DNA of 64,000 nt. It comes from Thermaerobacter sp. FW80 (lineage in GTDB: Bacteria; Bacillota; Sulfobacillia; Thermaerobacterales; Thermaerobacteraceae). Position 1 is the first letter of the stretch. Every line of letters begins with the position of its first letter. Positions 1 to 64,000 of this stretch are shown here, piece after piece. A program made the translations under genes and the position numbers. The stretch covers positions 1,401,245-1,465,244 of the forward strand of contig NZ_CP037895.1 of the NCBI RefSeq assembly GCF_004634385.1, written 5' to 3'. Under the pieces are notes generated by a model. It did not search any database. It was not told the origin of the DNA and worked only from the letters and a program-made list of their open reading frames with translations.

Positions 1-97
1 GCTCGTGTCGGGACGGGCTGCGGGCTGTCGGCCGAAGTATGGTTGTCCAGTTGGGTCGGCTGGCTGTACGAGGGGGTTCTGTGGGGGGATGAACGTC

Positions 98-1285
98 ATG
101 TCGGGTGGGCAAGCAGGCGTCCATGCACCGACGGATCGTCCAGGCGCCGTGGCGCAGCCGGGCTGGTTCAGCCGTCTGATGCTGCCGGCGGCGGTCTTCC
201 TCTCGGTGTTGACCGGGGGTGGCTACGCCAGCGGGCGTGAGATCGTCGAATATGGGGCCAAATTTGGAGCCTACGGCGTCTGGTCCATCGTGGCGATCTT
301 CGTGGGGTTCACCGTCATCTCCGCCATCGCCTACGAATTTGCCCGGGTGTTCCATGCGTACGACTACCGGACGTACATGCGCAACCTGATCGGACCGGCG
401 TGGATCTTGTTCGACGTGTTGTTCATCGTGATGGCCGTGCTGGTGATCGCGATCGTGACGTCGGCAGCGGAAGAGATCGTGGCCACCACCGTCCGGATTC
501 CCAGCCTCGTGGCGCTCTTGGTCGTCATCGGCATCGTAGGTCTGATCATGTTCTGGGGGCGCCGCTTCCTCGAGGCGTTCAAGTCGGTCGGCTCCCTGCT
601 GTTGTACGTGGGCTTCATCGCCTTCGCGGCCATGGTGCTCGCCGGTCGCTGGGAGGCCGTTCAGGCGGTCTTCGCCCGCGGCGACACGTCGTACGTGCCG
701 GGGGCCACGGTCGGCGCGGCGGTGTTCTCAGGCCTTCTCTACGTGGGGTATAACCTGGTCGTCGTACCGGGGGTCTTGTTCGTCCTCGACAACCTGCGCT
801 CACCCAAGGACTCTGCCGGTGCCGGGGTGCTGACCGGCCTCGTTTCCACTGTCCCCTTCATCCTCACGTACCTCGCTGTCATGGCCTTCTACCCCAGCAG
901 GGACGTCTTGGACGCCCCCGTGCCGTGGCTGGCCATGCTGGAGCAGGTCGGTGGCGCGGGGCTGGGATGGGTGTACACGCTGGTGGTCTTCTACACTCTG
1001 GTGGATACGAGCACCGGGATGATCCATGCCATCCTGAACCGGCTCGATAGCGCCCTGCAGGAATACGGCCGCCAGGAACTGGGTGGAAGGCACCGCAGCG
1101 CTATCGCCGTCGCGATCCTGATCGCATCGGTGCTCCTATCCCGGTTCGGGATCATCGCGCTCGTGGCGCAGGGGTACACGGCGATGGCGTACGGTTTCCT
1201 CCTCTTGCTGGCCCTACCGCTGGTGACGGTGGGGCTGTACAAGATCGCCAAAGCCCGGTCGCAGCGCGGGGAGGTGACCGCCTGA
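98..1285 (+). CDS. YkvI family membrane protein
   Basis: Predicted integral membrane protein of about 395 residues with roughly ten hydrophobic helices. The first helix carries the GGGYASGREIVEYG stretch seen in the YkvI group (COG3949), which shares the LeuT-type fold of amino-acid/cation symporters; no substrate is established for the group. The reading frame is open upstream to the window edge, but family alignment puts the first membrane helix at about base 170. I chose ATG 98 because a G-run (83-88) lies about nine bases ahead; ATG 89, two codons upstream of the intervening GTC, is the alternative. The C-terminus ends in a short basic tail. It stands alone: the next recognisable start is 306 bases downstream. 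Family assignment is fairly secure, function unknown. Confidence 0.72.
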   Translation: MSGGQAGVHAPTDRPGAVAQPGWFSRLMLPAAVFLSVLTGGGYASGREIVEYGAKFGAYGVWSIVAIFVGFTVISAIAYEFARVFHAYDYRTYMRNLIGPAWILFDVLFIVMAVLVIAIVTSAAEEIVATTVRIPSLVALLVVIGIVGLIMFWGRRFLEAFKSVGSLLLYVGFIAFAAMVLAGRWEAVQAVFARGDTSYVPGATVGAAVFSGLLYVGYNLVVVPGVLFVLDNLRSPKDSAGAGVLTGLVSTVPFILTYLAVMAFYPSRDVLDAPVPWLAMLEQVGGAGLGWVYTLVVFYTLVDTSTGMIHAILNRLDSALQEYGRQELGGRHRSAIAVAILIASVLLSRFGIIALVAQGYTAMAYGFLLLLALPLVTVGLYKIAKARSQRGEVTA

Positions 1286-1591
1286 CCACGGGTCGGCGTG
1301 CGGTCCAAGAACGAGCGGGTCGTCGGTGCTGGCGGGGCCCCGACGGTGCGGCGGTCCCGTCCGGGATCATGGAGGGCGTGGGCGGCCCATAGCCTGCAGG
1401 TGGGCGGGTGGTCTGGGGGGCGGCATCAGCCGGGGTCGCGGCCGTCTGTGCCGTTCGGGGGCCGGCGCCGGGAGGCGATGGCGCTCCACGGGCGCCGACT
1501 CCCAGGCGTCGGCTGCGTCGGAGGGGCGGTGCGGCGAGGACGCGCCGCCCTCCTCCTGGCGTCCGGCTCGCCCGCCCAGGAGGCGGGATCC
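1286..1591. other. intergenic region, no feature seen
   Basis: This stretch separates the YkvI-type gene from the deacetylase. The downstream frame is open through it, but the translation is low-complexity (Gly, Arg, Pro) and lacks any domain. The strong AGGAGG ribosome binding site lies only at 1578-1583, so I treat the stretch as non-coding. No clear promoter or terminator was found. Confidence 0.5.
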
Positions 1592-2752
1592 ATGGCAGGC
1601 CCAGGCATCCGGTGGCGGCGAGCCGCGGCGTGGCTCCTCCTGATCGCAGCCGCGACCGCGTTGGGCCGGGCGGGCTGGTCGCCGCTGCGCCTCCTGCCCG
1701 GGATGGGGCGACCGGGCGGGCTCCCCGGCCGGGTCGCCCCCGACGTGTGGGTCGGACCCGTGCCGGTGGGCGGGTGGTCGCGGGAGCGGGTGTCCGAATG
1801 GCTCGAGGAGCTGGCCCACGCGGTGCACATGCCGCCTGAGGATGCGCGCCCCGACCCCGCCCAGCGGGCGGTGATCCCCGGCGTGGCCGGCCTGACCCTG
1901 GACGTCGACGCCAGCCTGCAAGCCATCCTGCGGGCGCCGCCGGGCAGCCGGGTCGACCTCCAGTTCCGCGCCGTCCCACCGCAGAAGGACCTGGACGATT
2001 TCCCCGGTCAGCCCGTCTATCACGGCCATCGGCGCAAACAGGCCGTGGCCTTCCTGGTCAACGTGGCCTGGGGGGAGGAGCACCTGCCCGCCATGCTCGC
2101 GGCGCTGGAGGCGCATGGGGTGCGGGTCACCTTCTTCCCCGTGGGGCGGTGGGCGGAGGCCCACGCCGGTCTGGTGGCGGAGATGGTCCGCCGCGGCCAT
2201 GAGGTCGGCAGCCACGGCTACTCGGACGCCCTGGAACTCGAGGACCAGCCGGTCGACGGGGTGCTGGCCGACCTCCGCCGCGGGGTCGAAGCGGTGGCCC
2301 GGGCGGCCGGCCTGGACCCGTCGGCGGTGCGGTTCTACAGCACCCACCGCGGGGTGCGCACCGCCGCGGTGGAGCGGGCGGCGCAGGAGGCCGGCGTCCG
2401 ACTGGTCTACTGGAGCCTCGACACCGTCGACTGGATGAAGCCGCCCCCGGCGCTCATGGCACGGCGCATCGTCGCCGCGGCGCAGCCCGGGGACCTGATC
2501 TTGATGCACCCCACGCCGGGCACGGTCGAGGCCCTCCCCGCCATGATCGAGGGCCTGCACCGGCGCGGCCTGGTGGTGGTCCCGCTGGGCCAGCTGCTGG
2601 CCCCCCTGCCCGTGGACGACCCCTGCCAGCGCCCCGCGGAGCCGGCCGGTCCCGTCCTGGCCGGCGACCGCGTGCGTCCGCCCTTCGCCGCGTTCGTCCG
2701 TGGTGGATGGCGCCCGCCGCCCGAGGGCGGCCCTCGGTCCCCGGCCCGTTAA
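1592..2752 (+). CDS. NodB-type polysaccharide deacetylase homologue, catalytic residues altered
   Basis: 386 residues. One N-terminal membrane helix (about 8-24) is followed by a small region with a GPVPVGGWSRE motif resembling VanW/YoaR-type N-termini, then a NodB-fold domain (about 150-340) of the PdaB/YlxY spore-associated kind. Start ATG 1592 is set by AGGAGG at 1578-1583, eight bases upstream. The usual TFDVAWG motif reads LVNVAWGEE, so the catalytic Asp is Asn157. The metal-binding HSxxSH motif reads SHGYSD, keeping His208 but with Asp212 in place of the second His. The RPPY motif is also lost (RFYSTHRG at 247-254). The DTVDW (277-281) and LMHPT (304-308) motifs remain. The domain is secure; enzymatic activity is doubtful, and a binding or regulatory role in the envelope is possible. 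Confidence 0.82.
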   Translation: MAGPGIRWRRAAAWLLLIAAATALGRAGWSPLRLLPGMGRPGGLPGRVAPDVWVGPVPVGGWSRERVSEWLEELAHAVHMPPEDARPDPAQRAVIPGVAGLTLDVDASLQAILRAPPGSRVDLQFRAVPPQKDLDDFPGQPVYHGHRRKQAVAFLVNVAWGEEHLPAMLAALEAHGVRVTFFPVGRWAEAHAGLVAEMVRRGHEVGSHGYSDALELEDQPVDGVLADLRRGVEAVARAAGLDPSAVRFYSTHRGVRTAAVERAAQEAGVRLVYWSLDTVDWMKPPPALMARRIVAAAQPGDLILMHPTPGTVEALPAMIEGLHRRGLVVVPLGQLLAPLPVDDPCQRPAEPAGPVLAGDRVRPPFAAFVRGGWRPPPEGGPRSPAR

Positions 2753-3088
2753 CAGATCCGTTACATTTCCCGTCGCGCGCGGCCGGCGGGCCCCGGATCG
2801 CCAATGCTATACTGTTGCGCGGCAAGGCGCGGCTCGTCCCCGGTGGGGGTCCCAGACCGCCTGGGCAGGGGGCCATCGGCTGCCACCGCCGCGGCGACCG
2901 CCGTGCGGCCGGGCGTCCACACCGCCTCTGCACGGAGGCCGTCGGCTTGGCGCCGCGGGGGCTTCGCCTCTGCCGTCCACGAGTTGGCGCAGGGACCAGA
3001 ATGGCCGCGAAGCCCGACGGGACCCAGCCCGGCGGGGCAGCCGGGGAGGGGGCTCGCCCGGTGCGCCCGGACCGGGAGGAGGACGGCG
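2753..3088. other. intergenic region with promoter, upstream of the Gld-type ABC operon
   Basis: 336 bases without a supported gene. It holds the extended -10 element at 2805-2813, implying a 5' leader of about 270 bases before the ATPase start. The long leader is GC-rich with several short inverted repeats, but I recognise no known riboswitch in it. Confidence 0.5.
2805..2813 (+). promoter_or_regulatory. extended -10 promoter of the ABC operon
   Basis: TGCTATACT matches the extended -10 consensus TGnTATAAT at all but one position. The region 17 bases upstream (GCGGG) does not resemble TTGACA, as is usual where an extended -10 carries recognition. It sits in an otherwise GC-rich gap ahead of the ATPase gene. 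Confidence 0.6.
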
Positions 3089-4183
3089 ATGATCGAGGTC
3101 TCCCACGTCAGCAAGCGGTTCGGCGAGCACCGCGCGGTCACGGATCTCACCTTCACGGTGCAGCGGGGCGAGATCGTGGGCCTGCTCGGTCCCAACGGGG
3201 CCGGCAAGACGACCACCATGCGCCTGATCACCGGCTACATGCCCCCCAGCGCCGGCACCATCCGCGTGGCCGGCTTCGACACGTGGGAGGAACCGCTGGA
3301 GGTCAAGCGGCGCGTCGGGTACCTCCCCGAGCATCCGCCGGTCTACCCGGACATGACCGTGGAGGCGTACCTGCTCTTCGTGGCGGCCCTCAAGGGCGTG
3401 CCCCGCCCCCGCCGCCGGGCCGAGGCCCAGGAGGCGGCGGAGCGCACCGGCGTGACCCACGTGTGGAAGCGCCTGATCGGCAACCTGTCCCGGGGCTACC
3501 GGCAGCGGGTGGGGTTGGCCCAGGCGCTGCTGGGCAAGCCCGACGTGCTCATCCTGGACGAGCCCACGGTGGGCCTCGATCCGGCGCAGATCGTCGAGGT
3601 CCGCCAGCTGATCCGCTCCCTGGCCGGCGAGCACACGGTGATCCTGAGCTCCCACATCCTCCCCGAGGTGCGGCAGACCTGCCAGCGCGTGTTGATCATG
3701 AACCGCGGGCGGCTGGTGGCCCAGGACACGCCCGAGGGACTGACGCGGGCGCTGCAGGGGGTCAGCACCCTGCGCCTCGCGGTCAAGGGGCCGGCCCGCG
3801 AGGTGGCGCGCCGCCTCCGCGAGCTGGAGGGCGTCGAGTCGGTCCGCATCCTGGAAGGGGACGAACCGGCCCCGGCCGGGGTGGAGGAGGGGGCGCCGGC
3901 GGACCGGTCCACGGCCGACGCGGGGTCTTCCGCGCCGACCCCGGTGGTGCGCCTCGAGGTCGCCTCCCGCGGCAAGGACCTGCGCGAGGCCGTCTTCTTC
4001 GCCATGGCTGCGGAGCGCTGGCCCATCCTGGAGATGCGCCCCCTGGAGATGAGCCTCGAGGAGATCTTCATGCAACTGGTGACGGAGGAACAGGCCCCCT
4101 CCGGGTCCGCGGGCCGGACCCGGGGCGGGGCGGGCGAGGGCGGCGCCGGCCGGCAGCGACCGGCGGGCGCCGGCCGGAGGTGA
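3089..4183 (+). CDS. ABC transporter ATPase, GldA-like
   Basis: 364 residues. Walker A GPNGAGKT at 34-41, signature LSRGY at 133-137 (a common variant of LSGGQ in this branch), Walker B VLILDEP at 153-159 and the switch His189. The C-terminal 120 residues form the extension typical of GldA/CcmA-type ATPases, broken by a low-complexity insert (about 258-295) rich in Glu, Ala and Gly. Start ATG 3089 follows GGGAGGAGGA at 3074-3083. It is followed after five bases by the permease, then by a GldG protein and a DUF4340 protein, so it energises a four-component export or remodelling complex. The low-complexity insert contains one copy of the 12-mer GGACGAACCGGC (3859-3870). Substrate unknown. Confidence 0.9.
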   Translation: MIEVSHVSKRFGEHRAVTDLTFTVQRGEIVGLLGPNGAGKTTTMRLITGYMPPSAGTIRVAGFDTWEEPLEVKRRVGYLPEHPPVYPDMTVEAYLLFVAALKGVPRPRRRAEAQEAAERTGVTHVWKRLIGNLSRGYRQRVGLAQALLGKPDVLILDEPTVGLDPAQIVEVRQLIRSLAGEHTVILSSHILPEVRQTCQRVLIMNRGRLVAQDTPEGLTRALQGVSTLRLAVKGPAREVARRLRELEGVESVRILEGDEPAPAGVEEGAPADRSTADAGSSAPTPVVRLEVASRGKDLREAVFFAMAAERWPILEMRPLEMSLEEIFMQLVTEEQAPSGSAGRTRGGAGEGGAGRQRPAGAGRR

Positions 4184-4188
4184 GCGCC

Positions 4189-4908
4189 ATGGGTTGGCAG
4201 GGCCTCTTCGCCCTATGGCGCAAGGACGTGCTCTCCTTCTGGCTGTCGCCCCTGTGGTGGGTGGTGGCGGCCGTCTTCCTCGCCTTGACGGGATGGTACT
4301 ACCTGGCGGTGGTCGCCAGCTTCCAGGCGCCGGATCTGCGCTTCCTGCTGGACCACATGGTGGTGCTGCTGCTGTTCGTCGTGCCCGCGCTGACCATGCG
4401 GCTCTGGGCCGAGGAGCAGCAGCGCGGCACCGCCGAGCTGTTGCTGACCGCGCCGGTGACCCTGAATCAGGTGGTGCTGGCGAAGTTCTTCGCGGTCTTG
4501 ACGCTGCTGACGGTGCTCCTCGGGGTCACGGGGATCTACCCCGCCGTCACGGCGGCCTACGGCACCGTGGAGTGGCCCATGCTGCTGGTCGGCTACCTCG
4601 GGGTGTGGCTGGTGGCCGCCACCTTCGCCGCCGCCGGGCTCTTGGCGTCGACCCTCAGCGACAGCCAGGTCATCGCCGCCGTGGCGGGCTTCGGGATCCT
4701 GCTGGCCCTGTACATGCTGGACTGGGCGGCGGGGGCCGTCGGCGGGACCCTGGGGGACGTGCTGCGAGCGGCGTCGGTCTGGGAGAACCTGAGCGACTTC
4801 ATCGACGGGGTGCTGGACACCCGGCGCCTCGTCTACTTCCTCTCGTTGATCTTCGGCTTCCTGTTCCTCGCGGTCCGCAACGTGGAGCGGCGCACCTGGG
4901 CCGCGTGA
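4189..4908 (+). CDS. ABC-2 permease, GldF-like
   Basis: 239 residues with six predicted membrane helices and a WAEEQQRGTAELLLTAPV segment between the second and third helices. That segment is characteristic of GldF/ABC-2 permeases and probably contacts the ATPase. Start ATG 4189 is placed by GGAGGTGA at 4176-4183, which overlaps the stop of the ATPase gene, so the two are translationally coupled. Together with the ATPase and the following GldG-type protein it forms the GldAFG arrangement known from gliding bacteria but also widespread in non-gliding phyla, where its substrate is undefined. The family call is firm, the role open. Confidence 0.88.
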   Translation: MGWQGLFALWRKDVLSFWLSPLWWVVAAVFLALTGWYYLAVVASFQAPDLRFLLDHMVVLLLFVVPALTMRLWAEEQQRGTAELLLTAPVTLNQVVLAKFFAVLTLLTVLLGVTGIYPAVTAAYGTVEWPMLLVGYLGVWLVAATFAAAGLLASTLSDSQVIAAVAGFGILLALYMLDWAAGAVGGTLGDVLRAASVWENLSDFIDGVLDTRRLVYFLSLIFGFLFLAVRNVERRTWAA

Positions 4909-5172
4909 CGCGGCCGGCCGTCCGTCGCCCGCCGGGGTTGGTGCGGGCCGGCGGTGGCGGCGGGCGCCGCGGTGGGGTGCCGACCGGGCAGCGGACCGCG
5001 GGGGCGGTCCATCGCCCCCGGCCCACCGCCCCCGACGCCCAGGGGGAGGCGGCCCGGACGGTTCTGGGCGCTGGAGCGGGCCGTCCGCCGGACGTGGCGC
5101 CGGGTGCGGGGCGCCGCGCGGTGGGGTGCGGGCTTGGCGAGCAGCGAGCGGAGTCGGTGAGGAGGGCCGTCC

Positions 5173-6678
5173 ATGGCCGAGCGGGCCGATGTCCATCGCC
5201 GTCGCGTGCTGTGGCGGGGGACGAACGCGGTGGTGCTGACGGTGGCCGTGCTGGCCCTGCTGGTGCTGGCCAACGTGTTCGCCGCCCGCTACTCGTGGCG
5301 GTACGATGCCACCGCCCAGAAGATCTACTCCCTCTCGCCCTCCACCCACGAGGTCCTGGCCGACCTCGAGCAGGATGTCACGCTGTACGGCTTCCTGCAG
5401 TCCGGATCGGCGGAGGGCGACACCCTGCGCAAGATCCTCGAGCAGTACGACCGCGCCTCGCCCCGCATCCGGCTCGAGGTGGTGGACCCCGAGCGGGAGC
5501 CGTCCACGGCGAGGCGGTACGAGGTGGACGCCTACAACACGGTGGTCGTGGAGGTCGGCGACGACCACCGGAAGATCGACCCGCTGAGCCTGTTCGGCTA
5601 CGGGGCGGGCGGCGGCCTCGAGATCCGGGCCGAACAGGCGATCACCCGCGCCCTCCTCGAGCTGACGGGGCGGGGCGGTAAGAAGGTCTACTTCCTGACG
5701 GGCCACGGCGAGGGCAACCCGGACACCGAGCTGACCACCCTGGGCCAGCTGCTGGAGGGCGAGGCCCTGACGGTGGAGACGCTCAACCTGGCCCAGCGGG
5801 GCCAGGTGCCGGAGGATGCGGCGGTGGTGGTCATCGCCGGTCCCAGCCGGGACCTGCTGGAGGAGGAGCGCCAGCGACTGGAGGACTACGTGCGGCGAGG
5901 CGGCCGGCTGCTGGTCCTCTACGGGCCGGTCCCCGACGGCCGGCGCCTGGAGCAGCTGGAGGCGCTGCTGGCATCGGTCGGGGTGGAGGCCGCCCAGGAC
6001 GTGGTGGTCGATCCCCAGCGCGCCTTCCTCGGCCAGGATCCCCTCTCGCCCATGCCGCTCCTGGGGAGCCACGCCATCGTCGACCCGCTGCGACAGGGCG
6101 AGCTGGTGCTGGTGCTGCCAGGGTCCCGCAGCCTGCAGGCGCGCGAGGGCACGGAGCTCACGACCACCGAGCTCCTGCACACCAGCGACGAGGCCTGGGG
6201 CGAGACGGATCTGCGGTCCGAGACGGTGCGCCGCGACGGTGACGACCGCGCGGGCCCGCTGACGCTGGCGCTGGCGGTGGAGGGCGACCTCGCCCCCGCG
6301 GATCGGTCCGCAGGCCAGGCGGACGAGCAAGGGCGGGACGAGGGTGGCGAGGCCGCGTCCGCTGCGGAGGGCGAGGCGGCCGAAGGCGACGGGGAGGGCG
6401 GGTCGCAGCCGGTGGCCGTGGTGGTGGGCAGCGCGGCCTTCGTGGCCAACGACTACCTGGACCGGGTCCCGGGGAACCGTGACTTCATCGTCAACGCCGT
6501 CAACTGGCTGTTGGGTTCGGAGGAGCGCCTGACCATCCGGCCCAAGGAGCTGGCCGCCACGCCCATCGTGCTCACCCCGCGGGCGGTGGTGGGGATCTTC
6601 TACGGGCTCGTGCTGGGGTTCCCCGCCCTGGTCGCCCTCACCGGCCTCGCCATCTGGTGGAGGAGGCGGCACGCATGA
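5173..6678 (+). CDS. GldG-type ABC accessory protein
   Basis: 501 residues. One N-terminal helix (about 15-37) anchors a large extracytoplasmic domain of the GldG family (ABC-type uncharacterised transport domain, related to IFT52), which starts with the typical DATAQKIYSLSPSTHEVL stretch. A second membrane helix lies at the C-terminus, with a charged acidic linker (about 375-415, rich in Glu, Ala and Gly) before it. Start ATG 5173 follows GGAGG at 5161-5165. A 264-base gap separates it from the permease without any gene. Its stop overlaps the next start (ATGA at 6675-6678). Probably the membrane-tethered partner of the GldA/F pair. Confidence 0.85.
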   Translation: MAERADVHRRRVLWRGTNAVVLTVAVLALLVLANVFAARYSWRYDATAQKIYSLSPSTHEVLADLEQDVTLYGFLQSGSAEGDTLRKILEQYDRASPRIRLEVVDPEREPSTARRYEVDAYNTVVVEVGDDHRKIDPLSLFGYGAGGGLEIRAEQAITRALLELTGRGGKKVYFLTGHGEGNPDTELTTLGQLLEGEALTVETLNLAQRGQVPEDAAVVVIAGPSRDLLEEERQRLEDYVRRGGRLLVLYGPVPDGRRLEQLEALLASVGVEAAQDVVVDPQRAFLGQDPLSPMPLLGSHAIVDPLRQGELVLVLPGSRSLQAREGTELTTTELLHTSDEAWGETDLRSETVRRDGDDRAGPLTLALAVEGDLAPADRSAGQADEQGRDEGGEAASAAEGEAAEGDGEGGSQPVAVVVGSAAFVANDYLDRVPGNRDFIVNAVNWLLGSEERLTIRPKELAATPIVLTPRAVVGIFYGLVLGFPALVALTGLAIWWRRRHA

Positions 6679-7859
6679 GCGCCCCGGGCCGTCGCCGCCG
6701 GCGGAACCCGGCCTCCCAGGCCTTCCTCGGCCTGTTCCTCCTGCTGGTGGCGGCCGGATTGGCCGTCTACGCCTGGGCCACGCGGGGCGACCAGCCCCAA
6801 AGCGAGGACGAGGCGACGGACACCGTGGTCTGGGATGCCGGCGACGCCACGGTGCGCGAGATCGTCATCGAGGGGGAGCATGGGCGCATCGTCCTGCGGC
6901 CCGGCCCGCCCCCCGAGCTGGTGGCGTCGCCCGACGCCCCCTTCGGCGGTCAGGGGCCGATGGCGGCCGACACCATCGGCGGGCTCTTGTCCTCGCGGCG
7001 CTGGTGGATGCACGAGCCCGGCCCCTACCCCTTGGCCGAGGAGTACGCCACCACCCTGGTCGACGGGCTGCGACGGCTGACGGCCCAGCGCCGGGTGGCC
7101 GAGGGCGTCACCGGCCAGGCGCTGGAGCAGTACGGCCTGCATCGGCCGACGGTCCGCGTGACGGTGCGATTCACCGGGCAGGACGAGGCGCGGGTGCTGG
7201 AGCTGGGGGCCGAGAGCCCGGTCACGGGGGGCGGGACCTACGGGCGGCGGGCGGGTCAGGATGCGGTCTACCTGCTCTCCCCCGGGCTCACCGACACCCT
7301 CAAGATGGCGCCCGACGCGCTGCGGGAGACGATGTTCGTCCCGTTCGAGGACGATCGCGTGCAGCGGGTGGAGCTGGAGTGGGACGGTGCGCGGCTGGTG
7401 TTCGTCCGCCAGGAGGGCGGCACCAGCTGGTCCATGGAGCGGGACGGCCGCCGGGTCGGCACCCAGGACGACAGCCAGCTGTCCGAGCTCTGGTTTGCCC
7501 TGCACCAGTGGCGGGCGGCGGACTTCGTCAGCGACCAGGGGGACGAACTGGCCGTGCGGGCCCGCCACGGCCTGGACGCACCGTACGGGCGCATCCGGCT
7601 GGAGTTCCAGGCGGCGCCGGGTCAGAAGGCCGGCCCCCATCTGGAGATCCGGGTCGGTGGCACGGCCGACGAGGGCGGCCGGTACGTGATGACCAACGAG
7701 GGACCGTGGATCTATCGCCTCGACCCCGACGACCTCGCCTACTTTGAAGACCAGGTCCTGCCGAGGCTGCGGGAGCCGGCCACCGGTGGCGGGCAAGGGC
7801 AAGAGGGCGACGCGGCGCAGGACGAGGGCGAAGGGCGGGGCGCCCCGCAGGGCGACTAG
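6675..7859 (+). CDS. DUF4340 domain protein
   Basis: 394 residues. A short basic N-terminus, one membrane helix (about 16-34), then a DUF4340-type extracytoplasmic region, ending in an acidic, Gly-rich tail. ATG 6675 overlaps the GldG stop in an ATGA arrangement and has GGAGGAGG at 6659-6666, eight bases upstream; this beats the in-frame ATG 6657. DUF4340 proteins regularly follow GldG genes and are thought to be part of the same membrane assembly; no activity is known. Confidence 0.82.
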   Translation: MSAPGRRRRRNPASQAFLGLFLLLVAAGLAVYAWATRGDQPQSEDEATDTVVWDAGDATVREIVIEGEHGRIVLRPGPPPELVASPDAPFGGQGPMAADTIGGLLSSRRWWMHEPGPYPLAEEYATTLVDGLRRLTAQRRVAEGVTGQALEQYGLHRPTVRVTVRFTGQDEARVLELGAESPVTGGGTYGRRAGQDAVYLLSPGLTDTLKMAPDALRETMFVPFEDDRVQRVELEWDGARLVFVRQEGGTSWSMERDGRRVGTQDDSQLSELWFALHQWRAADFVSDQGDELAVRARHGLDAPYGRIRLEFQAAPGQKAGPHLEIRVGGTADEGGRYVMTNEGPWIYRLDPDDLAYFEDQVLPRLREPATGGGQGQEGDAAQDEGEGRGAPQGD

Positions 7860-8206
7860 TCCGCAGGAACGCCAGCCCGGGGACGACACGGGGGGAGGGG
7901 CGGGCACCGCGCCCGCGACAGGGGCCGCGCCCGGGAGGAAACGGCGGCGCAGCGGCGAATCCATCCCATGGCCGTGACGCGGTGGGCCGCGGTCCCGGCG
8001 CGGGGTCGCGGCCCGAAGCGGCCAGGGTAGGGCCCCTGAGGCCCGTGGCGTCGCGGGGGCGGGGTGGGCGCGGTTCGCGGCGAGATCGCGAGACGCCTGC
8101 GGCGTGCGGTGGGTGGACGGTGTGCCTGGAAATTTTTTATGCGCGCCGCTCGACCGAACGGTCGGTAGGGACGCGGCGACCGACCGCCCTGCAGGGAGGC
8201 GACGGC
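7860..8206. other. intergenic region containing the TetR operator and promoter
   Basis: 347 bases between the ABC operon and the TetR gene. The last 80 bases carry an AT-rich patch (8131-8140) with TTTTAT as a possible -10 and TGGACG (8114-8119) as a weak -35, then the palindromic operator at 8153-8166. The first 250 bases are GC-rich with nothing recognised. Confidence 0.5.
8153..8166. promoter_or_regulatory. palindromic TetR-family operator
   Basis: ACCGAACGGTCGGT is an inverted repeat with one mismatched pair, closely like the ACCGACCGGTCGGT type of site bound by TetR regulators of fatty-acid degradation. It lies about 12 bases after a possible -10 (8135-8140) and 41 bases before the TetR start, where a repressor would block its own promoter. 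A further half-site, ACCGACCG, lies at about 8179. Confidence 0.72.
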
Positions 8207-8923
8207 ATGGCCAGCCGCGAGCAGGAGATCCTCGACGCGGCACGCAAGTTGTTCCGCGAGAAGGGCTACTACGCCACCACGATGCAGGACATCGCCGACG
8301 CGGTGGGGCTGCAGAAGGCCTCGCTCTACCACTACATCCGCAGCAAGGAGGCGCTCCTGCTCAAGATCGCGGGCGAGACCATGCGGCTCTTCCACGCGGA
8401 GCTGGATCGGATCGAGGCGGCGGGGGGGAGCGCAGCCGATCAGCTGGCGGCGGCCATCCGCGCCCACGTGCGGGTCGTGGCCGAGCACCAGGAGACGCTG
8501 ACGGTGCTCTTCCGGGAGTCCCACGCCCTGCCGCCGGAGCACGCCGAGAAGGTGCGGGGCGAGACCGGCCGCTACACGCGGCGGCTGACGGCGTTGATCG
8601 CCCGAGGGGTGGCGACGGGCGAGTTCCGCCCGGTGGATCCCGGCGCCGCCTGCCTGGCCATCCTCGGCGCCTGCAACTGGATGTACCGGTGGTACAGCGC
8701 CGACGGTCGGCTCTCCCCGGCACAGATCGGCGAGCAGTTCGTCCAGGTGATCCTGCACGGGCTGCTGGCGCCGCGGGGCGACGACCGCCCGGCGGGGGAG
8801 CCGTCCCCACGGCCGGCCGCTGCCCGGTCCGGCGCCAACCGGCCCACCGCAGCGGGCGGCGAGGCGGTCCGGAGCATCCCGGCCTTGGACGCCCCAGGGC
8901 CGGCGGGGCCGCTGGGCGCTTGA
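8207..8923 (+). CDS. TetR family transcriptional regulator
   Basis: 238 residues. N-terminal TetR DNA-binding domain (about 5-52) with the helix-turn-helix DIADAVGLQKASLYHYIRSKEALL, split here as DIADAVGLQ and KASLYHYIRSKEALL. The ligand-binding part resembles regulators of acyl-CoA metabolism, including a YRWYS motif near residue 165. The last 45 residues are a low-complexity Pro/Ala/Gly tail. Start ATG 8207 follows GGGAGG at 8194-8199. It sits directly ahead of etfB, etfA, the ETF:quinone oxidoreductase and an acyl-CoA synthetase, with a palindromic operator in front. I infer an acyl-CoA-responsive repressor of this block; the ligand is not proven. Confidence 0.87.
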   Translation: MASREQEILDAARKLFREKGYYATTMQDIADAVGLQKASLYHYIRSKEALLLKIAGETMRLFHAELDRIEAAGGSAADQLAAAIRAHVRVVAEHQETLTVLFRESHALPPEHAEKVRGETGRYTRRLTALIARGVATGEFRPVDPGAACLAILGACNWMYRWYSADGRLSPAQIGEQFVQVILHGLLAPRGDDRPAGEPSPRPAAARSGANRPTAAGGEAVRSIPALDAPGPAGPLGA

Positions 8924-8961
8924 ACCCGACGGGCGCCGCCGCCCGTCGAAGTGCCGAAACG

Positions 8962-8989
8962 CCCCTACGGGAGACACACCCCTACGGGA
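8962..8989. repeat. direct repeat ahead of etfB
   Basis: CCCCTACGGGA occurs twice, at 8962-8972 and 8979-8989, exactly 17 bases apart, in the short gap before etfB. Each copy is itself nearly palindromic. It may be a tandem protein-binding site; no match to a known operator. Confidence 0.5.
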
Positions 8990-9005
8990 AAGGTGGGAAA
9001 GCCGG

Positions 9006-9812
9006 ATGGGTTGGAACGTGGTGGTGCTGCTCAAGCCCATCCTCGACCCGGAGCTGCCGGCGCGCAAGTTCCGGGTGGCGGCGGACGGCCGCCGGCCGGA
9101 GCGGGGCGACGCGCCGGTGGTCATCAACCCCTTCGACCAGAACGCGCTGGAGCTGGCGCTGCAGCTCAAGGACAAGGGCGCGGCGGCCACGGTGACGGCG
9201 ATCAGCGCCGGCGGCGCCGAGGCCACCGACGGGCTGCGCAAGGCGCTGGCCCTCAAGGCGGACCGGGCCGTGCGGGTGGAGCTGGACGGCCTGGACCTGC
9301 CGGATGCGGCCACCACGGCGCGGGTCCTGGCGGCGGCGGTGCGCAAGGTCGGCGATGTCGACCTGGTGCTGGCGGGTCGCCAGGCGGGCGATTGGGACCA
9401 GGGCCAGGTGGGCTACCTGCTGGCGGAGGAACTCGGCTGGCCGTGTGCCGCCCTGGTCCAGCAGATGGAGCCGGCGGGCGACGGCCTGCGGCTGGTGCGG
9501 GAGGCGCCGGCGGGCCGGGAGGTGCTGGAGGCCCGGCCGCCCCTGGTGGTCACCGTGACCAACGACGACAGCAACGTGCTGCGCCTGCCCAAGGTGCGCG
9601 ACGTGATGATGGCCAACCGCAAGCCCATCGACCAGTGGACGGTGGCGGACCTGGGGCTGGATGCGGCGGCCCTGGCCGACGAGGCGGCCAGCGAGGTCCT
9701 CGCCCTGCGGATCCCCGAGCGCAAGACCGAGTGCGAGATGATCGAGGGCGACGATCCGGCGGCGGTGGCCGCCACGCTGGTCCGGCGGCTGCGGGAGCTC
9801 AAGGTGCTGTGA
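9006..9812 (+). CDS. etfB: electron transfer flavoprotein beta subunit
   Basis: 268 residues, the normal length for EtfB. It shows the family order: N-terminal KPILDPE, the INPFDQNALELAL segment, the GRQAGDWDQGQVG AMP/FAD-binding stretch (about 122-134), and the C-terminal ERKTECEMIEGDD arm that docks to partner dehydrogenases. It takes electrons from acyl-CoA dehydrogenases together with the alpha subunit. ATG 9006 follows AAAGGTGGGAAAG. It is 28 bases from etfA and upstream of a membrane ETF:quinone oxidoreductase, so the trio forms a complete electron path from acyl-CoA to the quinone pool. Confidence 0.95.
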   Translation: MGWNVVVLLKPILDPELPARKFRVAADGRRPERGDAPVVINPFDQNALELALQLKDKGAAATVTAISAGGAEATDGLRKALALKADRAVRVELDGLDLPDAATTARVLAAAVRKVGDVDLVLAGRQAGDWDQGQVGYLLAEELGWPCAALVQQMEPAGDGLRLVREAPAGREVLEARPPLVVTVTNDDSNVLRLPKVRDVMMANRKPIDQWTVADLGLDAAALADEAASEVLALRIPERKTECEMIEGDDPAAVAATLVRRLRELKVL

Positions 9813-9840
9813 CGGGTGGGCTCCGGGAGGAGGGCGGTCG

Positions 9841-10797
9841 ATGATCCTGGTGGTCCAGTGGGGTGGCAAGGCGCTGAGTCAGGCCACCGCGGAGCTCTTG
9901 GGCGGCGCCCGGCAGCTGGCCGGGGACGGCGCCGTGGCCGTGGTGGTGTTGGGGCCCGATGCCCGGGAGGCGGCGGCCGAGGCCGGGGCCTACGGCGCCC
10001 GGGCGTACGCCGCCGGGGGCGATCTCGAGGCGTACGGCGGCGAGGCGTACGTGGCCACGCTGGCGGCGGCCTGCGAGAGCCTGAAGCCCCAGGTGGTGCT
10101 GATGCCCGCCGACCCGCGCGGCCGCGAGGTGGCGCCCCGCCTGGCGGCACGGCTGGGCGGCGCGGCGGTGACCGACGTGATCGAGGCGCGGCGCGACGGC
10201 GACCGCATCGTCTGGTCGCGGCCCGTCTTCGGCGGCAAGGCCATCGCCGACGTGGTCCTGAGGCGCTCGCCGCAGGTGGCCACCGTGCGGCCGGGCTCCT
10301 TCCCCGCGGCGGAGAGGGCCGGTTCGTCCTCGGTGGAGGTCGAGGCGCTGACCGTCACCGGCACCGACCGGCCCCTGCGCCGGGTGGAGGTCAGGCCCGC
10401 GGCCGAGGGCGGGGTGCGCCTGGAGGAGGCGCGCATCGTCGTCTCGGGCGGCCGGGGGCTGGGCGGCCCGGAGGCCTTCAAGGACCTGGAGGAACTGGCC
10501 CGGCTCCTGGGCGGCGCCGTGGGCGCGTCGCTGGCGGCGGTGGACGAGGGCTGGGCGCCGCCCGAGCGGCAGGTGGGGCAGACCGGCAAGATCATCGCCC
10601 CGGATCTGTACATCGCCATCGGCATCTCGGGCGCCAGCCAGCACCTGGCGGGCATCGCGGGGGCCAAGACCGTGGTGGCCATCAACAAGGACCCCGAGGC
10701 GCCGATCTTCGAGGTGGCGCGCCTGGGCGTGCCCATGGAGTACCAGAAGGTGCTGCCGCACCTGATCGAAGAGGTCCGCAAGCTCAAGGCCAGCTGA
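9841..10797 (+). CDS. etfA: electron transfer flavoprotein alpha subunit
   Basis: 318 residues. The C-terminal FAD domain carries the diagnostic SGGRGLGG (about 201-208), [20 protein letters not shown] (about 238-257) and a [16 protein letters not shown] run, split here as [10 protein letters not shown] and PIFEVA. ATG 9841 has GGAGGAGGGCG just upstream. It pairs with EtfB and delivers electrons to the membrane oxidoreductase encoded next. It contains one GCCGGTTCGTCC word (10318-10329), and its stop is followed within six bases by a perfect 18-bp hairpin. Confidence 0.95.
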
Positions 10798-10802
10798 GGG
10801 CG

Positions 10803-10843
10803 GGCGGGACGAACCGGCCGTGGCCCGGCCGGTTCGTCCCGCC
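10803..10843 (+). terminator. hairpin built from an inverted pair of the GGACGAACCGGC word
   Basis: Perfect 18-bp stem (10803-10820 with 10826-10843) and a five-base loop TGGCC, beginning six bases after the etfA stop. Each arm contains the genome-wide repeated 12-mer (10807-10818 and, inverted, 10828-10839). No T-run follows, so termination would depend on the very stable stem or on a factor. The layout copies that of DNA uptake sequences serving as terminators in Neisseria. Confidence 0.7.
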
Positions 10844-11482
10844 GCCACCCGCCAAGGCGCGGCGCCCGCCGGGCCACGCCGGACGCCATGGTATGCGGGC
10901 CGCCGAGCCATGTTGGACGCTTTGGTGTGCCGCCCGTCGTGGCCTGCCGCCCGCTGGGGTGTACGGGCCGCACCGGGCGACGCCGGCCGCCGTGGCACGC
11001 ACGGCGCCGGGGACGCGCCGGATGCCGTGGGGGCGGGCCAGCGGGGCACGCCCGGCTTCGTCGCCCGCCGTGGGACGCCGGCTCCGCGGCGTGCCGGGCG
11101 ACGCAGCGTGCCGGGCGACGCGGCGCGCCGGCGCTCGGCAGGAGAGGGCGGGGTGCCGGCCGGCTTCACCCCGCTTGGCCGGCGCGACGAGGGGCGCTGC
11201 GGCAGCGGGCTGCGGCAGCGGGGGGCGGGGCGCGGTGGCGTCCAGCCGCCACGCCGGCCCGAGGAGGCCGCGGCCCAGGCCCGCGGGGTCCCGGGGTCGG
11301 CGAGGCGCCAGCCCCCACGGCGCCCGCGGTGGGCCGGGGGGCGGACGCCGCGGTGGGCCTGTGGCCGGGATGATCTGCCCGCGCCCGCCCGGGGTGGGTC
11401 CGGCGGGCGCCTTGGGCCGGCTTGGGTCGGCGCAGCGGCCGTCCTGGGCCGGCGCGCCGGGATGGAGCGAGGGGGGAGGAGC
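10844..11482. other. long intergenic region with degenerate GC-rich repeats
   Basis: About 640 bases without a supported gene. The downstream reading frame stays open through it, but the translation is Arg/Gly/Ala/Pro-rich with no domain, and the real start has its ribosome binding site at 11471-11481. Imperfect repeats of GTGCCGGGCGACGC occur around 11090-11130. No promoter was recognised with confidence. Confidence 0.5.
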
Positions 11483-13618
11483 ATGCCGGAGGCGATGCCT
11501 GCCGTCGCCGAGGCGACCCGCGAGGTGCAGTGGAACGTCCCCCACGGCTTCGTGTGGGTCATGTACATCAGCATGGCCGTGGCCCTGGCGATCATGGGCT
11601 ACGGGGTCTGGCAGCGGGTGCGCACGTGGCTGGCGGGCAAGCCGGAGGTGCGGTGGGATCGCCCCGGTCAGCGCCTGCGTCGGGTCCTGGTCCACGCCCT
11701 GGGCCAGGGGCGCCTGCTCAAGGAGCGGCTGCCGGGCATCGCCCACGCCTTGCTGTTCTTCGCCTTCATCGTGCTGTTCATCGGCACCCTGGTGGTGTTC
11801 GTCCACCACGACCTGGGCATCCCCATCCTGCGGGGCCGGTTCTACCTCTACTTCCACAGCCTGACCCTGGACGTCTTCGGCGCCCTGGCCACGGTGGCCC
11901 TGGCGGTGTTCTTCTGGCGGCGGTACGTGATGCGGCCGGGGCAGCTGGAGAAGGGCAAGCGGGCCGACTTCCTGCTGCTCTTCGGGCTTCTGGTCATCAT
12001 GGTGACCGGGTTCGTCCTCGAGGGGATCCGGCTGGTGGTGACGGCCGATCCCTGGGCGCTCTGGTCGCCCTTCGGCTACCTGACCGGCCTCGCCCTGGCG
12101 GCGGTGCTGCCGTCGGAGGGCGCCCTGCGGGCGGTCCACGCGGGCACGTGGCTGCTGCACATGTTGACCTGGCATGCGTGGATGGCCGCCCTGCCCTACA
12201 GCAAGGCCTTCCACCTGGTGACGGGGCCGCTGAACGTCTTCTTCAGCAACCTGGACGCCAAGGCCGAGCCCAAGCCCATGGACCTGGAGGACGAGAGCGC
12301 CAGCCTGGGCGCCCGCACGGCGCTGGACCTGACCTGGAAGCAGCTCCTCGACCTCGACGCCTGCACCGAGTGCGGCCGCTGCGAGGCGGCCTGCCCCGCC
12401 TTCGCCGAGGGCAAGCCCCTCTCGCCCAAGCGGGTGATCCTGGACCTGCGGGACCACGTGCGGGCCCACCGGGATGAGCTCTTGCGGGCCAAGGCGGCCC
12501 AGCTGGCCGGCGACCAGGAGACCTATGACAGCATCGTCCAGCACCTGCCCATCCTGGCGGGCGGCGTGATCCGGGAGGAGACGCTGTGGGCCTGCACCAC
12601 CTGCCGCGCCTGCGAGGAGGCGTGCCCGGTCTTCATCGAGCACGTGCCGACGATCCTGGAGATGCGCCGCTACCTGGCCATGGAGCGGGCGGAGATGCCC
12701 GAGACCCTGGCCAGCGCCATGGAGAGCCTGGAGACGCGCCAGCACCCCTACCGCGGCGCCACCGCCGACCGCACCGACTGGTACAAGGACCTGCCGGTGC
12801 GCACCATGGCCGAGGTGGAGGACCCCGAGGCGATCGAGTACCTGTACTGGGTCGGCTGCGCCGGGGCCTTCGACGAGCGGGCGCAGAAGGTGGCCCGCGC
12901 GCTGGCCCGGGTGATGGCCAAGGCGGGCATCCGGTTCGCCGTGCTGGGGCCGGAGGAGCAGTGCACCGGCGACCCGGCCCGGCGCAGCGGCAACGAGTAC
13001 CACTACGAGATGCTGGCCCGCGCCAACGTGGAGACCCTGAACGGCTACAAGGTGCGGCGCATCGTCACCCACTGCCCCCACTGCCTGCAGCAGCTCAAGC
13101 ACGAGTACAAGCGCTTCGGCGGCCACTACGAGGTCATCCACCACAGCGAGCTGGTCTTCCGGCTGATGGAGGAGGGCAAGCTGGAGCTGGCCCGCGAGCT
13201 CTACCGGTCGCTGCGGGTGACCTACCACGACCCGTGCTATCTGGGTCGCTACAACGACGTCTACGACGCCCCCCGCGGCGTGCTGGACGGCCTGGGCACC
13301 CGGCGGGTCGAGATGGCCCGCTCCCGCGAGCGCAGCTTCTGCTGCGGGGCGGGCGGCGCCCACATGTGGTTCGAGGACAAGCAGGGCGGCAAGATCAACC
13401 GCAACCGGGCGGAGGAGGCCGTGGGCACCGGCGCCGACGTGGTGGTGACCGGCTGCCCCTTCTGCCTGGCGATGATGGAGGCGGGCATCAAGGGCGTCCC
13501 CGGCGCGGAGGAACGCGGCGTCAAGGTGCGCGATTTCGTGGAGCTGGTGGACGAGGCGCTGGCGGACCCGGTGGGGACGGGTCCGGCCGGCGCCTCCCAG
13601 GACGAGGGCCGGGCTTGA
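11483..13618 (+). CDS. ETF:(methyl)menaquinone oxidoreductase, fused cytochrome b/Fe-S/CCG protein
   Basis: 711 residues. The N-terminal 270 hold five or six membrane helices of the NarI-like cytochrome b type with several His residues placed as haem ligands. Then come two 4Fe-4S motifs, CTECGRCEAACP and CTTCRACEEACP, and two cysteine-rich CCG domains as in heterodisulfide reductase HdrD; the second has DPCYLG, CCGAGG and GCPFC. This is the EMO/EtfD family that passes electrons from reduced ETF into the quinone pool. ATG 11483 follows GGGGGGAGGAG at 11471-11481. Its place between etfA and an acyl-CoA synthetase fits beta-oxidation. The first CCG motif is modified (EEQCTGD rather than a CCG run). 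Confidence 0.88.
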   Translation: MPEAMPAVAEATREVQWNVPHGFVWVMYISMAVALAIMGYGVWQRVRTWLAGKPEVRWDRPGQRLRRVLVHALGQGRLLKERLPGIAHALLFFAFIVLFIGTLVVFVHHDLGIPILRGRFYLYFHSLTLDVFGALATVALAVFFWRRYVMRPGQLEKGKRADFLLLFGLLVIMVTGFVLEGIRLVVTADPWALWSPFGYLTGLALAAVLPSEGALRAVHAGTWLLHMLTWHAWMAALPYSKAFHLVTGPLNVFFSNLDAKAEPKPMDLEDESASLGARTALDLTWKQLLDLDACTECGRCEAACPAFAEGKPLSPKRVILDLRDHVRAHRDELLRAKAAQLAGDQETYDSIVQHLPILAGGVIREETLWACTTCRACEEACPVFIEHVPTILEMRRYLAMERAEMPETLASAMESLETRQHPYRGATADRTDWYKDLPVRTMAEVEDPEAIEYLYWVGCAGAFDERAQKVARALARVMAKAGIRFAVLGPEEQCTGDPARRSGNEYHYEMLARANVETLNGYKVRRIVTHCPHCLQQLKHEYKRFGGHYEVIHHSELVFRLMEEGKLELARELYRSLRVTYHDPCYLGRYNDVYDAPRGVLDGLGTRRVEMARSRERSFCCGAGGAHMWFEDKQGGKINRNRAEEAVGTGADVVVTGCPFCLAMMEAGIKGVPGAEERGVKVRDFVELVDEALADPVGTGPAGASQDEGRA

Positions 13619-13631
13619 GCGAGCCGGCGAT

Positions 13632-13665
13632 CCGGCGGTCGCGCTGGAGGAGCGCAGACCGCCGG
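13632..13665 (+). terminator. hairpin after the ETF oxidoreductase gene
   Basis: CCGGCGGTC-GCGC pairs with GCGC-A-GACCGCCGG around a seven-base loop (one bulged A), starting 14 bases after the stop codon. There is no T-tract, so it may act as a 3'-end stabiliser or weak terminator between this gene and the acyl-CoA synthetase. Confidence 0.5.
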
Positions 13666-13766
13666 TCGAGGTGAAGGACGCGACCCGGGGCGGATCGGCA
13701 CCGGGGAAGCGAGACGGGCCCCCGGCGGGGAGTCGCGGAGAGCCGGGGGCGGGGGAGGGGAGTACC

Positions 13767-15662
13767 GTGGCGGATACCGTGGCAGGGCAGGCGGGCGCTC
13801 CACGGGAGGCCGGGGCGGCGTCGTTCCCGTGGCTGCGCTTCTACCCCGAGGGCGTCCGGGCGCACCTGGACTACCCCGACATGCCCTTGTACGGCCTGCT
13901 GGAACGGGCGGCGCGGGAGCGGCCCGAGCATCCCGCCGTCGTCTTCTTCAACCGCACGTTGACCTACGCCCAGCTCAACCACGCCGCCGACCGCTTCGCC
14001 CGCGCCCTGGTGCGCCTGGGCCTCCGGCGCGGGGACCGGGTGGCCCTGATGCTGCCCAACTGCCCGCAGTTCGTCATCGCCTACTATGGGATCCTCAAGG
14101 CCGGCGGCGTGGTCGTCAACCACAATCCGCTCTACACCGCGCGGGAGCTGGAGTTCCAGCTCAACGACTCCGGCTGCCGGCTGCTGATCGCCCTGGACAT
14201 GACCTATCCCACCGTCCGGGAGGCGCGGCCGCGGACGCAGCTGGAGGCGGTGATCCTGACGCGCATCAACGAGTACATGCCCGGGCTGCTGCGCCTGCTC
14301 TATCCGCTCAAGGCCCGGCGTGACGGGACCTGGCCGACCATCGCCCCCGGCGACCGCGTGCTCTGGTTCCAGGACCTCCTGGCCGGCCGGGGCGGCGAAC
14401 CCGCCGCGCGGTCGACGGCGGAGGGCGGGGCCAGCCGGGACGCGGGGGAGCCGCGGATCCCGGTACCGGTCGATGCCGACGACGTGGCGCTGCTGCAGTA
14501 CACCGGCGGCACCACCGGCCGGCCGAAGGCGGCGATGCTCACCCACCGCAACCTGCTGGCCAACGCCCTGCAGACCGCCGAGTGGGTGCTGCAAGGCAAG
14601 GTCGACGAGGGGCCGCGGCACCGGATCATGGGCGTCATCCCCTTCTTCCACGTCTACGGCATGACCACGGTGATGAACCTGGCCATCGCCATCCACGGCA
14701 CGATGATCCTGCTGCCACGCTTCAACGTCGACGACGTCCTCAAGGCCGTCGCCCGCTACAAGCCCACCATGTTCCCCGGCGTGCCGACCATGTACGTGGC
14801 GATCCTCAACCATCCCAGGCTGCGCCAGTACGACTTCTCGTCCATCGAGTCGTGCGTCAGCGGGGCGGCGCCGCTCCCCCTGGAGGTGCAGGAGCGCTTC
14901 GAGCGGCTGACGGGCGGGTCGCTGGTGGAGGGCTACGGCCTGACCGAGGCCTCACCCGTCACCCACGTCAACCCCACCGGCGAGGGCAAGCGCAACGGCA
15001 CCATCGGCATCCCCCTGCCGGACACCGAGGCGCGCATCGTCGACATCGAGACGGGTACCCGGGTCCTGGGGCCCGGCGAGGAGGGGGAGCTGATCATCCG
15101 CGGGCCCCAGGTGATGAAGGGCTACTGGAACCGGCCGGAGGAGACCGAGCGCGCCCTGCGGGACGGCTGGCTCTACACCGGCGACATTGCCGTGATGGAC
15201 GAGGACGGCTTCTTCCGGATCGTGGACCGGAAGAAGGAGATGATCATCACCGGCGGCTACAACGTCTACCCGCGCGAGGTGGAGGAGGTCCTCTACCAGC
15301 ACCCCAAGGTGCTGGAGGCGGCGGTGGTCGGGGTCCCCGACCCGTACCGCGGCGAGATGGTCAAGGCCTTCGTCGTGCTCAAGCCGGGGGAGACGGCGAC
15401 CGAGGAGGAGATCATCGCCTTCTGCCGGGAGCGGCTGGCGAAGTACAAGGTGCCGCGGGCGGTGGAGTTCCGCAGCGAGCTGCCCAAGAGCCTGATCGGA
15501 AAGGTGCTGCGGCGCGTGCTGGCGGAGGAGGAGCGCCGGCGGGCAGCCGGAGGCGGCGCGGCGGGCGCGTCGAGGACGCCGGGGGCGTCGGCGCCGGCGG
15601 CGCCGGTCCCCGAGGGCACGGGCGTGCAGGAGGGATCGGACGAAGCCGGCCGTGGCGCATGA
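13767..15662 (+). CDS. long-chain acyl-CoA synthetase (AMP-forming)
   Basis: 631 residues, ANL superfamily. The ATP-binding P-loop YTGGTTGRPKAAMLTH, the GYGLTEASP motif, the YTGDIAVMDEDGFF and DRKKEMIITGGYNVYPREVE hinge region, and the C-terminal Lys in LPKSLIGKVLRR are all present. It activates fatty acids to acyl-CoA, feeding the ETF block upstream. GTG 13767 follows GGGGGAGGGGAG at 13751-13762. An in-frame GTG at 13671 would add 32 low-complexity residues and seems less likely. The C-terminal 40 residues are Ala/Gly/Pro-rich, and there is a low-complexity insert near residue 215-235. Confidence 0.9.
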   Translation: MADTVAGQAGAPREAGAASFPWLRFYPEGVRAHLDYPDMPLYGLLERAARERPEHPAVVFFNRTLTYAQLNHAADRFARALVRLGLRRGDRVALMLPNCPQFVIAYYGILKAGGVVVNHNPLYTARELEFQLNDSGCRLLIALDMTYPTVREARPRTQLEAVILTRINEYMPGLLRLLYPLKARRDGTWPTIAPGDRVLWFQDLLAGRGGEPAARSTAEGGASRDAGEPRIPVPVDADDVALLQYTGGTTGRPKAAMLTHRNLLANALQTAEWVLQGKVDEGPRHRIMGVIPFFHVYGMTTVMNLAIAIHGTMILLPRFNVDDVLKAVARYKPTMFPGVPTMYVAILNHPRLRQYDFSSIESCVSGAAPLPLEVQERFERLTGGSLVEGYGLTEASPVTHVNPTGEGKRNGTIGIPLPDTEARIVDIETGTRVLGPGEEGELIIRGPQVMKGYWNRPEETERALRDGWLYTGDIAVMDEDGFFRIVDRKKEMIITGGYNVYPREVEEVLYQHPKVLEAAVVGVPDPYRGEMVKAFVVLKPGETATEEEIIAFCRERLAKYKVPRAVEFRSELPKSLIGKVLRRVLAEEERRRAAGGGAAGASRTPGASAPAAPVPEGTGVQEGSDEAGRGA

Positions 15663-15681
15663 GGTGTCCGCCGCCGGGCCG

Positions 15682-15690
15682 TGCTATCAT
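15682..15690 (+). promoter_or_regulatory. extended -10 promoter
   Basis: TGCTATCAT fits the extended -10 pattern seen several times in this window (2805, 37515, 62790). It lies 20 bases after the synthetase stop and would drive the thioesterase gene through a leader that contains a large hairpin. Confidence 0.5.
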
Positions 15691-15725
15691 GGGCGGCGAA
15701 GGGCGCAGCGCCGTCGAGGCGCAAC

Positions 15726-15760
15726 CGCGGGAGGGGCCGGCGCTGCCGGCCCCTCCCGCG
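15726..15760 (+). promoter_or_regulatory. perfect 16-bp leader hairpin before the thioesterase
   Basis: A perfect 16-bp inverted repeat (15726-15741 with 15745-15760) around the loop GCT. It lies between the extended -10 and the GGGGTGAGG ribosome binding site (15766-15774), with no T-tract. It could be an upstream terminator read through, or a leader structure affecting translation. Confidence 0.6.
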
Positions 15761-15777
15761 CAGGCGGGGTGAGGTCC

Positions 15778-17094
15778 ATGGACGGCCGCGAGGCGCGGGA
15801 TGGGACGCAGCCGCCGGCCAACCGGAGCGGAAGTCCGCCGCCGGCTCGCCAGGGGGAGGCCGCAGCGGCCCCGGGCGAAGCCCGGGCGACCGCGTCTGCG
15901 GACGCGGCACCGGCAAGCGGGCGCCCGGGGCCGGTGGCTGGCACCCGTCCGCTGGAGCCCGCTTCCTCCGCGACGGGGCCCTCCACGGGCCCGGTCCCCG
16001 GGGCGTCGCCACGGCCGCCGCGCGGCACCAGGCCGGCCAGCGCCGGCTCATCACGGACGGCAACGGCGGAGGAGGCGGCGTCCTCCAGCGGCTGCCCCGG
16101 CTCCGCGGCGGAGACCCGCCCGCTGGAACCGGCACGGGGATCCGGCACGGCGGCGGATGAGCATCGCCCAGCCGAAGGGGCCAGTTCGCGCCCGGCGGAA
16201 CCGGGGCGTCGGCCCGGCATGGCGCCGGACGAGCATGGCGCAGCCCAAGGGGCGGATTCGCGCCCGGTGGAATCGGTCGGTGGGTCCGGCACGGCGGGGC
16301 GCTCTGGAGGCTCGGCCCCTGCGGCCGCGGCGACGGCGGTGCCCGACGCCGCGGCCGCGGGCGACGGGCCCGTGCCGTACCCATGGCGCCCCCGCGTTGC
16401 CGCGGAGCAGGCGGCCCCTCCCGCCGGCGGCCCCGGCCCGGCGCCGGCCGGAGCCCGTGCCGAAACCGCCCCGACGGGCCATGCCGACCCGGCCGCCGAG
16501 GTCATGCCGCCGGCCCGCCCCGCCCGGGAGTCCCGGGTCGAGATGACCGAGCTGGTCCTTCCCAACGACGCGAATCCCCTGGGGAACATCCTGGGCGGCA
16601 AGGTCATGCACCTGATGGACATCGCGGGTGCCCTGGCGGCGGCCCGGCACTCGCGCCGGGTCTGCGTCACGGCGTCGGTGGACAGCATCGACTTCCTGCA
16701 CCCGATCCGCGTGGGTGAGGCGATCCAGGTAGTGGCCCAGGTGACCGACGCCGGCCGCACCTCCATGGAGGTGCAGGTCGACGTCTACAGCGAGAACCTG
16801 CGCACGGGCCAGCGCCGCCACACGGCCACGGCCTTCTTCACCTTCGTCGCGCTGGACGAGGGGGGCCGGCCGACGCCGGTCCCCGCCGTCATCGCCGAGA
16901 CGCCCGAGGAGCGACGCAGGCAGGCCGAGGCGCGACGGCGCCGCCAGGCGCGGCTGGCGCGGGTCGGCCGGCTGGTCGAAGAGCAGGCGGAGCCCGCCCA
17001 GGGGCCCGGCCGGACGGCGGGCGTTCCCGCCCGCCGTCCGGGGAGCGGCCCGGTGGGAGACGGCGAGGAGGCCGGCGGCGGAGACCGGCCCTGA
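15778..17094 (+). CDS. acyl-CoA thioesterase with long low-complexity N-terminus
   Basis: 438 residues if ATG 15778 is used, as the GGGGTGAGG ribosome binding site suggests. The first 240 residues are Ala/Gly/Pro/Ser-rich and internally repetitive (units such as TRPLEPA and DEHxxAxGAxSRP). The real enzyme domain is about 245-370: a hot-dog fold of the YciA/cytosolic acyl-CoA hydrolase type with MTELVLPNDANPLGNILGG and MHLMDIAGALAA, where Asp is the expected catalytic residue. It hydrolyses acyl-CoA and fits the neighbouring synthetase and ETF genes. The alternative start ATG 16504 would give a normal 196-residue thioesterase but has a weak ribosome binding site. The C-terminus is basic (about 375-400). 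Confidence 0.78.
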   Translation: MDGREARDGTQPPANRSGSPPPARQGEAAAAPGEARATASADAAPASGRPGPVAGTRPLEPASSATGPSTGPVPGASPRPPRGTRPASAGSSRTATAEEAASSSGCPGSAAETRPLEPARGSGTAADEHRPAEGASSRPAEPGRRPGMAPDEHGAAQGADSRPVESVGGSGTAGRSGGSAPAAAATAVPDAAAAGDGPVPYPWRPRVAAEQAAPPAGGPGPAPAGARAETAPTGHADPAAEVMPPARPARESRVEMTELVLPNDANPLGNILGGKVMHLMDIAGALAAARHSRRVCVTASVDSIDFLHPIRVGEAIQVVAQVTDAGRTSMEVQVDVYSENLRTGQRRHTATAFFTFVALDEGGRPTPVPAVIAETPEERRRQAEARRRRQARLARVGRLVEEQAEPAQGPGRTAGVPARRPGSGPVGDGEEAGGGDRP

Positions 17095-17401
17095 CGGGCC
17101 CGGTGCCGGACCGGCGGCCGGGGGAGGCCGCCGGTCCGGCGGGGGCTCCCGCCCGCGGATGCGGCGGGGCTCGCGGCCGCCGGTCCGGCGGGGGCCGCCA
17201 TCGCTGATCCGGCGGCGCATGGGGCGGATCCCGATCGTCCGTCCGGCGGGGCTCGCGACTGCTGATCCGGCGGGAGCCCCGAGCGCTGGCGCGGCGGGGT
17301 GGTGCCGCGGCAGCGGGCGATGCGGGTCGCCCGGCGGACGGCCCTGCGCCGTGCAGCCTGCCGGTGGGCCCCGGAGGTGGGGCGGGGAGGCGAACCGAAC
17401 C
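17095..17401. repeat. degenerate GC-rich repeats between genes
   Basis: About 300 bases without a gene. Units like GATCCGGCGGGGCTCGCG and GCCGGTCCGGCGGGG recur imperfectly from about 17110 to 17290, the look of an eroding minisatellite. The 3' end holds GGGGAGGCG, the ribosome binding site of the next gene. Confidence 0.5.
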
Positions 17402-18496
17402 GTGGAGCCGGAGATCCGGCCCCTGGAGTCCCACGACGAGCTGTCGCAGGCCGAGGCTCTCGAGCGGGTGGTCTGGGGCGGTCCGCCCATCGTCCCGGCG
17501 GCCACCATGCGAGCCGTGCTCGAGGTGGGCGGCTGCGTCATGGGGGCGTGGCTGGACGGCGAGCTGGTCGGCTTCTGCTTCGGCTTCCCCGGCTGGCGTC
17601 GGCGGCAGCCGGTTCCTCCCGGTCTGGACGAACCCGCCCCCGACCCGCCCCTCGGTCCTGCGCCGCCCGTCCCGACGCCGCCCGGGCCGGGGGAGGGCAC
17701 GCCGGCCCGGCCGGCGTCAGCTGACCCCGCGAAGGGCGAGGAGCGGGAGCCCGTCTTCCACTCGGATCTACTGGCCGTGCGACCCGATCTCCGGGACCGG
17801 GGGATCGGCCGGCGGCTGAAGCTGGCCCAGCGCCAGTGGGCCCTGGCGCAGGGGATCCACCTCATCACCTGGACCTACGACCCGTTGCAGGCGCGCAACG
17901 GCTACCTGAACCTCACCCGCCTGGGCGGCGTCGTCCGCCGGTACGTGCGGGAGTTCTACGGCACGCTGGACGACGAGCTGAACCGGGGGCTGCCGGCCGA
18001 TCGGGCGGTGGTCGAGTGGTACCTCCGGAGTCCACGGGTGAGCCGCCGCGCCGCGGCCGCCGGCGTGGTCGAGGCGGGCAGGAGGGGCGTCGAGCCGGCC
18101 CCACGAGGGGCGGGAGGGGCCGGGGAACGCGGCCGCGGCGGCGAGGCTGCTCCCGACCAGGGGGCGCGCCCGGCTGCCGAGGCACGCCCAGGGGCCGACG
18201 CCGAGGTGCCGGTGCTCAACCGGCTCCGGGATGCCGACGGCATCCCGGAGCCGGTGGGCTGGCGGCCGCCCCAGGGCGAGCCCGCGGTGGGGGTTCGCAT
18301 CCCGGCCCAGTTCGCCGCGTGGCGCCAGGGCCGACCCCACTGGGGCCTGGCCTGGCGCTACCACCTGCGGGAGGTGCTGGAGGCCTGCCTGGCCGCGGGC
18401 TACCTGATGGACCGGTGCATCCCGCCGACGGGTCTGGGGGGCGGATCCGCGGGGCCGACCGCCTTGTACGTCCTGACCCGGCGGGCGAGCCCGTGA
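17402..18496 (+). CDS. GNAT superfamily acetyltransferase (COG3375-like)
   Basis: 364 residues. An N-terminal GNAT fold carries the acetyl-CoA-binding pattern RPDLRDRGIGRRLKLAQR (about 124-141) and the family's ITWTYDPLQARNGYLNLTRLG stretch, split here as ITWTYDPLQARN and GYLNLTRLG, typical of the COG3375 predicted acetyltransferases. A Pro-rich loop of about 45 residues (75-118) interrupts the fold ahead of the cofactor site. A second low-complexity stretch (about 220-265) precedes a conserved C-terminal part. GTG 17402 follows GGGGAGGCG at 17384-17392. Substrate unknown; no operon partner is evident. Confidence 0.75.
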   Translation: MEPEIRPLESHDELSQAEALERVVWGGPPIVPAATMRAVLEVGGCVMGAWLDGELVGFCFGFPGWRRRQPVPPGLDEPAPDPPLGPAPPVPTPPGPGEGTPARPASADPAKGEEREPVFHSDLLAVRPDLRDRGIGRRLKLAQRQWALAQGIHLITWTYDPLQARNGYLNLTRLGGVVRRYVREFYGTLDDELNRGLPADRAVVEWYLRSPRVSRRAAAAGVVEAGRRGVEPAPRGAGGAGERGRGGEAAPDQGARPAAEARPGADAEVPVLNRLRDADGIPEPVGWRPPQGEPAVGVRIPAQFAAWRQGRPHWGLAWRYHLREVLEACLAAGYLMDRCIPPTGLGGGSAGPTALYVLTRRASP

Positions 18497-18611
18497 GGCC
18501 CGTCGTCCCTCGCCGCCCACCTGTCCCCCGGTGCCGGGGTCGGTCTCCAGGTGATGGCACGCCGAAGGCCCGCGTGGTCCCTCGCCGCCCGCCTCTCCCC
18601 CCGGTGCCGGC

Positions 18612-19184
18612 TCACCCTTCCCCTTGGCCCGGCGAGGCCCCCGTCATGGTCGGCGGCGCCGGCACGGCCACGACGCGGCCGCGGGCGCAGAGGACGCCGT
18701 TCGCGTAGAGCTCGCTCTCCACCACCGCCTTGCGCGCACCGAGCTCCACCACCCGCCCCCGCACCACCAGCTCCGGCCCCAGGGGCGTCGGTCGCAGGTA
18801 GTCCACCTGGAGCGAAGCGGTGACGCAGCGTGGCACGGGTTCCGGGTCCCCCAGGCGATGGCCGTCCCGGTGGTACAGGGCTAGGGATGCCGTCGCCATG
18901 CTGTGGCAGTCGATCAACGAGGCGATCAGGCCGCCGTAGACGTATCCCGGTACCGCCATGTGCTCGGGACGGGGGCGGAAGCGGGTCACCGTCCCCTCGC
19001 CGTCCCAGTGGGTCTTGAGGCCGAGGCCGGCCGGGTTGTGACGGCCGCAGCCGTAACACCAGGCGAAATCGTCGGCGTACCGGTCCTGGACGGCGATCGC
19101 TCCCGCCGGCGGCCGGCCCTCCCCAGCCGCCGGCGGGCTCTGGGCGCCTCGATCCGCGGTCACCTTCTCGACCCCCCTGCCCAT
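18612..19184 (-). CDS. PaaI-type hot-dog thioesterase
   Basis: 190 residues. After a 30-residue flexible N-terminus there is a CYGCGRHNPAGLGL motif (about 43-56) and a hot-dog domain with GYVYGGLIASLIDCHSMATA (about 80-99), the PaaI/UPF0152-like arrangement in which Asp is the likely catalytic residue. It probably hydrolyses an acyl-CoA. It is on the minus strand, divergent from the ABC importer and convergent with the acetyltransferase. The start at 19184 has GGAG seven bases upstream; GTG at 19163 is an alternative. Confidence 0.8.
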   Translation of the reverse strand: MGRGVEKVTADRGAQSPPAAGEGRPPAGAIAVQDRYADDFAWCYGCGRHNPAGLGLKTHWDGEGTVTRFRPRPEHMAVPGYVYGGLIASLIDCHSMATASLALYHRDGHRLGDPEPVPRCVTASLQVDYLRPTPLGPELVVRGRVVELGARKAVVESELYANGVLCARGRVVAVPAPPTMTGASPGQGEG

Positions 19185-19319
19185 GCGGGCGCTCCGGCGT
19201 GTACCGACCCGCGACCCGATGCCGACCTGCCGACGCCCGGTTCAGCGAATGCGACGCCGACATGCCGACACGCGACGCGCGCCCGGCCGCCGGCCTGCCT
19301 CGAGGCGTGGCCCCGGCGG

Positions 19320-19462
19320 GCGCCCCTCCTGGGTGCGACGGGCGACTTCTGCTTCGGAGGGGCGACTTCCACCGCCGCCGGGCGCCCCTCCTGCGTGCGA
19401 CGAGCGACTTCTGCTTCCGACGGGCGACCCCTCCCGCGTGCGACGGGCGACTTCCGCTCCCG
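19320..19462. repeat. three imperfect direct repeats between divergent genes
   Basis: A unit of about 35 bases with the core GTGCGACGGGCGACTTCTGC recurs at about 19320, 19382 and 19425, the third copy degenerate. The spacing is irregular (about 62 and 43). It lies in the 673-base gap between the divergent thioesterase and ABC importer genes. No protein-coding signal. Confidence 0.6.
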
Positions 19463-19515
19463 CCGGGTGCTCCCCTGCCTCCGTTGGACGGCCCCCGTCC
19501 CGCGCCGGATGATCG

Positions 19516-19605
19516 CCCCCGCGGCGGGTTCCAGCCGGCCCCCGCGGCGGGTTCCAGCCGCCCCCGCGGCTGGTTCTGGCCGGCCCCCGCAGCTGGTTCC
19601 AGCCG
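19516..19605. repeat. four-copy tandem repeat, about 23 bp unit
   Basis: CCCCCGCGGCGGGTTCCAGC and its variants start at 19516, 19539, 19561 and 19584. Copies three and four carry CTGG in place of CGGG. A minisatellite in the gap upstream of the ABC importer; function, if any, unknown. Confidence 0.75.
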
Positions 19606-19789
19606 CCGACCAGGCCTCGACGGCGGCCCGGCTTCGCGTCGGCCCTGCCTTCGGCCCCCGTCTCGTCCACCCAGACCCCCTGCGCGCGCACCCCCGTCCA
19701 GCCCGCCCGTCCCGGCCCCGCCGCGTCCGCCGTCCTGCACACCCGCCCATGGCCACGGCATATCGTGGGGTAGTCGTCACGGCCGGGAC

Positions 19790-19804
19790 GTCAGGATTCC
19801 TGAC
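19790..19804. promoter_or_regulatory. perfect 7-1-7 palindrome, candidate operator of the importer
   Basis: GTCAGGATTCCTGAC lies 54 bases before the substrate-binding protein start. The perfect symmetry and position suggest a repressor site; I know no regulator for it. A possible -10, TATCGT, lies about 30 bases upstream. Confidence 0.5.
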
Positions 19805-19857
19805 ACGGTCCCGTGACACGATCCCGGTCCATGGAGTCTCGACGGGGGGTCCGAGGC

Positions 19858-21147
19858 ATGAGGGGAATCGACCGAGGCGGGGCGGTGGCGGCCGCTGGCG
19901 CCTGGGAGAACGAAGCGGCGCCCGGTCCGGTGCAGGGGCCGGTGCCCGGACCGACCAGCCGGCGCACGGCCCGCCGGGCCGGCGGCGCGGGCCGCGTTCT
20001 TCCCGCGCTGGTGGCCATCCTGATGGCCGCCCTGGTGCTGGCGGCCTGCGGGAGCGCAGGCGGACCCGGTGGCGGGACCGCGCCGGGTGCGGCGACGGGC
20101 GGGTCGGACGGGGGTGCGGCCGGCGGGTCGAGCGGCGCCGCCGGGGACTGTAGCCGGCGACCGGGCCTCGCCGGGGTGCCGCCCCTGCCGCAGGAGGTCA
20201 CGGTCAAGATCGCGGAAGACGGCGCCCCCTCGGGAGCGGGCTTCTACATCGCCACCGAGAAGGGCTACTTCCGTGACCTGTGCATCAAGCCGGAGTTCGT
20301 CACCTTCGAGTCGAGCGCGTACATGCTGCCGGCCCTGGCCGCCGACCAGGTCCAGGTGGCCGGCGGGGTGCTCAGCGTCGGGCTCTGGAACGCCATCCAG
20401 AGCGGGCTCGACCTGCGTCTCGTCGCCACCAAGGGCGAGAACATCCCGGGGCGTTCGTACTTCAACCTGACGGTGGCCGCCGACAAGGCCGATGCGATCA
20501 AGGACTACAAGGACCTCAAGGGCAAGCGCATCGCCATCACGGCGGAGGCCTCGCTGGACGAGCAGTTCGTCGACCTCGCCCTCCAGCACGCGGGCCTCAG
20601 CCGCGACGACGTGGAGTACGTGATCATCAAGTCCTTCGGCGACATGAACGCCGCCCTGGCCAACGGGGCCGTCGACCTGGCGATGCACATCGAGCCCTTG
20701 ATCACCCAGGCGGAGGCCCAGGGCATCCTCAAGCGCTTCGGCGACGCCGCCCGGGACTACGCCCCCGGCTTCCAGATCGCCGAGGTGCTGGCGAGCCCGC
20801 GCTTCGTGGCCGACAAGGAGCTCTCCCAGCGCTTCATGCTGGCCTACGTGAAGGCCCTGCGGGACTACAACGACGCCTTCGTGCAGCGGGACGAGGCGAA
20901 GATGGCCGAGATCATCCCGATCATGACCAAGTACACCGCGCTCAAGGACCCCGAGCTCTGGAAGAAGGTGTACGTCCCGGGGTTGAATCCCGATGGACGG
21001 CTCAACGTGGAGAGCCTCAAGGCGCAGCTCGATTGGTACCGCGAGCGGGGCTACTTCACGGGCGAGATCGATCTGGACGCGGTGGTCGACCAGTCGCTGG
21101 TGGAGTACGCGGTGCGGGTCCTCGGTCCCTATGAGCCGGGGAAGTAG
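19858..21147 (+). CDS. NitT/TauT-type ABC transporter substrate-binding lipoprotein
   Basis: 429 residues. A basic start, a hydrophobic segment ending in the lipobox LAAC (Cys about 64) and a Gly/Ser/Ala linker precede an NMT1/THI5-like periplasmic-binding domain (about 105-425) with the GAGFYIATEKGYFRDL opening. This class imports small organic molecules such as taurine, alkanesulfonates, nitrate or thiamine precursors; the ligand cannot be told from sequence. ATG 19858 follows GGGGGGT at 19844-19850. It is followed by its permease and ATPase genes. No TPP riboswitch was seen upstream, which argues weakly against a thiamine precursor. Confidence 0.88.
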   Translation: MRGIDRGGAVAAAGAWENEAAPGPVQGPVPGPTSRRTARRAGGAGRVLPALVAILMAALVLAACGSAGGPGGGTAPGAATGGSDGGAAGGSSGAAGDCSRRPGLAGVPPLPQEVTVKIAEDGAPSGAGFYIATEKGYFRDLCIKPEFVTFESSAYMLPALAADQVQVAGGVLSVGLWNAIQSGLDLRLVATKGENIPGRSYFNLTVAADKADAIKDYKDLKGKRIAITAEASLDEQFVDLALQHAGLSRDDVEYVIIKSFGDMNAALANGAVDLAMHIEPLITQAEAQGILKRFGDAARDYAPGFQIAEVLASPRFVADKELSQRFMLAYVKALRDYNDAFVQRDEAKMAEIIPIMTKYTALKDPELWKKVYVPGLNPDGRLNVESLKAQLDWYRERGYFTGEIDLDAVVDQSLVEYAVRVLGPYEPGK

Positions 21148-21431
21148 GGCGCACGGCTGGCGCCGGGTGCCGGGTGAAGCTTGGGGGCGGTCGCAGGCGG
21201 CTGGGGGTGTCCGGGTCCCACTCCCGCGGCCCGGCGGCCGCTCCCGTTCCCGTCGGCGATCCCCGCCCACCCCGCCGTCGTCGGCGTCGCCGCCGTCCGG
21301 TCCACGCTGCGACGGCGCCGGATCGGGGGCCTCGGCCGTCGGCGGGAGGGGGATGGCCCCCGGGGGGTCGCGGTCGCCGGCGCGGACCCGGCCCCGCGGC
21401 GACCGAGCGCTGCGGACCAGGGGGGAGTGCC

Positions 21432-22403
21432 ATGAGCCGTTGGCAGCCCGGTCAGGGCGACGGTCGACCCCGGTGGCGGGTAGCCGGCCGGCTGGCGCCG
21501 GTGGTCGATCGATCCGATGGATCGTCCGCGAACCCGCGGGCCGTGGCCCCGGTGGAGCCCGCGGTCACCGGGGACGAACGCGGCTCCGCCGACCCGCGGC
21601 ACCGGCGGGGCCGGCGGCAGCAGCACGGCCGCCGGCCCCGCCGCGGACCGGTGCTGGACCGAGAGCGGTGGCTCTCCATCGTCAGCCCCATCGGCCTGCT
21701 GCTGATCTGGGAGGTGCTGGTGCGGCTGGGCTGGTTGGACGTCCGGTTCTTCCCGCCGCCCAGCCGGATCGCCGTCCGCTTCGCCGCCATGGTGGCCGAC
21801 GGCACCCTGGTCCAGCACCTGGGCATCAGCCTCTTGCGGGTGCTCCTCGGCTTCGCAGCGGGCGCCGTGCCGGCGGTGGTCCTCGGCCTGACCATGGGGC
21901 TGTTCCCGGTGGTGCGGGCGGTCCTGGAGCCCGTGGTGGCCGCGATCTATCCCATCCCCAAGATCGCCCTGCTGCCGCTGCTCCTGATGATCTTCGGCGT
22001 CGGCGAGACCTTCAAGGTGGTCACCATCGCCCTGGGCTGCTTCACCCTGGTGCTGGTGAACACCGTGGCCGGCGTGGTCAACATCGAGCGCATCTACATC
22101 GACGTGGCGCGCAACTTCGGCGCCTCGCGCCTGGACTTCTACCGCACGGTGGCGTGGCCGGGCGCCCTGCCCATGATCTTCGCCGGCCTGAAGCTGGGCA
22201 TGGGCGTGTCGCTGCTGCTCATCGTGGCCGCGGAGATGATCGGCGCCCGCAGCGGCCTGGGCTACCTGATCTGGAACTCCTACCAGGTCTGGGACATGGC
22301 CGCCATGTACATCGGCCTGGTGCTGATGAGCTTCTTCGGCTACGTCTTCACGATGGCGCTCAACGAGCTGGAACGGGTGGTGCTGCCCTGGCGGCCCCGG
22401 TAG
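21432..22403 (+). CDS. NitT/TauT-type ABC transporter permease
   Basis: 323 residues. An 80-residue Arg/Pro/Gly-rich N-terminus precedes a six-helix BPD_transp_1 permease of the SsuC/TauC type, with the typical FFPPPSRI opening and the cytoplasmic ARNFGASRLDFYRTVAWPGA loop (the EAA motif that docks on the ATPase). ATG 21432 follows GGGGGGAG at 21420-21427. A 284-base GC-rich gap separates it from the binding protein gene and holds nothing recognised. The long basic N-terminus is unusual for the family. Confidence 0.87.
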   Translation: MSRWQPGQGDGRPRWRVAGRLAPVVDRSDGSSANPRAVAPVEPAVTGDERGSADPRHRRGRRQQHGRRPRRGPVLDRERWLSIVSPIGLLLIWEVLVRLGWLDVRFFPPPSRIAVRFAAMVADGTLVQHLGISLLRVLLGFAAGAVPAVVLGLTMGLFPVVRAVLEPVVAAIYPIPKIALLPLLLMIFGVGETFKVVTIALGCFTLVLVNTVAGVVNIERIYIDVARNFGASRLDFYRTVAWPGALPMIFAGLKLGMGVSLLLIVAAEMIGARSGLGYLIWNSYQVWDMAAMYIGLVLMSFFGYVFTMALNELERVVLPWRPR

Positions 22404-22683
22404 CGGCGCGGGCAGGGACGGGCGCACACCGGCGCGGCGGGAAGCTGGCCGACCACCGCCGGACGCCGCGTCGTGGGGCGTGCCACGTCCGGACCGGGCC
22501 GCTGGGCCCTCTGTGGCGCCCCGGCCCGGGGGCGCGGCAGGGCGGTCCGCGCGCGGGTGCGGCCGGCGGCGGGGATCGTCCCGACGCGACCCACGCGCCG
22601 GCGGCGGGCCTCGGGCGGCGAGGGTGGGTGGACGGCCCGGCTTGGGAGCGGCGTGGCGAGGGACGGCTTCAGGGGGGATCGCG

Positions 22684-23496
22684 ATGACCACACCGTGGAA
22701 GATCCGGATTCGCGGCCTGCGCAAGGAATTCGCCACCCGGCGGCGCGTGATCACCGCCCTTGACGGCGTCGACCTGGAGGTCGCCGAGGGCGAGTTCGTC
22801 TGCCTCGTCGGCCCCTCCGGCTGCGGCAAGACCACCCTGCTGCGCATCCTGGCCGGCCTGGAGACGCCGACGGCGGGCACCATCGAGGTGGCGCGCCGTG
22901 ATCCCTCCCGGCCCTTGCAGGCCATGGTGTTCCAGGAGCAGTCGGTGTTCCCCTGGATGACCGTCCGCCGCAACATCGGCTACGGCCTGGCCCTCCGGCG
23001 GGTGCCCCGCGCCGAGCGGGAGCGCATCGTCGACCGCTACCTCAAGCTGGTGGGCCTCGAACCCTTCGCCGACGCCTACCCCCACCAGCTCTCGGGCGGC
23101 ATGAAGCAGCGGGTCAGCGTCGCCCGCGCCTTCGCCGTCGACCCCGAGATCCTGCTGATGGACGAACCCTTCGCGGCCCTGGACGAGCAGAACAAGCTGC
23201 TGCTGGCCGAGGAGCTGTTGCGCCTCTGGGAGTCCAACCGCAAGACGGTGCTCTACGTCACCCACTCCATCGACGAGGCGATCCACCTGGCCGACCGCAT
23301 CGTGGTCTTCACGGCCTCGCCGGGGCGGATCAAGGCGGAGGTGCCGGTGACCATCCCGCGGCACCGCGACCTGGACAGCCTGCGGGCGCACCCCGCCTAC
23401 GCCGCCATCTACCAGCGGGTCTGGCAGGCCCTGCGCGACGAGGTGCTGGCCGCACGCCGGCACGAGGAGCGGGAGCGGGTGGCCGGACGGCGGTAG
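22684..23496 (+). CDS. NitT/TauT-type ABC transporter ATPase
   Basis: 270 residues. Walker A GPSGCGKTT, Q-loop in VFQEQSVFPW, signature LSGGMKQR, Walker B ILLMDEP and switch His in VTHSIDEA, all in the SsuB/TauB order and at normal length. ATG 22684 follows GGGGGGATC. It completes the importer with the two upstream genes; the preceding 280-base gap shows no feature. The stop codon TAG (23494-23496) abuts a GCCGGTTCGTCC word (23496-23507). Confidence 0.92.
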   Translation: MTTPWKIRIRGLRKEFATRRRVITALDGVDLEVAEGEFVCLVGPSGCGKTTLLRILAGLETPTAGTIEVARRDPSRPLQAMVFQEQSVFPWMTVRRNIGYGLALRRVPRAERERIVDRYLKLVGLEPFADAYPHQLSGGMKQRVSVARAFAVDPEILLMDEPFAALDEQNKLLLAEELLRLWESNRKTVLYVTHSIDEAIHLADRIVVFTASPGRIKAEVPVTIPRHRDLDSLRAHPAYAAIYQRVWQALRDEVLAARRHEERERVAGRR

Positions 23497-23556
23497 CCGG
23501 TTCGTCCGGCGGGAGGGGGTGCCATCGCCCCGCTGGCGGAGGCCAAGGCGGGGCGC

Positions 23557-23606
23557 TATACTGGAACCGCTGCGGAGGGAGGCCGCGGGGGCGCGGACCT
23601 CCCTCC
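23557..23606 (+). promoter_or_regulatory. promoter -10 and leader hairpin of the CDF transporter gene
   Basis: GCTATACTGG has the -10 hexamer TATACT at 23557-23562, without a clear -35. Twelve bases on is a hairpin: GGAGGGAGG (23574-23582) pairs with CCTCCCTCC (23598-23606), with an inner CCGCG/CGCGG stem. Metal exporters often have structured leaders; I cannot match this one to the yybP-ykoY manganese riboswitch. Confidence 0.5.
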
Positions 23607-23630
23607 CGCCGTGTCTGGGAAGTTGCACGA

Positions 23631-23647
23631 CCGCAACCTTCTTGCGG
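23631..23647 (+). promoter_or_regulatory. small hairpin overlapping the CDF ribosome binding site
   Basis: CCGCAA (23631-23636) pairs with TTGCGG (23642-23647) around CCTTC. The 3' arm runs into GGGGAGG (23646-23652), the ribosome binding site, so the hairpin could modulate translation. Confidence 0.4.
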
Positions 23648-23659
23648 GGAGGAAAGTCC

Positions 23660-24730
23660 GTGACGGGTGGGGTGCGGGACCGGGGGTTCCAGACGGTGGA
23701 CCCTCGTGCAGCCAGCCTGCGAGGGGCCTGGCTGGGCATCGCCGCCTACGCGCTGCTGAGCGCGGTGAAGATCGCGGTCGGCTGGCGGGCGGGCTCGCGG
23801 GCGGTCCTGGCCGACGGCCTCAACAACCTGACCGACGTGCTGGCGTCGGTGGCGGTGCTGTGGGGCATCCGGGCGGCGGCCCGGCCGGCCGACGCCGAGC
23901 ACCGTTACGGCCACGGGCGGGCGGAGACCGTCGCCCAGCTGGTGGTGGGGACGGTGATGGGGCTGGTGGGGCTCGACGTTTGCGTCGGCGCCCTCCAGGC
24001 GGCGCTCACCCCGCGGCTCGAACCGCCCGCGCCCTATGCGGCGCTGGTCGCCCTCGCCGCGGCCGCCGTCATGGCCGCAGTCTACCTCTACAACGGCGCC
24101 CTGGCGCGGCGCACCGGCAGCCTGGCGCTGCGGGCCGCCGCCCGCGACCACCGCGCCGATGTCCTGGTCAGCCTGGGCACGGCGGTCGGCATCTGGGGGG
24201 CCCAACGGGGCTGGCCCTGGCTTGACCCCGTGGCGGGCATGGTGGTCGGCGTGCTGGTGGTGCGCACGGCCTGGCGGTTGCTGGTCGAGGCCACCCACGA
24301 CCTGCTGGACGGCTTCGAGCCCGAGCGCCTGCAGCGGCTGCGCAGGCGGATCGCAGGGGTGCCGGGTGTCCAGGGGGTCCGGGACCTGCGCGGACGGCGC
24401 CTGGGCAAGGCGTCCGCCATCGACGTGACCATCACCGTCGATCCCGACCTCACCGTGGAACAGTCCCACGCCGTGGCGGACCGGGTCGAGCAGGCGCTGC
24501 GGCGCGACCCCGACATCCAGCTGGTGCACGTGCACGTCGAGCCCCACTCCGCGCCGGCCGGCCGCCCCCCCGTCGGGACCGCCGCCGCGGATGTCGGTGC
24601 GCCCGGCTCCGGCGGCCGAGGGGAGCGCGGCGATCGCCCCCTCCCTCCGGGGGATGGCGGTCCGTCGGGCACGAACGACCCGCCCGGCGACCCCACGGCC
24701 CCCGGTGGCCGGTCCGCGGCCCGGTCGTAG
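23660..24730 (+). CDS. cation diffusion facilitator, predicted Mn2+ exporter
   Basis: 356 residues. Six membrane helices then a cytoplasmic ferredoxin-like domain (about 205-290) ending in VHVHVEPH, and a Pro/Gly-rich tail of some 60 residues. The metal site is read from helix 2, NNLTD, and helix 5, DHRAD: Asn-Asp-Asp-Asp rather than the His-Asp-His-Asp of Zn exporters or the Asp-Asp-His-Asp of YiiP. The NDDD pattern is that described for the manganese exporter MntE of Streptococcus pneumoniae, so Mn2+ efflux is the best prediction. GTG 23660 follows GGGGAGGAAAG at 23646-23656. Confidence 0.85.
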   Translation: MTGGVRDRGFQTVDPRAASLRGAWLGIAAYALLSAVKIAVGWRAGSRAVLADGLNNLTDVLASVAVLWGIRAAARPADAEHRYGHGRAETVAQLVVGTVMGLVGLDVCVGALQAALTPRLEPPAPYAALVALAAAAVMAAVYLYNGALARRTGSLALRAAARDHRADVLVSLGTAVGIWGAQRGWPWLDPVAGMVVGVLVVRTAWRLLVEATHDLLDGFEPERLQRLRRRIAGVPGVQGVRDLRGRRLGKASAIDVTITVDPDLTVEQSHAVADRVEQALRRDPDIQLVHVHVEPHSAPAGRPPVGTAAADVGAPGSGGRGERGDRPLPPGDGGPSGTNDPPGDPTAPGGRSAARS

Positions 24731-24739
24731 GCCGGCGCC

Positions 24740-24934
24740 TCAGCCGTCCCCGTGGACCGCGTCGTGGTGCGCCCCCGGGGCCTGGAGGTACCGCTCGGGA
24801 TCCCGCTCGAACTGCTTGCGGCAGTACGGGCAGCAGAAATAATAGGTGGTGCCGCGGTAGACCACCGTCTCGACGCCCATCTCCTCGGCGGTCGACTCGT
24901 CGATGGTCATGCCGCACACGGGATCGACGGCCAC
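24740..24934 (-). CDS. YHS domain protein
   Basis: 64 residues. Starts DPVCGMTID, then TTYYFCCPYCRKQFERDPERYL: the YHS/TRASH-like metal-binding domain, with Cys at positions 8, 36, 37 and 40 by the GTG 24934 start. GGGAGG lies about nine bases ahead of that GTG. Free-standing YHS proteins accompany heavy-metal ATPases and metal-handling enzymes, and the convergent neighbour here is the predicted Mn exporter. A metal chaperone or sensor role is plausible but unproven. A longer in-frame reading upstream on this strand is antisense to the methyltransferase gene and not credible. Confidence 0.8.
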   Translation of the reverse strand: MAVDPVCGMTIDESTAEEMGVETVVYRGTTYYFCCPYCRKQFERDPERYLQAPGAHHDAVHGDG

Positions 24935-25070
24935 GGTGACACCGCCTCCCTGGATTCGCGAAGGGCCCCGGTGCGGCGGCGCTGCCGCGCCCGAGGCGGA
25001 TCGCCCTAGGGAGGGTTTTGGCGCCCCGTTGCGGCATCCCTGCCAAGCCGCGGGGCAGGAGGAAGATGTC

Positions 25071-26753
25071 ATGGCCCGCCAACGGACCCAGCCAGCGCCC
25101 CTCGAGCCCGGCCAAGTGGTGGAGCTCGAACCCCACGGCGTCGCCGCCGGCGGCGACGCCGTGGCCCGGTACGACGGCATGGTGGTCTTCGTTCCTTGGG
25201 TGGCGCCCGGCGACCGCGTGCGCGCCCGCGTGACGGAGGTCAAACGGCGGTTCGCGCGGGCCCAGCCCGTGGCGGTGGTGGCGCCCGGGCCCCACCGCGT
25301 CGAACCGCGGTGTCCCTTCTTCGCCCGCTGCGGCGGTTGTCGGCTGCAGCACCTCGCCTATCCCCAGCAGCTGGCGTGGAAGCGCCAGATGGTGATCGAC
25401 GCCCTGGAGCGCATCGCCCGGATCCCCTCGCCACCGGTGGCGGAGGCGGTGGGGATGGACCCGCCCTGGCACTACCGCAACAAGGCCGCCATCCCCGTGC
25501 GACGGCTCCCGTCCGGCCGGGTGGCCATGGGCTTCTTCGCAGCCGGGACCCACCAGGTGGTCGACCTGGGGTGGACGGGCTGCGCCATCCAGCACCCGGT
25601 GATCGACCAGGTCATCGCCGCCCTCCGGCGCTGGTTGGAGGAGGACCCCGACGGCCGGGCCACCTCGACCTATGACGAGGCGCGCCATGAGGGGCTGCTG
25701 CGGCACCTGGTGGTCCGGGTGGGCCTGCGCAGCGGGGAGGCGCTGGCCGGCCTGGTGGTCAACGGCGACGGCCTGCCGGGCGAGGACCGGCTGGCTCGCT
25801 ACCTGCGGCGGGAGGTCCCCGCCCTGGTCGGGGTGGTGAAGAACGTGAACCGCCGCCCGGGCAACACGATCCTCGGCCCGGAGACGCACCCCCTCGACGG
25901 TCGGCCCTGGATCGTCGACCGGCTGGGCGGCCTGCGCTTTCGCATCAGCTTGACGTCGTTCTACCAGGTGAACCCGATCCAGGCCGAGCGCCTCTATCGC
26001 CTGGCCCTGGACCACGCCCTGGGCGAGCCGGCGCCGGGCGCCCGGGACGGCGACTTCTGGCTCATCGACGCGTACGCCGGGATCGGCACCCTGGCCTTGC
26101 TGGCGGCGGCCCTCCTGCGCGCTGCCGCGGCCCGCCACCGGCCGGGCGCCGGCCGGTGGCGGGTGACCGCCATCGAGGTGGTGCCGGAGGCCGTCGCCGA
26201 CGCCCGGATCAACGCGGCCCTCAACGGCCTCGCAGGGGTGGAGTTCCTCACGGGCAGCGTGGAGGAGGTCCTGCCGCGGCTGGCCGCGGCCTTCCGCCGC
26301 GGGGAAGGGGGGCAGGGCCGTCCTCCCGCGGCGGAGGCGGCCACCGGACCCGACGACGACCCCCCCGTCCCCGCTGCCGGGGACGACCGGCGCCGTCCAG
26401 ACGTGATCATCCTGGATCCGCCGCGCAAGGGGTGCGATCCCGCCGCCCTCGCGGCATGCCTCGAGCTGGCGCCGCGTCGGATCGTCTACGTCTCCTGCAA
26501 TCCCGTCACCCTGGCCCGGGACCTGGCCGTGCTCTGCGCCACCGGATCGCCGGCCGCGCCGCCCCTGCCCGCAGCCGTCGCCGGTTCGGGGACGGGGAGG
26601 CCTGGCGCCGCCCGCAGCGGGCACCTGCGGTCCCGCTACCGACTGGTGTCGGTTCGTCCGGTGGACATGTTCCCGCACACGGCCCACGTCGAATGCGTGG
26701 CCCTCCTCCAACGGGACGAACCGGCTCCTCCCACGGGACGAACCGGCGAGTGA
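25071..26753 (+). CDS. RNA m5U methyltransferase, RlmD/TrmA family
   Basis: 560 residues. An N-terminal TRAM domain (about 8-70), then the iron-sulfur cysteines CPFFARCGGC (about 81-90) and WTGC (about 168), then a SAM-dependent methyltransferase domain with DAYAGIGTLALL, the DPPRKGC motif and the nucleophile Cys in YVSCNP. It makes 5-methyluridine in 23S rRNA or tRNA (RlmCD/RlmD-like); which uridine cannot be told. ATG 25071 follows AGGAGGAAG at 25058-25066. Two low-complexity inserts (about 418-445 and 495-520) sit in the catalytic domain. The last 15 codons carry two copies of the GGACGAACCGGC word in different frames (26714 and 26736). Confidence 0.88.
   Translation: MARQRTQPAPLEPGQVVELEPHGVAAGGDAVARYDGMVVFVPWVAPGDRVRARVTEVKRRFARAQPVAVVAPGPHRVEPRCPFFARCGGCRLQHLAYPQQLAWKRQMVIDALERIARIPSPPVAEAVGMDPPWHYRNKAAIPVRRLPSGRVAMGFFAAGTHQVVDLGWTGCAIQHPVIDQVIAALRRWLEEDPDGRATSTYDEARHEGLLRHLVVRVGLRSGEALAGLVVNGDGLPGEDRLARYLRREVPALVGVVKNVNRRPGNTILGPETHPLDGRPWIVDRLGGLRFRISLTSFYQVNPIQAERLYRLALDHALGEPAPGARDGDFWLIDAYAGIGTLALLAAALLRAAAARHRPGAGRWRVTAIEVVPEAVADARINAALNGLAGVEFLTGSVEEVLPRLAAAFRRGEGGQGRPPAAEAATGPDDDPPVPAAGDDRRRPDVIILDPPRKGCDPAALAACLELAPRRIVYVSCNPVTLARDLAVLCATGSPAAPPLPAAVAGSGTGRPGAARSGHLRSRYRLVSVRPVDMFPHTAHVECVALLQRDEPAPPTGRTGE
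26714..26747 (+). repeat. two copies of the 12-mer GGACGAACCGGC at the gene end
   Basis: Exact copies at 26714-26725 and 26736-26747, 22 bases apart, within a larger direct repeat ACGGGACGAACCGGC. The first is read Arg-Asp-Glu-Pro-Ala, the second Gly-Arg-Thr-Gly, so amino-acid constraint cannot explain both. See the window-wide finding. Confidence 0.85.
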
Positions 26754-26889
26754 TGGGGGCGGGGCAGCCGGGCCCGGGGCGGACGGGCGGGACGTCATGC
26801 GGACGCCACCGTCCTCGGGTCCGCGCCCGATGGGGGGACGGCCCTTGTCCGGGCGCACCCCTTCTGCCATGCTCGTGGCGGTGAGGTGG

Positions 26890-27849
26890 ATGTCCATGCA
26901 CTCCGTTGGCGACATCACGCCGCCCGTCGGCGGCGGGGCGGCCGCTGCCGGGTCCCGCCCCGCGTCGGCCGGTGCGGAGGCGGTCTCCCGAACCGCCGGG
27001 CCCGCGGCCGATGGACGCCACGACGAGGTCGCGACCGAGGGGGCGGGCGAGACCCAGAACCGGCCGCCCTTCACCCTGGAGGGCTGGTTCGTCCTCCACG
27101 ACTTCCGCCGCCTGGACTGGCGGCGCTGGAAGTCGCTGGAGATCGCCCGCCGGGCGGCCATTGCGCGGGAGGCGGCGGCGTTCTTGCGCCGCGTGACGGC
27201 GGCGGCCGACACCGGCGAGGGGGCCAGCGCGCTGTACCGGGTGGTGGGCCACAAGGCCGACCTCCTCTGGCTCCACTTCCGGCCCACCCTGGAGGCCCTC
27301 GGCGACCTGGAGACCGCGCTGTCCCGCACGGCGCTGGGCGACTACCTGCAGCCCGCCTACTCCTACGTGTCGGTGACCGAGCTGAGCTTCTACCGTGCCG
27401 GTCCCGGGGGTCCCGAGCGGGACGTCCGCCACGAGCCCTTCGTCCGGGGGCGCCTCTATCCGGCGATCCCGCCGGCTCGCCACGCCTGCTTCTACCCGAT
27501 GAACAAGAAGCGCTCTGGGGCGGACAACTGGTACTTGCTCCCCTTCGAGGAGCGCGGCCGCCTGATGCACAGCCACGGGCTCATCGGCCGCAAGTACGCG
27601 GGGCGGGTCACCCAGATCATCAGCGGCTCGGTGGGCCTGGACGACTGGGAGTGGGGCGTCACCCTGTTCGCCGACGACCCCGTGGACTTCAAGCGCGTGG
27701 TCTACGAGATGCGCTTCGACGAGGCCAGCGCCCGCTACGGCGAGTTCGGCCCCTTCTACGTCGGCGTCCGCACCGATCCGGACGACCTGGTTCGCTTCCT
27801 GTGTCCCGAGGCGGCCGGCGAGGTGGCCGCCGAAGCGGAAGGCCGCTGA
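26890..27849 (+). CDS. chdC: coproheme decarboxylase (HemQ/ChdC)
   Basis: 319 residues, chlorite-dismutase superfamily. The core (about 58-310) has FYPMNKKRSGADNWYLL with the conserved Tyr of the coproheme site and HSHGLIGRKYAGRVTQIISG, whose His is the proximal haem ligand. It converts coproheme III to haem b, the last step of the coproporphyrin-dependent pathway used by monoderm bacteria. The first 55 residues are an Ala/Gly-rich extension not seen in the family. GGTGAGGTGG lies just ahead of ATG 26890; ATG 26896 is equally possible. The two ATGs upstream (26797, 26869) seem too far. No other haem gene is nearby. Confidence 0.86.
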   Translation: MSMHSVGDITPPVGGGAAAAGSRPASAGAEAVSRTAGPAADGRHDEVATEGAGETQNRPPFTLEGWFVLHDFRRLDWRRWKSLEIARRAAIAREAAAFLRRVTAAADTGEGASALYRVVGHKADLLWLHFRPTLEALGDLETALSRTALGDYLQPAYSYVSVTELSFYRAGPGGPERDVRHEPFVRGRLYPAIPPARHACFYPMNKKRSGADNWYLLPFEERGRLMHSHGLIGRKYAGRVTQIISGSVGLDDWEWGVTLFADDPVDFKRVVYEMRFDEASARYGEFGPFYVGVRTDPDDLVRFLCPEAAGEVAAEAEGR

Positions 27850-28010
27850 GAAGGGTGCCCGGCGCTCTGGATCGACGGTGGGCCTGAGGAGGGTGCCGGG
27901 CGCTCCGGGATCGGCGGGGCGCTGGGGCAAGGTGCCCAGTGCCCCCGGATCGCCGGGGCGCCTGAGGAGGGTGCCCAGCGCCGCCGGGACGGCCGCCGCC
28001 GCCCCATCGG
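27850..28010. repeat. degenerate tandem repeat, about 40 bp unit
   Basis: Between chdC and the amidase gene, GGTGCCCAGCGCCCCGGGAT-type units followed by GGGGCGCCTGAGGAG recur about four times. The region has no coding signal on either strand. It resembles the other intergenic minisatellites in this window. Confidence 0.6.
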
Positions 28011-28120
28011 CAGAGGTGGGTTCGCGGGTGTGCCCGTCCCGAGGCTTCCGGTTGCCCCCGGCCGGGTAGGGACGGGCCGGCCCGTCACGAATTCCCAGGC
28101 AAAGGCGTGGCAACGGGGGT

Positions 28121-30130
28121 GTGCTCTTGGAAGAGCTCGTCCGCTCCATGGCTGAACAGCTCTTGCGCCGCGGCTCGGTGGACGACGAGGTGATCCGGGA
28201 GACGGCGGCCCGCCTGGAGGGGCTGGTTGCCCGCCTGCGGGCCTTTGGCGAGGAGGTGCTGGGCGAGACGCTGCCCGCCATGGCCTTCGACCCGGGCCAC
28301 CCCGCCTACCGCGTCGCGCCGGGGTTGCCGGTGGCGGCCCTCGAGCGCCTGGGCGCGACCGGCGGGACGGGATACGGGGCGGCGCGGCCGGTTGCACGAC
28401 CCGCGGGGGCGGACGGGGCGGCCCGACCCGCGCCTCGCCCCGCCGCCGGAGAAGGGACGACCCGGCCGGTCCCCGGCGCCATCGCGGCGGGCGGGACCCT
28501 GGCCGGGCCGGCGGAGCAGGCTCCAGGGGGCGCTCCCGTCGCCGGGACGGCAGAGCCGGTCCCAGCGGGCGGGCCCGTCGCCGGGCGGGTCGAGCCGGCC
28601 CCCGCGGCCGGTGGCCGGGCCCATGGCGCGCCGCCGGGGCAGCCCTGGGCCGCCCCCGGCCGCCGGGTCATGGCCGGCGGACCCCTGGCCGGGATGAGCG
28701 CCGGGGAACTGGTCGAGGCCTTCCGCACCGGCCGGCTCGGGGTCGAGGAGGTGACCCGGTACGTTCTCCAGCAGATCGAGGTCCTGGATCCGCACCTCCA
28801 TGCCTTCGTCACCGTGACGGCCGAACAGGCCCTCGAGGCCGCCCGCCACCGCGACGCGGAGCTGGTGCGTTGGCGCCGCGGCGGGGGCGAGGCCGGGGGT
28901 GGCGGGGGCGAGGCGCCGGGTCCCCTGTTCGGCGTGCCCGTGGCGCTCAAGGACCTGATCGACCTGGCCGGTGTGCCCACCACGGCCGGCTCCCGGGTGC
29001 GGGCCGGCCACGTGGCGCAGGCCAGCGCCACCGTGGTCCGGCGGCTCGAGGCGGCGGGCGCCGTGATCGTCGGCAAGACGGCGACCCACGAGTTCGCCTT
29101 CGGCGCCACCACCGACACGCCCTTCCACGGACCCGTGCACAACCCGTGGAACCTGGAGCACTCGGCGGGCGGTTCCAGCGGCGGATCCGGCGCGGTGGTG
29201 GGGGCCGGCCTCTTGCCCGTCGCCCTGGGGACCGACACCGGCGGCTCCATCCGCATCCCCGCCGCCGCCTGCGGCACCGTCGGCCTCAAGCCCACCTACG
29301 GCCGGGTCAGCCGCCACGGGACCGTACCGCTGAGCTGGTCCCTGGACCACACCGGTCCCCTGGCCGCCACGGTGGCCGACGCGGCCCGCGTCTTGGAGGT
29401 GCTGGCGGGACCCGACCCCCTGGACCCCGCGGCGCTGGGGGCGCCGGCGCGGGGCCTGGTCCAGGCGGCCGAGGCGGGGGCGACCGGGGACCTGCGCGGC
29501 CTGCGCATCGGTGTGTTGGCCGACTGGGCCCGCGACCGCATCCATCCCGAGGTCGAACAGGCCTTCCGCGGCGCTCTGCGTCAGCTGGGGGACATGGGTG
29601 CGGAACTGGTGGAGATCGGGGACGCCGACCTCCCTCCGGCGGGGGTGCTGACGCTGGTCAACCGCCTCCTGGCGCTGGCCGAAGGGGGCGCGTACCACGC
29701 CGCGACCCTGGCCCGTCGGGCCGGCGACTACAGCCAGGAGGTGCGGATCCGGTTCGAGCTGGGCCAGTTCCTGCTGGCCCGCGACTACCTGCTCGCCCAG
29801 CGGCTGCGGACGGAACTGGCTCGCCGCGCCGCCGCGGTGATGGAGCGATGCCACGTGCTGGTGGTGCCCACCCTGCCCATCCCGGCTCCTCGCCTCGGCC
29901 AGGCGACGTGGACGCCCGCTGGGGCCGAACCGGAACCCGTCCCCGAGGCGCTGATCCGGCTGACCGCGCCGTTCAACGTGACGGGGCAACCGGCCCTGTC
30001 GGTGCCCGTGGCCGTCGGCGCCAGCGGCCTGCCGCTCGGGGTGCAGGTGGTGGGCCGCGTCCTAGACGAGGCCACGGTGCTGCGGGTGGGCGCGGCGCTG
30101 GAGCAGGCCCGCGGCCCGCTGCCGCGGTGA
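28121..30130 (+). CDS. amidase signature enzyme with N-terminal helical extension
   Basis: 669 residues. A predicted helical N-terminus (about 1-65) of unknown affiliation, then a 120-residue Pro/Ala/Gly linker, then a complete amidase signature domain (about 185-665). The Ser-cisSer-Lys machinery is visible: Lys in VALKDLIDLAG, the GGSSGGSG run and GTDTGGSIRIPA. Family members cleave amides, or as GatA transamidate Glu-tRNA(Gln); without GatB or GatC nearby a free-standing amidase is more likely. GTG 28121 follows GGGGGT at 28114-28119. The linker is one of the largest low-complexity insertions in the window. Confidence 0.83.
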   Translation: MLLEELVRSMAEQLLRRGSVDDEVIRETAARLEGLVARLRAFGEEVLGETLPAMAFDPGHPAYRVAPGLPVAALERLGATGGTGYGAARPVARPAGADGAARPAPRPAAGEGTTRPVPGAIAAGGTLAGPAEQAPGGAPVAGTAEPVPAGGPVAGRVEPAPAAGGRAHGAPPGQPWAAPGRRVMAGGPLAGMSAGELVEAFRTGRLGVEEVTRYVLQQIEVLDPHLHAFVTVTAEQALEAARHRDAELVRWRRGGGEAGGGGGEAPGPLFGVPVALKDLIDLAGVPTTAGSRVRAGHVAQASATVVRRLEAAGAVIVGKTATHEFAFGATTDTPFHGPVHNPWNLEHSAGGSSGGSGAVVGAGLLPVALGTDTGGSIRIPAAACGTVGLKPTYGRVSRHGTVPLSWSLDHTGPLAATVADAARVLEVLAGPDPLDPAALGAPARGLVQAAEAGATGDLRGLRIGVLADWARDRIHPEVEQAFRGALRQLGDMGAELVEIGDADLPPAGVLTLVNRLLALAEGGAYHAATLARRAGDYSQEVRIRFELGQFLLARDYLLAQRLRTELARRAAAVMERCHVLVVPTLPIPAPRLGQATWTPAGAEPEPVPEALIRLTAPFNVTGQPALSVPVAVGASGLPLGVQVVGRVLDEATVLRVGAALEQARGPLPR

Positions 30131-30226
30131 CGGCGGCGGCCTCCGTGGCCTGGGGCGCCGGCAATGCGTGGACAGGGCCCGGCCCACCGCCCCACCGCGC
30201 CTCCTCGACCCCTTCGCGTCGTCTAC

Positions 30227-30242
30227 ACCCGGGGAACCGGGT
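30227..30242 (+). terminator. weak hairpin after the amidase gene
   Basis: ACCCGG (30227-30232) pairs with CCGGGT (30237-30242) around GGAA, inside GTCTAC direct repeats. No T-run. A possible terminator before the Fur-type promoter; low support. Confidence 0.3.
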
Positions 30243-30358
30243 CTACGCCGCCTTGTGACCGCGGCCTCGCTGCGGTGACGTCGGCCGCGGTCGCGCCGCC
30301 GTGATCTCGACCCCCATCGCCCATCGACGAGAGCCGGAGGATGGCGGGACGCCACGGC

Positions 30359-30387
30359 TTGACGCCCGCAGCCGGGGCCGCTATACT
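30359..30387 (+). promoter_or_regulatory. sigma-A-type promoter of the phosphodiesterase gene
   Basis: TTGACG (30359-30364), a 17-base spacer and TATACT (30382-30387): one of the clearest -35/-10 promoters in the window. The transcript would start near 30394, just ahead of the Fur-like box. Confidence 0.8.
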
Positions 30388-30404
30388 GGCCGCGGAATCC
30401 CACG

Positions 30405-30423
30405 AATGACACTCATTCTCATT
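30405..30423. promoter_or_regulatory. Fur box
   Basis: AATGACACTCATTCTCATT matches the palindrome AATGAGAATnATTCTCATT at all but two positions. It is a striking AT-rich patch in GC-rich DNA, placed just downstream of the predicted transcription start. A Fur-type iron repressor bound here would block the promoter at 30359-30387. Genes for a ferric ABC importer follow within the next 10 kb. Confidence 0.72.
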
Positions 30424-30443
30424 ATTGGTTGGGAGGCGGCCCC

Positions 30444-32306
30444 GTGAAGGCGGCTTCGGCCTTCGAGGTCCTCGCGGCGCGGGCCTGGAACCTGCTGAAC
30501 GAGGGGAAGAGCTTCTACCCGCTATTCAACCTGGGCCTGTTGGCGGTGCTGGTCGCCGTCGACCCCGCCTGGCGCCAGGGCGCCCTCATGGGGGGCGGCG
30601 CCGGACTGGGCCGGGCGCTGCTGGCCAGTCTCCCCCTGCTGCTGGCGTACGTCCGCTGGGACTTCCCCCTGCACCTGCGCTGGTTCCTCTGGCCACCCCT
30701 CCTCGCCTTCGGCGTCCTCTTCGGGTGGCCGTCCCTCGAGGCGGTGGGCCTGTCCGCCGGGCTGTACTTCTTCTTCACCGTCATCGTCTGGGGTACGGTC
30801 TACTACCACCTGCGGACGGGCACCACGCTGTGGAACTTCCTCCGCTTCTGGAAGCTGGTCCTGAAGAACGCCGACTCCACCAGCGGCAACGCGCAGGAGC
30901 AGCTGCCCAAGTCCTTCCTCACCCTGGCGGTGTGGCACCACCTGCTGGCAGGGGCGGCCTCGCCCATGGCGCCCACCGGCGGCGCCGCCGGTGCGGTGGC
31001 CGGGGCGGCGGCCGCGACCGCGGCAGCCGGTGGGGCCATGCCCGCCGCGGCCGGGGCAGGGGCCGGAGCGGGGCTGGTGGCTGAGGTGGGCGGCGGGCCG
31101 GCGGTGCTCCCCGTGTTCCTCTTCACCGTGGCCGTGGCCGTCTATGCGGCGGTGGTCCACCGCGTCGGCTTCAACTGGCGGCCGGCCGAGTACCCCGAGT
31201 ACGCCGAGGCCCCGGCGCCGCTGCCCCGTCCGTCCCGGCGGGTGGTGGTCATCGTCATCGACGGTTGCCGCAAGGACAAGCTGGAGCAGGCCGAGACGCC
31301 CTTCCTCGACTGGCTGGCGGCGCGGGGGACCCGGTTCGACCGGATGGAGACGGTCTACCCCGCCCGGACGGTGGTCTGCTTCAGCTCGATGTTCACGGGC
31401 ACCTACCCGCGGGAGCACGGCATCACCAGCAACCTGGTGCTGCGCCTGGGGGTGCGGGTCGAGAGCGTCTTCGACGTATTGGCGCGCCACGGCCGGAAGG
31501 GCGTCCTGCTGGGCATCGCCCACCTGATCGATGCCTTCGGCCATCACGTGCGGGCCATCACCAGCGTGCAGCACGGGGACGAGGTCGACGGCAACATCAT
31601 GGCCGCGGCCCGGGAGATCCTCCAGCGGGACGACCCGGACCTGCTCGTCGTCCAGCTGATCGCCACCGACCAGACCGGCCATGCCCGGGGCGTCCACTAC
31701 CCGGAGTACCTCGAGCGCATCCGCGAGGCCGACGCCCACATCGAGGCCTTCTTCGCCTGGATGCACCGCCACGGCTACACCCGGGACGCCACCTTCCTGA
31801 TCTGCGCCGACCACGGCCAGGGCGACGGCATCGGCGGCCACGGCCACCTGGGGGAAGGGGAGCGGTGGGTGCCCTTCTTCCTGGTGGGTCGCAACATCGC
31901 CCGCGGACGGCGGGTGGAGGGACCCCACAGCATCGTCTCGGTGGCGGCGACGCTGATGCACCTCCTCGGCCTGCCCCTGCCCCAGCGGGCCCGCGGGCCG
32001 GTGCTGGAGGAGGCCCTGGATGCCGCCTCCCCGGACCTGGTGGCGGACCTGGATGCCTACTTCGCCGCTCGCTCCCCCGTCACAGCCGAGGGCAGCCGCC
32101 TCGCCCGGACCGGCGGGGCGGCAGGGCCGGCGGCGGAGGCGGCGACGGCGCCGGCGAACGCGGTGGGCGACGCCCCCAGCGGGCGGCCGACGGCCGTGGC
32201 CCAGGGGCGGGCGGCCGCCCCGACGGTGCCGACCTCCCCGGCACCGTCGGCGGTCGGGGGGCGGTCCCGGGGGCTTCGGCGGCAGGAAGGGGGAGCCGGG
32301 AGGTGA
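30444..32306 (+). CDS. membrane-anchored type I phosphodiesterase/alkaline phosphatase superfamily protein
   Basis: 620 residues. The N-terminal part (about 1-245) has several membrane helices and an Ala/Gly-rich loop. From about 265 there is a phosphodiesterase/nucleotide pyrophosphatase domain: VIVIDGCRKDK (metal Asp), YPARTVVCFSSMFTG with the Thr nucleophile, ATDQTGH, CADHGQGD and the final GHGHLG metal ligands. The last 80 residues are low-complexity. It may cleave a phosphodiester on a lipid or envelope polymer. GTG 30444 follows GGGAGG at 30431-30436. The Fur box just upstream suggests iron-controlled expression. It is followed after five bases by a glycosyltransferase gene, which hints at lipid or glycan modification. 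Confidence 0.82.
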   Translation: MKAASAFEVLAARAWNLLNEGKSFYPLFNLGLLAVLVAVDPAWRQGALMGGGAGLGRALLASLPLLLAYVRWDFPLHLRWFLWPPLLAFGVLFGWPSLEAVGLSAGLYFFFTVIVWGTVYYHLRTGTTLWNFLRFWKLVLKNADSTSGNAQEQLPKSFLTLAVWHHLLAGAASPMAPTGGAAGAVAGAAAATAAAGGAMPAAAGAGAGAGLVAEVGGGPAVLPVFLFTVAVAVYAAVVHRVGFNWRPAEYPEYAEAPAPLPRPSRRVVVIVIDGCRKDKLEQAETPFLDWLAARGTRFDRMETVYPARTVVCFSSMFTGTYPREHGITSNLVLRLGVRVESVFDVLARHGRKGVLLGIAHLIDAFGHHVRAITSVQHGDEVDGNIMAAAREILQRDDPDLLVVQLIATDQTGHARGVHYPEYLERIREADAHIEAFFAWMHRHGYTRDATFLICADHGQGDGIGGHGHLGEGERWVPFFLVGRNIARGRRVEGPHSIVSVAATLMHLLGLPLPQRARGPVLEEALDAASPDLVADLDAYFAARSPVTAEGSRLARTGGAAGPAAEAATAPANAVGDAPSGRPTAVAQGRAAAPTVPTSPAPSAVGGRSRGLRRQEGGAGR

Positions 32307-32311
32307 GCGCC

Positions 32312-33316
32312 ATGGCCGCGACCCCCATGTCCGGCTCGCGGGCGACCCGGCACGGCCGCCGCAGGCGGGGCGACGGGTCGAAGCCGCCATCCCTCGGCCT
32401 CGCCGCCTGGACGCGACCCGTGGTCGTCGTCTTCCTTCCCGCCTTCAACGAGGCGGCGGCGATCGGTGACGTGATCCGGCGCATCCCGCGCCCGGCTCTG
32501 CCCGGTTGGCAGACGCTGGTGATGGTCCTGGACGACGGCTCCACCGACGGGACGGGGGACGTCGCCCGGGCGGCCGGGGCGGACCTGGTGGTGCGCCATC
32601 CCCGCAACCGCGGCCTCGGGTACACGGTGCGGCAGGGCTTGCGCTTGGCCTACCGGTTGGGCGCCGACGCCGCCGTCATGATCGACGCCGACGGCGAGTA
32701 CCCGCCCGAGGCGATCCCCGCGGTGCTCGCCCCCATCGCCCGCGGGCAGGCCGACTACGTGCTCGGCTCCCGGTTCCGCGGCCGAATCCGCGGCATGCGC
32801 TGGTATCGGCGGTTGGGCAACTACGCCTTCACCCTGCTGCAGGCCCTGATCCTGCGCCGCTGGATCAGCGACGGCCAGACGGGGCTGCGGGCCTTCAGTC
32901 GGCCCGCGCTGCGGGCGTGCCGGATCGTCCACGACTACAACTACGCGCAGGTGATGAACCTCAACCTCCTGCGTCAGGGCTTCCGCCTGGCGGAGGTGCC
33001 CATCGCGTACCGGGTGCGGCAGACGGGGGAGTCGTTCATCCGCTTCCGCGATTACGTGCGGCGGGTGCTTCCGGCCATGTGGCGGGAGCTGACCCTGCCG
33101 GTGGACGGGCGGGCCGTCGGCCGCGTCCCGGAGCGACGGGCGGATTCCGGATCCCCGGGGCGGTGGGCGGTCGCCGGCCGGCCGCCGCGGCTGGTCGGTC
33201 CGGGCCGCGCCGCGCCCCGTGCCCGCGAGAGGGGCGGGTGCCGCCCCCTCTCCCGCGGGCCGACCCTTGACGTCGGCGGGCCCGTGCCTCGCGGCACCAA
33301 TTGGGCCGCACCTTGA
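32312..33316 (+). CDS. family 2 glycosyltransferase
   Basis: 334 residues. The GT-A domain (about 38-260) reads FLPAFNEAAAIGDVI, LDDGSTDGT and DADGEYPPEAIP (a DxD-like catalytic motif), as in dolichol-phosphate-mannose-synthase-like GT2 enzymes. No membrane helices, so it probably works at the inner membrane face on a polyprenyl-phosphate. ATG 32312 follows GGGAGGTGAG at 32299-32308. The C-terminal 60 residues are Arg/Pro/Gly-rich, and a near-perfect inverted repeat (33221-33260) lies inside them. Confidence 0.87.
   Translation: MAATPMSGSRATRHGRRRRGDGSKPPSLGLAAWTRPVVVVFLPAFNEAAAIGDVIRRIPRPALPGWQTLVMVLDDGSTDGTGDVARAAGADLVVRHPRNRGLGYTVRQGLRLAYRLGADAAVMIDADGEYPPEAIPAVLAPIARGQADYVLGSRFRGRIRGMRWYRRLGNYAFTLLQALILRRWISDGQTGLRAFSRPALRACRIVHDYNYAQVMNLNLLRQGFRLAEVPIAYRVRQTGESFIRFRDYVRRVLPAMWRELTLPVDGRAVGRVPERRADSGSPGRWAVAGRPPRLVGPGRAAPRARERGGCRPLSRGPTLDVGGPVPRGTNWAAP
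33221..33260 (+). repeat. inverted repeat within the glycosyltransferase C-terminal tail
   Basis: GCCCGCGAGAGGGGCGG (33221-33237) faces CCGCCCCCTCTCCCGCGGGC (33241-33260); they pair throughout apart from three bulged C residues. A terminator-like hairpin inside coding sequence, 56 bases before the stop, suggests the reading frame has been extended through a former 3' untranslated region. Confidence 0.5.
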
Positions 33317-33332
33317 TGGACATCACCGGGCC

Positions 33333-33344
33333 GGACGAACCGGC
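33333..33344 (+). repeat. intergenic copy of the 12-mer GGACGAACCGGC
   Basis: An exact copy between the glycosyltransferase stop (33316) and the cupredoxin start (33364), outside any likely coding frame. It supports the idea that the word is kept as DNA, not for the protein it encodes. Confidence 0.8.
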
Positions 33345-33363
33345 CCCCAGGGAGGGATGCTCC

Positions 33364-34176
33364 ATGGCGATTCCAAGGACGGCCGTGTCGCCGGCGGAGG
33401 CCCTGCCGCCACCGGCCGGCGGCCGCCAAGACCTCTTCCGTGGGGAGGTGAGCGGGCGTCGGGAAGGCGTCCGCCGCCGGAGCCCTCGAGCCGTCCGACC
33501 ACGGGGACGCCGGCTGGCGACCCTGGCGGTGCTGGTGCTCGCAGCCATGGCCCTGGCCGCGTGCGGCCGGGGCGAGGACCGGCCGGGCACCGTCTCCGTC
33601 GACCCGGAGAGCACCACCGTGTCGGTGTCCGGCACGGGCACCGGGACCGGGACGGGCACCGGCTCAGGGACCCACACCGGCAGTGGGTCCGGCACCCATA
33701 GCGGCAGCGCCTCGGGGACCCACACGGGGAGCGCCTCGGGCACCCACACCGGCAGCGCGACGGGCACCCACGCTGGCGCGGAGCCCGGCCACGTGGAGCC
33801 CAAGCCCGCCGGCGCGACCCAGGTCGACGTGACCCTGAAGGAATGGGCCATCGAGGTCGAACCGGCTCGGGTCAAGGCGGGCCAGGTCTACTTCCTGGTG
33901 ACCAACGAGGGCCCGGAGCACCCCCACGAGCTGGTCGTCATCCGGACCGACCAGAAGCCGGAGGAGCTCCCGGTGGTGGAGGGCCGGGTGCCGGAAGACC
34001 GGGTGGAGATGGTCGGTGAGGTGGAGGCCTTCGCCGCGGGGACCCAGGCCTCGGGGCTGTTCGACCTCGAGCCCGGGCGGTACCTGTTGATCTGCAACAT
34101 CGTCGAGGGCGAGGGCGACCACGCGGTCAGCCACTTCGAAGAGGGCATGGTGGCGGAGTTGACGGTGACCCCGTGA
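33364..34176 (+). CDS. cupredoxin-domain lipoprotein with Gly/Thr/Ser repeat linker
   Basis: 270 residues. A lipoprotein signal with lipobox LAAC (Cys about 67), then a linker of GTGTGT, SGTHTGSGSGTH and similar units (about 85-140), then a cupredoxin domain (about 155-270). The copper ligands are visible: His in EHPHEL, Cys in LICNI, His in DHAVSH and Met in EEGM. It is probably a surface electron carrier or copper-binding protein. ATG 33364 follows GGGAGGG at 33350-33356. Its stop overlaps the start of the iron-binding lipoprotein gene (GTGA at 34173), so the two are likely co-translated. Confidence 0.85.
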   Translation: MAIPRTAVSPAEALPPPAGGRQDLFRGEVSGRREGVRRRSPRAVRPRGRRLATLAVLVLAAMALAACGRGEDRPGTVSVDPESTTVSVSGTGTGTGTGTGSGTHTGSGSGTHSGSASGTHTGSASGTHTGSATGTHAGAEPGHVEPKPAGATQVDVTLKEWAIEVEPARVKAGQVYFLVTNEGPEHPHELVVIRTDQKPEELPVVEGRVPEDRVEMVGEVEAFAAGTQASGLFDLEPGRYLLICNIVEGEGDHAVSHFEEGMVAELTVTP

Positions 34177-35309
34177 ACCCTGGGACGAAGGGGATGAGGA
34201 GCTTGCAGTCCGTGGGGAGAGCGCCTCGACGGGCTGGGGGAGCCGGCGGGCCCGGTCGCTGGCGGCTGCGGTGGCGGCCAGGCCGGTGCCGGCCCCGCCG
34301 GGCCGTGGGGCTGGTCGCGCTGCTGGCGTTGGCCGGGTTCGTCCTGGCGGGATGCGGCGCATTGGGGGGCGGGGATCGCCCGCAGCTGGTGGTCTACTCC
34401 AGCCGCACCCAGAGCCTGGTGCACCCGCTGCTGGAGCAGTTCGCCCGGGAGACGGGCATCGACATCCGGGTCCGGTACGCCAGCACGGCCGAGCTGGTCA
34501 ACGCGCTGCTGGAGGAGGGCGAGCGCAGCGCGGCCGACGTCCTCTACCTGTCCGACGCCGGCGGCTGGGGGCCCTTGCGGGAGGCGGGCCTGTTGGCCGA
34601 GCTGCCCCGGGACGTGCTGGAGAAGGTCGATCCGCGCTTCCGCTCGCCCGACGGCCAGTGGGTCGGCGTGTCGGGCCGGTCCAAGGTCATCGTCTACAAC
34701 AAGGACCGGATCGACGAGCGCGAGCTGCCCGACTCGGTCATGGACCTGACCGACCCCAAGTGGAAGGGGCGCTTCGGCTGGGCGCCGACCCACGGGGAAT
34801 GGCAGATCCTGGTGACCGCCATCCGCCTGACCGAGGGCGAGGAGGCCGCCCGGCAGTGGCTCGAGGCCATGAAGGCCAACGAGCCCAAGGAGTACCCGAA
34901 CCTGATCAGCATCGTCCGCGCCGTGGCCGACGGCGAGGTGGACATCGGCGTGGCCAACCACTACTACGTCCCGCGCCTGATGGAGGAACTCGGCCCGGAC
35001 TTCGCGGCCCGCAACCACTTCCTCAAGCACGGGGACCCCGGGGCGGTGATCGACGTCACGGGGCTGGCGATCCTCAAGGCCACGGACCAGCGGGAGGCGG
35101 CGGAGCGGTTCGTCCGATTCCTGCTGAGCGAGGAGGCCCAGCGCTACTTCACCCAGGAGACCAAGGAGTACCCGATGATCCCGGGCGTTCCGCTGCCCGA
35201 GGGCGTGCCGCCGCTGGAGGAGCTCGAGCCGCCGGCCATCGACCAGAGCGACCTGGGTCAGCTGCGGGAGACGCTGAACCTGCTGCGGGAGACCGGGGTG
35301 CTGCCCTGA
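34173..35309 (+). CDS. ferric iron ABC transporter substrate-binding lipoprotein
   Basis: Up to 378 residues. Signal sequence with lipobox LAGC (Cys about 60), then an extracellular binding domain of the FutA/FbpA/AfuA type beginning LVVYSSRTQSLVHPLLEQF, with the NHYYVPRL segment whose Tyr pair usually helps ligate Fe3+. GTG 34173 overlaps the cupredoxin stop; ATG 34194 is an alternative. The matching permease (37544) and ATPase (39241) lie downstream, separated by a membrane glycosyltransferase gene. The context with a Fur box upstream fits iron uptake. Confidence 0.88.
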   Translation: MNPGTKGMRSLQSVGRAPRRAGGAGGPGRWRLRWRPGRCRPRRAVGLVALLALAGFVLAGCGALGGGDRPQLVVYSSRTQSLVHPLLEQFARETGIDIRVRYASTAELVNALLEEGERSAADVLYLSDAGGWGPLREAGLLAELPRDVLEKVDPRFRSPDGQWVGVSGRSKVIVYNKDRIDERELPDSVMDLTDPKWKGRFGWAPTHGEWQILVTAIRLTEGEEAARQWLEAMKANEPKEYPNLISIVRAVADGEVDIGVANHYYVPRLMEELGPDFAARNHFLKHGDPGAVIDVTGLAILKATDQREAAERFVRFLLSEEAQRYFTQETKEYPMIPGVPLPEGVPPLEELEPPAIDQSDLGQLRETLNLLRETGVLP

Positions 35310-35604
35310 CCGGTGGCCGGGCGCCCGGGGGAGCGGGGCGCCGGACGGCACCCCGCCCCCCGGGGGACCCCAGCCCTTGGCCCGGTGACTCCGGTCGCCA
35401 GCGGGCACCGGCAGCGCAGCTCCTCGAGGCGCCGGGGGGCCCCAGCCCCTGGCCCGGGGACCCGGGGAAGGGGTCAAAGGGCGGGGAGCCAGGGACGGGA
35501 GCGGGGCGCGGTCAGGGGGCAGGGGCGGTCAGGGCCGAGTCCCCGAGGGGGGCGAGGCGAGGGCGGGGGCGGCACCGCCGGCCCCGTCGCCGGGAGGTGG
35601 CGAG
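35310..35604. other. intergenic region with duplicated segment
   Basis: 295 bases. A unit CCCCGGGGGACCCCAGCCC followed by TTGGCCCGG appears at about 35350 and again, diverged, at about 35433. No promoter is evident. It splits the iron transport genes into two transcription segments. Confidence 0.4.
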
Positions 35605-37413
35605 GTGCGCCAGGCCATCTTCGGCAGTCGCAGCCTTGGGCCGAAGGCCGCCCGGCCAGGGCGGCGCCCGGCCGGCGCCGTGCCCGCGCCGCGCCGCGCG
35701 TCTGGGGAGGCGGACGTGGCGCGGCGGGCCGTGGGCCTGTTCCTCCCCCTCGCCGTGATCTACAGCCTGTCCGCGGGCCTGCGGGCCAGCCGCGGTGCCG
35801 CCATCACCGGCGACGAGCCCTTCTACCTCTTGACGACCCAGAGCCTGCTGGAGGACGGGGATCTGGACCTGCGCCAGCAGTATGCGCGCGCGTCCTACCG
35901 AAGCTTCTTCGACCACCCCGACGGCCTCTGGATGCAGTCGGTGCCCACGGCCGACGGCCGCATCCTCAGCCCCCACAACCCCGGCCTGTCGGTGCTGCTG
36001 ATCCCGGGCTTCGCCCTCGCCGGGCTGCGGGGGGCCCAGTTCCAGCTGCAGCTGCTGGCTGCCCTGACCTTCGCCCTGGCGTACGTGTGGGTGGCGCGGC
36101 AGACCGGCGAGACGCGGTGGAGCGCCTGGGCGACGCTGGCCGTGGCCCTCAGCGCGACGCCCTTCGTCTATGCGACGGAGATCTACCCCGAGGTGCCGGC
36201 GGCGCTGGCGCTGGTGGCCGCCTTGCTGGTGCTGGCGCGGGACGAACGGGCCCCGGGCGCCCAGGCGGGATCCGGGGCGGGGGAGGAGGGCGGTCGGCCG
36301 ACGGTGCCGCCGGGTGGCCCGCCCCCCTGGGCGCCTGCCGGGACGGGACGGGCGCCGGTGCCCCCGGGGTCGTGCGGCGGCGGATCCCGGCGGCTGGGGG
36401 GACGGATCGCGGCCATCGGCCGAGGGCAGCAGGCGCCCGGGCCCGGGGCCGGGCATCCGGGCGAGATCGGCCGGTGCGCGGTGCTGGCGCTGCTGCTGGC
36501 CGCCCTCTGCTGGCTCGGCATCAAGTACGCCCCGCTGGCGGCGGTGGTGGCGGCCGCCGCGGCCTGGCGGGCGGGTCGCCGCGGACGGTGGGCCCTGGGG
36601 CTGGCGGCCCTGGTCCTCGGCATCCCCTACGTGCTCTTCCACCTGCGGGTGTTCGGGGCCCTGACGCCGTACAGCGTCAACGTGGTCTACGCGGGCCAGT
36701 CGACCCCGGAGGTGTTGCAGGCGCACCTGACCGATCTCGCCAACCGGTTCTACCGCCTGTGGGGGTTGTTCGTGGACCGCCGCTTTGGGCTGGTCCGCTG
36801 GGCCCCGGTGCTGCTGCTCGCCCTGCCGGGATGGGTGATGGCGGCGCGGGATCGCGGCGGCGGTCGCCTGGCGCTGGCTCTCGCCCTCGTCCAGCACCTG
36901 GTGGCCACCTTCGTCGCCATCACCATGATGGGCTGGTGGTTTCCGGGCCGAACCCTGATGACGGTCCTGCCGCTGTACGCGCTGCCCATCACCCTGGTGC
37001 TCCAGCGGGCAGGCCGGCGGGCGCGGGGCGCCTTCGCCGTCCTGGCCGCCGTCTCGCTGGCGATCACCGCAGCCCTGGTGCGGTCGGTGGGGGCAGGGCA
37101 GGTGACGGTGGCCGTCGACCCCTTCGCCATGCCCGTGGCGTGGTTCGCTGCCATGGGACGGCTCTTCCCGGACTACCGGGCGTGGACGCCCACCACCACG
37201 GCCTTGACGGCCCTCTGGCTGGCGGTCTTCGCCGGGCTCGGCGCCTGGGGGTGGCGGCTGGTGCGCCGCGGGGATGCCGCGGTCCCGGCGGCTTCGCCGG
37301 TCCGCGGGGCGGCGGACCGGGCGGGGTGCGCCGCGGCTCTCCCCGCTGCGTCGGCCGGGGTCCACCGGCGGACGAACCCGGCCAAGGGCGGCGGGTGGCC
37401 GCCCGGGCGGTGA
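35605..37413 (+). CDS. multi-spanning membrane glycosyltransferase-like protein (GT-C type)
   Basis: 602 residues with about ten membrane helices. After the first helix comes GDEPFYLLTTQSLLEDGDLD, a pattern of GT-C glycosyltransferase families in which the Asp-Glu pair is the presumed catalytic acid site facing outward. A low-complexity cytoplasmic loop (about 212-290) interrupts the helices. GTG 35605 follows GGGAGGTGG at 35592-35600. It probably transfers a sugar from a polyprenyl-phosphate donor, which the nearby GT2 enzyme could make. The specific acceptor is unknown. Confidence 0.68.
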   Translation: MRQAIFGSRSLGPKAARPGRRPAGAVPAPRRASGEADVARRAVGLFLPLAVIYSLSAGLRASRGAAITGDEPFYLLTTQSLLEDGDLDLRQQYARASYRSFFDHPDGLWMQSVPTADGRILSPHNPGLSVLLIPGFALAGLRGAQFQLQLLAALTFALAYVWVARQTGETRWSAWATLAVALSATPFVYATEIYPEVPAALALVAALLVLARDERAPGAQAGSGAGEEGGRPTVPPGGPPPWAPAGTGRAPVPPGSCGGGSRRLGGRIAAIGRGQQAPGPGAGHPGEIGRCAVLALLLAALCWLGIKYAPLAAVVAAAAAWRAGRRGRWALGLAALVLGIPYVLFHLRVFGALTPYSVNVVYAGQSTPEVLQAHLTDLANRFYRLWGLFVDRRFGLVRWAPVLLLALPGWVMAARDRGGGRLALALALVQHLVATFVAITMMGWWFPGRTLMTVLPLYALPITLVLQRAGRRARGAFAVLAAVSLAITAALVRSVGAGQVTVAVDPFAMPVAWFAAMGRLFPDYRAWTPTTTALTALWLAVFAGLGAWGWRLVRRGDAAVPAASPVRGAADRAGCAAALPAASAGVHRRTNPAKGGGWPPGR

Positions 37414-37473
37414 CGGGTCTCGGGGCGCCCGTGGGCGGGCTCGTGCGGCGGGGCCCTCGAGGCGCGCCTTGTT

Positions 37474-37523
37474 GATGTTGATATGGAACATCTCTCTCAA
37501 TCCGACGCAGGCCGTGCTACAGT
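37474..37523 (+). promoter_or_regulatory. inverted repeat and extended -10 before the iron permease
   Basis: GATGTT (37474-37479) and AACATC (37487-37492) form an inverted repeat in an AT-rich patch. It is followed by TGCTACAGT (37515-37523), an extended -10. The repeat lies at the -35 side, a position for a repressor or activator. It does not match the Fur palindrome well. Confidence 0.5.
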
Positions 37524-37543
37524 GGACGCGAGGAGGCAAGCCG

Positions 37544-39244
37544 ATGAGCTCGGCCACGGCGCGGTCGACACCGTCAGGACGAGGCGCATCCGTCGGCCCG
37601 TCGTTCCCGCTGCGGCCGGTGCGACCCGCCGCGGCGACGGGATCGGGCCGCGCCACCGCCATCGGGCCCGGCCGGGGGAGCCGGCCGCCCCTGGCCCTGG
37701 GGGCGGCCGCCGGCGCGGTGGCGCTCATGATGCTGCTCCCGGTGGGGTACCTGTTCCTCCGCACGGCGGGTGCGTGGGACCGGGTGGCGGAGCTGCTGCT
37801 CCGCCCGTCCACGTGGGCCATCGCCGGCCGCTCCCTGGGGCTGGTGGCGGCGGTCACCGCCACCGGCGTGCTGCTGGCGGTGCCGCTGGCGTGGCTGGTG
37901 ACCCGGACCGACCTGCCGGGCCGGCGGTTCTGGGCGGTGGCCACGGTCCTCCCGCTGGCGATCCCGAGCTACGTCGGGAGCTTCCTCTACGTGGTGGCCG
38001 CCGGGCCCCACGGCCTGCTGCAGCGACTCCTGGCCCCCTGGGGCGTGGAGCGGCTGCCCGATCTGCACGGCTTCTGGGGCGCCTATCTGGTGATGACCCT
38101 GTTCACCTACCCGTACGTCCTGCTGCCGGTGCGGGCCGCGCTCCAGCGCCTGGACCCGGCCCTGGAGGAGGCGTCGTACAGCCTGGGACGCGGTCGGTGG
38201 GCCACCTTCCGCGCCGTGGTCCTGCCCCAGCTGCGTCCGGCGATCCTCGCCGGCGCCCGGCTGGTGGCCCTGTACACCCTGGCGGAATTCGGTGCCGTCG
38301 CCACGCTGCGCTACGAGACCTTCACCTGGGCGCTCTACGTCCAGTACCAGGTGGCCTTCGACCGGGAGGCCGCGGGCGGCATGGCCCTGGTGCTGGTGGC
38401 GGCGGCCATGGCCCTCCTGGGCATCGACGCCCTGCTGCGGGAGCGCTGGCGGTACCACCGCGACACCCCGGGGACGCCGCGCCCGCCGGCGCCGGTGCCG
38501 CTGGGCCCCTGGCGCCTGCCTGCCCTGGCCTTCTGTGGGCTGGTCGTGCTGCTCGCCCTGGGGGTGCCGCTGGCGGTGCTGGCCTACTGGGCGCTGCGCG
38601 GTGCCCTGGAGGGGGACTGGTGGGTGCTGCTGGGTCCGGCCACGTTCAATTCGCTGGCCGTGGCCGCGCTGGCGGCCGTGGTCACGGTGGCGGCGGCGCT
38701 GCCCGTTGCCGCCCTGGGCGCCCGGCATCCCGGACGCTGGAGCGGGCTCGTCGACCGCGTGGTCCACATCGGCTTCGCCATCCCGGGCATCGTCATCGCG
38801 CTGGCCCTGGTGTTCTTCGGCATCCGCTTCCTGGGGCCCCTGTACCAGACGGTGGCGATGCTGGTGGTCGCCTATGCGATGGTCTTCCTGCCCACGGCCC
38901 TGGGGCCGCTGCGGGCCTCGTGGCTCCAGGTGGACCCGAAGCTCGAGGAGGTCGCCCGCAGCCTGGGGCGGCGACCGTGGCAGGTGCTGACCACGGTGAC
39001 CCTGCCCCTGGTGCGCCCCGGGATCCTGGCCGGGGCCGGGATGGTGTTCCTGGTCACCCTGAAGGAACTGCCCCTGACCCTGATCTTGAGCCCGCCAGGG
39101 TTCGACACCCTCGCCGCGTCGGTGTGGAACTCGATCAGCGAGGCCTACTTCGGCCAGGCGGCCGTCAAGTCCCTGCTGCTGGTGGCGGCCTCGGCCGCCT
39201 CCGTGGGGTTGATCCTCCGCCGGGAGGGGGAGTGGGAGCCGTGA
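37544..39244 (+). CDS. ferric iron ABC transporter permease, two-domain
   Basis: 566 residues and about 12 membrane helices: two BPD_transp_1 permease halves in one chain, as in FbpB/FutB/AfuB. Both ATPase-docking EAA loops are visible: LEEASYSLGRGRWATFRAVV in the first half and LEEVARSLGRRPWQVLTTVT in the second. A 45-residue Arg/Gly/Ser-rich cytoplasmic tail precedes helix 1. ATG 37544 follows GAGGAGGC at 37529-37536. It overlaps the ATPase start by the GTGA at 39241-39244. It pairs with the binding protein at 34173. Confidence 0.92.
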   Translation: MSSATARSTPSGRGASVGPSFPLRPVRPAAATGSGRATAIGPGRGSRPPLALGAAAGAVALMMLLPVGYLFLRTAGAWDRVAELLLRPSTWAIAGRSLGLVAAVTATGVLLAVPLAWLVTRTDLPGRRFWAVATVLPLAIPSYVGSFLYVVAAGPHGLLQRLLAPWGVERLPDLHGFWGAYLVMTLFTYPYVLLPVRAALQRLDPALEEASYSLGRGRWATFRAVVLPQLRPAILAGARLVALYTLAEFGAVATLRYETFTWALYVQYQVAFDREAAGGMALVLVAAAMALLGIDALLRERWRYHRDTPGTPRPPAPVPLGPWRLPALAFCGLVVLLALGVPLAVLAYWALRGALEGDWWVLLGPATFNSLAVAALAAVVTVAAALPVAALGARHPGRWSGLVDRVVHIGFAIPGIVIALALVFFGIRFLGPLYQTVAMLVVAYAMVFLPTALGPLRASWLQVDPKLEEVARSLGRRPWQVLTTVTLPLVRPGILAGAGMVFLVTLKELPLTLILSPPGFDTLAASVWNSISEAYFGQAAVKSLLLVAASAASVGLILRREGEWEP

Positions 39245-40617
39245 AGGACGCCGATGCGCCGGTGATCCGCTGCCGCGGCCTGGTGAAGCGCTTCGGCGCG
39301 ACGCAGGCCGTGGCCGGTCTCGACCTGGAGGTCTACCGCGGGGAGATCCTGGTCCTGGTGGGACCCAGCGGATGCGGCAAGACCACCACCCTGCGGCTCA
39401 TCGCCGGCTTCGAGACGCCCGATGCGGGACGCATCGAGCTCGGGGGGCGGGTGGTCGCCGGCGAGGGGCGATTCGTGCCGCCGGAGGAGCGCCGGGTCGG
39501 CTTCGTGTTCCAGGAGTACGCCCTCTTCCCCCATCTGACGGTGGCGGAGAACATCGGGTACGGCTTGGCCCGGGGCCCCCAGCGGTCGAGGCGCGTCCGC
39601 GAGATGGTGGAGCTGGTGCGGCTGGAGGGCCTGGAGGACCGGTATCCCCACGAGCTCTCCGGCGGCCAGCAGCAGCGGGTGGCCCTGGCCCGCGCCCTGG
39701 CTCCCCGGCCGGAGATCCTGCTGCTGGACGAGCCTTTCTCCAACCTGGACGCCGACCTGCGCCAGCAGGTGCGGGAGGAGGTCCGCGAGATCCTGCGCCG
39801 CACCGGGATCACCGCGATCCTGGTGACCCACGACCGGCGGGAGGCCCTGAACCTGGGCGACCGGGTCGCCGTGATGGAGGCCGGTCGCATCGAGCAGGTG
39901 GGGACGCCGGAGGCCGTCTACTACCGACCCGCCACGCGCTTCGTCGCGGAGTTCATGGGCCCGGCCACCTTGCTCCCGGGGACGGTGGAACCGGGCGGCA
40001 TCGCCACCGAGCTCGGCTTCTTCCGGCAGGCGGCGGCCCAGGCCCCGGGCGAGCCGGTGCAGGTGCTGGTCCGGCCCGACGACGTGCGCCTGCAGCCGCT
40101 GGACGACGGCACCGGCACGCCCGCGGGCCGCGACGCCACCGGCCCCGGCGGCGCCGCCGGGGTGGTCGTCGCGCGGGAGCGCCGCGACGGATACTACCAC
40201 TACCGGGTGCGCCTCGACACCGGCACCGTGGTGAGCAGCGAGATGGTGCACGTGCACGACTTCCCCGTGGGGATGCGGGTTCGGGTCACGGTGACGGCCG
40301 GCCATCCCCTCCATTGCCTCCCCGCGACGGACGAACCGGCCCCGCCGCGCAGCCGGCCGGGGACGGTGCCGGCGACGGACGCGGTCGCTAACGGCGCCGA
40401 CCGGATGCGCGGCGACTCGGGGGCACGGCGCGCCGGGGCGGGGCCTGGCCGAGGCCGGGATCCCGTCCCGGTGACGCCGCCCGTCCCGTCCGCGGACGGA
40501 GGCCGCGGGGCCGCAGGCCGGCGCGCCCTCGGCACGGGTGGCAGGGAGGGTGGCAGGGTGGCGGGCCCTTCACCGGCTGCCGCCGTCCACCGGGGGGATC
40601 GGGAATGCGGCTGCTGA
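39241..40617 (+). CDS. ferric iron ABC transporter ATPase with long C-terminal tail
   Basis: 458 residues. ATPase domain (about 8-240) with Walker A GPSGCGKTT, signature LSGGQQQR, Walker B ILLLDEP and VTHDRREA, then an OBP/TOBE-like regulatory domain (about 250-370) as in FbpC. The remaining 90 residues are Arg/Gly/Pro-rich with no domain and run 13 bases into the epimerase gene. GTG 39241 overlaps the permease stop. The GGACGAACCGGC word lies at 40329-40340, right where the conserved domain ends and the tail begins, so the ancestral stop may have been near there. Confidence 0.9.
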   Translation: MKDADAPVIRCRGLVKRFGATQAVAGLDLEVYRGEILVLVGPSGCGKTTTLRLIAGFETPDAGRIELGGRVVAGEGRFVPPEERRVGFVFQEYALFPHLTVAENIGYGLARGPQRSRRVREMVELVRLEGLEDRYPHELSGGQQQRVALARALAPRPEILLLDEPFSNLDADLRQQVREEVREILRRTGITAILVTHDRREALNLGDRVAVMEAGRIEQVGTPEAVYYRPATRFVAEFMGPATLLPGTVEPGGIATELGFFRQAAAQAPGEPVQVLVRPDDVRLQPLDDGTGTPAGRDATGPGGAAGVVVARERRDGYYHYRVRLDTGTVVSSEMVHVHDFPVGMRVRVTVTAGHPLHCLPATDEPAPPRSRPGTVPATDAVANGADRMRGDSGARRAGAGPGRGRDPVPVTPPVPSADGGRGAAGRRALGTGGREGGRVAGPSPAAAVHRGDRECGC

Positions 40618-41654
40618 TCACAGGCGGCGCGGGGTTCATCGGCTCCCACCTGGCCGAGCGGGCCCTGGCCCACGGGGCCGAGGTGGTGATCCTGGACAAC
40701 CTTGCCGCCAACTACGACCCGGCCCTCAAGCAAGCCAACGTCGAGCTGCTGCGCATGCGGGCCGCCAGGGCCGGGGCCGGGTTCCGGTTCGTCCGCGGCG
40801 ACGTGCGCAACGGGGAGCTCCTCGATCGGCTCTTCGCCCGTCACCGCTTCACCCACGTGGCCCATCTGGCGGGCCTTCCGGGGGTGCGGCCCTCGCTGGC
40901 CGAGCCGCGGCGCTACCTGGAGGCCAACGTCGCGGGGACCGTGGCCGTCTTCGAGGCCATCCGGCGCCACGGAGCGGGGGTGGAGCGCGTCGTGGTGGCG
41001 TCGTCGTCCTCGGTGTACGGCGCCCAGCCCGGCCCCTGGCGGGAAGACCTGCCGCCGGCGCCGCTCTCGCCCTATGCGGCCTCCAAGGCGGCGGCGGAGC
41101 AGTTCGCGCGGACCTATCAGCGGATGCTCGGCATCGGCGTCACGTGCCTGCGGTACTTCACCGTCTACGGGCCGCGCCAGCGTCCGGACATGGCCATCGC
41201 GCGCTTCACGGCCCGCGCCCTGGCCGGCCAGCCCATCCCCGTATTCGGTGACGTCCACAGCCGGCGCGACTACACCGAGGTCGGCGACGCCGTCCGCGGC
41301 ACCTGGGCCGCCCTGTGCGAACCCGGCGCGGACTTTCAGGTCTACAATCTAGGCAGCGGGCGGCCGGTGACCCTGAAGGAGCTCATCGACGCCCTGGGGC
41401 GGGTCCTGCATCGCCCGATCGCCCTGGACCTGCAGCCGCCGTCGCCTGGGGACGCCCCGGCCACCTGGGCCGACATCACCCGGGCGCGGCAGCGGCTGGG
41501 CTACCACCCGCGGACGGCGCTGGAGGAGGGGCTGCGCAGGTACGTCGGCTGGGTGCGGTGGCGCCTGCCGGTGGGCAGGGGAGAAGGAAGGCCCGGCGTC
41601 CGAGGGGGGCATCCCATCCTTCGGTGGAGGTTCCGATGGGGAAGCGATGGTTAG
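40605..41654 (+). CDS. NAD-dependent sugar-nucleotide epimerase/dehydratase
   Basis: 349 residues, extended SDR family. Nucleotide-binding GGAGFIGSH at 7-15, SSSSVYG (about 128-134) and the catalytic YAASK (about 156-160), as in UDP-glucuronate 4-epimerases and related enzymes. It acts on a nucleotide-sugar for polysaccharide synthesis, in line with the glycosyltransferases upstream. ATG 40605 overlaps the preceding reading frame. The last 25 residues (from about 322) no longer resemble the family and run into a separate start at 41636. The AT-rich island begins about 40 bases after the stop. Confidence 0.87.
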   Translation: MRLLITGGAGFIGSHLAERALAHGAEVVILDNLAANYDPALKQANVELLRMRAARAGAGFRFVRGDVRNGELLDRLFARHRFTHVAHLAGLPGVRPSLAEPRRYLEANVAGTVAVFEAIRRHGAGVERVVVASSSSVYGAQPGPWREDLPPAPLSPYAASKAAAEQFARTYQRMLGIGVTCLRYFTVYGPRQRPDMAIARFTARALAGQPIPVFGDVHSRRDYTEVGDAVRGTWAALCEPGADFQVYNLGSGRPVTLKELIDALGRVLHRPIALDLQPPSPGDAPATWADITRARQRLGYHPRTALEEGLRRYVGWVRWRLPVGRGEGRPGVRGGHPILRWRFRWGSDG

Positions 41655-41686
41655 TCACGGTTGGCCTGCTGCGCGAAGGGCCCTGA
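41636..41686 (+). pseudogene. possible 5' remnant of a gene cut by the island
   Basis: ATG 41636 has the ribosome binding site GGTGGAGG (41622-41629) at good spacing and reads MGKRWLVTVGLLREGP before a stop at 41684. This looks like the beginning of a GC-rich host gene, with a basic-hydrophobic N-terminus, that stops where base composition falls. I infer that the incoming DNA replaced the rest. It could also be a chance short frame. Confidence 0.35.
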
Positions 41687-41708
41687 GCGGTTTGGTGCAT
41701 GCCTCAGG
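41682..41708. repeat. short inverted repeat at the left edge of the AT-rich island
   Basis: CCTGAG (41682-41687) and CTCAGG (41703-41708) flank 15 bases. It coincides with the change in base composition and may be a terminator stem or an insertion-site scar. Confidence 0.35.
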
Positions 41709-41821
41709 TCGCGCTGGACCATAATGTTCGGCGAGAATAGTAGATAGGTCGACGTCGTGAGCTGCACCAGCACACACCGCCGGGCATGCGGGCGGCCTAC
41801 CGAAACGAAGAGGGTTGGGAC

Positions 41822-43021
41822 ATGCGCGATCAAGGCGCATTTATCCAGTCTGTAAAGATAAGGAATTACAAGAGTATTGCCTCCTGTGAAGTCAAACTTA
41901 GCCCTATTACGGTCCTGGTAGGCCCCAACGGGTCTGGGAAGAGCAACTTCTTGGATGCGCTACGATTCGTGGCCGACGCCCTACGAACGACACTTGAGCA
42001 TGCCATTCGGGACCGTGGTGGGATCAACGAAGTTCGCAGGAGGTCCCATGGGCATCCGCATAACTTTGACATCGATTTGAGCATTAATCTGGCGGATGGA
42101 GCGAAAGCGAAATACGGGTTTCGCATAGGCTCTACTCGGGCCGCAGGGTATCAGGTACTCAACGAACGGTGTTTGATCTGGACAAAGGATTCGGGTAGCC
42201 ATTATTACGAGGTTCAAAAGGGAACCGTCACCAAGGCTAGCTTTGGAAGCTCTGGGCCGGGTCAAATCGAGAGCGACCGCCTGTTCCTCACCCTTGCATC
42301 GGGGCTTTCAGCATTTCGGAGCCTATACGATTCTTTGTCGCATATGGGCTTTTACAACCTCAACCCGGATGTGATGAAAGATTTGCAGGAACCCGATCCG
42401 GGAGAATTGCTAGCCCGCGACGGACGGAACATCGCGAGCGTCATTAGGCGTTTGCAGGAAAACAACGCTGAAGTTGTGAACCGCATCATGGAGTATCTAC
42501 AAGCTGTGGTTCCGGGAGTACGGTCGGTGGAGGTAGTCGATCTACAGCACAAACAAGCTCTCCGGTTCCGTCAGGCCGTTCGCGGTGCACGTGATCCTTG
42601 GTCCTTTGCAGCGGTCAATGTATCCGATGGCACGATGCGAGCCCTTGGAGTCTTGGTTGCGGCCTTTCAGACGCAGGCGGTTAACAAGTTTCCGGTTCCT
42701 CTTGTGGGAATTGAGGAGCCGGAGACCGCCATTCATCCTGGGGCTGCTGTCAAGTTGATGGATGCTCTTCTTGAGGCTTCGCGCCATACGCAGATTCTGA
42801 TTACTACCCACAGTCCCGAACTCCTAGATCATCCTGAGATCAAAGACGACATGTTGCTGGCCGTTGAGGCCGAGAAGGGGCAAACGTTCATTGCACCGGT
42901 AGATGAAACTACCCGCCGCGCCATTCGTGAGCAGTTATATACCGCAGGTGAGTTGTTACGAATGGGGCAGCTCCAACCTGATTTATTTAACGGTAAAGTG
43001 ATGAATCGGGACAAGGGATGA
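41822..43021 (+). CDS. OLD-like AAA ATPase of a putative two-gene defence system
   Basis: 399 residues, AAA_21/COG4637 type. N-terminal IRNYKSI typical of SMC/RecF/OLD ATPases, Walker A GPNGSGKS at 34-41, signature-like SDGT at 268-271, Walker B LVGIEEPE at 294-301 and switch His in TTHSPELL (328-335). It has no C-terminal nuclease of its own; the partner gene overlaps its stop (ATGA at 43018). ATG 41822 follows GAGGG at 41810-41814; ATG 41786 is less likely. Base composition falls to roughly half GC and codons such as ATT, AAA and TTG become common, unlike every neighbour, so it was acquired recently. Split ATPase plus TOPRIM-like pairs (PARIS AriA/AriB) are anti-phage systems; I infer a similar role. 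Confidence 0.85.
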   Translation: MRDQGAFIQSVKIRNYKSIASCEVKLSPITVLVGPNGSGKSNFLDALRFVADALRTTLEHAIRDRGGINEVRRRSHGHPHNFDIDLSINLADGAKAKYGFRIGSTRAAGYQVLNERCLIWTKDSGSHYYEVQKGTVTKASFGSSGPGQIESDRLFLTLASGLSAFRSLYDSLSHMGFYNLNPDVMKDLQEPDPGELLARDGRNIASVIRRLQENNAEVVNRIMEYLQAVVPGVRSVEVVDLQHKQALRFRQAVRGARDPWSFAAVNVSDGTMRALGVLVAAFQTQAVNKFPVPLVGIEEPETAIHPGAAVKLMDALLEASRHTQILITTHSPELLDHPEIKDDMLLAVEAEKGQTFIAPVDETTRRAIREQLYTAGELLRMGQLQPDLFNGKVMNRDKG

Positions 43022-43056
43022 GTAGCAAATATGATGGTTGCGAAGGAAGGTCTGGT

Positions 43057-43647
43057 ATGCGCCTCGCGAGCATCGTTGAAGGGCATGGTGAAGTCGACGC
43101 GCTGCCGGAATTAGTGCGGCGCATCGCTTATCACTTGGGGATTTTCGAATTGAATATTCTTCGGCCAATTCGAATTCATCGTAATCAATTTTTTGTGGGG
43201 TCGCCAGGGCTACAGCGCGCTGTACGCCTGGCGGCTTCCCGTGTTGGATCGAACGGCGCCATCTTGGTTCTCTTTGACGCGGACGACGACTGTCCGGCGG
43301 AGCTTGGACCTGCGCTCCGAGCAAGCCTTGAGCCTGTCGCCGCTGTGCCGATCGCTGTCGTTATGGCCAACCGTGAGTTTGAAGCCTGGTTCCTAGCCTC
43401 CATCGATTCACTACGTGGCTACCGTGGGTTACCTGAGAACGCGACACCCCCCGCTAACCCCGAAGCTGTACGTGGAGCGAAAGAAGTTCTCCGTAACCTT
43501 TTTGGACCTTCGCGGGATTATCGGGAGAGCGTTGACCAAGTGGCATTGGTGCACCGGATGGATCTATCCCTGGCACGCCAACGTAGTGATTCGTTCGACA
43601 AATTGTGGCGAGAAGTGCGGCGTCTGCTGCTTGGGGAACGTACCTAA
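43057..43647 (+). CDS. DUF4276 TOPRIM-like protein, partner of the ATPase
   Basis: 196 residues. VEGHGEVDAL at 7-16 holds the TOPRIM-type Glu, LFDADDDCP at 72-80 the Asp cluster, and NREFEAWFLAS at 105-115 is the DUF4276 hallmark. These acidic residues are placed as in Mg2+-dependent TOPRIM nucleases. ATG 43057 follows GAAGGAAGG (43042-43050); an upstream ATG at 43018 overlaps the ATPase stop and would add 13 residues. It shares the low-GC composition and codon use of the ATPase, and the two form an operon. It is presumably the effector released or controlled by the ATPase. Nuclease activity is inferred from the fold, not shown. Confidence 0.85.
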   Translation: MRLASIVEGHGEVDALPELVRRIAYHLGIFELNILRPIRIHRNQFFVGSPGLQRAVRLAASRVGSNGAILVLFDADDDCPAELGPALRASLEPVAAVPIAVVMANREFEAWFLASIDSLRGYRGLPENATPPANPEAVRGAKEVLRNLFGPSRDYRESVDQVALVHRMDLSLARQRSDSFDKLWREVRRLLLGERT

Positions 43648-43708
43648 ATTCTTGGCGGACATGTTGTGGCTAACCGGGACGAAACACGTTCAATGAATTG
43701 CCGGTAAA

Positions 43709-43735
43709 AGGGGGCAGGATGTTATCCTGCCCCCT
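43709..43735 (-). terminator. intrinsic terminator between convergent genes
   Basis: AGGGGGCAGGA pairs with TCCTGCCCCCT around a five-base loop TGTTA. Read on the minus strand the stem is followed by TTTTACC, so it is a good intrinsic terminator for the pyrophosphatase gene. It may also stop the island transcript arriving from the left. Confidence 0.85.
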
Positions 43736-43791
43736 CTAGGATGTTCGCGCACACTAGCTGATGCGGCTGTCGTTGAGAAAAGCACATCACC

Positions 43792-45801
43792 CTACAGCCA
43801 CAACGACGCCACGATGGGCGCGATCAACAGGGCGACGATGTTGATGATCTTGATCATCGGGTTGATGGCCGGTCCCGCCGTGTCCTTGTAGGGGTCGCCC
43901 ACCGTGTCGCCCGTCACCGCGGCGGCGTGGGCCTCGGTGCCCTTGCCGCCGTAGTGACCCATCTCGATGTACTTCTTGGCGTTGTCCCACGAGCCGCCGC
44001 CGTTGGTCATCTGGATGGCGATGAACAGGCCGGTGACGATGGAGCCCACGATCAGGCCGCCCAGCGCCTTCGGGCCCAGGGCGAAGCCGACCAGGACGGG
44101 GCCGAGCACCGGGATCAGCCCCGGCAGCACCATCTCGCGCAGGGCCGCCCGGGTGACGATGTCCACGGCGCGGCCATAGTCGGGCTTCGCCTTGCGCTCC
44201 ATGATGCCGGGGATCTCCCGGAACTGGCGGCGCACCTCCTCCACCACGTCGAAGGCGGCCCGCCCGACGGCCTCCATGCTCATGGAGGCGAACAAGAAGG
44301 GCAGCACGCCGCCGATCAAGAGGCCGGCCAGCACGAAGGGATCGCCCAGGTCGAAGGACAGCGCCTCGACGCCGGCCTTGCGGAGCTCTTCCACGTAGGA
44401 GGCGAAGAGGACCAGGGCCGCCAGACCCGCCGAGCCGATGGCGTAGCCCTTGGTCACCGCCTTGGTGGTGTTGCCCACGGCGTCCAGCTGGTCGGTGACC
44501 TCGCGGACGGAGTCCTCCAGGTCCGCCATCTCCGCCAGGCCACCGGCGTTGTCGGTGATGGGCCCGTAGGCGTCCATGGTGACGATGATGCCCGTCAGCG
44601 ACAGCATCGCCATGGCGGCGATGGCCACGCCGTAGAGGCCAGCCAGGTTGTAGGCCAGCAGGATCGCCAAGGCGATGACCAGGGCCGGCACCGCCGTCGA
44701 GCGCATGCCCACGGCCAGGCCCGCGATGATGTTGGTCGCGTGGCCGGTCTGGGAGGCGTGGGCGATGTTCTGCACCGGCCGGAAGTTGGCCGAGGTGTAG
44801 TACTCGGTGATGACGATCATCGCCACGGTGACGCCCAGGCCGATCAGGGCGGCGTAGAACAGGTCCAGGTCCAGGCCGAGCCAGCGGGTGACGGCGAAGA
44901 AGCCGACGGCGCCGACCACACCGCTGGCCAGGGCGCCCTGGTAGAGCGCCCGCATGATCGCCCCCGGCCGTGCGGGCGGGGTGGCCAGGACGCCGACGAT
45001 GGAGCTGACGATGCCCACCGCCCCCAGCAGCAGCGGGAAGTAGAGGTAGCGCGGGTCGCCGGCGAACTCCGGCGTCAGCAGGCCCAGCAGGATGGCCGCC
45101 ACCGCCGTGACGGCGTAGGTCTCGAACAGGTCCGCCGCCATGCCGGCGTCGTCGCCCACGTTGTCGCCCACGTTGTCGGCGATGACGGCGGGGTTGCGCG
45201 GATCGTCCTCCGGGATGCCGGCTTCGACCTTGCCCACCAGGTCGGCGCCGACGTCGGCGGCCTTGGTGTAGATGCCGCCGCCCAGGCGGGCGAACACGGA
45301 GATCAGGCTGGCGCCGAACCCGAAGCCCACCAGGGCCGAGTTGTTCTCCGCCCCGGTCAGCCAGACCAGCGCGGTGACGCCCAGCAGGCCCAGGCCCACG
45401 ACCATCAGCCCGGTCACCGCACCGCCCTGGACGGCGACGCGGAAGGCCGCCGCCAGGCCCGTGCGCGCCGCCATGGCCGTGCGCATGTTGGCGCGCACCG
45501 CCACGTTCATTCCGATGTAGCCGGCGGCCGCCGAGAGCGCGGCGCCCACCACGAACCAGAGCGCGGTGGTCAGGCCCATGCCCGGCGCCACCGCCAGCAC
45601 GATGAACAGCACCAGCGCCACCAGGGCCAGGGTGCGGTACTGCCGGTTCAGGTAGGCCGTGGCGCCCGCCTGGATGTGGCCGCCGATGTCGGCCACCGCC
45701 GGGTGGTCCACCGGCTGGCGGACGATGCGGGTGGCAAAGACGAGTCCGGTGAGCAGCGACAGCAGGCTCCCAACCAGCGGGATCCAGAGGTAGGCGTTCA
45801 T
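43792..45801 (-). CDS. hppA: membrane-bound proton-pumping pyrophosphatase, K+-independent
   Basis: 669 residues with about 16 membrane helices. The catalytic signature is complete: [30 protein letters not shown] and the C-terminal [18 protein letters not shown]. The residue that decides potassium need is Lys in [10 protein letters not shown] (Ala in K+-dependent enzymes) with Thr three residues on, so it should be a K+-independent H+ pump. It hydrolyses PPi and builds proton motive force. Cys in the usual DCAGMAAD is Asp here (DDAGMAAD). The start at 45801 is set by the [12 protein letters not shown]-terminus of the family and GGGGCAAGGGA upstream; the frame stays open further but is low-complexity. 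Confidence 0.94.
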
Positions 45802-45873
45802 GTCCCTTGCCCCGCGGTGAGGCGGGTCCCTCCCTTCGTCATCATCCCGACGAGTGCTGACGATCCGATGAAC

Positions 45874-45879
45874 ATGATA
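45874..45879 (-). promoter_or_regulatory. candidate -10 of hppA
   Basis: On the minus strand TATCAT occurs 73 bases ahead of the start codon, with TGGTCC 17 bases further upstream as a poor -35. It lies in a rare AT-rich patch of the divergent gap between hppA and the glycosylase fusion gene. Confidence 0.45.
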
Positions 45880-46051
45880 AAAGTGTTGGAGGAACGGGAC
45901 CAGCCCTCGCCGCGAAACCCGCTGGGATCCGGGCCGGTGCGGGGAGGGAGCGGCGCGGGACGCGGTGGCCGCAGCAGCCGGTGAGCGGCCGGTGGGCCCG
46001 TCCCGCAGCCCATCGAACGCGCGGCGTCCGGCGCGAACAGGGTGGAGAGCC

Positions 46052-47383
46052 GTGGCGAAGGATGGCGACCGTCGGCCGCTGGCGTCGGACCCGGGCGCAC
46101 CCGATGGCGACGGCCCAGGGGCCGGCAAGGCCGCGGGGGATCCCGCCCAGGAGAAGGAGGCGGCCCGCCGGCTGGTGTACCGGCGGTTGCGGGAGGGCGG
46201 GGCGGCCCGCTTCCCCTTTCCCATCGAGGGGCGCATCCCCAACTTCAAGGGCGCCGAACGGGCCGCGGCCCGGCTACGGGAGCTCGAGCTCTACCGCCGG
46301 GCGCGAGCCCTCAAGGTGAACCCGGACACGCCCCAGCTCCCCGTGCGCGCCATGGCCCTGGCCGATGGCAAGACGCTCTACATGCCGACCCCTCGCCTGC
46401 GCGGCGCCTTCCTTCGCATCCGCCCCGAGGACGTCCCACGCGGCGAGGAGCGGCGGGCGGCCCAGCTCAGCAAGGCGGCGGCCTACGGCCGGTTCGTCCC
46501 CCTCGAGGAACTGGCCCCGGAGGCGGCGCCCATCGACCTGGTGGTGGTCGGCGCCGTGGCGGTGACCCGCGACGGTGCCCGGGCGGGCAAGGGGGAGGGC
46601 TACGCCGACTACGAGTACGCCTTGCTGCGCGAGCTGGGCCATCCCGAGCTGCCGGTGGTGACCACCGTCCATCCCCTCCAGCTGGTGGACCGGCTGCCCG
46701 TCGACCCCCACGACCTGTCGGTCGACGTCATCGTCACCCCGGACGCGGTGATCGAGACCCGCACGCCGTATCCCAAGCCCCGCGGCATCCGGTGGGACGC
46801 GGTGACGGAGGACGACCTGGAGGCCATGCCGGTGCTGCGGGAGCTGCGCGCCCTGCGCTGGGAGCGGATGACGGTGCCCGACGTCCTGGCCCCCGGCCTG
46901 GAGGTCGTGTTCGTCGGCCTCAATCCCGGCCGCGCCAGCGCCACCGCCGGGCACCACTTCGCCGGGCCCAACAACCTCTTCTGGCGGCTCCTCCATGAGG
47001 CGGGGTTCGTGCCCCGGGTGCTGCGGCCCGAGGAGGACCGGCTCCTTCTCCGGTGGGGGGTGGGGGTGACCAACGTGGTGCCGCGGGCGACCCGGGGCGA
47101 GGCGGATCTGGGCTGGGACGAACTGGCCGCGGGCGGCGCCGCCCTGCGGGCGAAGATGGCCCGCTACCGGCCGCGGCTGGTGGTCCTCCTGGGCAAGCAG
47201 GTCTACCGGGTCTACGCCGGGTTGGCCCGCACGGCGCGGGTGGACTGGGGGCTGCAGCCCCGGGAGTCGGTGGCGGGGGTGCGGGAGTTCGTCGCGCCCA
47301 ACCCGTCCAGCCGCAGCACGGTGCCCTACGCGGAGCGGCTGCGGCTCTTCGCGGCGGCCCGGGCGTGGCTGCGGGGGAACTAG
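46052..47383 (+). CDS. fusion of 5-formyl-THF cyclo-ligase-like domain and Mug-type DNA glycosylase
   Basis: 443 residues. Residues about 35-275 are COG0212-like: [18 protein letters not shown], and [14 protein letters not shown] (about 177-190), the nucleotide-binding signature of 5-formyltetrahydrofolate cyclo-ligase homologues. Residues about 285-440 are a G/U mismatch-specific uracil-DNA glycosylase: [20 protein letters not shown] with the catalytic Asn in [16 protein letters not shown], and the DNA-wedge loop APNPSSRS. The glycosylase removes U or ethenocytosine opposite G. GTG 46052 has GGAGAG just upstream. The junction lies near 46900. Why a folate-type domain would be joined to a repair enzyme is unclear. 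The 12-mer word occurs in the first domain (46488). Confidence 0.82.
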
Positions 47384-47446
47384 GATCGCTGGCCCCAGGC
47401 TCGCGTCCTGCGTACGGTCCCGCTCGCTGCAGGCTCCCCCTTCGTC

Positions 47447-47466
47447 TCCTGCAGGATCCTGCAGGA
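47447..47466. repeat. perfect 20-bp palindrome upstream of the MarR gene
   Basis: TCCTGCAGGATCCTGCAGGA is a perfect palindrome made of two self-complementary 10-mers. It lies 63 bases after the glycosylase-fusion stop and 43 bases upstream of the marR -35. It could be the terminator of the upstream gene or a second regulator site. Confidence 0.55.
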
Positions 47467-47495
47467 TGCCTTCCCCGCCGGCTTGTTTCACCCTC

Positions 47496-47537
47496 GAAAT
47501 ATTTCAACTTGACAACGACATCCGACGCGCCTACGAT
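47496..47537 (+). promoter_or_regulatory. promoter and palindrome of the MarR gene, leaderless start
   Basis: TTGACA (47509-47514), 17 bases, TACGAT (47532-47537): a perfect -35 with optimal spacing. Transcription should begin about seven bases on, at 47544-47545, which is the ATG itself, so the mRNA would be leaderless. The palindrome GAAATATTTC (47496-47505) sits directly upstream of the -35, a fitting place for MarR autoregulation. Confidence 0.8.
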
Positions 47538-47544
47538 CCCCGGT

Positions 47545-48405
47545 ATGAACGGCTGGGAGATCCTCCAGCAGATCTGGCGGCTGCAGCGGGTGGTCCTGCG
47601 GGAGGCGACGCCGTGCCTGGAGCGGCACGGGCTCTTCCGCATGGCCCCCTTCGCCCTGGCCATGGTCCGGCGCTGCGGCACGCCGTCCGGGGTGGCCGCG
47701 GCCCTCGGCCTGCCGGCGCCGACGGTCAGCCACATCCTGCGCCGCCTGGAGGCCGAGGGCTGGATCGCGCGCGAGCTCGACCCCGAGGACCGGCGCCGCT
47801 ACCGCCTGGCGCTGACCCCGGCGGGACAGGAGGCGCTGGCGGCCGCCCGGGCGTGCCTCCAGGCGGCCATGGACCGCCACCTCGAGACCCTGACGCCGGC
47901 GGAGCGGGAGACGCTGCGGCAGCTCCTCTTGCGGCTGCAAGGGGATCGCCCGGCCCCGGGGCGAGTGGCGGGCGCCGGCCCCTCGTGGCCTTCGTCTGGG
48001 GGCGGGGCAGCCTCGGGCCGCCCGGCCTCGGGAGGGCCACGGGACGGCGCCGGGCCTGCGCGGCGCCGGCCGGACGACGGGACGCCCTCGGGACCAGGGC
48101 AGGAGCGCTGGCCGGTGCCGGCCGAGGATGGACCGGTGCCGCTCCCGGGCGAATCGGGAGCGGCCGGTCGCCATGGGGCGGGTCCCGCGCGGTGGGATGC
48201 GGCCGGCCGCGAGGGGGCCGATCCCGCGCGCTGGGGAGCGGACGGCCGCGACGGGGCCGGTGCCGCCCGCGCGCCCCACGGGGGACCGGTCGGCGGCGGT
48301 GACGCGCCGCGCGAAGGGGGCGCCGGGGCGCCCAAGCCGCCGCCGGTGAAGACGAAAGCCGCCAACGGCGAAGGAGCGAGGGCCCATGACGAAGCAACCC
48401 GTTGA
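47545..48405 (+). CDS. MarR family transcriptional regulator with low-complexity tail
   Basis: 286 residues. Winged-helix MarR domain (about 1-135) with the recognition helix region APTVSHILRRLEAEGWI and the wing DPEDRRRYRLALTPAG. The last 145 residues are Gly/Ala/Arg/Pro-rich with repeated GxDPARWG and GRxGAG-type units and no domain. ATG 47545 coincides with the predicted transcription start, so no ribosome binding site is expected. The gene overlaps the following drug exporter by 20 bases, the classic MarR/efflux pair. The regulator probably controls the exporter and itself in response to a small aromatic ligand. Confidence 0.85.
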   Translation: MNGWEILQQIWRLQRVVLREATPCLERHGLFRMAPFALAMVRRCGTPSGVAAALGLPAPTVSHILRRLEAEGWIARELDPEDRRRYRLALTPAGQEALAAARACLQAAMDRHLETLTPAERETLRQLLLRLQGDRPAPGRVAGAGPSWPSSGGGAASGRPASGGPRDGAGPARRRPDDGTPSGPGQERWPVPAEDGPVPLPGESGAAGRHGAGPARWDAAGREGADPARWGADGRDGAGAARAPHGGPVGGGDAPREGGAGAPKPPPVKTKAANGEGARAHDEATR

Positions 48406-50410
48406 AGCGCAACCCGCCGCAGCGACCGCCGGCGGGGCCGGGGCGGCCGCGCCGGGCTTGCGGCCCGGGGAGCGGCGCCTGGCCATGATCGGCGTCATGC
48501 TCTGCATGTTCCTCGGGGCGCTGGATCAGACCATCGTGGCCACCGCCATGCCCCGCGTGGTCGAGGAGCTGCACGGCCTGGACCGCTACGCGTGGGTGGC
48601 GACGGCCTACCTGCTGGCGACGGTGGTCGCCCTGCCCATCTTCGGCCGGCTGAACGAGCTGCTGCCGGGCAAGTGGGTGTTCACCGCGGCGGCCGGCATC
48701 TTCCTCGCCGGCTCCGCCCTCTGCGGCCTGTCGCCGAGCATGGACGCCCTGATCGCCTTCCGCGCGCTCCAAGGCATCGGCGGCGGCGGCCTGTTCGCCA
48801 CCTCGATCACCACCATCGGGCTGCTCTACCCCCCGCGGGAGCGCGGGCGCGTCCAGGGCGTCTTCGCCGCCGTCTTCGGGCTCTCCAGCGTGGTCGGACC
48901 CTGGGTGGGCGGGCTGCTGACCGATCACCTGGACTGGCGCTGGGTGTTCTATGTGAACATGCCGGTGGGCATCGTGGCCCTGTACTTCCTGCTCCGGCAC
49001 ATGCCCCTCTTGCCGCCCCTGCGCCGCTCGGCCTTCGACCTGCCGGGTGCGGTCGCCATGGCGCTGTGGACGGTGCCGCTGATCCTCGCCTGTTCGTGGG
49101 GCGGATCCACCTACCCCTGGGGATCGCCCCAGGTGCTGGGCCTGTTCGCCCTGGCGGCGGTGGGCCTGGTCCTCTTCGTCGTGGTGGAACGTCGCAGCGC
49201 GCAGCCGCTGTTCGACCTCAGCCTGTTCGCCAACCCCACCTTCCGGTGGGCGGTGCTGGCGCTGCTGTTCTTCGGCGGCACCTTCCTGGGGAGCGTGATG
49301 TTCCTGCCCCTGTACCTCGTGCAGGTCAAGGGCTTCTCGGCCTCCAACTCCGGCCTCGCCCTGACGCCGCTGACCTTCGGCACCATGGCCGGCAGCCTGC
49401 TGGCGGGCCAGCTGGCCACCCGGTTCGGGCGCTACAAGCCGATGCTGCTGGTGAGCTCCGTCGGCTCGGTGGCGCTGTTCCTGGTCTTCCACGAGGTGCT
49501 GCGGGTCGACACGCCGCTGTGGCAGGTCCTCGTCCTGATGGTGCTGCTCGGCTTCTTCTTCGGCCCGTCCATGCCGCTCTACGGGATGGCGGTGCAGAAC
49601 AGCGTCTCCCGCGAGCGGATCGGCACGGCCAGCAGCGCCACCCAGTTCTTCCGCCAGGTGGGATCGACGGTGGCCGTCGCCCTGCTCGGCACGGTGCTCA
49701 GCGGTGCCCTGCACCAAGGGATGATCCAGCACCTGCCGCCGGCCTACCGGGCGGCGACCCAGTCCATCGCGATGCCCGCCGAGGGCATGGCGGGTGGCGT
49801 CGACCTGGAGGTCCGGGTGCGCCAGGGCTTCGAGGCGGTGCTGGCCGACGTGGAGAGGGCGCTGCGCGGGGACGAACAGGCCTACGCGCGGCTGCAGGCC
49901 GACCCCCGGGTACCCGCCGACCTCAAGGAGCAGTTGCCGAAGGGCGGGATCCGCGCCCGGGTGCGGGAACGGGTGGGCTCCCTGAAGACGGCGCTGGCGG
50001 CGGCCCTCGAGGGTGACGAGCGGGCGCGGCAGGCCCTCCTGGCCGACCCGGCCCTGCCCGCCTCCCTGCGCCGGCTGGTGGAGCACCCGCCGGCCGACCC
50101 GGGCGCGCGGCGGGCGGCCCTGGCGGCGGCCCAGCAGGCGCTGGACGCCCAGGTGGACGCCATGGCGGCCCAGGCGGAAGAACAGGCCATCGCCCAGATC
50201 CGCCGGGCCATGGAGCAGCAGGTGGACCAGGCGGTGGCCGCGTTCCGCGCCGCCTTCAACGAGGCCGTCACGGAGGCCCTGCGCCAGGTGTACCTCTACA
50301 CGGCGGCCATGGCGGTGATGGGGCTCTGCTGCCTGTTCTTCCTGCCGGATGAGGAGCTGAAGCGCGGTTACGCCCAGGCGGAGCCGATGCCGGCGCCCGC
50401 CCGGCAGTGA
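48386..50410 (+). CDS. DHA2 family MFS drug exporter with large periplasmic insert
   Basis: 674 residues. 14-helix EmrB/QacA-type exporter: LDQTIVATAMP (motif D1) in helix 1, GRLNELLPGKW after helix 2, and GLSSVVGPWVGGLL (antiporter motif C) in helix 5. Between helices 13 and 14 lies a 180-200-residue extracytoplasmic segment (about 445-640), Ala/Glu/Gln-rich and predicted helical, far longer than the usual loop. It exports hydrophobic drugs or organic cations by proton antiport. ATG 48386 lies inside the end of the marR gene and has GGAGCGAGGG before it. Probably co-transcribed with its regulator. Confidence 0.9.
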   Translation: MTKQPVEAQPAAATAGGAGAAAPGLRPGERRLAMIGVMLCMFLGALDQTIVATAMPRVVEELHGLDRYAWVATAYLLATVVALPIFGRLNELLPGKWVFTAAAGIFLAGSALCGLSPSMDALIAFRALQGIGGGGLFATSITTIGLLYPPRERGRVQGVFAAVFGLSSVVGPWVGGLLTDHLDWRWVFYVNMPVGIVALYFLLRHMPLLPPLRRSAFDLPGAVAMALWTVPLILACSWGGSTYPWGSPQVLGLFALAAVGLVLFVVVERRSAQPLFDLSLFANPTFRWAVLALLFFGGTFLGSVMFLPLYLVQVKGFSASNSGLALTPLTFGTMAGSLLAGQLATRFGRYKPMLLVSSVGSVALFLVFHEVLRVDTPLWQVLVLMVLLGFFFGPSMPLYGMAVQNSVSRERIGTASSATQFFRQVGSTVAVALLGTVLSGALHQGMIQHLPPAYRAATQSIAMPAEGMAGGVDLEVRVRQGFEAVLADVERALRGDEQAYARLQADPRVPADLKEQLPKGGIRARVRERVGSLKTALAAALEGDERARQALLADPALPASLRRLVEHPPADPGARRAALAAAQQALDAQVDAMAAQAEEQAIAQIRRAMEQQVDQAVAAFRAAFNEAVTEALRQVYLYTAAMAVMGLCCLFFLPDEELKRGYAQAEPMPAPARQ

Positions 50411-50743
50411 AGCACGGTGCCGGGGCCTGGGGCACCACGGCCCGGCGCCGGCGGGCTGGATGCCCGGAAGCCGTCGCGGACGGCCGGCGACGGAGGGGCG
50501 GTAGCGGGCGGTGGTGGGGGCGCGGTGGCGTGCCGAGCTCCGCGATCGGCGGGTGGAACGCGGCGCTGCGACCGATGACCCGTTGCACCGGGCGGCCCCG
50601 CGGCGCCCGCCCCGGGGGCCGGGCCGGACGCTGGGGCCGGCGGTTCGAGGTCGTGGCTGCCGGCATGGTCCGGCGGCGCCGGTCCCGAGGGCCCGGCTGG
50701 ACGGGACCGTCGGGGCCTTCGGACCCGGATCACCGGGTCTGCT
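50411..50743. other. convergent intergenic region with hairpin
   Basis: 333 bases between the exporter and the minus-strand MOSC gene. GACCCGG (50722-50728) pairs with CCGGGTC (50733-50739) around ATCA, close to the MOSC stop, a possible bidirectional terminator without a T-run. The rest is GC-rich with nothing recognised. Confidence 0.45.
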
Positions 50744-51304
50744 TCACCGAGGGAGCCAGATTCGTACCCGATCGCCCTGGGCGATGCGGCCGGGCCGCTC
50801 CACGGAGAGCACGATGCCGCGCCGTCCTCGCGCCACCTGGACGAACCGCACGGGCAGCGCCTCCCGCTCGGGGTACAGGGGGTGCAGGGCGGCCAGCACC
50901 TCGCCGGGGTGGCGGCAGGGGCGGTTCTCCCCCTCGCAGACCAGCCCCGCGCCGCTGGGGAAGAGCAGCCGGGCTCCCGCTGGCAGTCGGGTCAGCTCCG
51001 GCAGGCCCTTGATCAGCAGGTTGGCGCCCAGCCACTCGGGCAGGACCGCGTCGAGCCCGAGGCCGTCGGCGATGGCGGCGCACTCCTCCACCGACACGGC
51101 GCTGAGCTGGCGCCGGTTGCGGATGGGGGTGCCCCGCGGGTACATGGGCTCGCGGCTCCCGGCAGGTCGGGTGAGCCCGTGGTGGCGGTCGCCGGGGATG
51201 CCGCCCAGGTCGACCTCCACCGCCTCCACGCGGCGGCTGACGAAGGTGTACGGCTCGGTGGCGACCAGCACGGCGGCCACCACGCAGGTTCCGGCATAGG
51301 GCAT
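50744..51304 (-). CDS. MOSC domain protein
   Basis: 186 residues. The MOSC fold (about 30-180) shows DLGGIPGDRHHG, the EWLGANLLIKGLP run typical of small MOSC proteins, and the CEGENRPCRHPG stretch with the conserved Cys thought to carry the molybdenum cofactor sulfur. Related stand-alone proteins such as YiiM act in molybdopterin-dependent reduction of N-hydroxylated compounds. The start at 51304 follows AGGAG seven bases upstream. It is 100 bases from the flippase-like gene on the same strand. Substrate unknown. Confidence 0.82.
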   Translation of the reverse strand: MPYAGTCVVAAVLVATEPYTFVSRRVEAVEVDLGGIPGDRHHGLTRPAGSREPMYPRGTPIRNRRQLSAVSVEECAAIADGLGLDAVLPEWLGANLLIKGLPELTRLPAGARLLFPSGAGLVCEGENRPCRHPGEVLAALHPLYPEREALPVRFVQVARGRRGIVLSVERPGRIAQGDRVRIWLPR

Positions 51305-51404
51305 GGCGGGACTCCTCGCTTTCGCGACCCGTGGTGGAAGGGCCGACGCGACCCGCAGCGGAAGCATCGGTGCGCCACCCGGGGCGGAGCCGCCGGCGCC
51401 GGGA

Positions 51405-52481
51405 TCAGCGCCGTTCCGCGGCAGCTGCCGGGGGTGGGGCGCCGGCGCCGGAGAGGCCGGTCGACCCCGGTTGCCGGCGGCCGGTGGGCTGCTGGCGGCT
51501 GCCGGCGGCTTCCCGCGCCCGGTCCAGCAGCCGGCCCGGGCCTCCGGCCAGGCGCCAGGCCGGCTCCAGGCCCGCCGCCACCGCGAAGAGGTACTTGGCC
51601 AGGTGGGTAGCCAGGGCGATGCGGAAGGCGGCGGCGGGTTCCACCGCGTAGAGCTGGAGCGCCAGGGTCATGTTCGCTTCGTAGGTGCCCAGGCCGCCCG
51701 GGGTGATCGCCAGGACCTGGCCCGCCACCGCCACCAGGGTGGCGGTGAGGGCGGCGGCCGGGGCGAGGGGCGCGCCCAGCGCCCGGGCCACCACCGTCAG
51801 GATCCCCGCCTCCAGGGGCCAGCTGAGGGCCGAGAGCAGCCACGCCAGGGCCAGCCGCCGCCCGGGCACGGCGGCCAGGGCGGCGGCCACCGGCGCCAGG
51901 CGCGGCCAGCGCCGGGCCAGGCGCGGGGCCAGGCGGGCTGCCGCCGCCAGCGCCAGGGGGATGGAGAGGCCCAGGACCCCAGCCGGCACGACGGCCGCAT
52001 GGGCGGGCGACAGGAACAGGGCGGCGGCCGCCGCCGCCAGCAAGGCGGCCGTGTCCACGACCCGCGCCTGCACCACCGACACCAGGGCTTCCGCCCGAGG
52101 CAGGCCGGCTCGCGCCGCCAGGGCGATGCGGGCGACCTCGCCCAACTTGCCCGGCGCCAGGTGGTTGACCAGGTTGGCCGCCAGGGTGAGGCGCCAGAGC
52201 AGGACGAAGGGCAGCCGGCGCCCTGCCGGCGGCAGGAGCACCTGCCACGCCCAGGCCCGCAGGGCAAAGGCGGCGGCGTACGCGGCCACGGCCGCCAGGG
52301 CCGGGGCCGGTTCGTCCCGGAGGAACCGGCCCAGCGCGGCCACGTCGGTGGGCCGCACCACCCGCGCCGCCACGGCCACCAGGCCGGCCAGCAAGGCCAG
52401 GCGCAAGGCCAAGAGCCCGTAGCGGCCAATGGGTTCGCGCCGGGCGGCCGAGCGAAGAGCGGGAACGCGCACGGGGGTCAT
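51405..52481 (-). CDS. flippase-like membrane protein (LPG synthase TM / UPF0104 family)
   Basis: 358 residues and about nine membrane helices. The signature positions of the UPF0104/AglD-type family are clear: NLVNHLAPGKLGEVARI (about 104-120) and TPGGLGTYEANMTLAL (about 255-270). The relatives are the membrane part of lysyl-phosphatidylglycerol synthase and presumed lipid flippases. The C-terminal 40 residues are basic and Pro-rich. The start at 52481 lies nine bases behind a TACAAT -10, so the leader is only a few bases long. One copy of the 12-mer word (52306) is in the N-terminal part, read DEPAPA. Function in lipid translocation is inferred. Confidence 0.84.
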   Translation of the reverse strand: MTPVRVPALRSAARREPIGRYGLLALRLALLAGLVAVAARVVRPTDVAALGRFLRDEPAPALAAVAAYAAAFALRAWAWQVLLPPAGRRLPFVLLWRLTLAANLVNHLAPGKLGEVARIALAARAGLPRAEALVSVVQARVVDTAALLAAAAAALFLSPAHAAVVPAGVLGLSIPLALAAAARLAPRLARRWPRLAPVAAALAAVPGRRLALAWLLSALSWPLEAGILTVVARALGAPLAPAAALTATLVAVAGQVLAITPGGLGTYEANMTLALQLYAVEPAAAFRIALATHLAKYLFAVAAGLEPAWRLAGGPGRLLDRAREAAGSRQQPTGRRQPGSTGLSGAGAPPPAAAAERR

Positions 52482-52490
52482 GACAACCGC

Positions 52491-52496
52491 ATTGTA
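52491..52496 (-). promoter_or_regulatory. candidate -10 of the flippase-like gene
   Basis: Minus-strand TACAAT ends ten bases before the start codon, implying an almost leaderless mRNA. No convincing -35 was found at 17 bases. Confidence 0.5.
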
Positions 52497-52663
52497 CTAC
52501 GGATGACGGGGTGCCAGGGGAACGAGGGAAGGGGACGGGCGGCAGGGGGACCGGGAGGGACGGGTGCGACCGGTGCCAAGAGGACCTGCGGTGCCACCCG
52601 GTGAACCCTAGGGCGGGATCTTGCCCGGGTGCGCGGCATCATCCGGTTTGCGAGGCGCGATCG

Positions 52664-53773
52664 ATGACGGGAACGACGGGAACCTTCCACAGGCAAGCAT
52701 CTGGATCGGACGCAGCGGGCCGGGCCGGTCCCGGCGGCAACGGCCGGGCGGCCGCCCGGCCCGCCGTGGACCCCGCGGCCCCCGCAGCCTCCGCGGCATC
52801 CCCACCCCCCGCCGGCCGGGGCGAGGAGCCCGTGGTGGCGGGCATCGACCTCGGGGGCACGAAGATCGCGGCCGGCCTGGTCGACCGCCAGGGCAGGGTG
52901 CTGGCCAGCCGGACGCTCCCCACGGACGCGCCCTCGGGCCCGGCGGCGGCCATGGACCGCATCGCGGCCGCCGTCCGGGAGCTGGCGGAAGAGGCCGGCC
53001 GCCGGCCGCAGGCGGTGGGGGTGGGCGCGCCCGGTCCCCTGCTGCTGCCCGAAGGCCGGTTCGTAGGCACCCCCAACCTGCCCGGGTGGAACGGCTTCGC
53101 CCTGCGGGACCAGCTGGCCGGGCGCCTCGGCTTGCCCGTCGCCGTCAACAACGACGCCAACGCCGCGGCCCTGGCCGAAGCCCGGCTGGGTGCCGGCCGC
53201 GGGGCGGAGGTCATGGTGTACGTCACCGTCGGCACGGGCATCGGCGGCGGCCTGGTGATCGGCGGGCGCCTGTTCAGCGGCGTCAACGGCAACGGGGTGG
53301 AGATCGGCCATACCACCGTCGACCCCGACGGGCCGGCTTGCGGTTGCGGCAACCGGGGCTGTTGGGAGGCCGTGGCCGCCGGGCCTGCCCTGGGGCGTCT
53401 CGCCACCGAGCGCCTCGGCCCGCCGCCGGGCCGGCCGGGCGGCCGGTGGACCGCCCGCGAGCTGCTGGACGCGGCGGCCGCGGGTGACGAGCGGGCCCGG
53501 GCGGTGGCGGAGGAGTACGCCCGGCTGCTGGGGATCGGGCTGGCCAGCGCGGTGAACCTGTTCAACCCCGATCGACTGGTGCTGGGCGGCGGGGTGATGG
53601 CCCGTTATTCGTTGCTGGCGCCGGCCATGGAGGCCGAGATGCGTCGTCGCGCCCTGCCGGCCAACCTGGCGGCGGTCCGCCTGGTGCCTGCGGCCCTGGG
53701 CCAGGACGCGGGCCTGGTGGGCGCGGCGCTGCTGGCCTGGGACCTGCTGGACGAACCGGCATCCCGGCGCTGA
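52664..53773 (+). CDS. ROK family sugar kinase, probably glucokinase
   Basis: 369 residues. A 55-residue Ala/Pro-rich N-terminus, then AGIDLGGTKIAAG (phosphate-1 motif, about 60-72), NNDANAAALAEA with the catalytic Asp (about 160-171), and the ROK zinc site HTTVDPDGPACGCGNRGCWE (about 206-225, three Cys plus His). It phosphorylates glucose or a related hexose with ATP; the E-I-G-H motif favours glucokinase. ATG 52664 has GAGG at 52652-52655. The 12-mer word is in the last codons (53749-53760, LDEPA). No sugar transport genes are next to it. Confidence 0.87.
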   Translation: MTGTTGTFHRQASGSDAAGRAGPGGNGRAAARPAVDPAAPAASAASPPPAGRGEEPVVAGIDLGGTKIAAGLVDRQGRVLASRTLPTDAPSGPAAAMDRIAAAVRELAEEAGRRPQAVGVGAPGPLLLPEGRFVGTPNLPGWNGFALRDQLAGRLGLPVAVNNDANAAALAEARLGAGRGAEVMVYVTVGTGIGGGLVIGGRLFSGVNGNGVEIGHTTVDPDGPACGCGNRGCWEAVAAGPALGRLATERLGPPPGRPGGRWTARELLDAAAAGDERARAVAEEYARLLGIGLASAVNLFNPDRLVLGGGVMARYSLLAPAMEAEMRRRALPANLAAVRLVPAALGQDAGLVGAALLAWDLLDEPASRR

Positions 53774-53988
53774 TCGCCGCTGAGGCGGCAGCCCGTGGAA
53801 GCGGCCGCCCGTGGCCCCGCAGGGCCGCAAGGTAGCGGCCGGGTGGCGGCATCGCCGGCCGGGTGCGTCGGGGGCAAGGCCCCGGGACGGCGCCGCCGGG
53901 GCGGCCCGCGGCCCTGCCGGGCGGCCCGTGGCCTGGGGCTCTGCCATCCGGCTGAGGCCGTGCCCGGGGTCCGGGGGAGGGGGAAGCC

Positions 53989-54459
53989 GTGGCGCGGTGG
54001 TGGCTGCGGCTGGAGGGTTCGCTCCTGGCCGTGGCGGCGGTGGCGGCCTACGCTGCCGCCGGAGGCCGCTGGGCGGCCTTCGGCGTGTTCTTCGTCCTGC
54101 CCGGGGTGATCGGTGCGGCTCTCTTCCGCTGGGCCGCACGGCGCCTGGAGCGGGATGGGGTGCATGGCTCCGCCCCGGCCCCGGGAACCGGCGGCCGCCG
54201 GCGCCCGGCGGCACGGGCGTCGGAAACGCTGGTCCCGCGCCGCTGGTTCGTCCTGTACAACGCCGCCCACAGCACGGTGCTGCCGCTGCTCCTGGGCCTT
54301 GGGGGATGGTGGCTGGCAGGTCGGGTCTACCTGCCCCTGCTGGGCTGGCTGGCCTACATCGGGCTGAGCCGGGCCCTGGGCCGGGGGCTACGGCTGTACC
54401 CCTACCTGCGGTCGACCCACCTGCAGCTCGATGAGGCGCCCCTCCGGCCGCGCTGGTGA
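53989..54459 (+). CDS. DUF4260 family membrane protein
   Basis: 156 residues. The family pattern is visible: LRLEGSLLAVAAVAAY at the start, YNAAHSTVLPLLLGLGGWW in the middle, and GWLAYIGLSRALGRGLRLYP and THLQ near the end. About four membrane helices, with a short Pro/Arg-rich loop (about 60-80) not usual for the family. GTG 53989 follows GGGGGAGGGGG at 53971-53985. Function unknown. The 215-base gap before it shows only GC-rich sequence. Confidence 0.75.
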   Translation: MARWWLRLEGSLLAVAAVAAYAAAGGRWAAFGVFFVLPGVIGAALFRWAARRLERDGVHGSAPAPGTGGRRRPAARASETLVPRRWFVLYNAAHSTVLPLLLGLGGWWLAGRVYLPLLGWLAYIGLSRALGRGLRLYPYLRSTHLQLDEAPLRPRW

Positions 54460-54734
54460 GCTAGCCGGGCGCGACCCGGCGATGGGTCCACCCCAGCGGC
54501 TTCGTGGCGCTCCCGCAACTCGCGCATTCCTGGGGCGATCCCCCCGGCCCACCCCGGCCCACCCCGGCCGGTCCCCGGCGGGAACCCGGCGCGGGGTGGT
54601 TCGTCGTGTTGAAAGGACCGGAGCTCGAAGGACGGACGGGGTGCCGCTTCCTCTTGGGCAGCCGCCCCATCGGCAGGACGGGGGCGCTGGACTGGGGATG
54701 GGGCGGCCGTGGGTGATGGAGGAGGATCGGACCG

Positions 54735-55664
54735 TTGGCAGGCGGCGGGTATGCAGCGGACATCCCGTGGCGGCTGCGCAGCCTCGAGCCACCCCGCCCC
54801 GCGCGGCAACCCGCCCGGGACCGCGGGGCCGCGGCCGGCACCGGCCCGATCGATGGGGCAGGGCTCGGGGCCGGGAAAGGGGATGGCGGCCAGGTCGAAG
54901 CGGTCGCGTGGGCGGACGGGCGCCCGGGCTCGGCCTTGATCGAGGCGACCGCTGGCCCCGGGGTTCCAGGCCCCGGGACTCTTCCCGGGGCGGCCGCCCC
55001 CTTGCGGGCGCCTTCCCGCGGGCCGGAGGAGGATCCCTCCTGGGAGTCCGGCCTGCGGGCGGGCGATCCGGCCGCCCTGCAGCGGCTGGCCGAGCACTGG
55101 GCACCCCGCTTGTACCGCTATGCCCGCCGCCTGGGAGCGGATCCAGAGGCTGCCCAGGACCTGGTGCAGGACACCCTGGTCCGGGCGCTGTGCAGCTTCC
55201 GCGCCGGGCGCATTCCCGGCCGCCTGGGCCCCTGGCTCTACACCATCCTGACGAACCGGCTGCGGGACGAGGCTCGCAGCGCGTACCGCCAGCGGGTGGC
55301 CCTGGCGGCCGCCATGCCCGAGGGGCCGCCACCATGGCACGCCGGATCCTCCCCCGATGGGGCCGCGGTGGATGGGTCCGGTTGCGATCCGGCGGAGGTG
55401 GTGGCCTGGCGCGCCGGCCGCGCGGCCCGGGTCGAGAGGCTGCGGGCGGCCCTGGGCACCCTGCCGGAACCCTGGCGCCAGGTGGTGGTCCTGCGAATCC
55501 TGGAGGAACGGCCGGTGGCCGAGGTGGCGGCCATTCTCGGCGTAGCCGAAGGGACTGTCAAGTCCCGCCTGCACCGGGCGCTGAAGAGCCTGCGCCAGGC
55601 GCTTGAAGGGCTAGGCCGGGGGCTGGAACCGGCGGGCGGCCAGGGGGGAGGTGACGGGCGATGA
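54735..55664 (+). CDS. ECF-type RNA polymerase sigma factor
   Basis: 309 residues from TTG 54735, which has GGAGGAGGA at 54718-54726. The first 95 residues are low-complexity. Sigma region 2 (about 108-175) reads WAPRLYRYARRLGADPEAAQDLVQDTLV, split here as WAPRLYRYARRL and GADPEAAQDLVQDTLV, and region 4 (about 235-290) reads LPEPWRQVVVLRILEERPVA and GVAEGTVKSRLHRALKSL. It directs RNA polymerase to a small regulon. It overlaps the next membrane protein gene (ATGA at 55661), whose N-terminal part could serve as its anti-sigma factor. It opens the eight-gene cluster reaching to 62658. The true start may be further downstream, since the N-terminal extension is poorly supported. Confidence 0.85.
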   Translation: MAGGGYAADIPWRLRSLEPPRPARQPARDRGAAAGTGPIDGAGLGAGKGDGGQVEAVAWADGRPGSALIEATAGPGVPGPGTLPGAAAPLRAPSRGPEEDPSWESGLRAGDPAALQRLAEHWAPRLYRYARRLGADPEAAQDLVQDTLVRALCSFRAGRIPGRLGPWLYTILTNRLRDEARSAYRQRVALAAAMPEGPPPWHAGSSPDGAAVDGSGCDPAEVVAWRAGRAARVERLRAALGTLPEPWRQVVVLRILEERPVAEVAAILGVAEGTVKSRLHRALKSLRQALEGLGRGLEPAGGQGGGDGR

Positions 55665-57007
55665 CGGGCCCTGACGCGGTGGGTCGCCGGACGGGCGAGC
55701 GGCGGGAGCCGGCGGCCAGCGCGCCCGCACCGGCTGGGGAAGAACGACGTGCGCCACCCAACCCGGCCGCCGGCGTCCCGGGCGGGGCACCGCACCACCG
55801 TCCGGCCGCCGGCTCTGCCGACCGTCGTCTTGCGCGGGCCACGGCGGTTTCCCAGGGCGCGGCGCAGGCCTGGGAGATGCTCTGGCAGGAAGCGGCGGAA
55901 GGGGCCCGCCGGGAGGGGGACGATCCCCTCTCCCCGGCGGAGGTGAAGGCCCTGTGGGCGGACTTCGCGGCCCTGCGGGCCCGCCCCGAACCCGTTCCCC
56001 AGGACCTGGTCGCCCGGGTGACCCGGGCCTTGCTGGAGACGGCGGGCGGGCAGGAGGAGGCCCAGCCGCAGGAGGGGGCCGAGCCCGTTGCCGTACCGAC
56101 CGGCGAGCCGGATCGGGCTGGGGCGGGCGGGGGGACCCTGGACTGGGCCGCCCTGGCCCCGGACGGTTCGCGGCGGCCTCGTCTGGTGCCGCTGCTGAGG
56201 CTTCTGGCCGCGGAAGCCCGCTGCTTTCCCCTGCCGTTTCTCGCCCTGCAGCTGCTTTTGATGGCCGGCGGCCTTCTGCTGCACCTGGTGGCGGTGGAGA
56301 CGGCCCGGGGGCTCTGGCCGGACTGGACCCCGGCGCTCCGTGCGGCCGGCGACGGGGCGGGAGCCCTTGGTCCCGCAAGCCCGCTGGCACTGGACGGCTG
56401 GCGCCTCATCCTGCTCTCCGCCGACAGCCTGGCCCTGGTGGCGCCCTGGCTGGGCACCCTGGTGGCCCTGGCGGCCGTCTGGCCCCGGCGGCAGATGCTA
56501 TGGGCAGATCTGGAGACCCTGTCGCCCTTCCCTGCGGCCAGCCGGCTGCTGGCGCGGGCCGGCGTGGCGGGCCTGCTGGCGACCCTGTTCATCCTGGTGA
56601 CGGGGTGGATCCAGCCGGCCGCGGTGCAGGCGTTCATGGGCCTGCCGCCCGGGGGTCCCGCTCCAGACACCGTGCCGGCGTGGCCGGCCACCGGGGCGGT
56701 CGCCGGTTCGGCGGCCGGGACCCTCGGCGGGACCTTGGTGGTGATCCTGGCCCGGCTGGCGCCCCTCTGGCTGGCGGCGGCGTGGGCCCTGTGGTGGCAC
56801 ATGCGGGCGGGCACCCTGGGCGCGATGCTGGCCTCCGCCGGCCTGTGGACGGCCGTGACCCTGGGGGGCCACTGGCTCGGTCCCTGGAACCCGCTGGCCG
56901 CGGGCCCCGTGCCGGCGGTGGCCGTGCAGGTCGCCATGCTCCTTCTGGCGGCCCTGCTGGGGTGGGGCCTGGCCAAGCAGGCGGGTGCCGGGGAGGTCGC
57001 CGCATGA
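55661..57007 (+). CDS. membrane protein, possible anti-sigma or ABC membrane subunit
   Basis: 448 residues. The first 180 are cytoplasmic, mostly low-complexity but with a helical segment (about 65-130) that contains QGAAQAWEMLWQEAAEGARR. The rest holds about six membrane helices. No family recognised. ATG 55661 overlaps the sigma factor stop, a layout typical of sigma/anti-sigma pairs. The gene is followed after 22 bases by a short ABC ATPase, so it could equally be that ATPase's membrane partner, and both roles may apply. Function undecided. Confidence 0.7.
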   Translation: MTGPDAVGRRTGERREPAASAPAPAGEERRAPPNPAAGVPGGAPHHRPAAGSADRRLARATAVSQGAAQAWEMLWQEAAEGARREGDDPLSPAEVKALWADFAALRARPEPVPQDLVARVTRALLETAGGQEEAQPQEGAEPVAVPTGEPDRAGAGGGTLDWAALAPDGSRRPRLVPLLRLLAAEARCFPLPFLALQLLLMAGGLLLHLVAVETARGLWPDWTPALRAAGDGAGALGPASPLALDGWRLILLSADSLALVAPWLGTLVALAAVWPRRQMLWADLETLSPFPAASRLLARAGVAGLLATLFILVTGWIQPAAVQAFMGLPPGGPAPDTVPAWPATGAVAGSAAGTLGGTLVVILARLAPLWLAAAWALWWHMRAGTLGAMLASAGLWTAVTLGGHWLGPWNPLAAGPVPAVAVQVAMLLLAALLGWGLAKQAGAGEVAA

Positions 57008-57029
57008 ACGGGGCTCGTGGCGTGGGGGG

Positions 57030-57722
57030 ATGGATCCCGTGCCCCTGACCCTGGCCGGGGTGCAGCGCCTGGCGTGGGAGGGGCTGGTCCTGCCGGGCCG
57101 GCAGCCGGTGGCGGTGCCTGACACCGTGCTGGCACCGGGGGTGGTGCTGGTCACGGGGCCGCCGGGGGCGGGCAAGTCGCTGTTGCTCCGGGTGCTGGCG
57201 ACGCTGGCCGTTCCTCGCCGGGGGCAGGTGCACTACCCCTGGCCGGCTCCCGGCGGGGAGCCGGTCTCCTTCCCCGGGGCAGGGCCCGGCGCCCTGGCCG
57301 CGGTCCGGGGATGCACCGGCTACGTGCCCCAGGAAGGCCGCGTGGTCCGGGGGATGAAGGTGGCAGCCGCCCTGGCCTATCTGGCGGCCTTGCGGGCCGT
57401 GCCCGAGCCACGGAAGGCGGTGGCCGCGGCCCTCCGGCGATGGGGCCTGGACGGTGCGGCCGGCCAGCGCCTGGAGGAGCTCTCGGGCGGCCAGTGGCGC
57501 CGCTGGCTGCTGGCCCAGAGCCTGCTGGCGCGCCCGGCCCTCTGGATCCTGGACGAACCCGCCCGGGGCCTGGACCATGACGGCGTGACCCTGTTGCGGG
57601 CCGCCCTGGAGGAATACCGGGCGGCGGCCGCCGGCGGGCGGCCGGTATGGGCGGTGGTGGTCGACAGCGAGGGGCGGCTGGTCGACCTGGCGGACCAGTG
57701 CCTGGTCCTGCCGGGGCGGTGA
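57030..57722 (+). CDS. short ABC ATPase
   Basis: 230 residues. Walker A GPPGAGKS (about 43-50), Q-loop in GYVPQEGR, signature LSGGQWRR and Walker B LWILDEPARGLDHD (about 165-178) are intact. The end after Walker B is short, and the H-loop His is replaced: VVVDSEGRLVDLAD lacks the switch His, so its hydrolysis cycle may be altered. The start is uncertain: ATG 57030 is preceded directly by a G-run, and GTG 57039 has better spacing from it. It probably works with the membrane protein encoded just upstream. Confidence 0.8.
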   Translation: MDPVPLTLAGVQRLAWEGLVLPGRQPVAVPDTVLAPGVVLVTGPPGAGKSLLLRVLATLAVPRRGQVHYPWPAPGGEPVSFPGAGPGALAAVRGCTGYVPQEGRVVRGMKVAAALAYLAALRAVPEPRKAVAAALRRWGLDGAAGQRLEELSGGQWRRWLLAQSLLARPALWILDEPARGLDHDGVTLLRAALEEYRAAAAGGRPVWAVVVDSEGRLVDLADQCLVLPGR

Positions 57723-57864
57723 GCGGGGCTGCACAATTGAGGCTGCACGCTGCCCGCTGTCTGGCCCGGATAGCCTGAGCGGAGCTCCCGGGGGCTGCGG
57801 GTGTAAGAAGACAGCAGCCTTAGTGCAATGCCGGCCAAGAAGCAGGGACGAGGGGGCTGTACCG

Positions 57865-58350
57865 GTGGGTCGCCAGCAGGTCCGGTGGTGGCAGGGGTGG
57901 GGCTGGCTGCGGGCCCTGGCCTTTGGGGTGTACGTGGCGGTGCTCCTGCGTGTCACGGTGTTCAAGCTCCCCGTGGCGCTGTGGCGTGACCGTTTCGGCC
58001 CTGAATGGTTCGCGGCCCGCTGGCGCTGGTCCGTGAACCTGGTTCCCTTTCGCACCATTGCTGGGTATCTGGCCGGTGAGCCCTCGCCCGGGGTCGCAAT
58101 ACAAAACCTGGCCGGTAATGTGCTGCTCTTCGTGCCGTGGGGAGTCCTCTGGGCCTGGTGCTGGCCGCGGCGGGCACAGGCCCGGCACGTTGCCGTCAGC
58201 GCCTTGATCGCCAGCGGTGTCCTGGAGACGGCCGAGTTCCTCCTGGGGACCGGTTCCTGGGACGTCGACGACCTGCTGCTTAACGTTGTCGGTGCCTTGC
58301 TCGGCTACGGGGCCGCCCGGGCGGCCGGGTTCGGGTTGAAGCGTGCGTGA
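57865..58350 (+). CDS. VanZ family membrane protein
   Basis: 161 residues with four membrane helices. The VanZ-type pattern is clear: NLVPFRTI (about 56-63), NLAGNVLLFVPWGVL (about 79-93), ETAEFLLG and the DVDDLLLNVVGALLGY end. VanZ-like proteins confer low teicoplanin resistance in the vanA cluster, but most relatives have no known role. GTG 57865 follows GAGGGGG at 57848-57854; an earlier GTG (57823) would add 14 residues. A strong hairpin follows 50 bases after the stop. Confidence 0.85.
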   Translation: MGRQQVRWWQGWGWLRALAFGVYVAVLLRVTVFKLPVALWRDRFGPEWFAARWRWSVNLVPFRTIAGYLAGEPSPGVAIQNLAGNVLLFVPWGVLWAWCWPRRAQARHVAVSALIASGVLETAEFLLGTGSWDVDDLLLNVVGALLGYGAARAAGFGLKRA

Positions 58351-58399
58351 GCAAGATTCTGAGCAAGAGGGAAACGGGCCCTGGGCAGGGGCAGGGCAA

Positions 58400-58431
58400 G
58401 CACGCCGGCCGGATCCTCCCGGCCGGCGTGC
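58400..58431 (+). terminator. 13-bp hairpin after the VanZ gene
   Basis: GCACGCCGGCCGG (58400-58412) pairs perfectly with CCGGCCGGCGTGC (58419-58431) around ATCCTC. No T-tract follows. It separates the VanZ gene from the second ABC unit. Confidence 0.6.
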
Positions 58432-58502
58432 GGCTTGTGGGGAACGCCCGGCCGTCTCGCCCGTCCCTCCGGGTGGAAGAGACGGTGCGGGGAGGGTGGA
58501 GG

Positions 58503-59672
58503 ATGGACGCGAGCCGTCACGCTGCCTCACGGCGCCCGGGCGGTCCCGCGGCGACCGCTACGGGCAGCGCTGAAGAAGACACGGGCCTTCGGCTGCACCT
58601 GACCGGCGTCAGCAAGATCTACGGCCGCCGGAAGGTGGCCCTCGACGACGTGAACCTGGCCTGGGGACCCGGCGTGCTGGGTCTTCTGGGGCCCAACGGA
58701 GCCGGCAAGAGCACCCTGCTGGGGATCCTGGCGACCCTGGTGGAACCCAGCCGGGGGCAGGTCCGCATCGGGCCCTGGACCCTGCCCCGGGACCAGCACG
58801 CGGTCCGCCAGCACCTGGGCTATCTCCCGCAGGAAGGCGGCTGGTTCCCCCAGCTGACGGTCTACGAGACCCTGGACTTCGCCGCCATCTTCAAGGGGAT
58901 CGCCGACTCGGCCGCCCGCCGGCGGGAGATCGAGCACCGGCTCGAGCAAGTGGGTCTTCTGGACGTGCGCCATGTCCGGACCGGCCGCCTCTCGGGCGGC
59001 ATGCGGCGGCGCCTGGGCATCGCCATGGCCCTCCTGGGGGATCCCTCCCTGATCCTGCTGGACGAGCCCACCGCGGGGCTCGACCCCGAGGAGCGCGTCC
59101 GCTTCCGCCAGCTCCTGGGCAGCCTGGGCCCCGAGCGGCTGGTCATCTTCTCCACCCATGTGGTGGAGGACATCGCCGCCACCTGCGAGGAGGTGGCCGT
59201 CATCGCCGGCGGGCGGCTGCGCTGGCTGGGACCGCCCCAGGACCTGGCCGCCTGTGCCGCGGGCCTGGTCTGGGAGGTGGAAGGGAGTGCGCCCGAAGGG
59301 GCCGTGGTGGTCTCGTCCCGCCGGGAGGGGGGCACCGCCCTGCTGCGGGTGCTGGCCTGGCACCGGCCGCCGGGAGCCCGTCCCGCCGAACCCCGGGTGG
59401 AAGACGGCTACGTGGCCCTGCTGCGGGGCCTGGCGGCCGGGCGGCCGGGAACGGGAAGCTCCGGCAGGGAGTACCGGCCGTGGCCCGTGGGTGAGGCGGA
59501 GCCGGCGCATGGGGAGGAACCGGCTGGGGCGCCACCGCCGCAGCGGGTGACCGGTCCGGAGGCGCCGGATCGGGAGGAACCGGCGGGGCCGGCGGCGGGC
59601 GACGCCGCCGGCGGGGCCCCCGGGGGCCGCGGGGCCGGTTCGCCCTCCCATGGGAAGGGGGGCAGGCCGTGA
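58503..59672 (+). CDS. ABC ATPase with low-complexity tail
   Basis: 389 residues. Walker A GPNGAGKS at 63-70, Q-loop in YLPQEGGWFP, signature LSGGMRRR, Walker B LILLDEPTAGLDP and switch His in STHVVED, in the CcmA-like order. The last 75 residues are Pro/Gly/Glu-rich without structure. ATG 58503 follows GGGGAGGGTGG. The stop overlaps the following permease start (GTGA at 59669). It drives the ABC-2 permease fused to an ectodomain and probably also the short permease at 61924. Confidence 0.88.
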   Translation: MDASRHAASRRPGGPAATATGSAEEDTGLRLHLTGVSKIYGRRKVALDDVNLAWGPGVLGLLGPNGAGKSTLLGILATLVEPSRGQVRIGPWTLPRDQHAVRQHLGYLPQEGGWFPQLTVYETLDFAAIFKGIADSAARRREIEHRLEQVGLLDVRHVRTGRLSGGMRRRLGIAMALLGDPSLILLDEPTAGLDPEERVRFRQLLGSLGPERLVIFSTHVVEDIAATCEEVAVIAGGRLRWLGPPQDLAACAAGLVWEVEGSAPEGAVVVSSRREGGTALLRVLAWHRPPGARPAEPRVEDGYVALLRGLAAGRPGTGSSGREYRPWPVGEAEPAHGEEPAGAPPPQRVTGPEAPDREEPAGPAAGDAAGGAPGGRGAGSPSHGKGGRP

Positions 59673-61927
59673 GCTGGCCCGCTTCCTTCCGGACGGCGGC
59701 CCGCTACACCTGGACCCGGGTGCGGCGCAGCTGGTGGTTGCCGGCCGCCGCGACCGGCGGCCTGGCCACGGGCCTGGTGACCGTGACCCTAACCGTGGCG
59801 GAGACCGGAGCCGGCGTCCTCCAGCAGGCGGCCCAGTTCCTCGCCTTCCTCCAGGTGGGGGTCATGGTGCTGGCGGGGCTGGCGGCCGATCCCGAGCGGG
59901 ATGAGGACAGCGCCGCGGTGCTGTGGTCCTGGCCGGTGGACAAGGCGGCCCTGGTCCTGGGCAAGTTCGCCGGGACGGCCCCCCTGGCGCTGCTGGCGGC
60001 CCTGGGGGCGGTGGTGCCGCCGGCGGTGCGGATGGCCATGCTGGCCCGGTCGGCCGGCCTACCATGGGGTTACGTGCTCGCCGAGTGGGGCCTGCTGGCG
60101 GTGTGGATCGTTTCTGGTGCGCTCTGGGCCGGTGTCCTCGGCGGCGCGTTGGGGCTGGGCTTGCGGGGTCTGCCGCTGTTCGCGGCGATCCTGGCCACGT
60201 GGCTGGCGGGCCTTGTGGGACCATATGTCTTCCAATCTCTCGTCAGACCCTTCATCCCCGTGGCGTGGCTTCTACAGTGGACCGGCTCGGGGATGCTCCC
60301 TGGGGATTGGCAGGACGTCGCGTTGGCGGCCCTCGCCGAAGACGTGCCCCTGTTTGTCGCCCATCGGGTGCTGTACCTGGCGGCGGCCGGGGTCGTGGTG
60401 GTGACCCTGGCCCTGGCCTACCGCCGGCGCCGTTGGGTCAAGACACGGGTGCGATGGGGCTTGCGAATGACCGCAGCCGCCCTTGTGCTGCTCACCCTGG
60501 CATCGTCGGCAGGCTTCGTCGCCACCTTGTATGCCCAGGCGGACGCCGCCCGTGCTGAGCTGCTGCACTACGCCCGGAACGGGGTTGCTTCCCTTTATGC
60601 TGGTCCTGAGCCGGATCCGGCGCCCCCGTTCGCCATCAGCCGCTACGAACTCGACGTCGACGCCCGCCGGGCGCCGGAGGTCGTCGTCCATGCCCGGCTC
60701 CGCCTGGAGAACCGCGGCCGCGAGGCCGTGGAGGATCCCGTCCTCACCCTTCGCCACGTCTTCACCGTGACCCGGCTCCAGGTGATGGCGCCGGGCGGCG
60801 ATGCCGTCCGCTGGTCCCAGGAAGGCGATGTCATCCGCATCCAAGGCCTGGTCTTGCCACCCCGCGGGGCGGCGATGGTCGCCCTGTCCTACCGGGGACG
60901 CGTCGACCAGTGGTTGTTGCCCTTCGAATACCCGCCGGTGCGGACGGCGGGCATGACCATCGCGCCGCCACCCATGCGAGGTGCCCAGGTGGGGCCCGCC
61001 AGCCTCAGCCTGCCGCCGTCCTATGGCTGGTACCCGTTGCCGGGAGCGGTGACCTTGGCCCGGGTCCTTGCCACCCACGCCGACCCGGACGGCGGCGGTC
61101 AAGAGGTCTGGTGGTTTGGCGAAGGTCCGGACAGGACCTCCGCCGACGTCATCCGGTGGGCGGGCGTCGCGGCGCCCCGGCCGCCGTACGTCCCGGAGAG
61201 CTTGCGGGCATCGTTCCAGGTGACGGTTCGCCATGCGGGTCGGTATCCCGTGCTGTCGAATCTGCAGACCGTGGAGAGGCCCTGGGGACCGGTGACCGTG
61301 ATGCGAGGCACCACGGTCTTCCTGGAACTGGTAGGTGGGCACCTGGTGCAAGCGAACGACTCTAGCGCGGAAATCTGGTACTCCCCTGAGGACTTGGGGA
61401 GCCGCGACGATGCCCTGCGGTGGGCCCGCGACCTGGTCGAGGCCTACCGCTGGGTTGGCCGGACCGTCCGACCCCGGGTGGTCACGCTGCCCCCTGGTCG
61501 CGGCGACGCCCATTGGGTCCACCTCGATCCGGACACCGGCACGGTCATCGAGCGTGGCTCCAACATCTTGGTTCCGCAACAGGTGGCGCAAGCCGTGCTC
61601 TACGGACGCCGGGAGGTGGCAGGCGACGCCGAGGGGTGCCTGCTCGCCGTTCTCGCCGATGTGGTGGGTGCGTCCTCAGGTCGGACGCCGGCAGGCCCGC
61701 CGTTTCCGACCCCCGGCGGCGACGCGCCGACCGCCCCGGGGGCCGGGGGGGCGCCGCCGCAGGGACCCTGTGAGAATCTGCCCGACGGACCGCGGTACGA
61801 AGAGGTGCAGCGCTGGCTCCTCGGCACGCCCCGTTCTGAGGTGACGGCCCGGTTGAGCCGGCTGCGTGAGTTGGCCGCCCGGCGGCCCCTGACGGCCGCG
61901 GACCTGAGGGAGGTCATGACGCGATGA
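59669..61927 (+). CDS. ABC-2 permease fused to a degenerate M1-peptidase-like ectodomain
   Basis: 752 residues. The first 285 hold six or seven membrane helices of ABC-2 type, followed by one more helix (about 268-290). Residues about 325-460 match the beta-sandwich N-domain of M1 aminopeptidases (VVVHARLRLENRGREAVEDP, then a YRGRVDQW edge). Residues about 500-665 align with the gluzincin part, but the HExxH zinc motif is missing: the expected spot reads VPQQVAQAVLYGRR. It is therefore a binding or structural domain, not a protease. GTG 59669 overlaps the ATPase stop. Permease/M1 fusions are known in other phyla. Two further stops overlap downstream. Confidence 0.8.
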   Translation: MSWPASFRTAARYTWTRVRRSWWLPAAATGGLATGLVTVTLTVAETGAGVLQQAAQFLAFLQVGVMVLAGLAADPERDEDSAAVLWSWPVDKAALVLGKFAGTAPLALLAALGAVVPPAVRMAMLARSAGLPWGYVLAEWGLLAVWIVSGALWAGVLGGALGLGLRGLPLFAAILATWLAGLVGPYVFQSLVRPFIPVAWLLQWTGSGMLPGDWQDVALAALAEDVPLFVAHRVLYLAAAGVVVVTLALAYRRRRWVKTRVRWGLRMTAAALVLLTLASSAGFVATLYAQADAARAELLHYARNGVASLYAGPEPDPAPPFAISRYELDVDARRAPEVVVHARLRLENRGREAVEDPVLTLRHVFTVTRLQVMAPGGDAVRWSQEGDVIRIQGLVLPPRGAAMVALSYRGRVDQWLLPFEYPPVRTAGMTIAPPPMRGAQVGPASLSLPPSYGWYPLPGAVTLARVLATHADPDGGGQEVWWFGEGPDRTSADVIRWAGVAAPRPPYVPESLRASFQVTVRHAGRYPVLSNLQTVERPWGPVTVMRGTTVFLELVGGHLVQANDSSAEIWYSPEDLGSRDDALRWARDLVEAYRWVGRTVRPRVVTLPPGRGDAHWVHLDPDTGTVIERGSNILVPQQVAQAVLYGRREVAGDAEGCLLAVLADVVGASSGRTPAGPPFPTPGGDAPTAPGAGGAPPQGPCENLPDGPRYEEVQRWLLGTPRSEVTARLSRLRELAARRPLTAADLREVMTR

Positions 61928-62658
61928 GCGCCGGTCTGGTGCGATTGCACCTCCGTTTGGCGCGACCAGGCCTGGCGGTCACCGCGGTGTTGGGCTTGGC
62001 GTTCGTCCCGGTGTTGGTGTGGCCCGAGCGGCTGATAGGGCACCCCCTGGCGCTGCACACCCTGTTGCGGCTCGTCGAGGAGTTCCTGGTCCTGGCCGTC
62101 CTGCCCGTGACCGTGTCCCTGTGGGCGGACGTGGAGGGGCGGCGGCCGGGACTCTGGCGGGCGCTGCCGTTTCGCCGGACGGTGGTCGTGCTAGAGCGGA
62201 TCGGCTTGGCGCTGGCGACCTACCTCCTGGTCGCCCTCGGGATGACCACCGTGGCCGTTCTCCGGCTGGCCCCAGCCGGGGGAGCCCCCTGGGGGACCGG
62301 CCTACGGGCGGTGGGCCTCGCGCTGCCCGCCGCGGCCTGGCTCGGCGCTCTGGCAGCCTTGGTGGCCGTGCTCGTCCGGACCCCGGTGGCCGGCGCCGGG
62401 GCGGCCGTGGCCTGGTGGGCGCTGGAGGCCGTCACCCGCGGCGACCTCACCGGGTCGCTCTACCTCTTCGCGGCCAGTGGCGGCTTGCGCGCGGCCGGGG
62501 TCGATCCCGCTGCCATCGTGGAAGCCCTGGCCCTGGGACAGCCGCTGCCGCCCGCCTTGGTCGCGAACCGCTGGGCGCTGGTGGGCCTGGCTGGCCTGGC
62601 GGCGCTGGCGACGGCCGAACGCTACCGGAGGAACGAGCGGTTCCTCCGTCAAGGATGA
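61924..62658 (+). CDS. membrane protein, probable ABC-2 permease subunit
   Basis: 244 residues with six predicted membrane helices and a WADVEGRRPGLWRALPFRRT cytoplasmic loop after helix 2, like the coupling loop of ABC-2 permeases. ATG 61924 overlaps the stop of the ectodomain permease (ATGA), so the two are coupled and likely form a heterodimer driven by the ATPase at 58503. No specific family recognised. It closes the cluster begun by the sigma factor. Confidence 0.72.
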   Translation: MSAGLVRLHLRLARPGLAVTAVLGLAFVPVLVWPERLIGHPLALHTLLRLVEEFLVLAVLPVTVSLWADVEGRRPGLWRALPFRRTVVVLERIGLALATYLLVALGMTTVAVLRLAPAGGAPWGTGLRAVGLALPAAAWLGALAALVAVLVRTPVAGAGAAVAWWALEAVTRGDLTGSLYLFAASGGLRAAGVDPAAIVEALALGQPLPPALVANRWALVGLAGLAALATAERYRRNERFLRQG

Positions 62659-62769
62659 CGCGATGACGCGGGGCCTCGCGAGCTATGGAGGCACGTCCGC
62701 GAATGCCGCGCTGTCGAAAGATCGATTCCGGACGCCGACGAACATTCGCAAAATCCCCGCGACGCCGCC

Positions 62770-62798
62770 TTGCCTGGCCGGGGCGCCTGTGCTAGAAT
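62770..62798 (+). promoter_or_regulatory. promoter of the serine T-box leader
   Basis: TTGCCT (62770-62775), 17 bases, TAGAAT (62793-62798), with TG at the extended -10 position (62790-62791). Transcription would begin near 62805, just ahead of the T-box stem I. Confidence 0.82.
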
Positions 62799-62811
62799 CC
62801 CGCCCAAACCT

Positions 62812-63137
62812 GAACGATGGTCGAGGCGCCGTTGAAGGGGCTAGTACCCTGCTGACGCTGCCGCCAGAGAGCCGGCGGACGGTGCGAGCCGGTGGGGCGG
62901 GCAGGGGAATCCACCCCGGAGGTGGCCCCGAGGGTCCGGCAGGGATCGGAAGGGGTCCGGCAGGCCGCCGTTAACGGCCGAGAGGGGGCCTCGCCACCGG
63001 GCGGGCGCCGGCCGGCAGCGAAGGGCATCCATCGGGCGGATGCCGGTCGCGAGCCGCCCGGTCCGATGCGCGCGAGGTCAAGCGGGGTGGCACCGCGGGT
63101 GAGAACCCGTCCCGGAAGGGACGGGTTCTCGTGTTTT
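62812..63137 (+). ncRNA. T-box riboswitch, serine-specific
   Basis: Stem I shows the AGTA bulge region (about 62841), the AGAGAGCCGG/GGTGCGAGCCGG pair of segments (62866-62895) and the specifier loop GAATCCACC, where TCC (62910-62912) is a serine codon. The antiterminator T-box sequence GCGGGGTGGCACCGCGG is at 63082-63098. The 3' end is the terminator at 63101-63137. Uncharged tRNA-Ser would stabilise the antiterminator and switch on the downstream aminotransferase, which fits serine synthesis. A longer-than-usual GC-rich stretch (about 62940-63060) lies between stem I and the T-box. Confidence 0.93.
63101..63137 (+). terminator. T-box regulatory terminator
   Basis: GAGAACCCGTCCC (63101-63113) pairs perfectly with GGGACGGGTTCTC (63118-63130) around GGAA, followed by GTGTTTT. 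Its 5' arm is adjacent to the T-box sequence, as expected for the switch between terminator and antiterminator. Confidence 0.93.
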
Positions 63138-63489
63138 CCTGCCCCGTTGCCGGCCCGTCGCCGCGGGCCGCGCGGGCCGGAACGTCCCTTCCGGGCCCCC
63201 TGGCCTGACGTGCCGGAGGCTCGGCTGCAAGGGGCTGTGCGGGCCAAGACGTCCCCTCCCGGGCCCCCCTTCGCGTGCGGTGGTCGGGGCGGGTCCGGGA
63301 GCGGCGCTCGGGATCGCGTCTCGAGGCGCGACCCGGCGTTCTGGGGCCTGCTGCGGGGGCGTAGTCCCCCCGGTCTCCCGCGCCCCGGGGTCCGACCCGG
63401 TACGCGGCGCGCGGCGTTGCCGGGGGATCGCGAGGGTGCTTCGACCGTCCGGGCACCGCTGCCCGGCTCGCCCAAAGGAGGGTGTCGCC
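63138..63489. other. leader between T-box terminator and aminotransferase start
   Basis: About 350 GC-rich bases. I see no gene, second riboswitch or promoter in it. The last bases carry the strong ribosome binding site AAAGGAGGGTG (63474-63484). Confidence 0.5.
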
Positions 63490-64000
63490 ATGCACCAGCC
63501 GCTGGAGAGGGTGGCCGGAGCCTTCTCCGCCCAGCCGGCCGCGGGACCGGCCGGCGAGACCGACGCCGAGCGGGTCGACAGGCGTCGTCGCGAGCCGGTT
63601 CGTCCGGCGAAGGTGTTCCTGTCGCCGGGACCCACCGCCGTCCCCGATGAGGTGCGGGCCGCCTGTGGCCGGCAGGTGGTCCTGCACCGCAGCCGCGAGT
63701 TCGACCGGGTCAGCGGCTTCGTGCTGGAGGGGCTGCGCCGGCTCTTCCGCACCGAGGGCCGGGTGGTGGTGTTCCCCTGCTCGGGCACGGGTGCCCTGGA
63801 GGCGGCGGTGGTCAACACCCTGTCGCCGGGGGACCGGGTGCTGGCGGTGGTGATGGGCCTGTTCGGCGACCGCTTCGCCGCCATCGCCGAGGCGTACGGG
63901 CTCGCTGTCGACCGCCTGGAAGTCCCGTGGGGGCAGGTCCCCACGGTGGAGCAGGTCGTGGCGCGTCTGCGGGGCGGCGCCCGGCCCTACCACGCCGTGT
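63490..64000 (+). CDS. class V aminotransferase, serine pathway (truncated by window end)
   Basis: The first 170 residues are seen; the gene runs off the window. After a 38-residue variable N-terminus comes VFLSPGPTAVPDEVRAACG, then HRSREFDRV and VVFPCSGTGALEAAVVNTL, the opening of alanine/serine-glyoxylate-type aminotransferases (PLP fold type I, class V). The PLP Lys lies beyond the window. In related Bacillota such genes pair with serA and act as phosphoserine or serine aminotransferases; the serine T-box upstream supports that role here. ATG 63490 follows AAAGGAGGGTG. A 12-mer word copy (63594-63605) lies in the variable N-terminus. Confidence 0.88.
   Translation, partial: MHQPLERVAGAFSAQPAAGPAGETDAERVDRRRREPVRPAKVFLSPGPTAVPDEVRAACGRQVVLHRSREFDRVSGFVLEGLRRLFRTEGRVVVFPCSGTGALEAAVVNTLSPGDRVLAVVMGLFGDRFAAIAEAYGLAVDRLEVPWGQVPTVEQVVARLRGGARPYHAV

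Follow-up and report, generated by a model that had tools for sequence, protein, structure and literature searches.

A conserved fusion of a 5-formyl-THF cyclo-ligase-like domain with a Mug-type DNA glycosylase in Thermaerobacter and related bacteria

Introduction

Pribat and co-workers reportedly proposed, in 2011 (as cited in PMC4120688), a thiamin role for proteins of the plant At1g76730 type, which are COG0212 paralogues of 5-formyl-THF cyclo-ligase (5-FCL; MTHFS, YgfA and YqgN). At1g76730 itself has been described as "not a 5-FCL enzyme", showing no detectable 5-FCL activity (PMC3223725), and the paralogue has been tentatively linked to thiamin salvage in plants and bacteria (PMC3223725, PMC4120688). 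A second group of described proteins comprises E. coli Mug and human TDG, the DNA glycosylases of uracil-DNA glycosylase (UDG) family 2. In E. coli Mug, changing Lys68 to Asn greatly raises activity and confers activity on A:U pairs (PMC10776899). A search of the literature found no published description of a protein joining a 5-FCL family domain to a mismatch-specific DNA glycosylase. The fusion of this kind described below, between PF01812 and Mug domains, is apparently new to the literature searched. It was identified in a 64,000-nucleotide stretch of the Thermaerobacter sp. FW80 genome (hereafter, the window).

Results

A single frame encoding two domains

The gene consists of one uninterrupted open reading frame of 443 codons plus a stop, with zero internal stops. 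A ribosome-binding-like sequence (GGTGGAG) lies just 5′ of the GTG start at 46052, and the stop codon occupies positions 47381-47383. Pfam places the 5-FTHF cyclo-ligase family (PF01812) at residues 43-230 (E 2.9e-27; 96 bits against a cut-off of 27) and UDG (PF03167) at residues 277-441 (E 2.6e-22; 79.9 bits against a cut-off of 24.3). Both matches exceed their cut-offs by a wide margin, so that neither half can be regarded as a chance match. These data confirm the proposal, made in an earlier note from the letters of the window alone, that a single uninterrupted protein carries both domains. A sequence search of the PDB retrieved E. coli Mug with an E value of 1e-29, and 5-FCLs weakly (E 2e-5 or worse). 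The AlphaFold model has a mean pLDDT of 91.9 and a pTM of 0.76; residues 1-24 form the only very-low-confidence stretch (pLDDT below 50). The features of the gene are listed in Table 1.

Table 1. Features of the fusion gene (positions in the window)
Feature	Position	Strand	Remarks
Whole fusion gene	46052..47383	+	GTG start; full-length orthologous ORFs in relatives
Variable N-terminal tail, residues 1-30	46052..46141	+	Mostly predicted disordered; unconserved even within the genus
N-terminal domain, residues 31-250: predicted 5-FCL fold, COG0212 5-FCL-like paralogue	46142..46801	+	PF01812; fold matches 2jcb, 3hy6 and 1ydm; fails TIGR02727
RIPNFKGAE motif, residues 61-69	46232..46258	+	Kept in fused and most stand-alone paralogues; missing from canonical 5-FCLs
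KVNPD, residues 88-92	46313..46327	+	Aligns at the EVDT Glu position of canonical 5-FCLs
Gly-rich loop, residues 179-188	46586..46615	+	GxGGGYYDR in canonical 5-FCLs; second Tyr and Arg substituted here
Junction, residues 251-274	46802..46873	+	Mainly predicted helix, without a long flexible linker; equal length in 4 relatives compared
C-terminal domain, residues 275-443: Mug/TDG (UDG family 2) DNA glycosylase	46874..47380	+	Profiles and 1mug structure match
GLNPG motif with Asn291 (E. coli Mug Asn18, TDG Asn140)	46916..46930	+	Asn in 16/16 fused
Asn341, at the E. coli Mug Lys68 / TDG Asn191 position	47072..47074	+	Asn in 16/16 fused
NPSSRS, residues 417-422 (E. coli Mug 140-NPSGLS DNA-insertion motif)	47300..47317	+	NPS (Asn417-Pro-Ser) in 16/16 fused

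The C-terminal half is a Mug domain

The best NCBIfam matches of the C-terminal half are Mug models. The protein scores 125.9 bits with PRK10201, the equivalog model for E. coli-type Mug, and thus narrowly misses its cut-off of 144; this rules out a strict E. coli equivalog, not membership of UDG family 2. The domain combines the PF03167 profile with the G[I/L]NPG and NPS motifs of family 2, and its fold is closest to Mug/TDG. Residues 274-442 of the model superimpose on E. coli Mug (1mug) with a VIA Z score of 28.9 and an rmsd of 1.2 Å over 165 residues; Z scores are 23-27 with TDG and about 17 or less with family 4 or UdgX. The earlier note's identification of this half as Mug is thus upheld by profiles, catalytic motifs and structure alike.

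The catalytic Asn is Asn18 in E. coli Mug and Asn140 in TDG, and Asn291 aligns with both; NPSSRS is the counterpart of NPSGLS, the DNA-insertion motif starting at E. coli Mug residue 140. Asn291 and NPS are invariant across the fused set. The protein shares with E. coli Mug and human TDG the fold, the NPG motif with its catalytic Asn, the NPS motif and a TDG-type GHH loop. It differs from both in carrying an additional N-terminal COG0212-type domain, and from E. coli Mug in having Asn341 in place of Lys68, as does TDG (Asn191), and in scoring somewhat under the PRK10201 cut-off. Given the position of Asn341 and the reported effect of the Lys68 to Asn change, the fused Mug is predicted to be an active, possibly broader, glycosylase; homology makes activity most likely.

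Two further proteins of the UDG superfamily are encoded in the genome (G000 C1:1139838 and C1:1496403; loci L033 and L034), making the fused Mug one of three uracil-type glycosylases. One of the two belongs to family 4 (188.8 bits against a cut-off of 125.3). The other, with a GLAPAAHGANRTGR motif, we presume to be probably a family 5 member.

The N-terminal half resembles the 5-FCL-like paralogue

In the model, the N-terminal domain has the 5-FCL fold, presumably of NagB/RpiA type. Residues 29-236 match B. anthracis 5-FCL (2jcb_B) with a Z score of 17.0, and residues 26-230 match human MTHFS (3hy6) with a Z score of 16.1. The possibility, raised in the earlier note, that this domain is a DNA-binding fold unrelated to folate is thus at odds with the model. 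Beyond the overall fold, the likeness to 5-FCL (MTHFS, YgfA, YqgN) extends to the C-terminal part of the sequence profile.

The domain nevertheless fails the 5-FCL equivalog model, TIGR02727, whose cut-off is 84.9 bits: it scores 39.6 bits, and N-domains as a group score 33-41 bits. By comparison, the genome's own canonical 5-FCL, encoded at C1:1914358, scores 121 bits. Canonical 5-FCLs, including the latter, conserve an EVDT-type strand motif and a GxGGGYYDR loop. In all fused N-domains these elements are replaced by NPD(T/A)P and GKGEGYxDxE, and a RIPNF motif is added; these domains thus lack the Glu of EVDT as well as the second Tyr of the GYYDR segment and its Arg. RIPNF, NPD and GKGxGYxDxE are constant between fused and most stand-alone forms. 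The motifs that the earlier note had quoted for COG0212 and for Mug, NPSS among the latter, are indeed present, except that RIPNF and GKGEGYxDxE are marks of a 5-FCL-like paralogue and not of 5-FCL itself, the EVDT and GGGYYDR hallmarks of that enzyme being absent. In a tree of N-domains, three canonical 5-FCLs separate from all 22 other sequences (support 100/98), and 13 of the 15 fusion genomes examined contain a second PF01812 locus. Judging from these comparisons, the N-domain is most likely not an ordinary 5-formyl-THF cyclo-ligase and resembles the orphan "5-FCL-like" paralogue within COG0212. With the plant At1g76730 type, as known from its published description, it shares PF01812 membership without the 5-FCL signature, and in most of the genomes concerned it coexists with a further PF01812 protein; its stand-alone relatives occur in the same phylum and in one cyanobacterium. 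It differs from the At1g76730 type in bearing a C-terminal DNA glycosylase and in that no thiamin gene cluster was seen at the fused loci inspected.

Distribution and origin of the fusion

The PF01812-Mug fusion is found, as full-length or contig-truncated copies, in 16 genomes from two classes of the phylum. Within the class of the window's genome, its carriers are three additional congeneric species, a sister genus (with a copy truncated where its contig ends), a further family of the same order, and family f46; the second class contributes eight genomes. All complete copies form one open frame with a common short junction. A scan of the contig collection returned one distant cyanobacterial relative and no others. 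Within the genus, the N-domain has dN/dS values of 0.11-0.14 and the Mug domain values of 0.21-0.23, denoting purifying selection on both halves. The presence of the fusion in 15 other genomes excludes the sequencing error that the earlier note had envisaged, and likewise an assembly error. More generally, the notion that sequencing, assembly or annotation artificially merged two genes is hardly credible: no supporting point was found, and a conserved junction and purifying selection in 16 separate genomes speak against it.

In the Mug-domain tree, all 16 fused sequences fall in one clade (support 98/93; 97% of bootstrap trees), suggesting that the two domains were joined only once. The N-domain tree places the fused sequences on one side of a branch with weaker support (67/88) and so lends modest backing to a single origin. 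One fusion, followed either by vertical descent with losses or by transfer between classes, would explain the distribution. Elsewhere in the phylum, many genomes encode Mug as a separate protein, and a few (G047, G147, G057, G028, G412 and G335) encode the N-domain by itself, 35-63% identical to that of the window protein; in the phylum sample, stand-alone Mug is common and the stand-alone N-domain paralogue rarer.

Several candidate variants were discarded. No precursor state, with a stand-alone paralogue beside a stand-alone Mug, was found: the two genes lie on different contigs in G057 and G042, and about 2 Mb apart on one contig in G028. The segment ahead of Mug in G110 proved to be free of any N-domain motif and hence not a remnant of the domain. 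Apparent internal stops in the copies from G493 and G589-G592 arose because the aligner had run past the stop codon that ends each gene.

Gene neighbourhood and thiamin genes

In the window, the fusion gene is divergent from an H+-pyrophosphatase gene and lies upstream of genes for a MarR regulator and an MFS transporter. No conserved operon was seen among the fusion loci. Their neighbours include genes for a class II aldolase, a citrate/DASS-type transporter, an Lrp/AsnC regulator, a subtilase, H+-pyrophosphatase, MarR/MFS and, by eye, an XdhC-like protein. As these neighbours differ between families, gene context gives no clue to function. Around the fused genes inspected, where the profile scan covered part of the neighbouring ORFs, none of the neighbours was recognised as a thiamin gene. 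Of the 21 genomes that encode the N-domain, the window's own among them, 20 lack ThiC and 17 show a TMP-TENI (ThiE-like) match over cut-off. This pattern suggests that the thiamin pyrimidine is salvaged or made by another route. One genome (G493, 95% complete) has the fusion and no TMP-TENI match, indicating that thiamin is not an obligatory partner.

In three class-2 genomes, a tRNA-Val(CAC) gene of the same orientation stands immediately upstream of the fusion gene (L100, 8924-9000, minus strand; L106, 3339-3415, minus strand; L107, 1293-1369, plus strand); such places are typical sites of insertion. Elsewhere in the window, an overlapping gene pair at 41786-43647 (plus strand) encodes an AAA ATPase (PADLOC HEC-01A, 526 bits) and a DUF4276 protein (HEC-01B, 239.5 bits); it represents a candidate two-gene anti-phage defence system, like PARIS-type pairs of AAA and DUF4276 proteins. 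The pair occupies the same place in two relatives from the genus (L088 and L089) and was not detected in a third (L090). A 685-aa frame at 43927-45984 (plus strand), antisense to the H+-pyrophosphatase gene, is most probably spurious, an open frame of the kind that GC-rich DNA produces.

Discussion

The data are best accommodated by a real and conserved protein, arisen once, in which a family 2 glycosylase is joined to an orphan 5-FCL-like domain with a role involving a small ligand; we regard this interpretation as likely. The Mug half would act on double-stranded DNA, flipping out uracil or a related damaged pyrimidine and cleaving the N-glycosidic bond; Asn291 would position the water used for cleavage, and Asn341 would contribute to base binding. 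The N-domain, tethered to the glycosylase by the short helical junction, has kept the Gly-rich GKGEGY loop and lost the 5-FCL signature residues. This combination makes a nucleotide- or pyrimidine-like small ligand more likely than 5-formyl-THF, and such a compound is what the domain most likely binds. Both the nature of the ligand and the purpose of the domain are speculative. One conjecture, which we rate as quite unlikely, is that the COG0212 5-FCL-like family acts on some damaged or modified pyrimidine, free or as its nucleotide, the tether in these bacteria allowing one protein to deal with base damage both in DNA and in the small-molecule pool.

The earlier note had proposed a link between folate/thymidylate metabolism and the removal of uracil from DNA. 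If the N-domain were a working 5-FCL, or a sensor of 5-formyl-THF, coupling folate/thymidylate status to uracil excision, the protein would tie one-carbon status to uracil repair. The shared Pfam family and fold and the retention of a Gly-rich loop agree with such a role. The evidence goes against it: the failure with TIGR02727, the replacement of the EVDT Glu and YDR residues in every fused member, the separate canonical 5-FCL of the genome and the second PF01812 locus in most fusion genomes, together with the lack of detectable 5-FCL activity reported for At1g76730 (PMC3223725). Since the N-domain does not appear to be the folate enzyme, we consider a folate link very unlikely.

A part in thiamin pyrimidine salvage, the fusion either bringing a pyrimidine-handling domain to the glycosylase or being incidental, would fit the ties of the family to thiamin in plants and bacteria (PMC4120688, PMC3223725), and the general lack of ThiC alongside TMP-TENI fits salvage over de novo synthesis. 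This idea is rather unlikely in view of the fused-gene neighbourhoods examined, in which no thiamin gene was recognised, of the genome that has the fusion without a TMP-TENI match, and of the lack of an obvious biochemical reason for a tether to Mug. Comparably unlikely is a non-catalytic N-domain that acts as a scaffold, giving the glycosylase stability or aiding its hold on DNA, a chance fusion having subsequently been retained. The short helical junction, the unconserved neighbourhood and the relative abundance of stand-alone Mug over the stand-alone paralogue in the phylum sample are in line with it, as is the description of human MTHFSD, which has a domain of the same family, as RNA-binding (PMC5773659). 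Yet the N-domain is under tighter constraint than Mug, and the persistence of RIPNF, NPD and GKGxGYxDxE in fused and most stand-alone forms suggests that a ligand site has been kept.

The fusion shows that a UDG family 2 enzyme can acquire an extra domain. The COG0212 5-FCL paralogue is an orphan in plants and bacteria, its connection with thiamin being only tentative. A conserved fusion of single origin gives this family a concrete and testable partner, a glycosylase whose activity is easily assayed, and thereby a clue to the role of the unexplained 5-FCL-like proteins.
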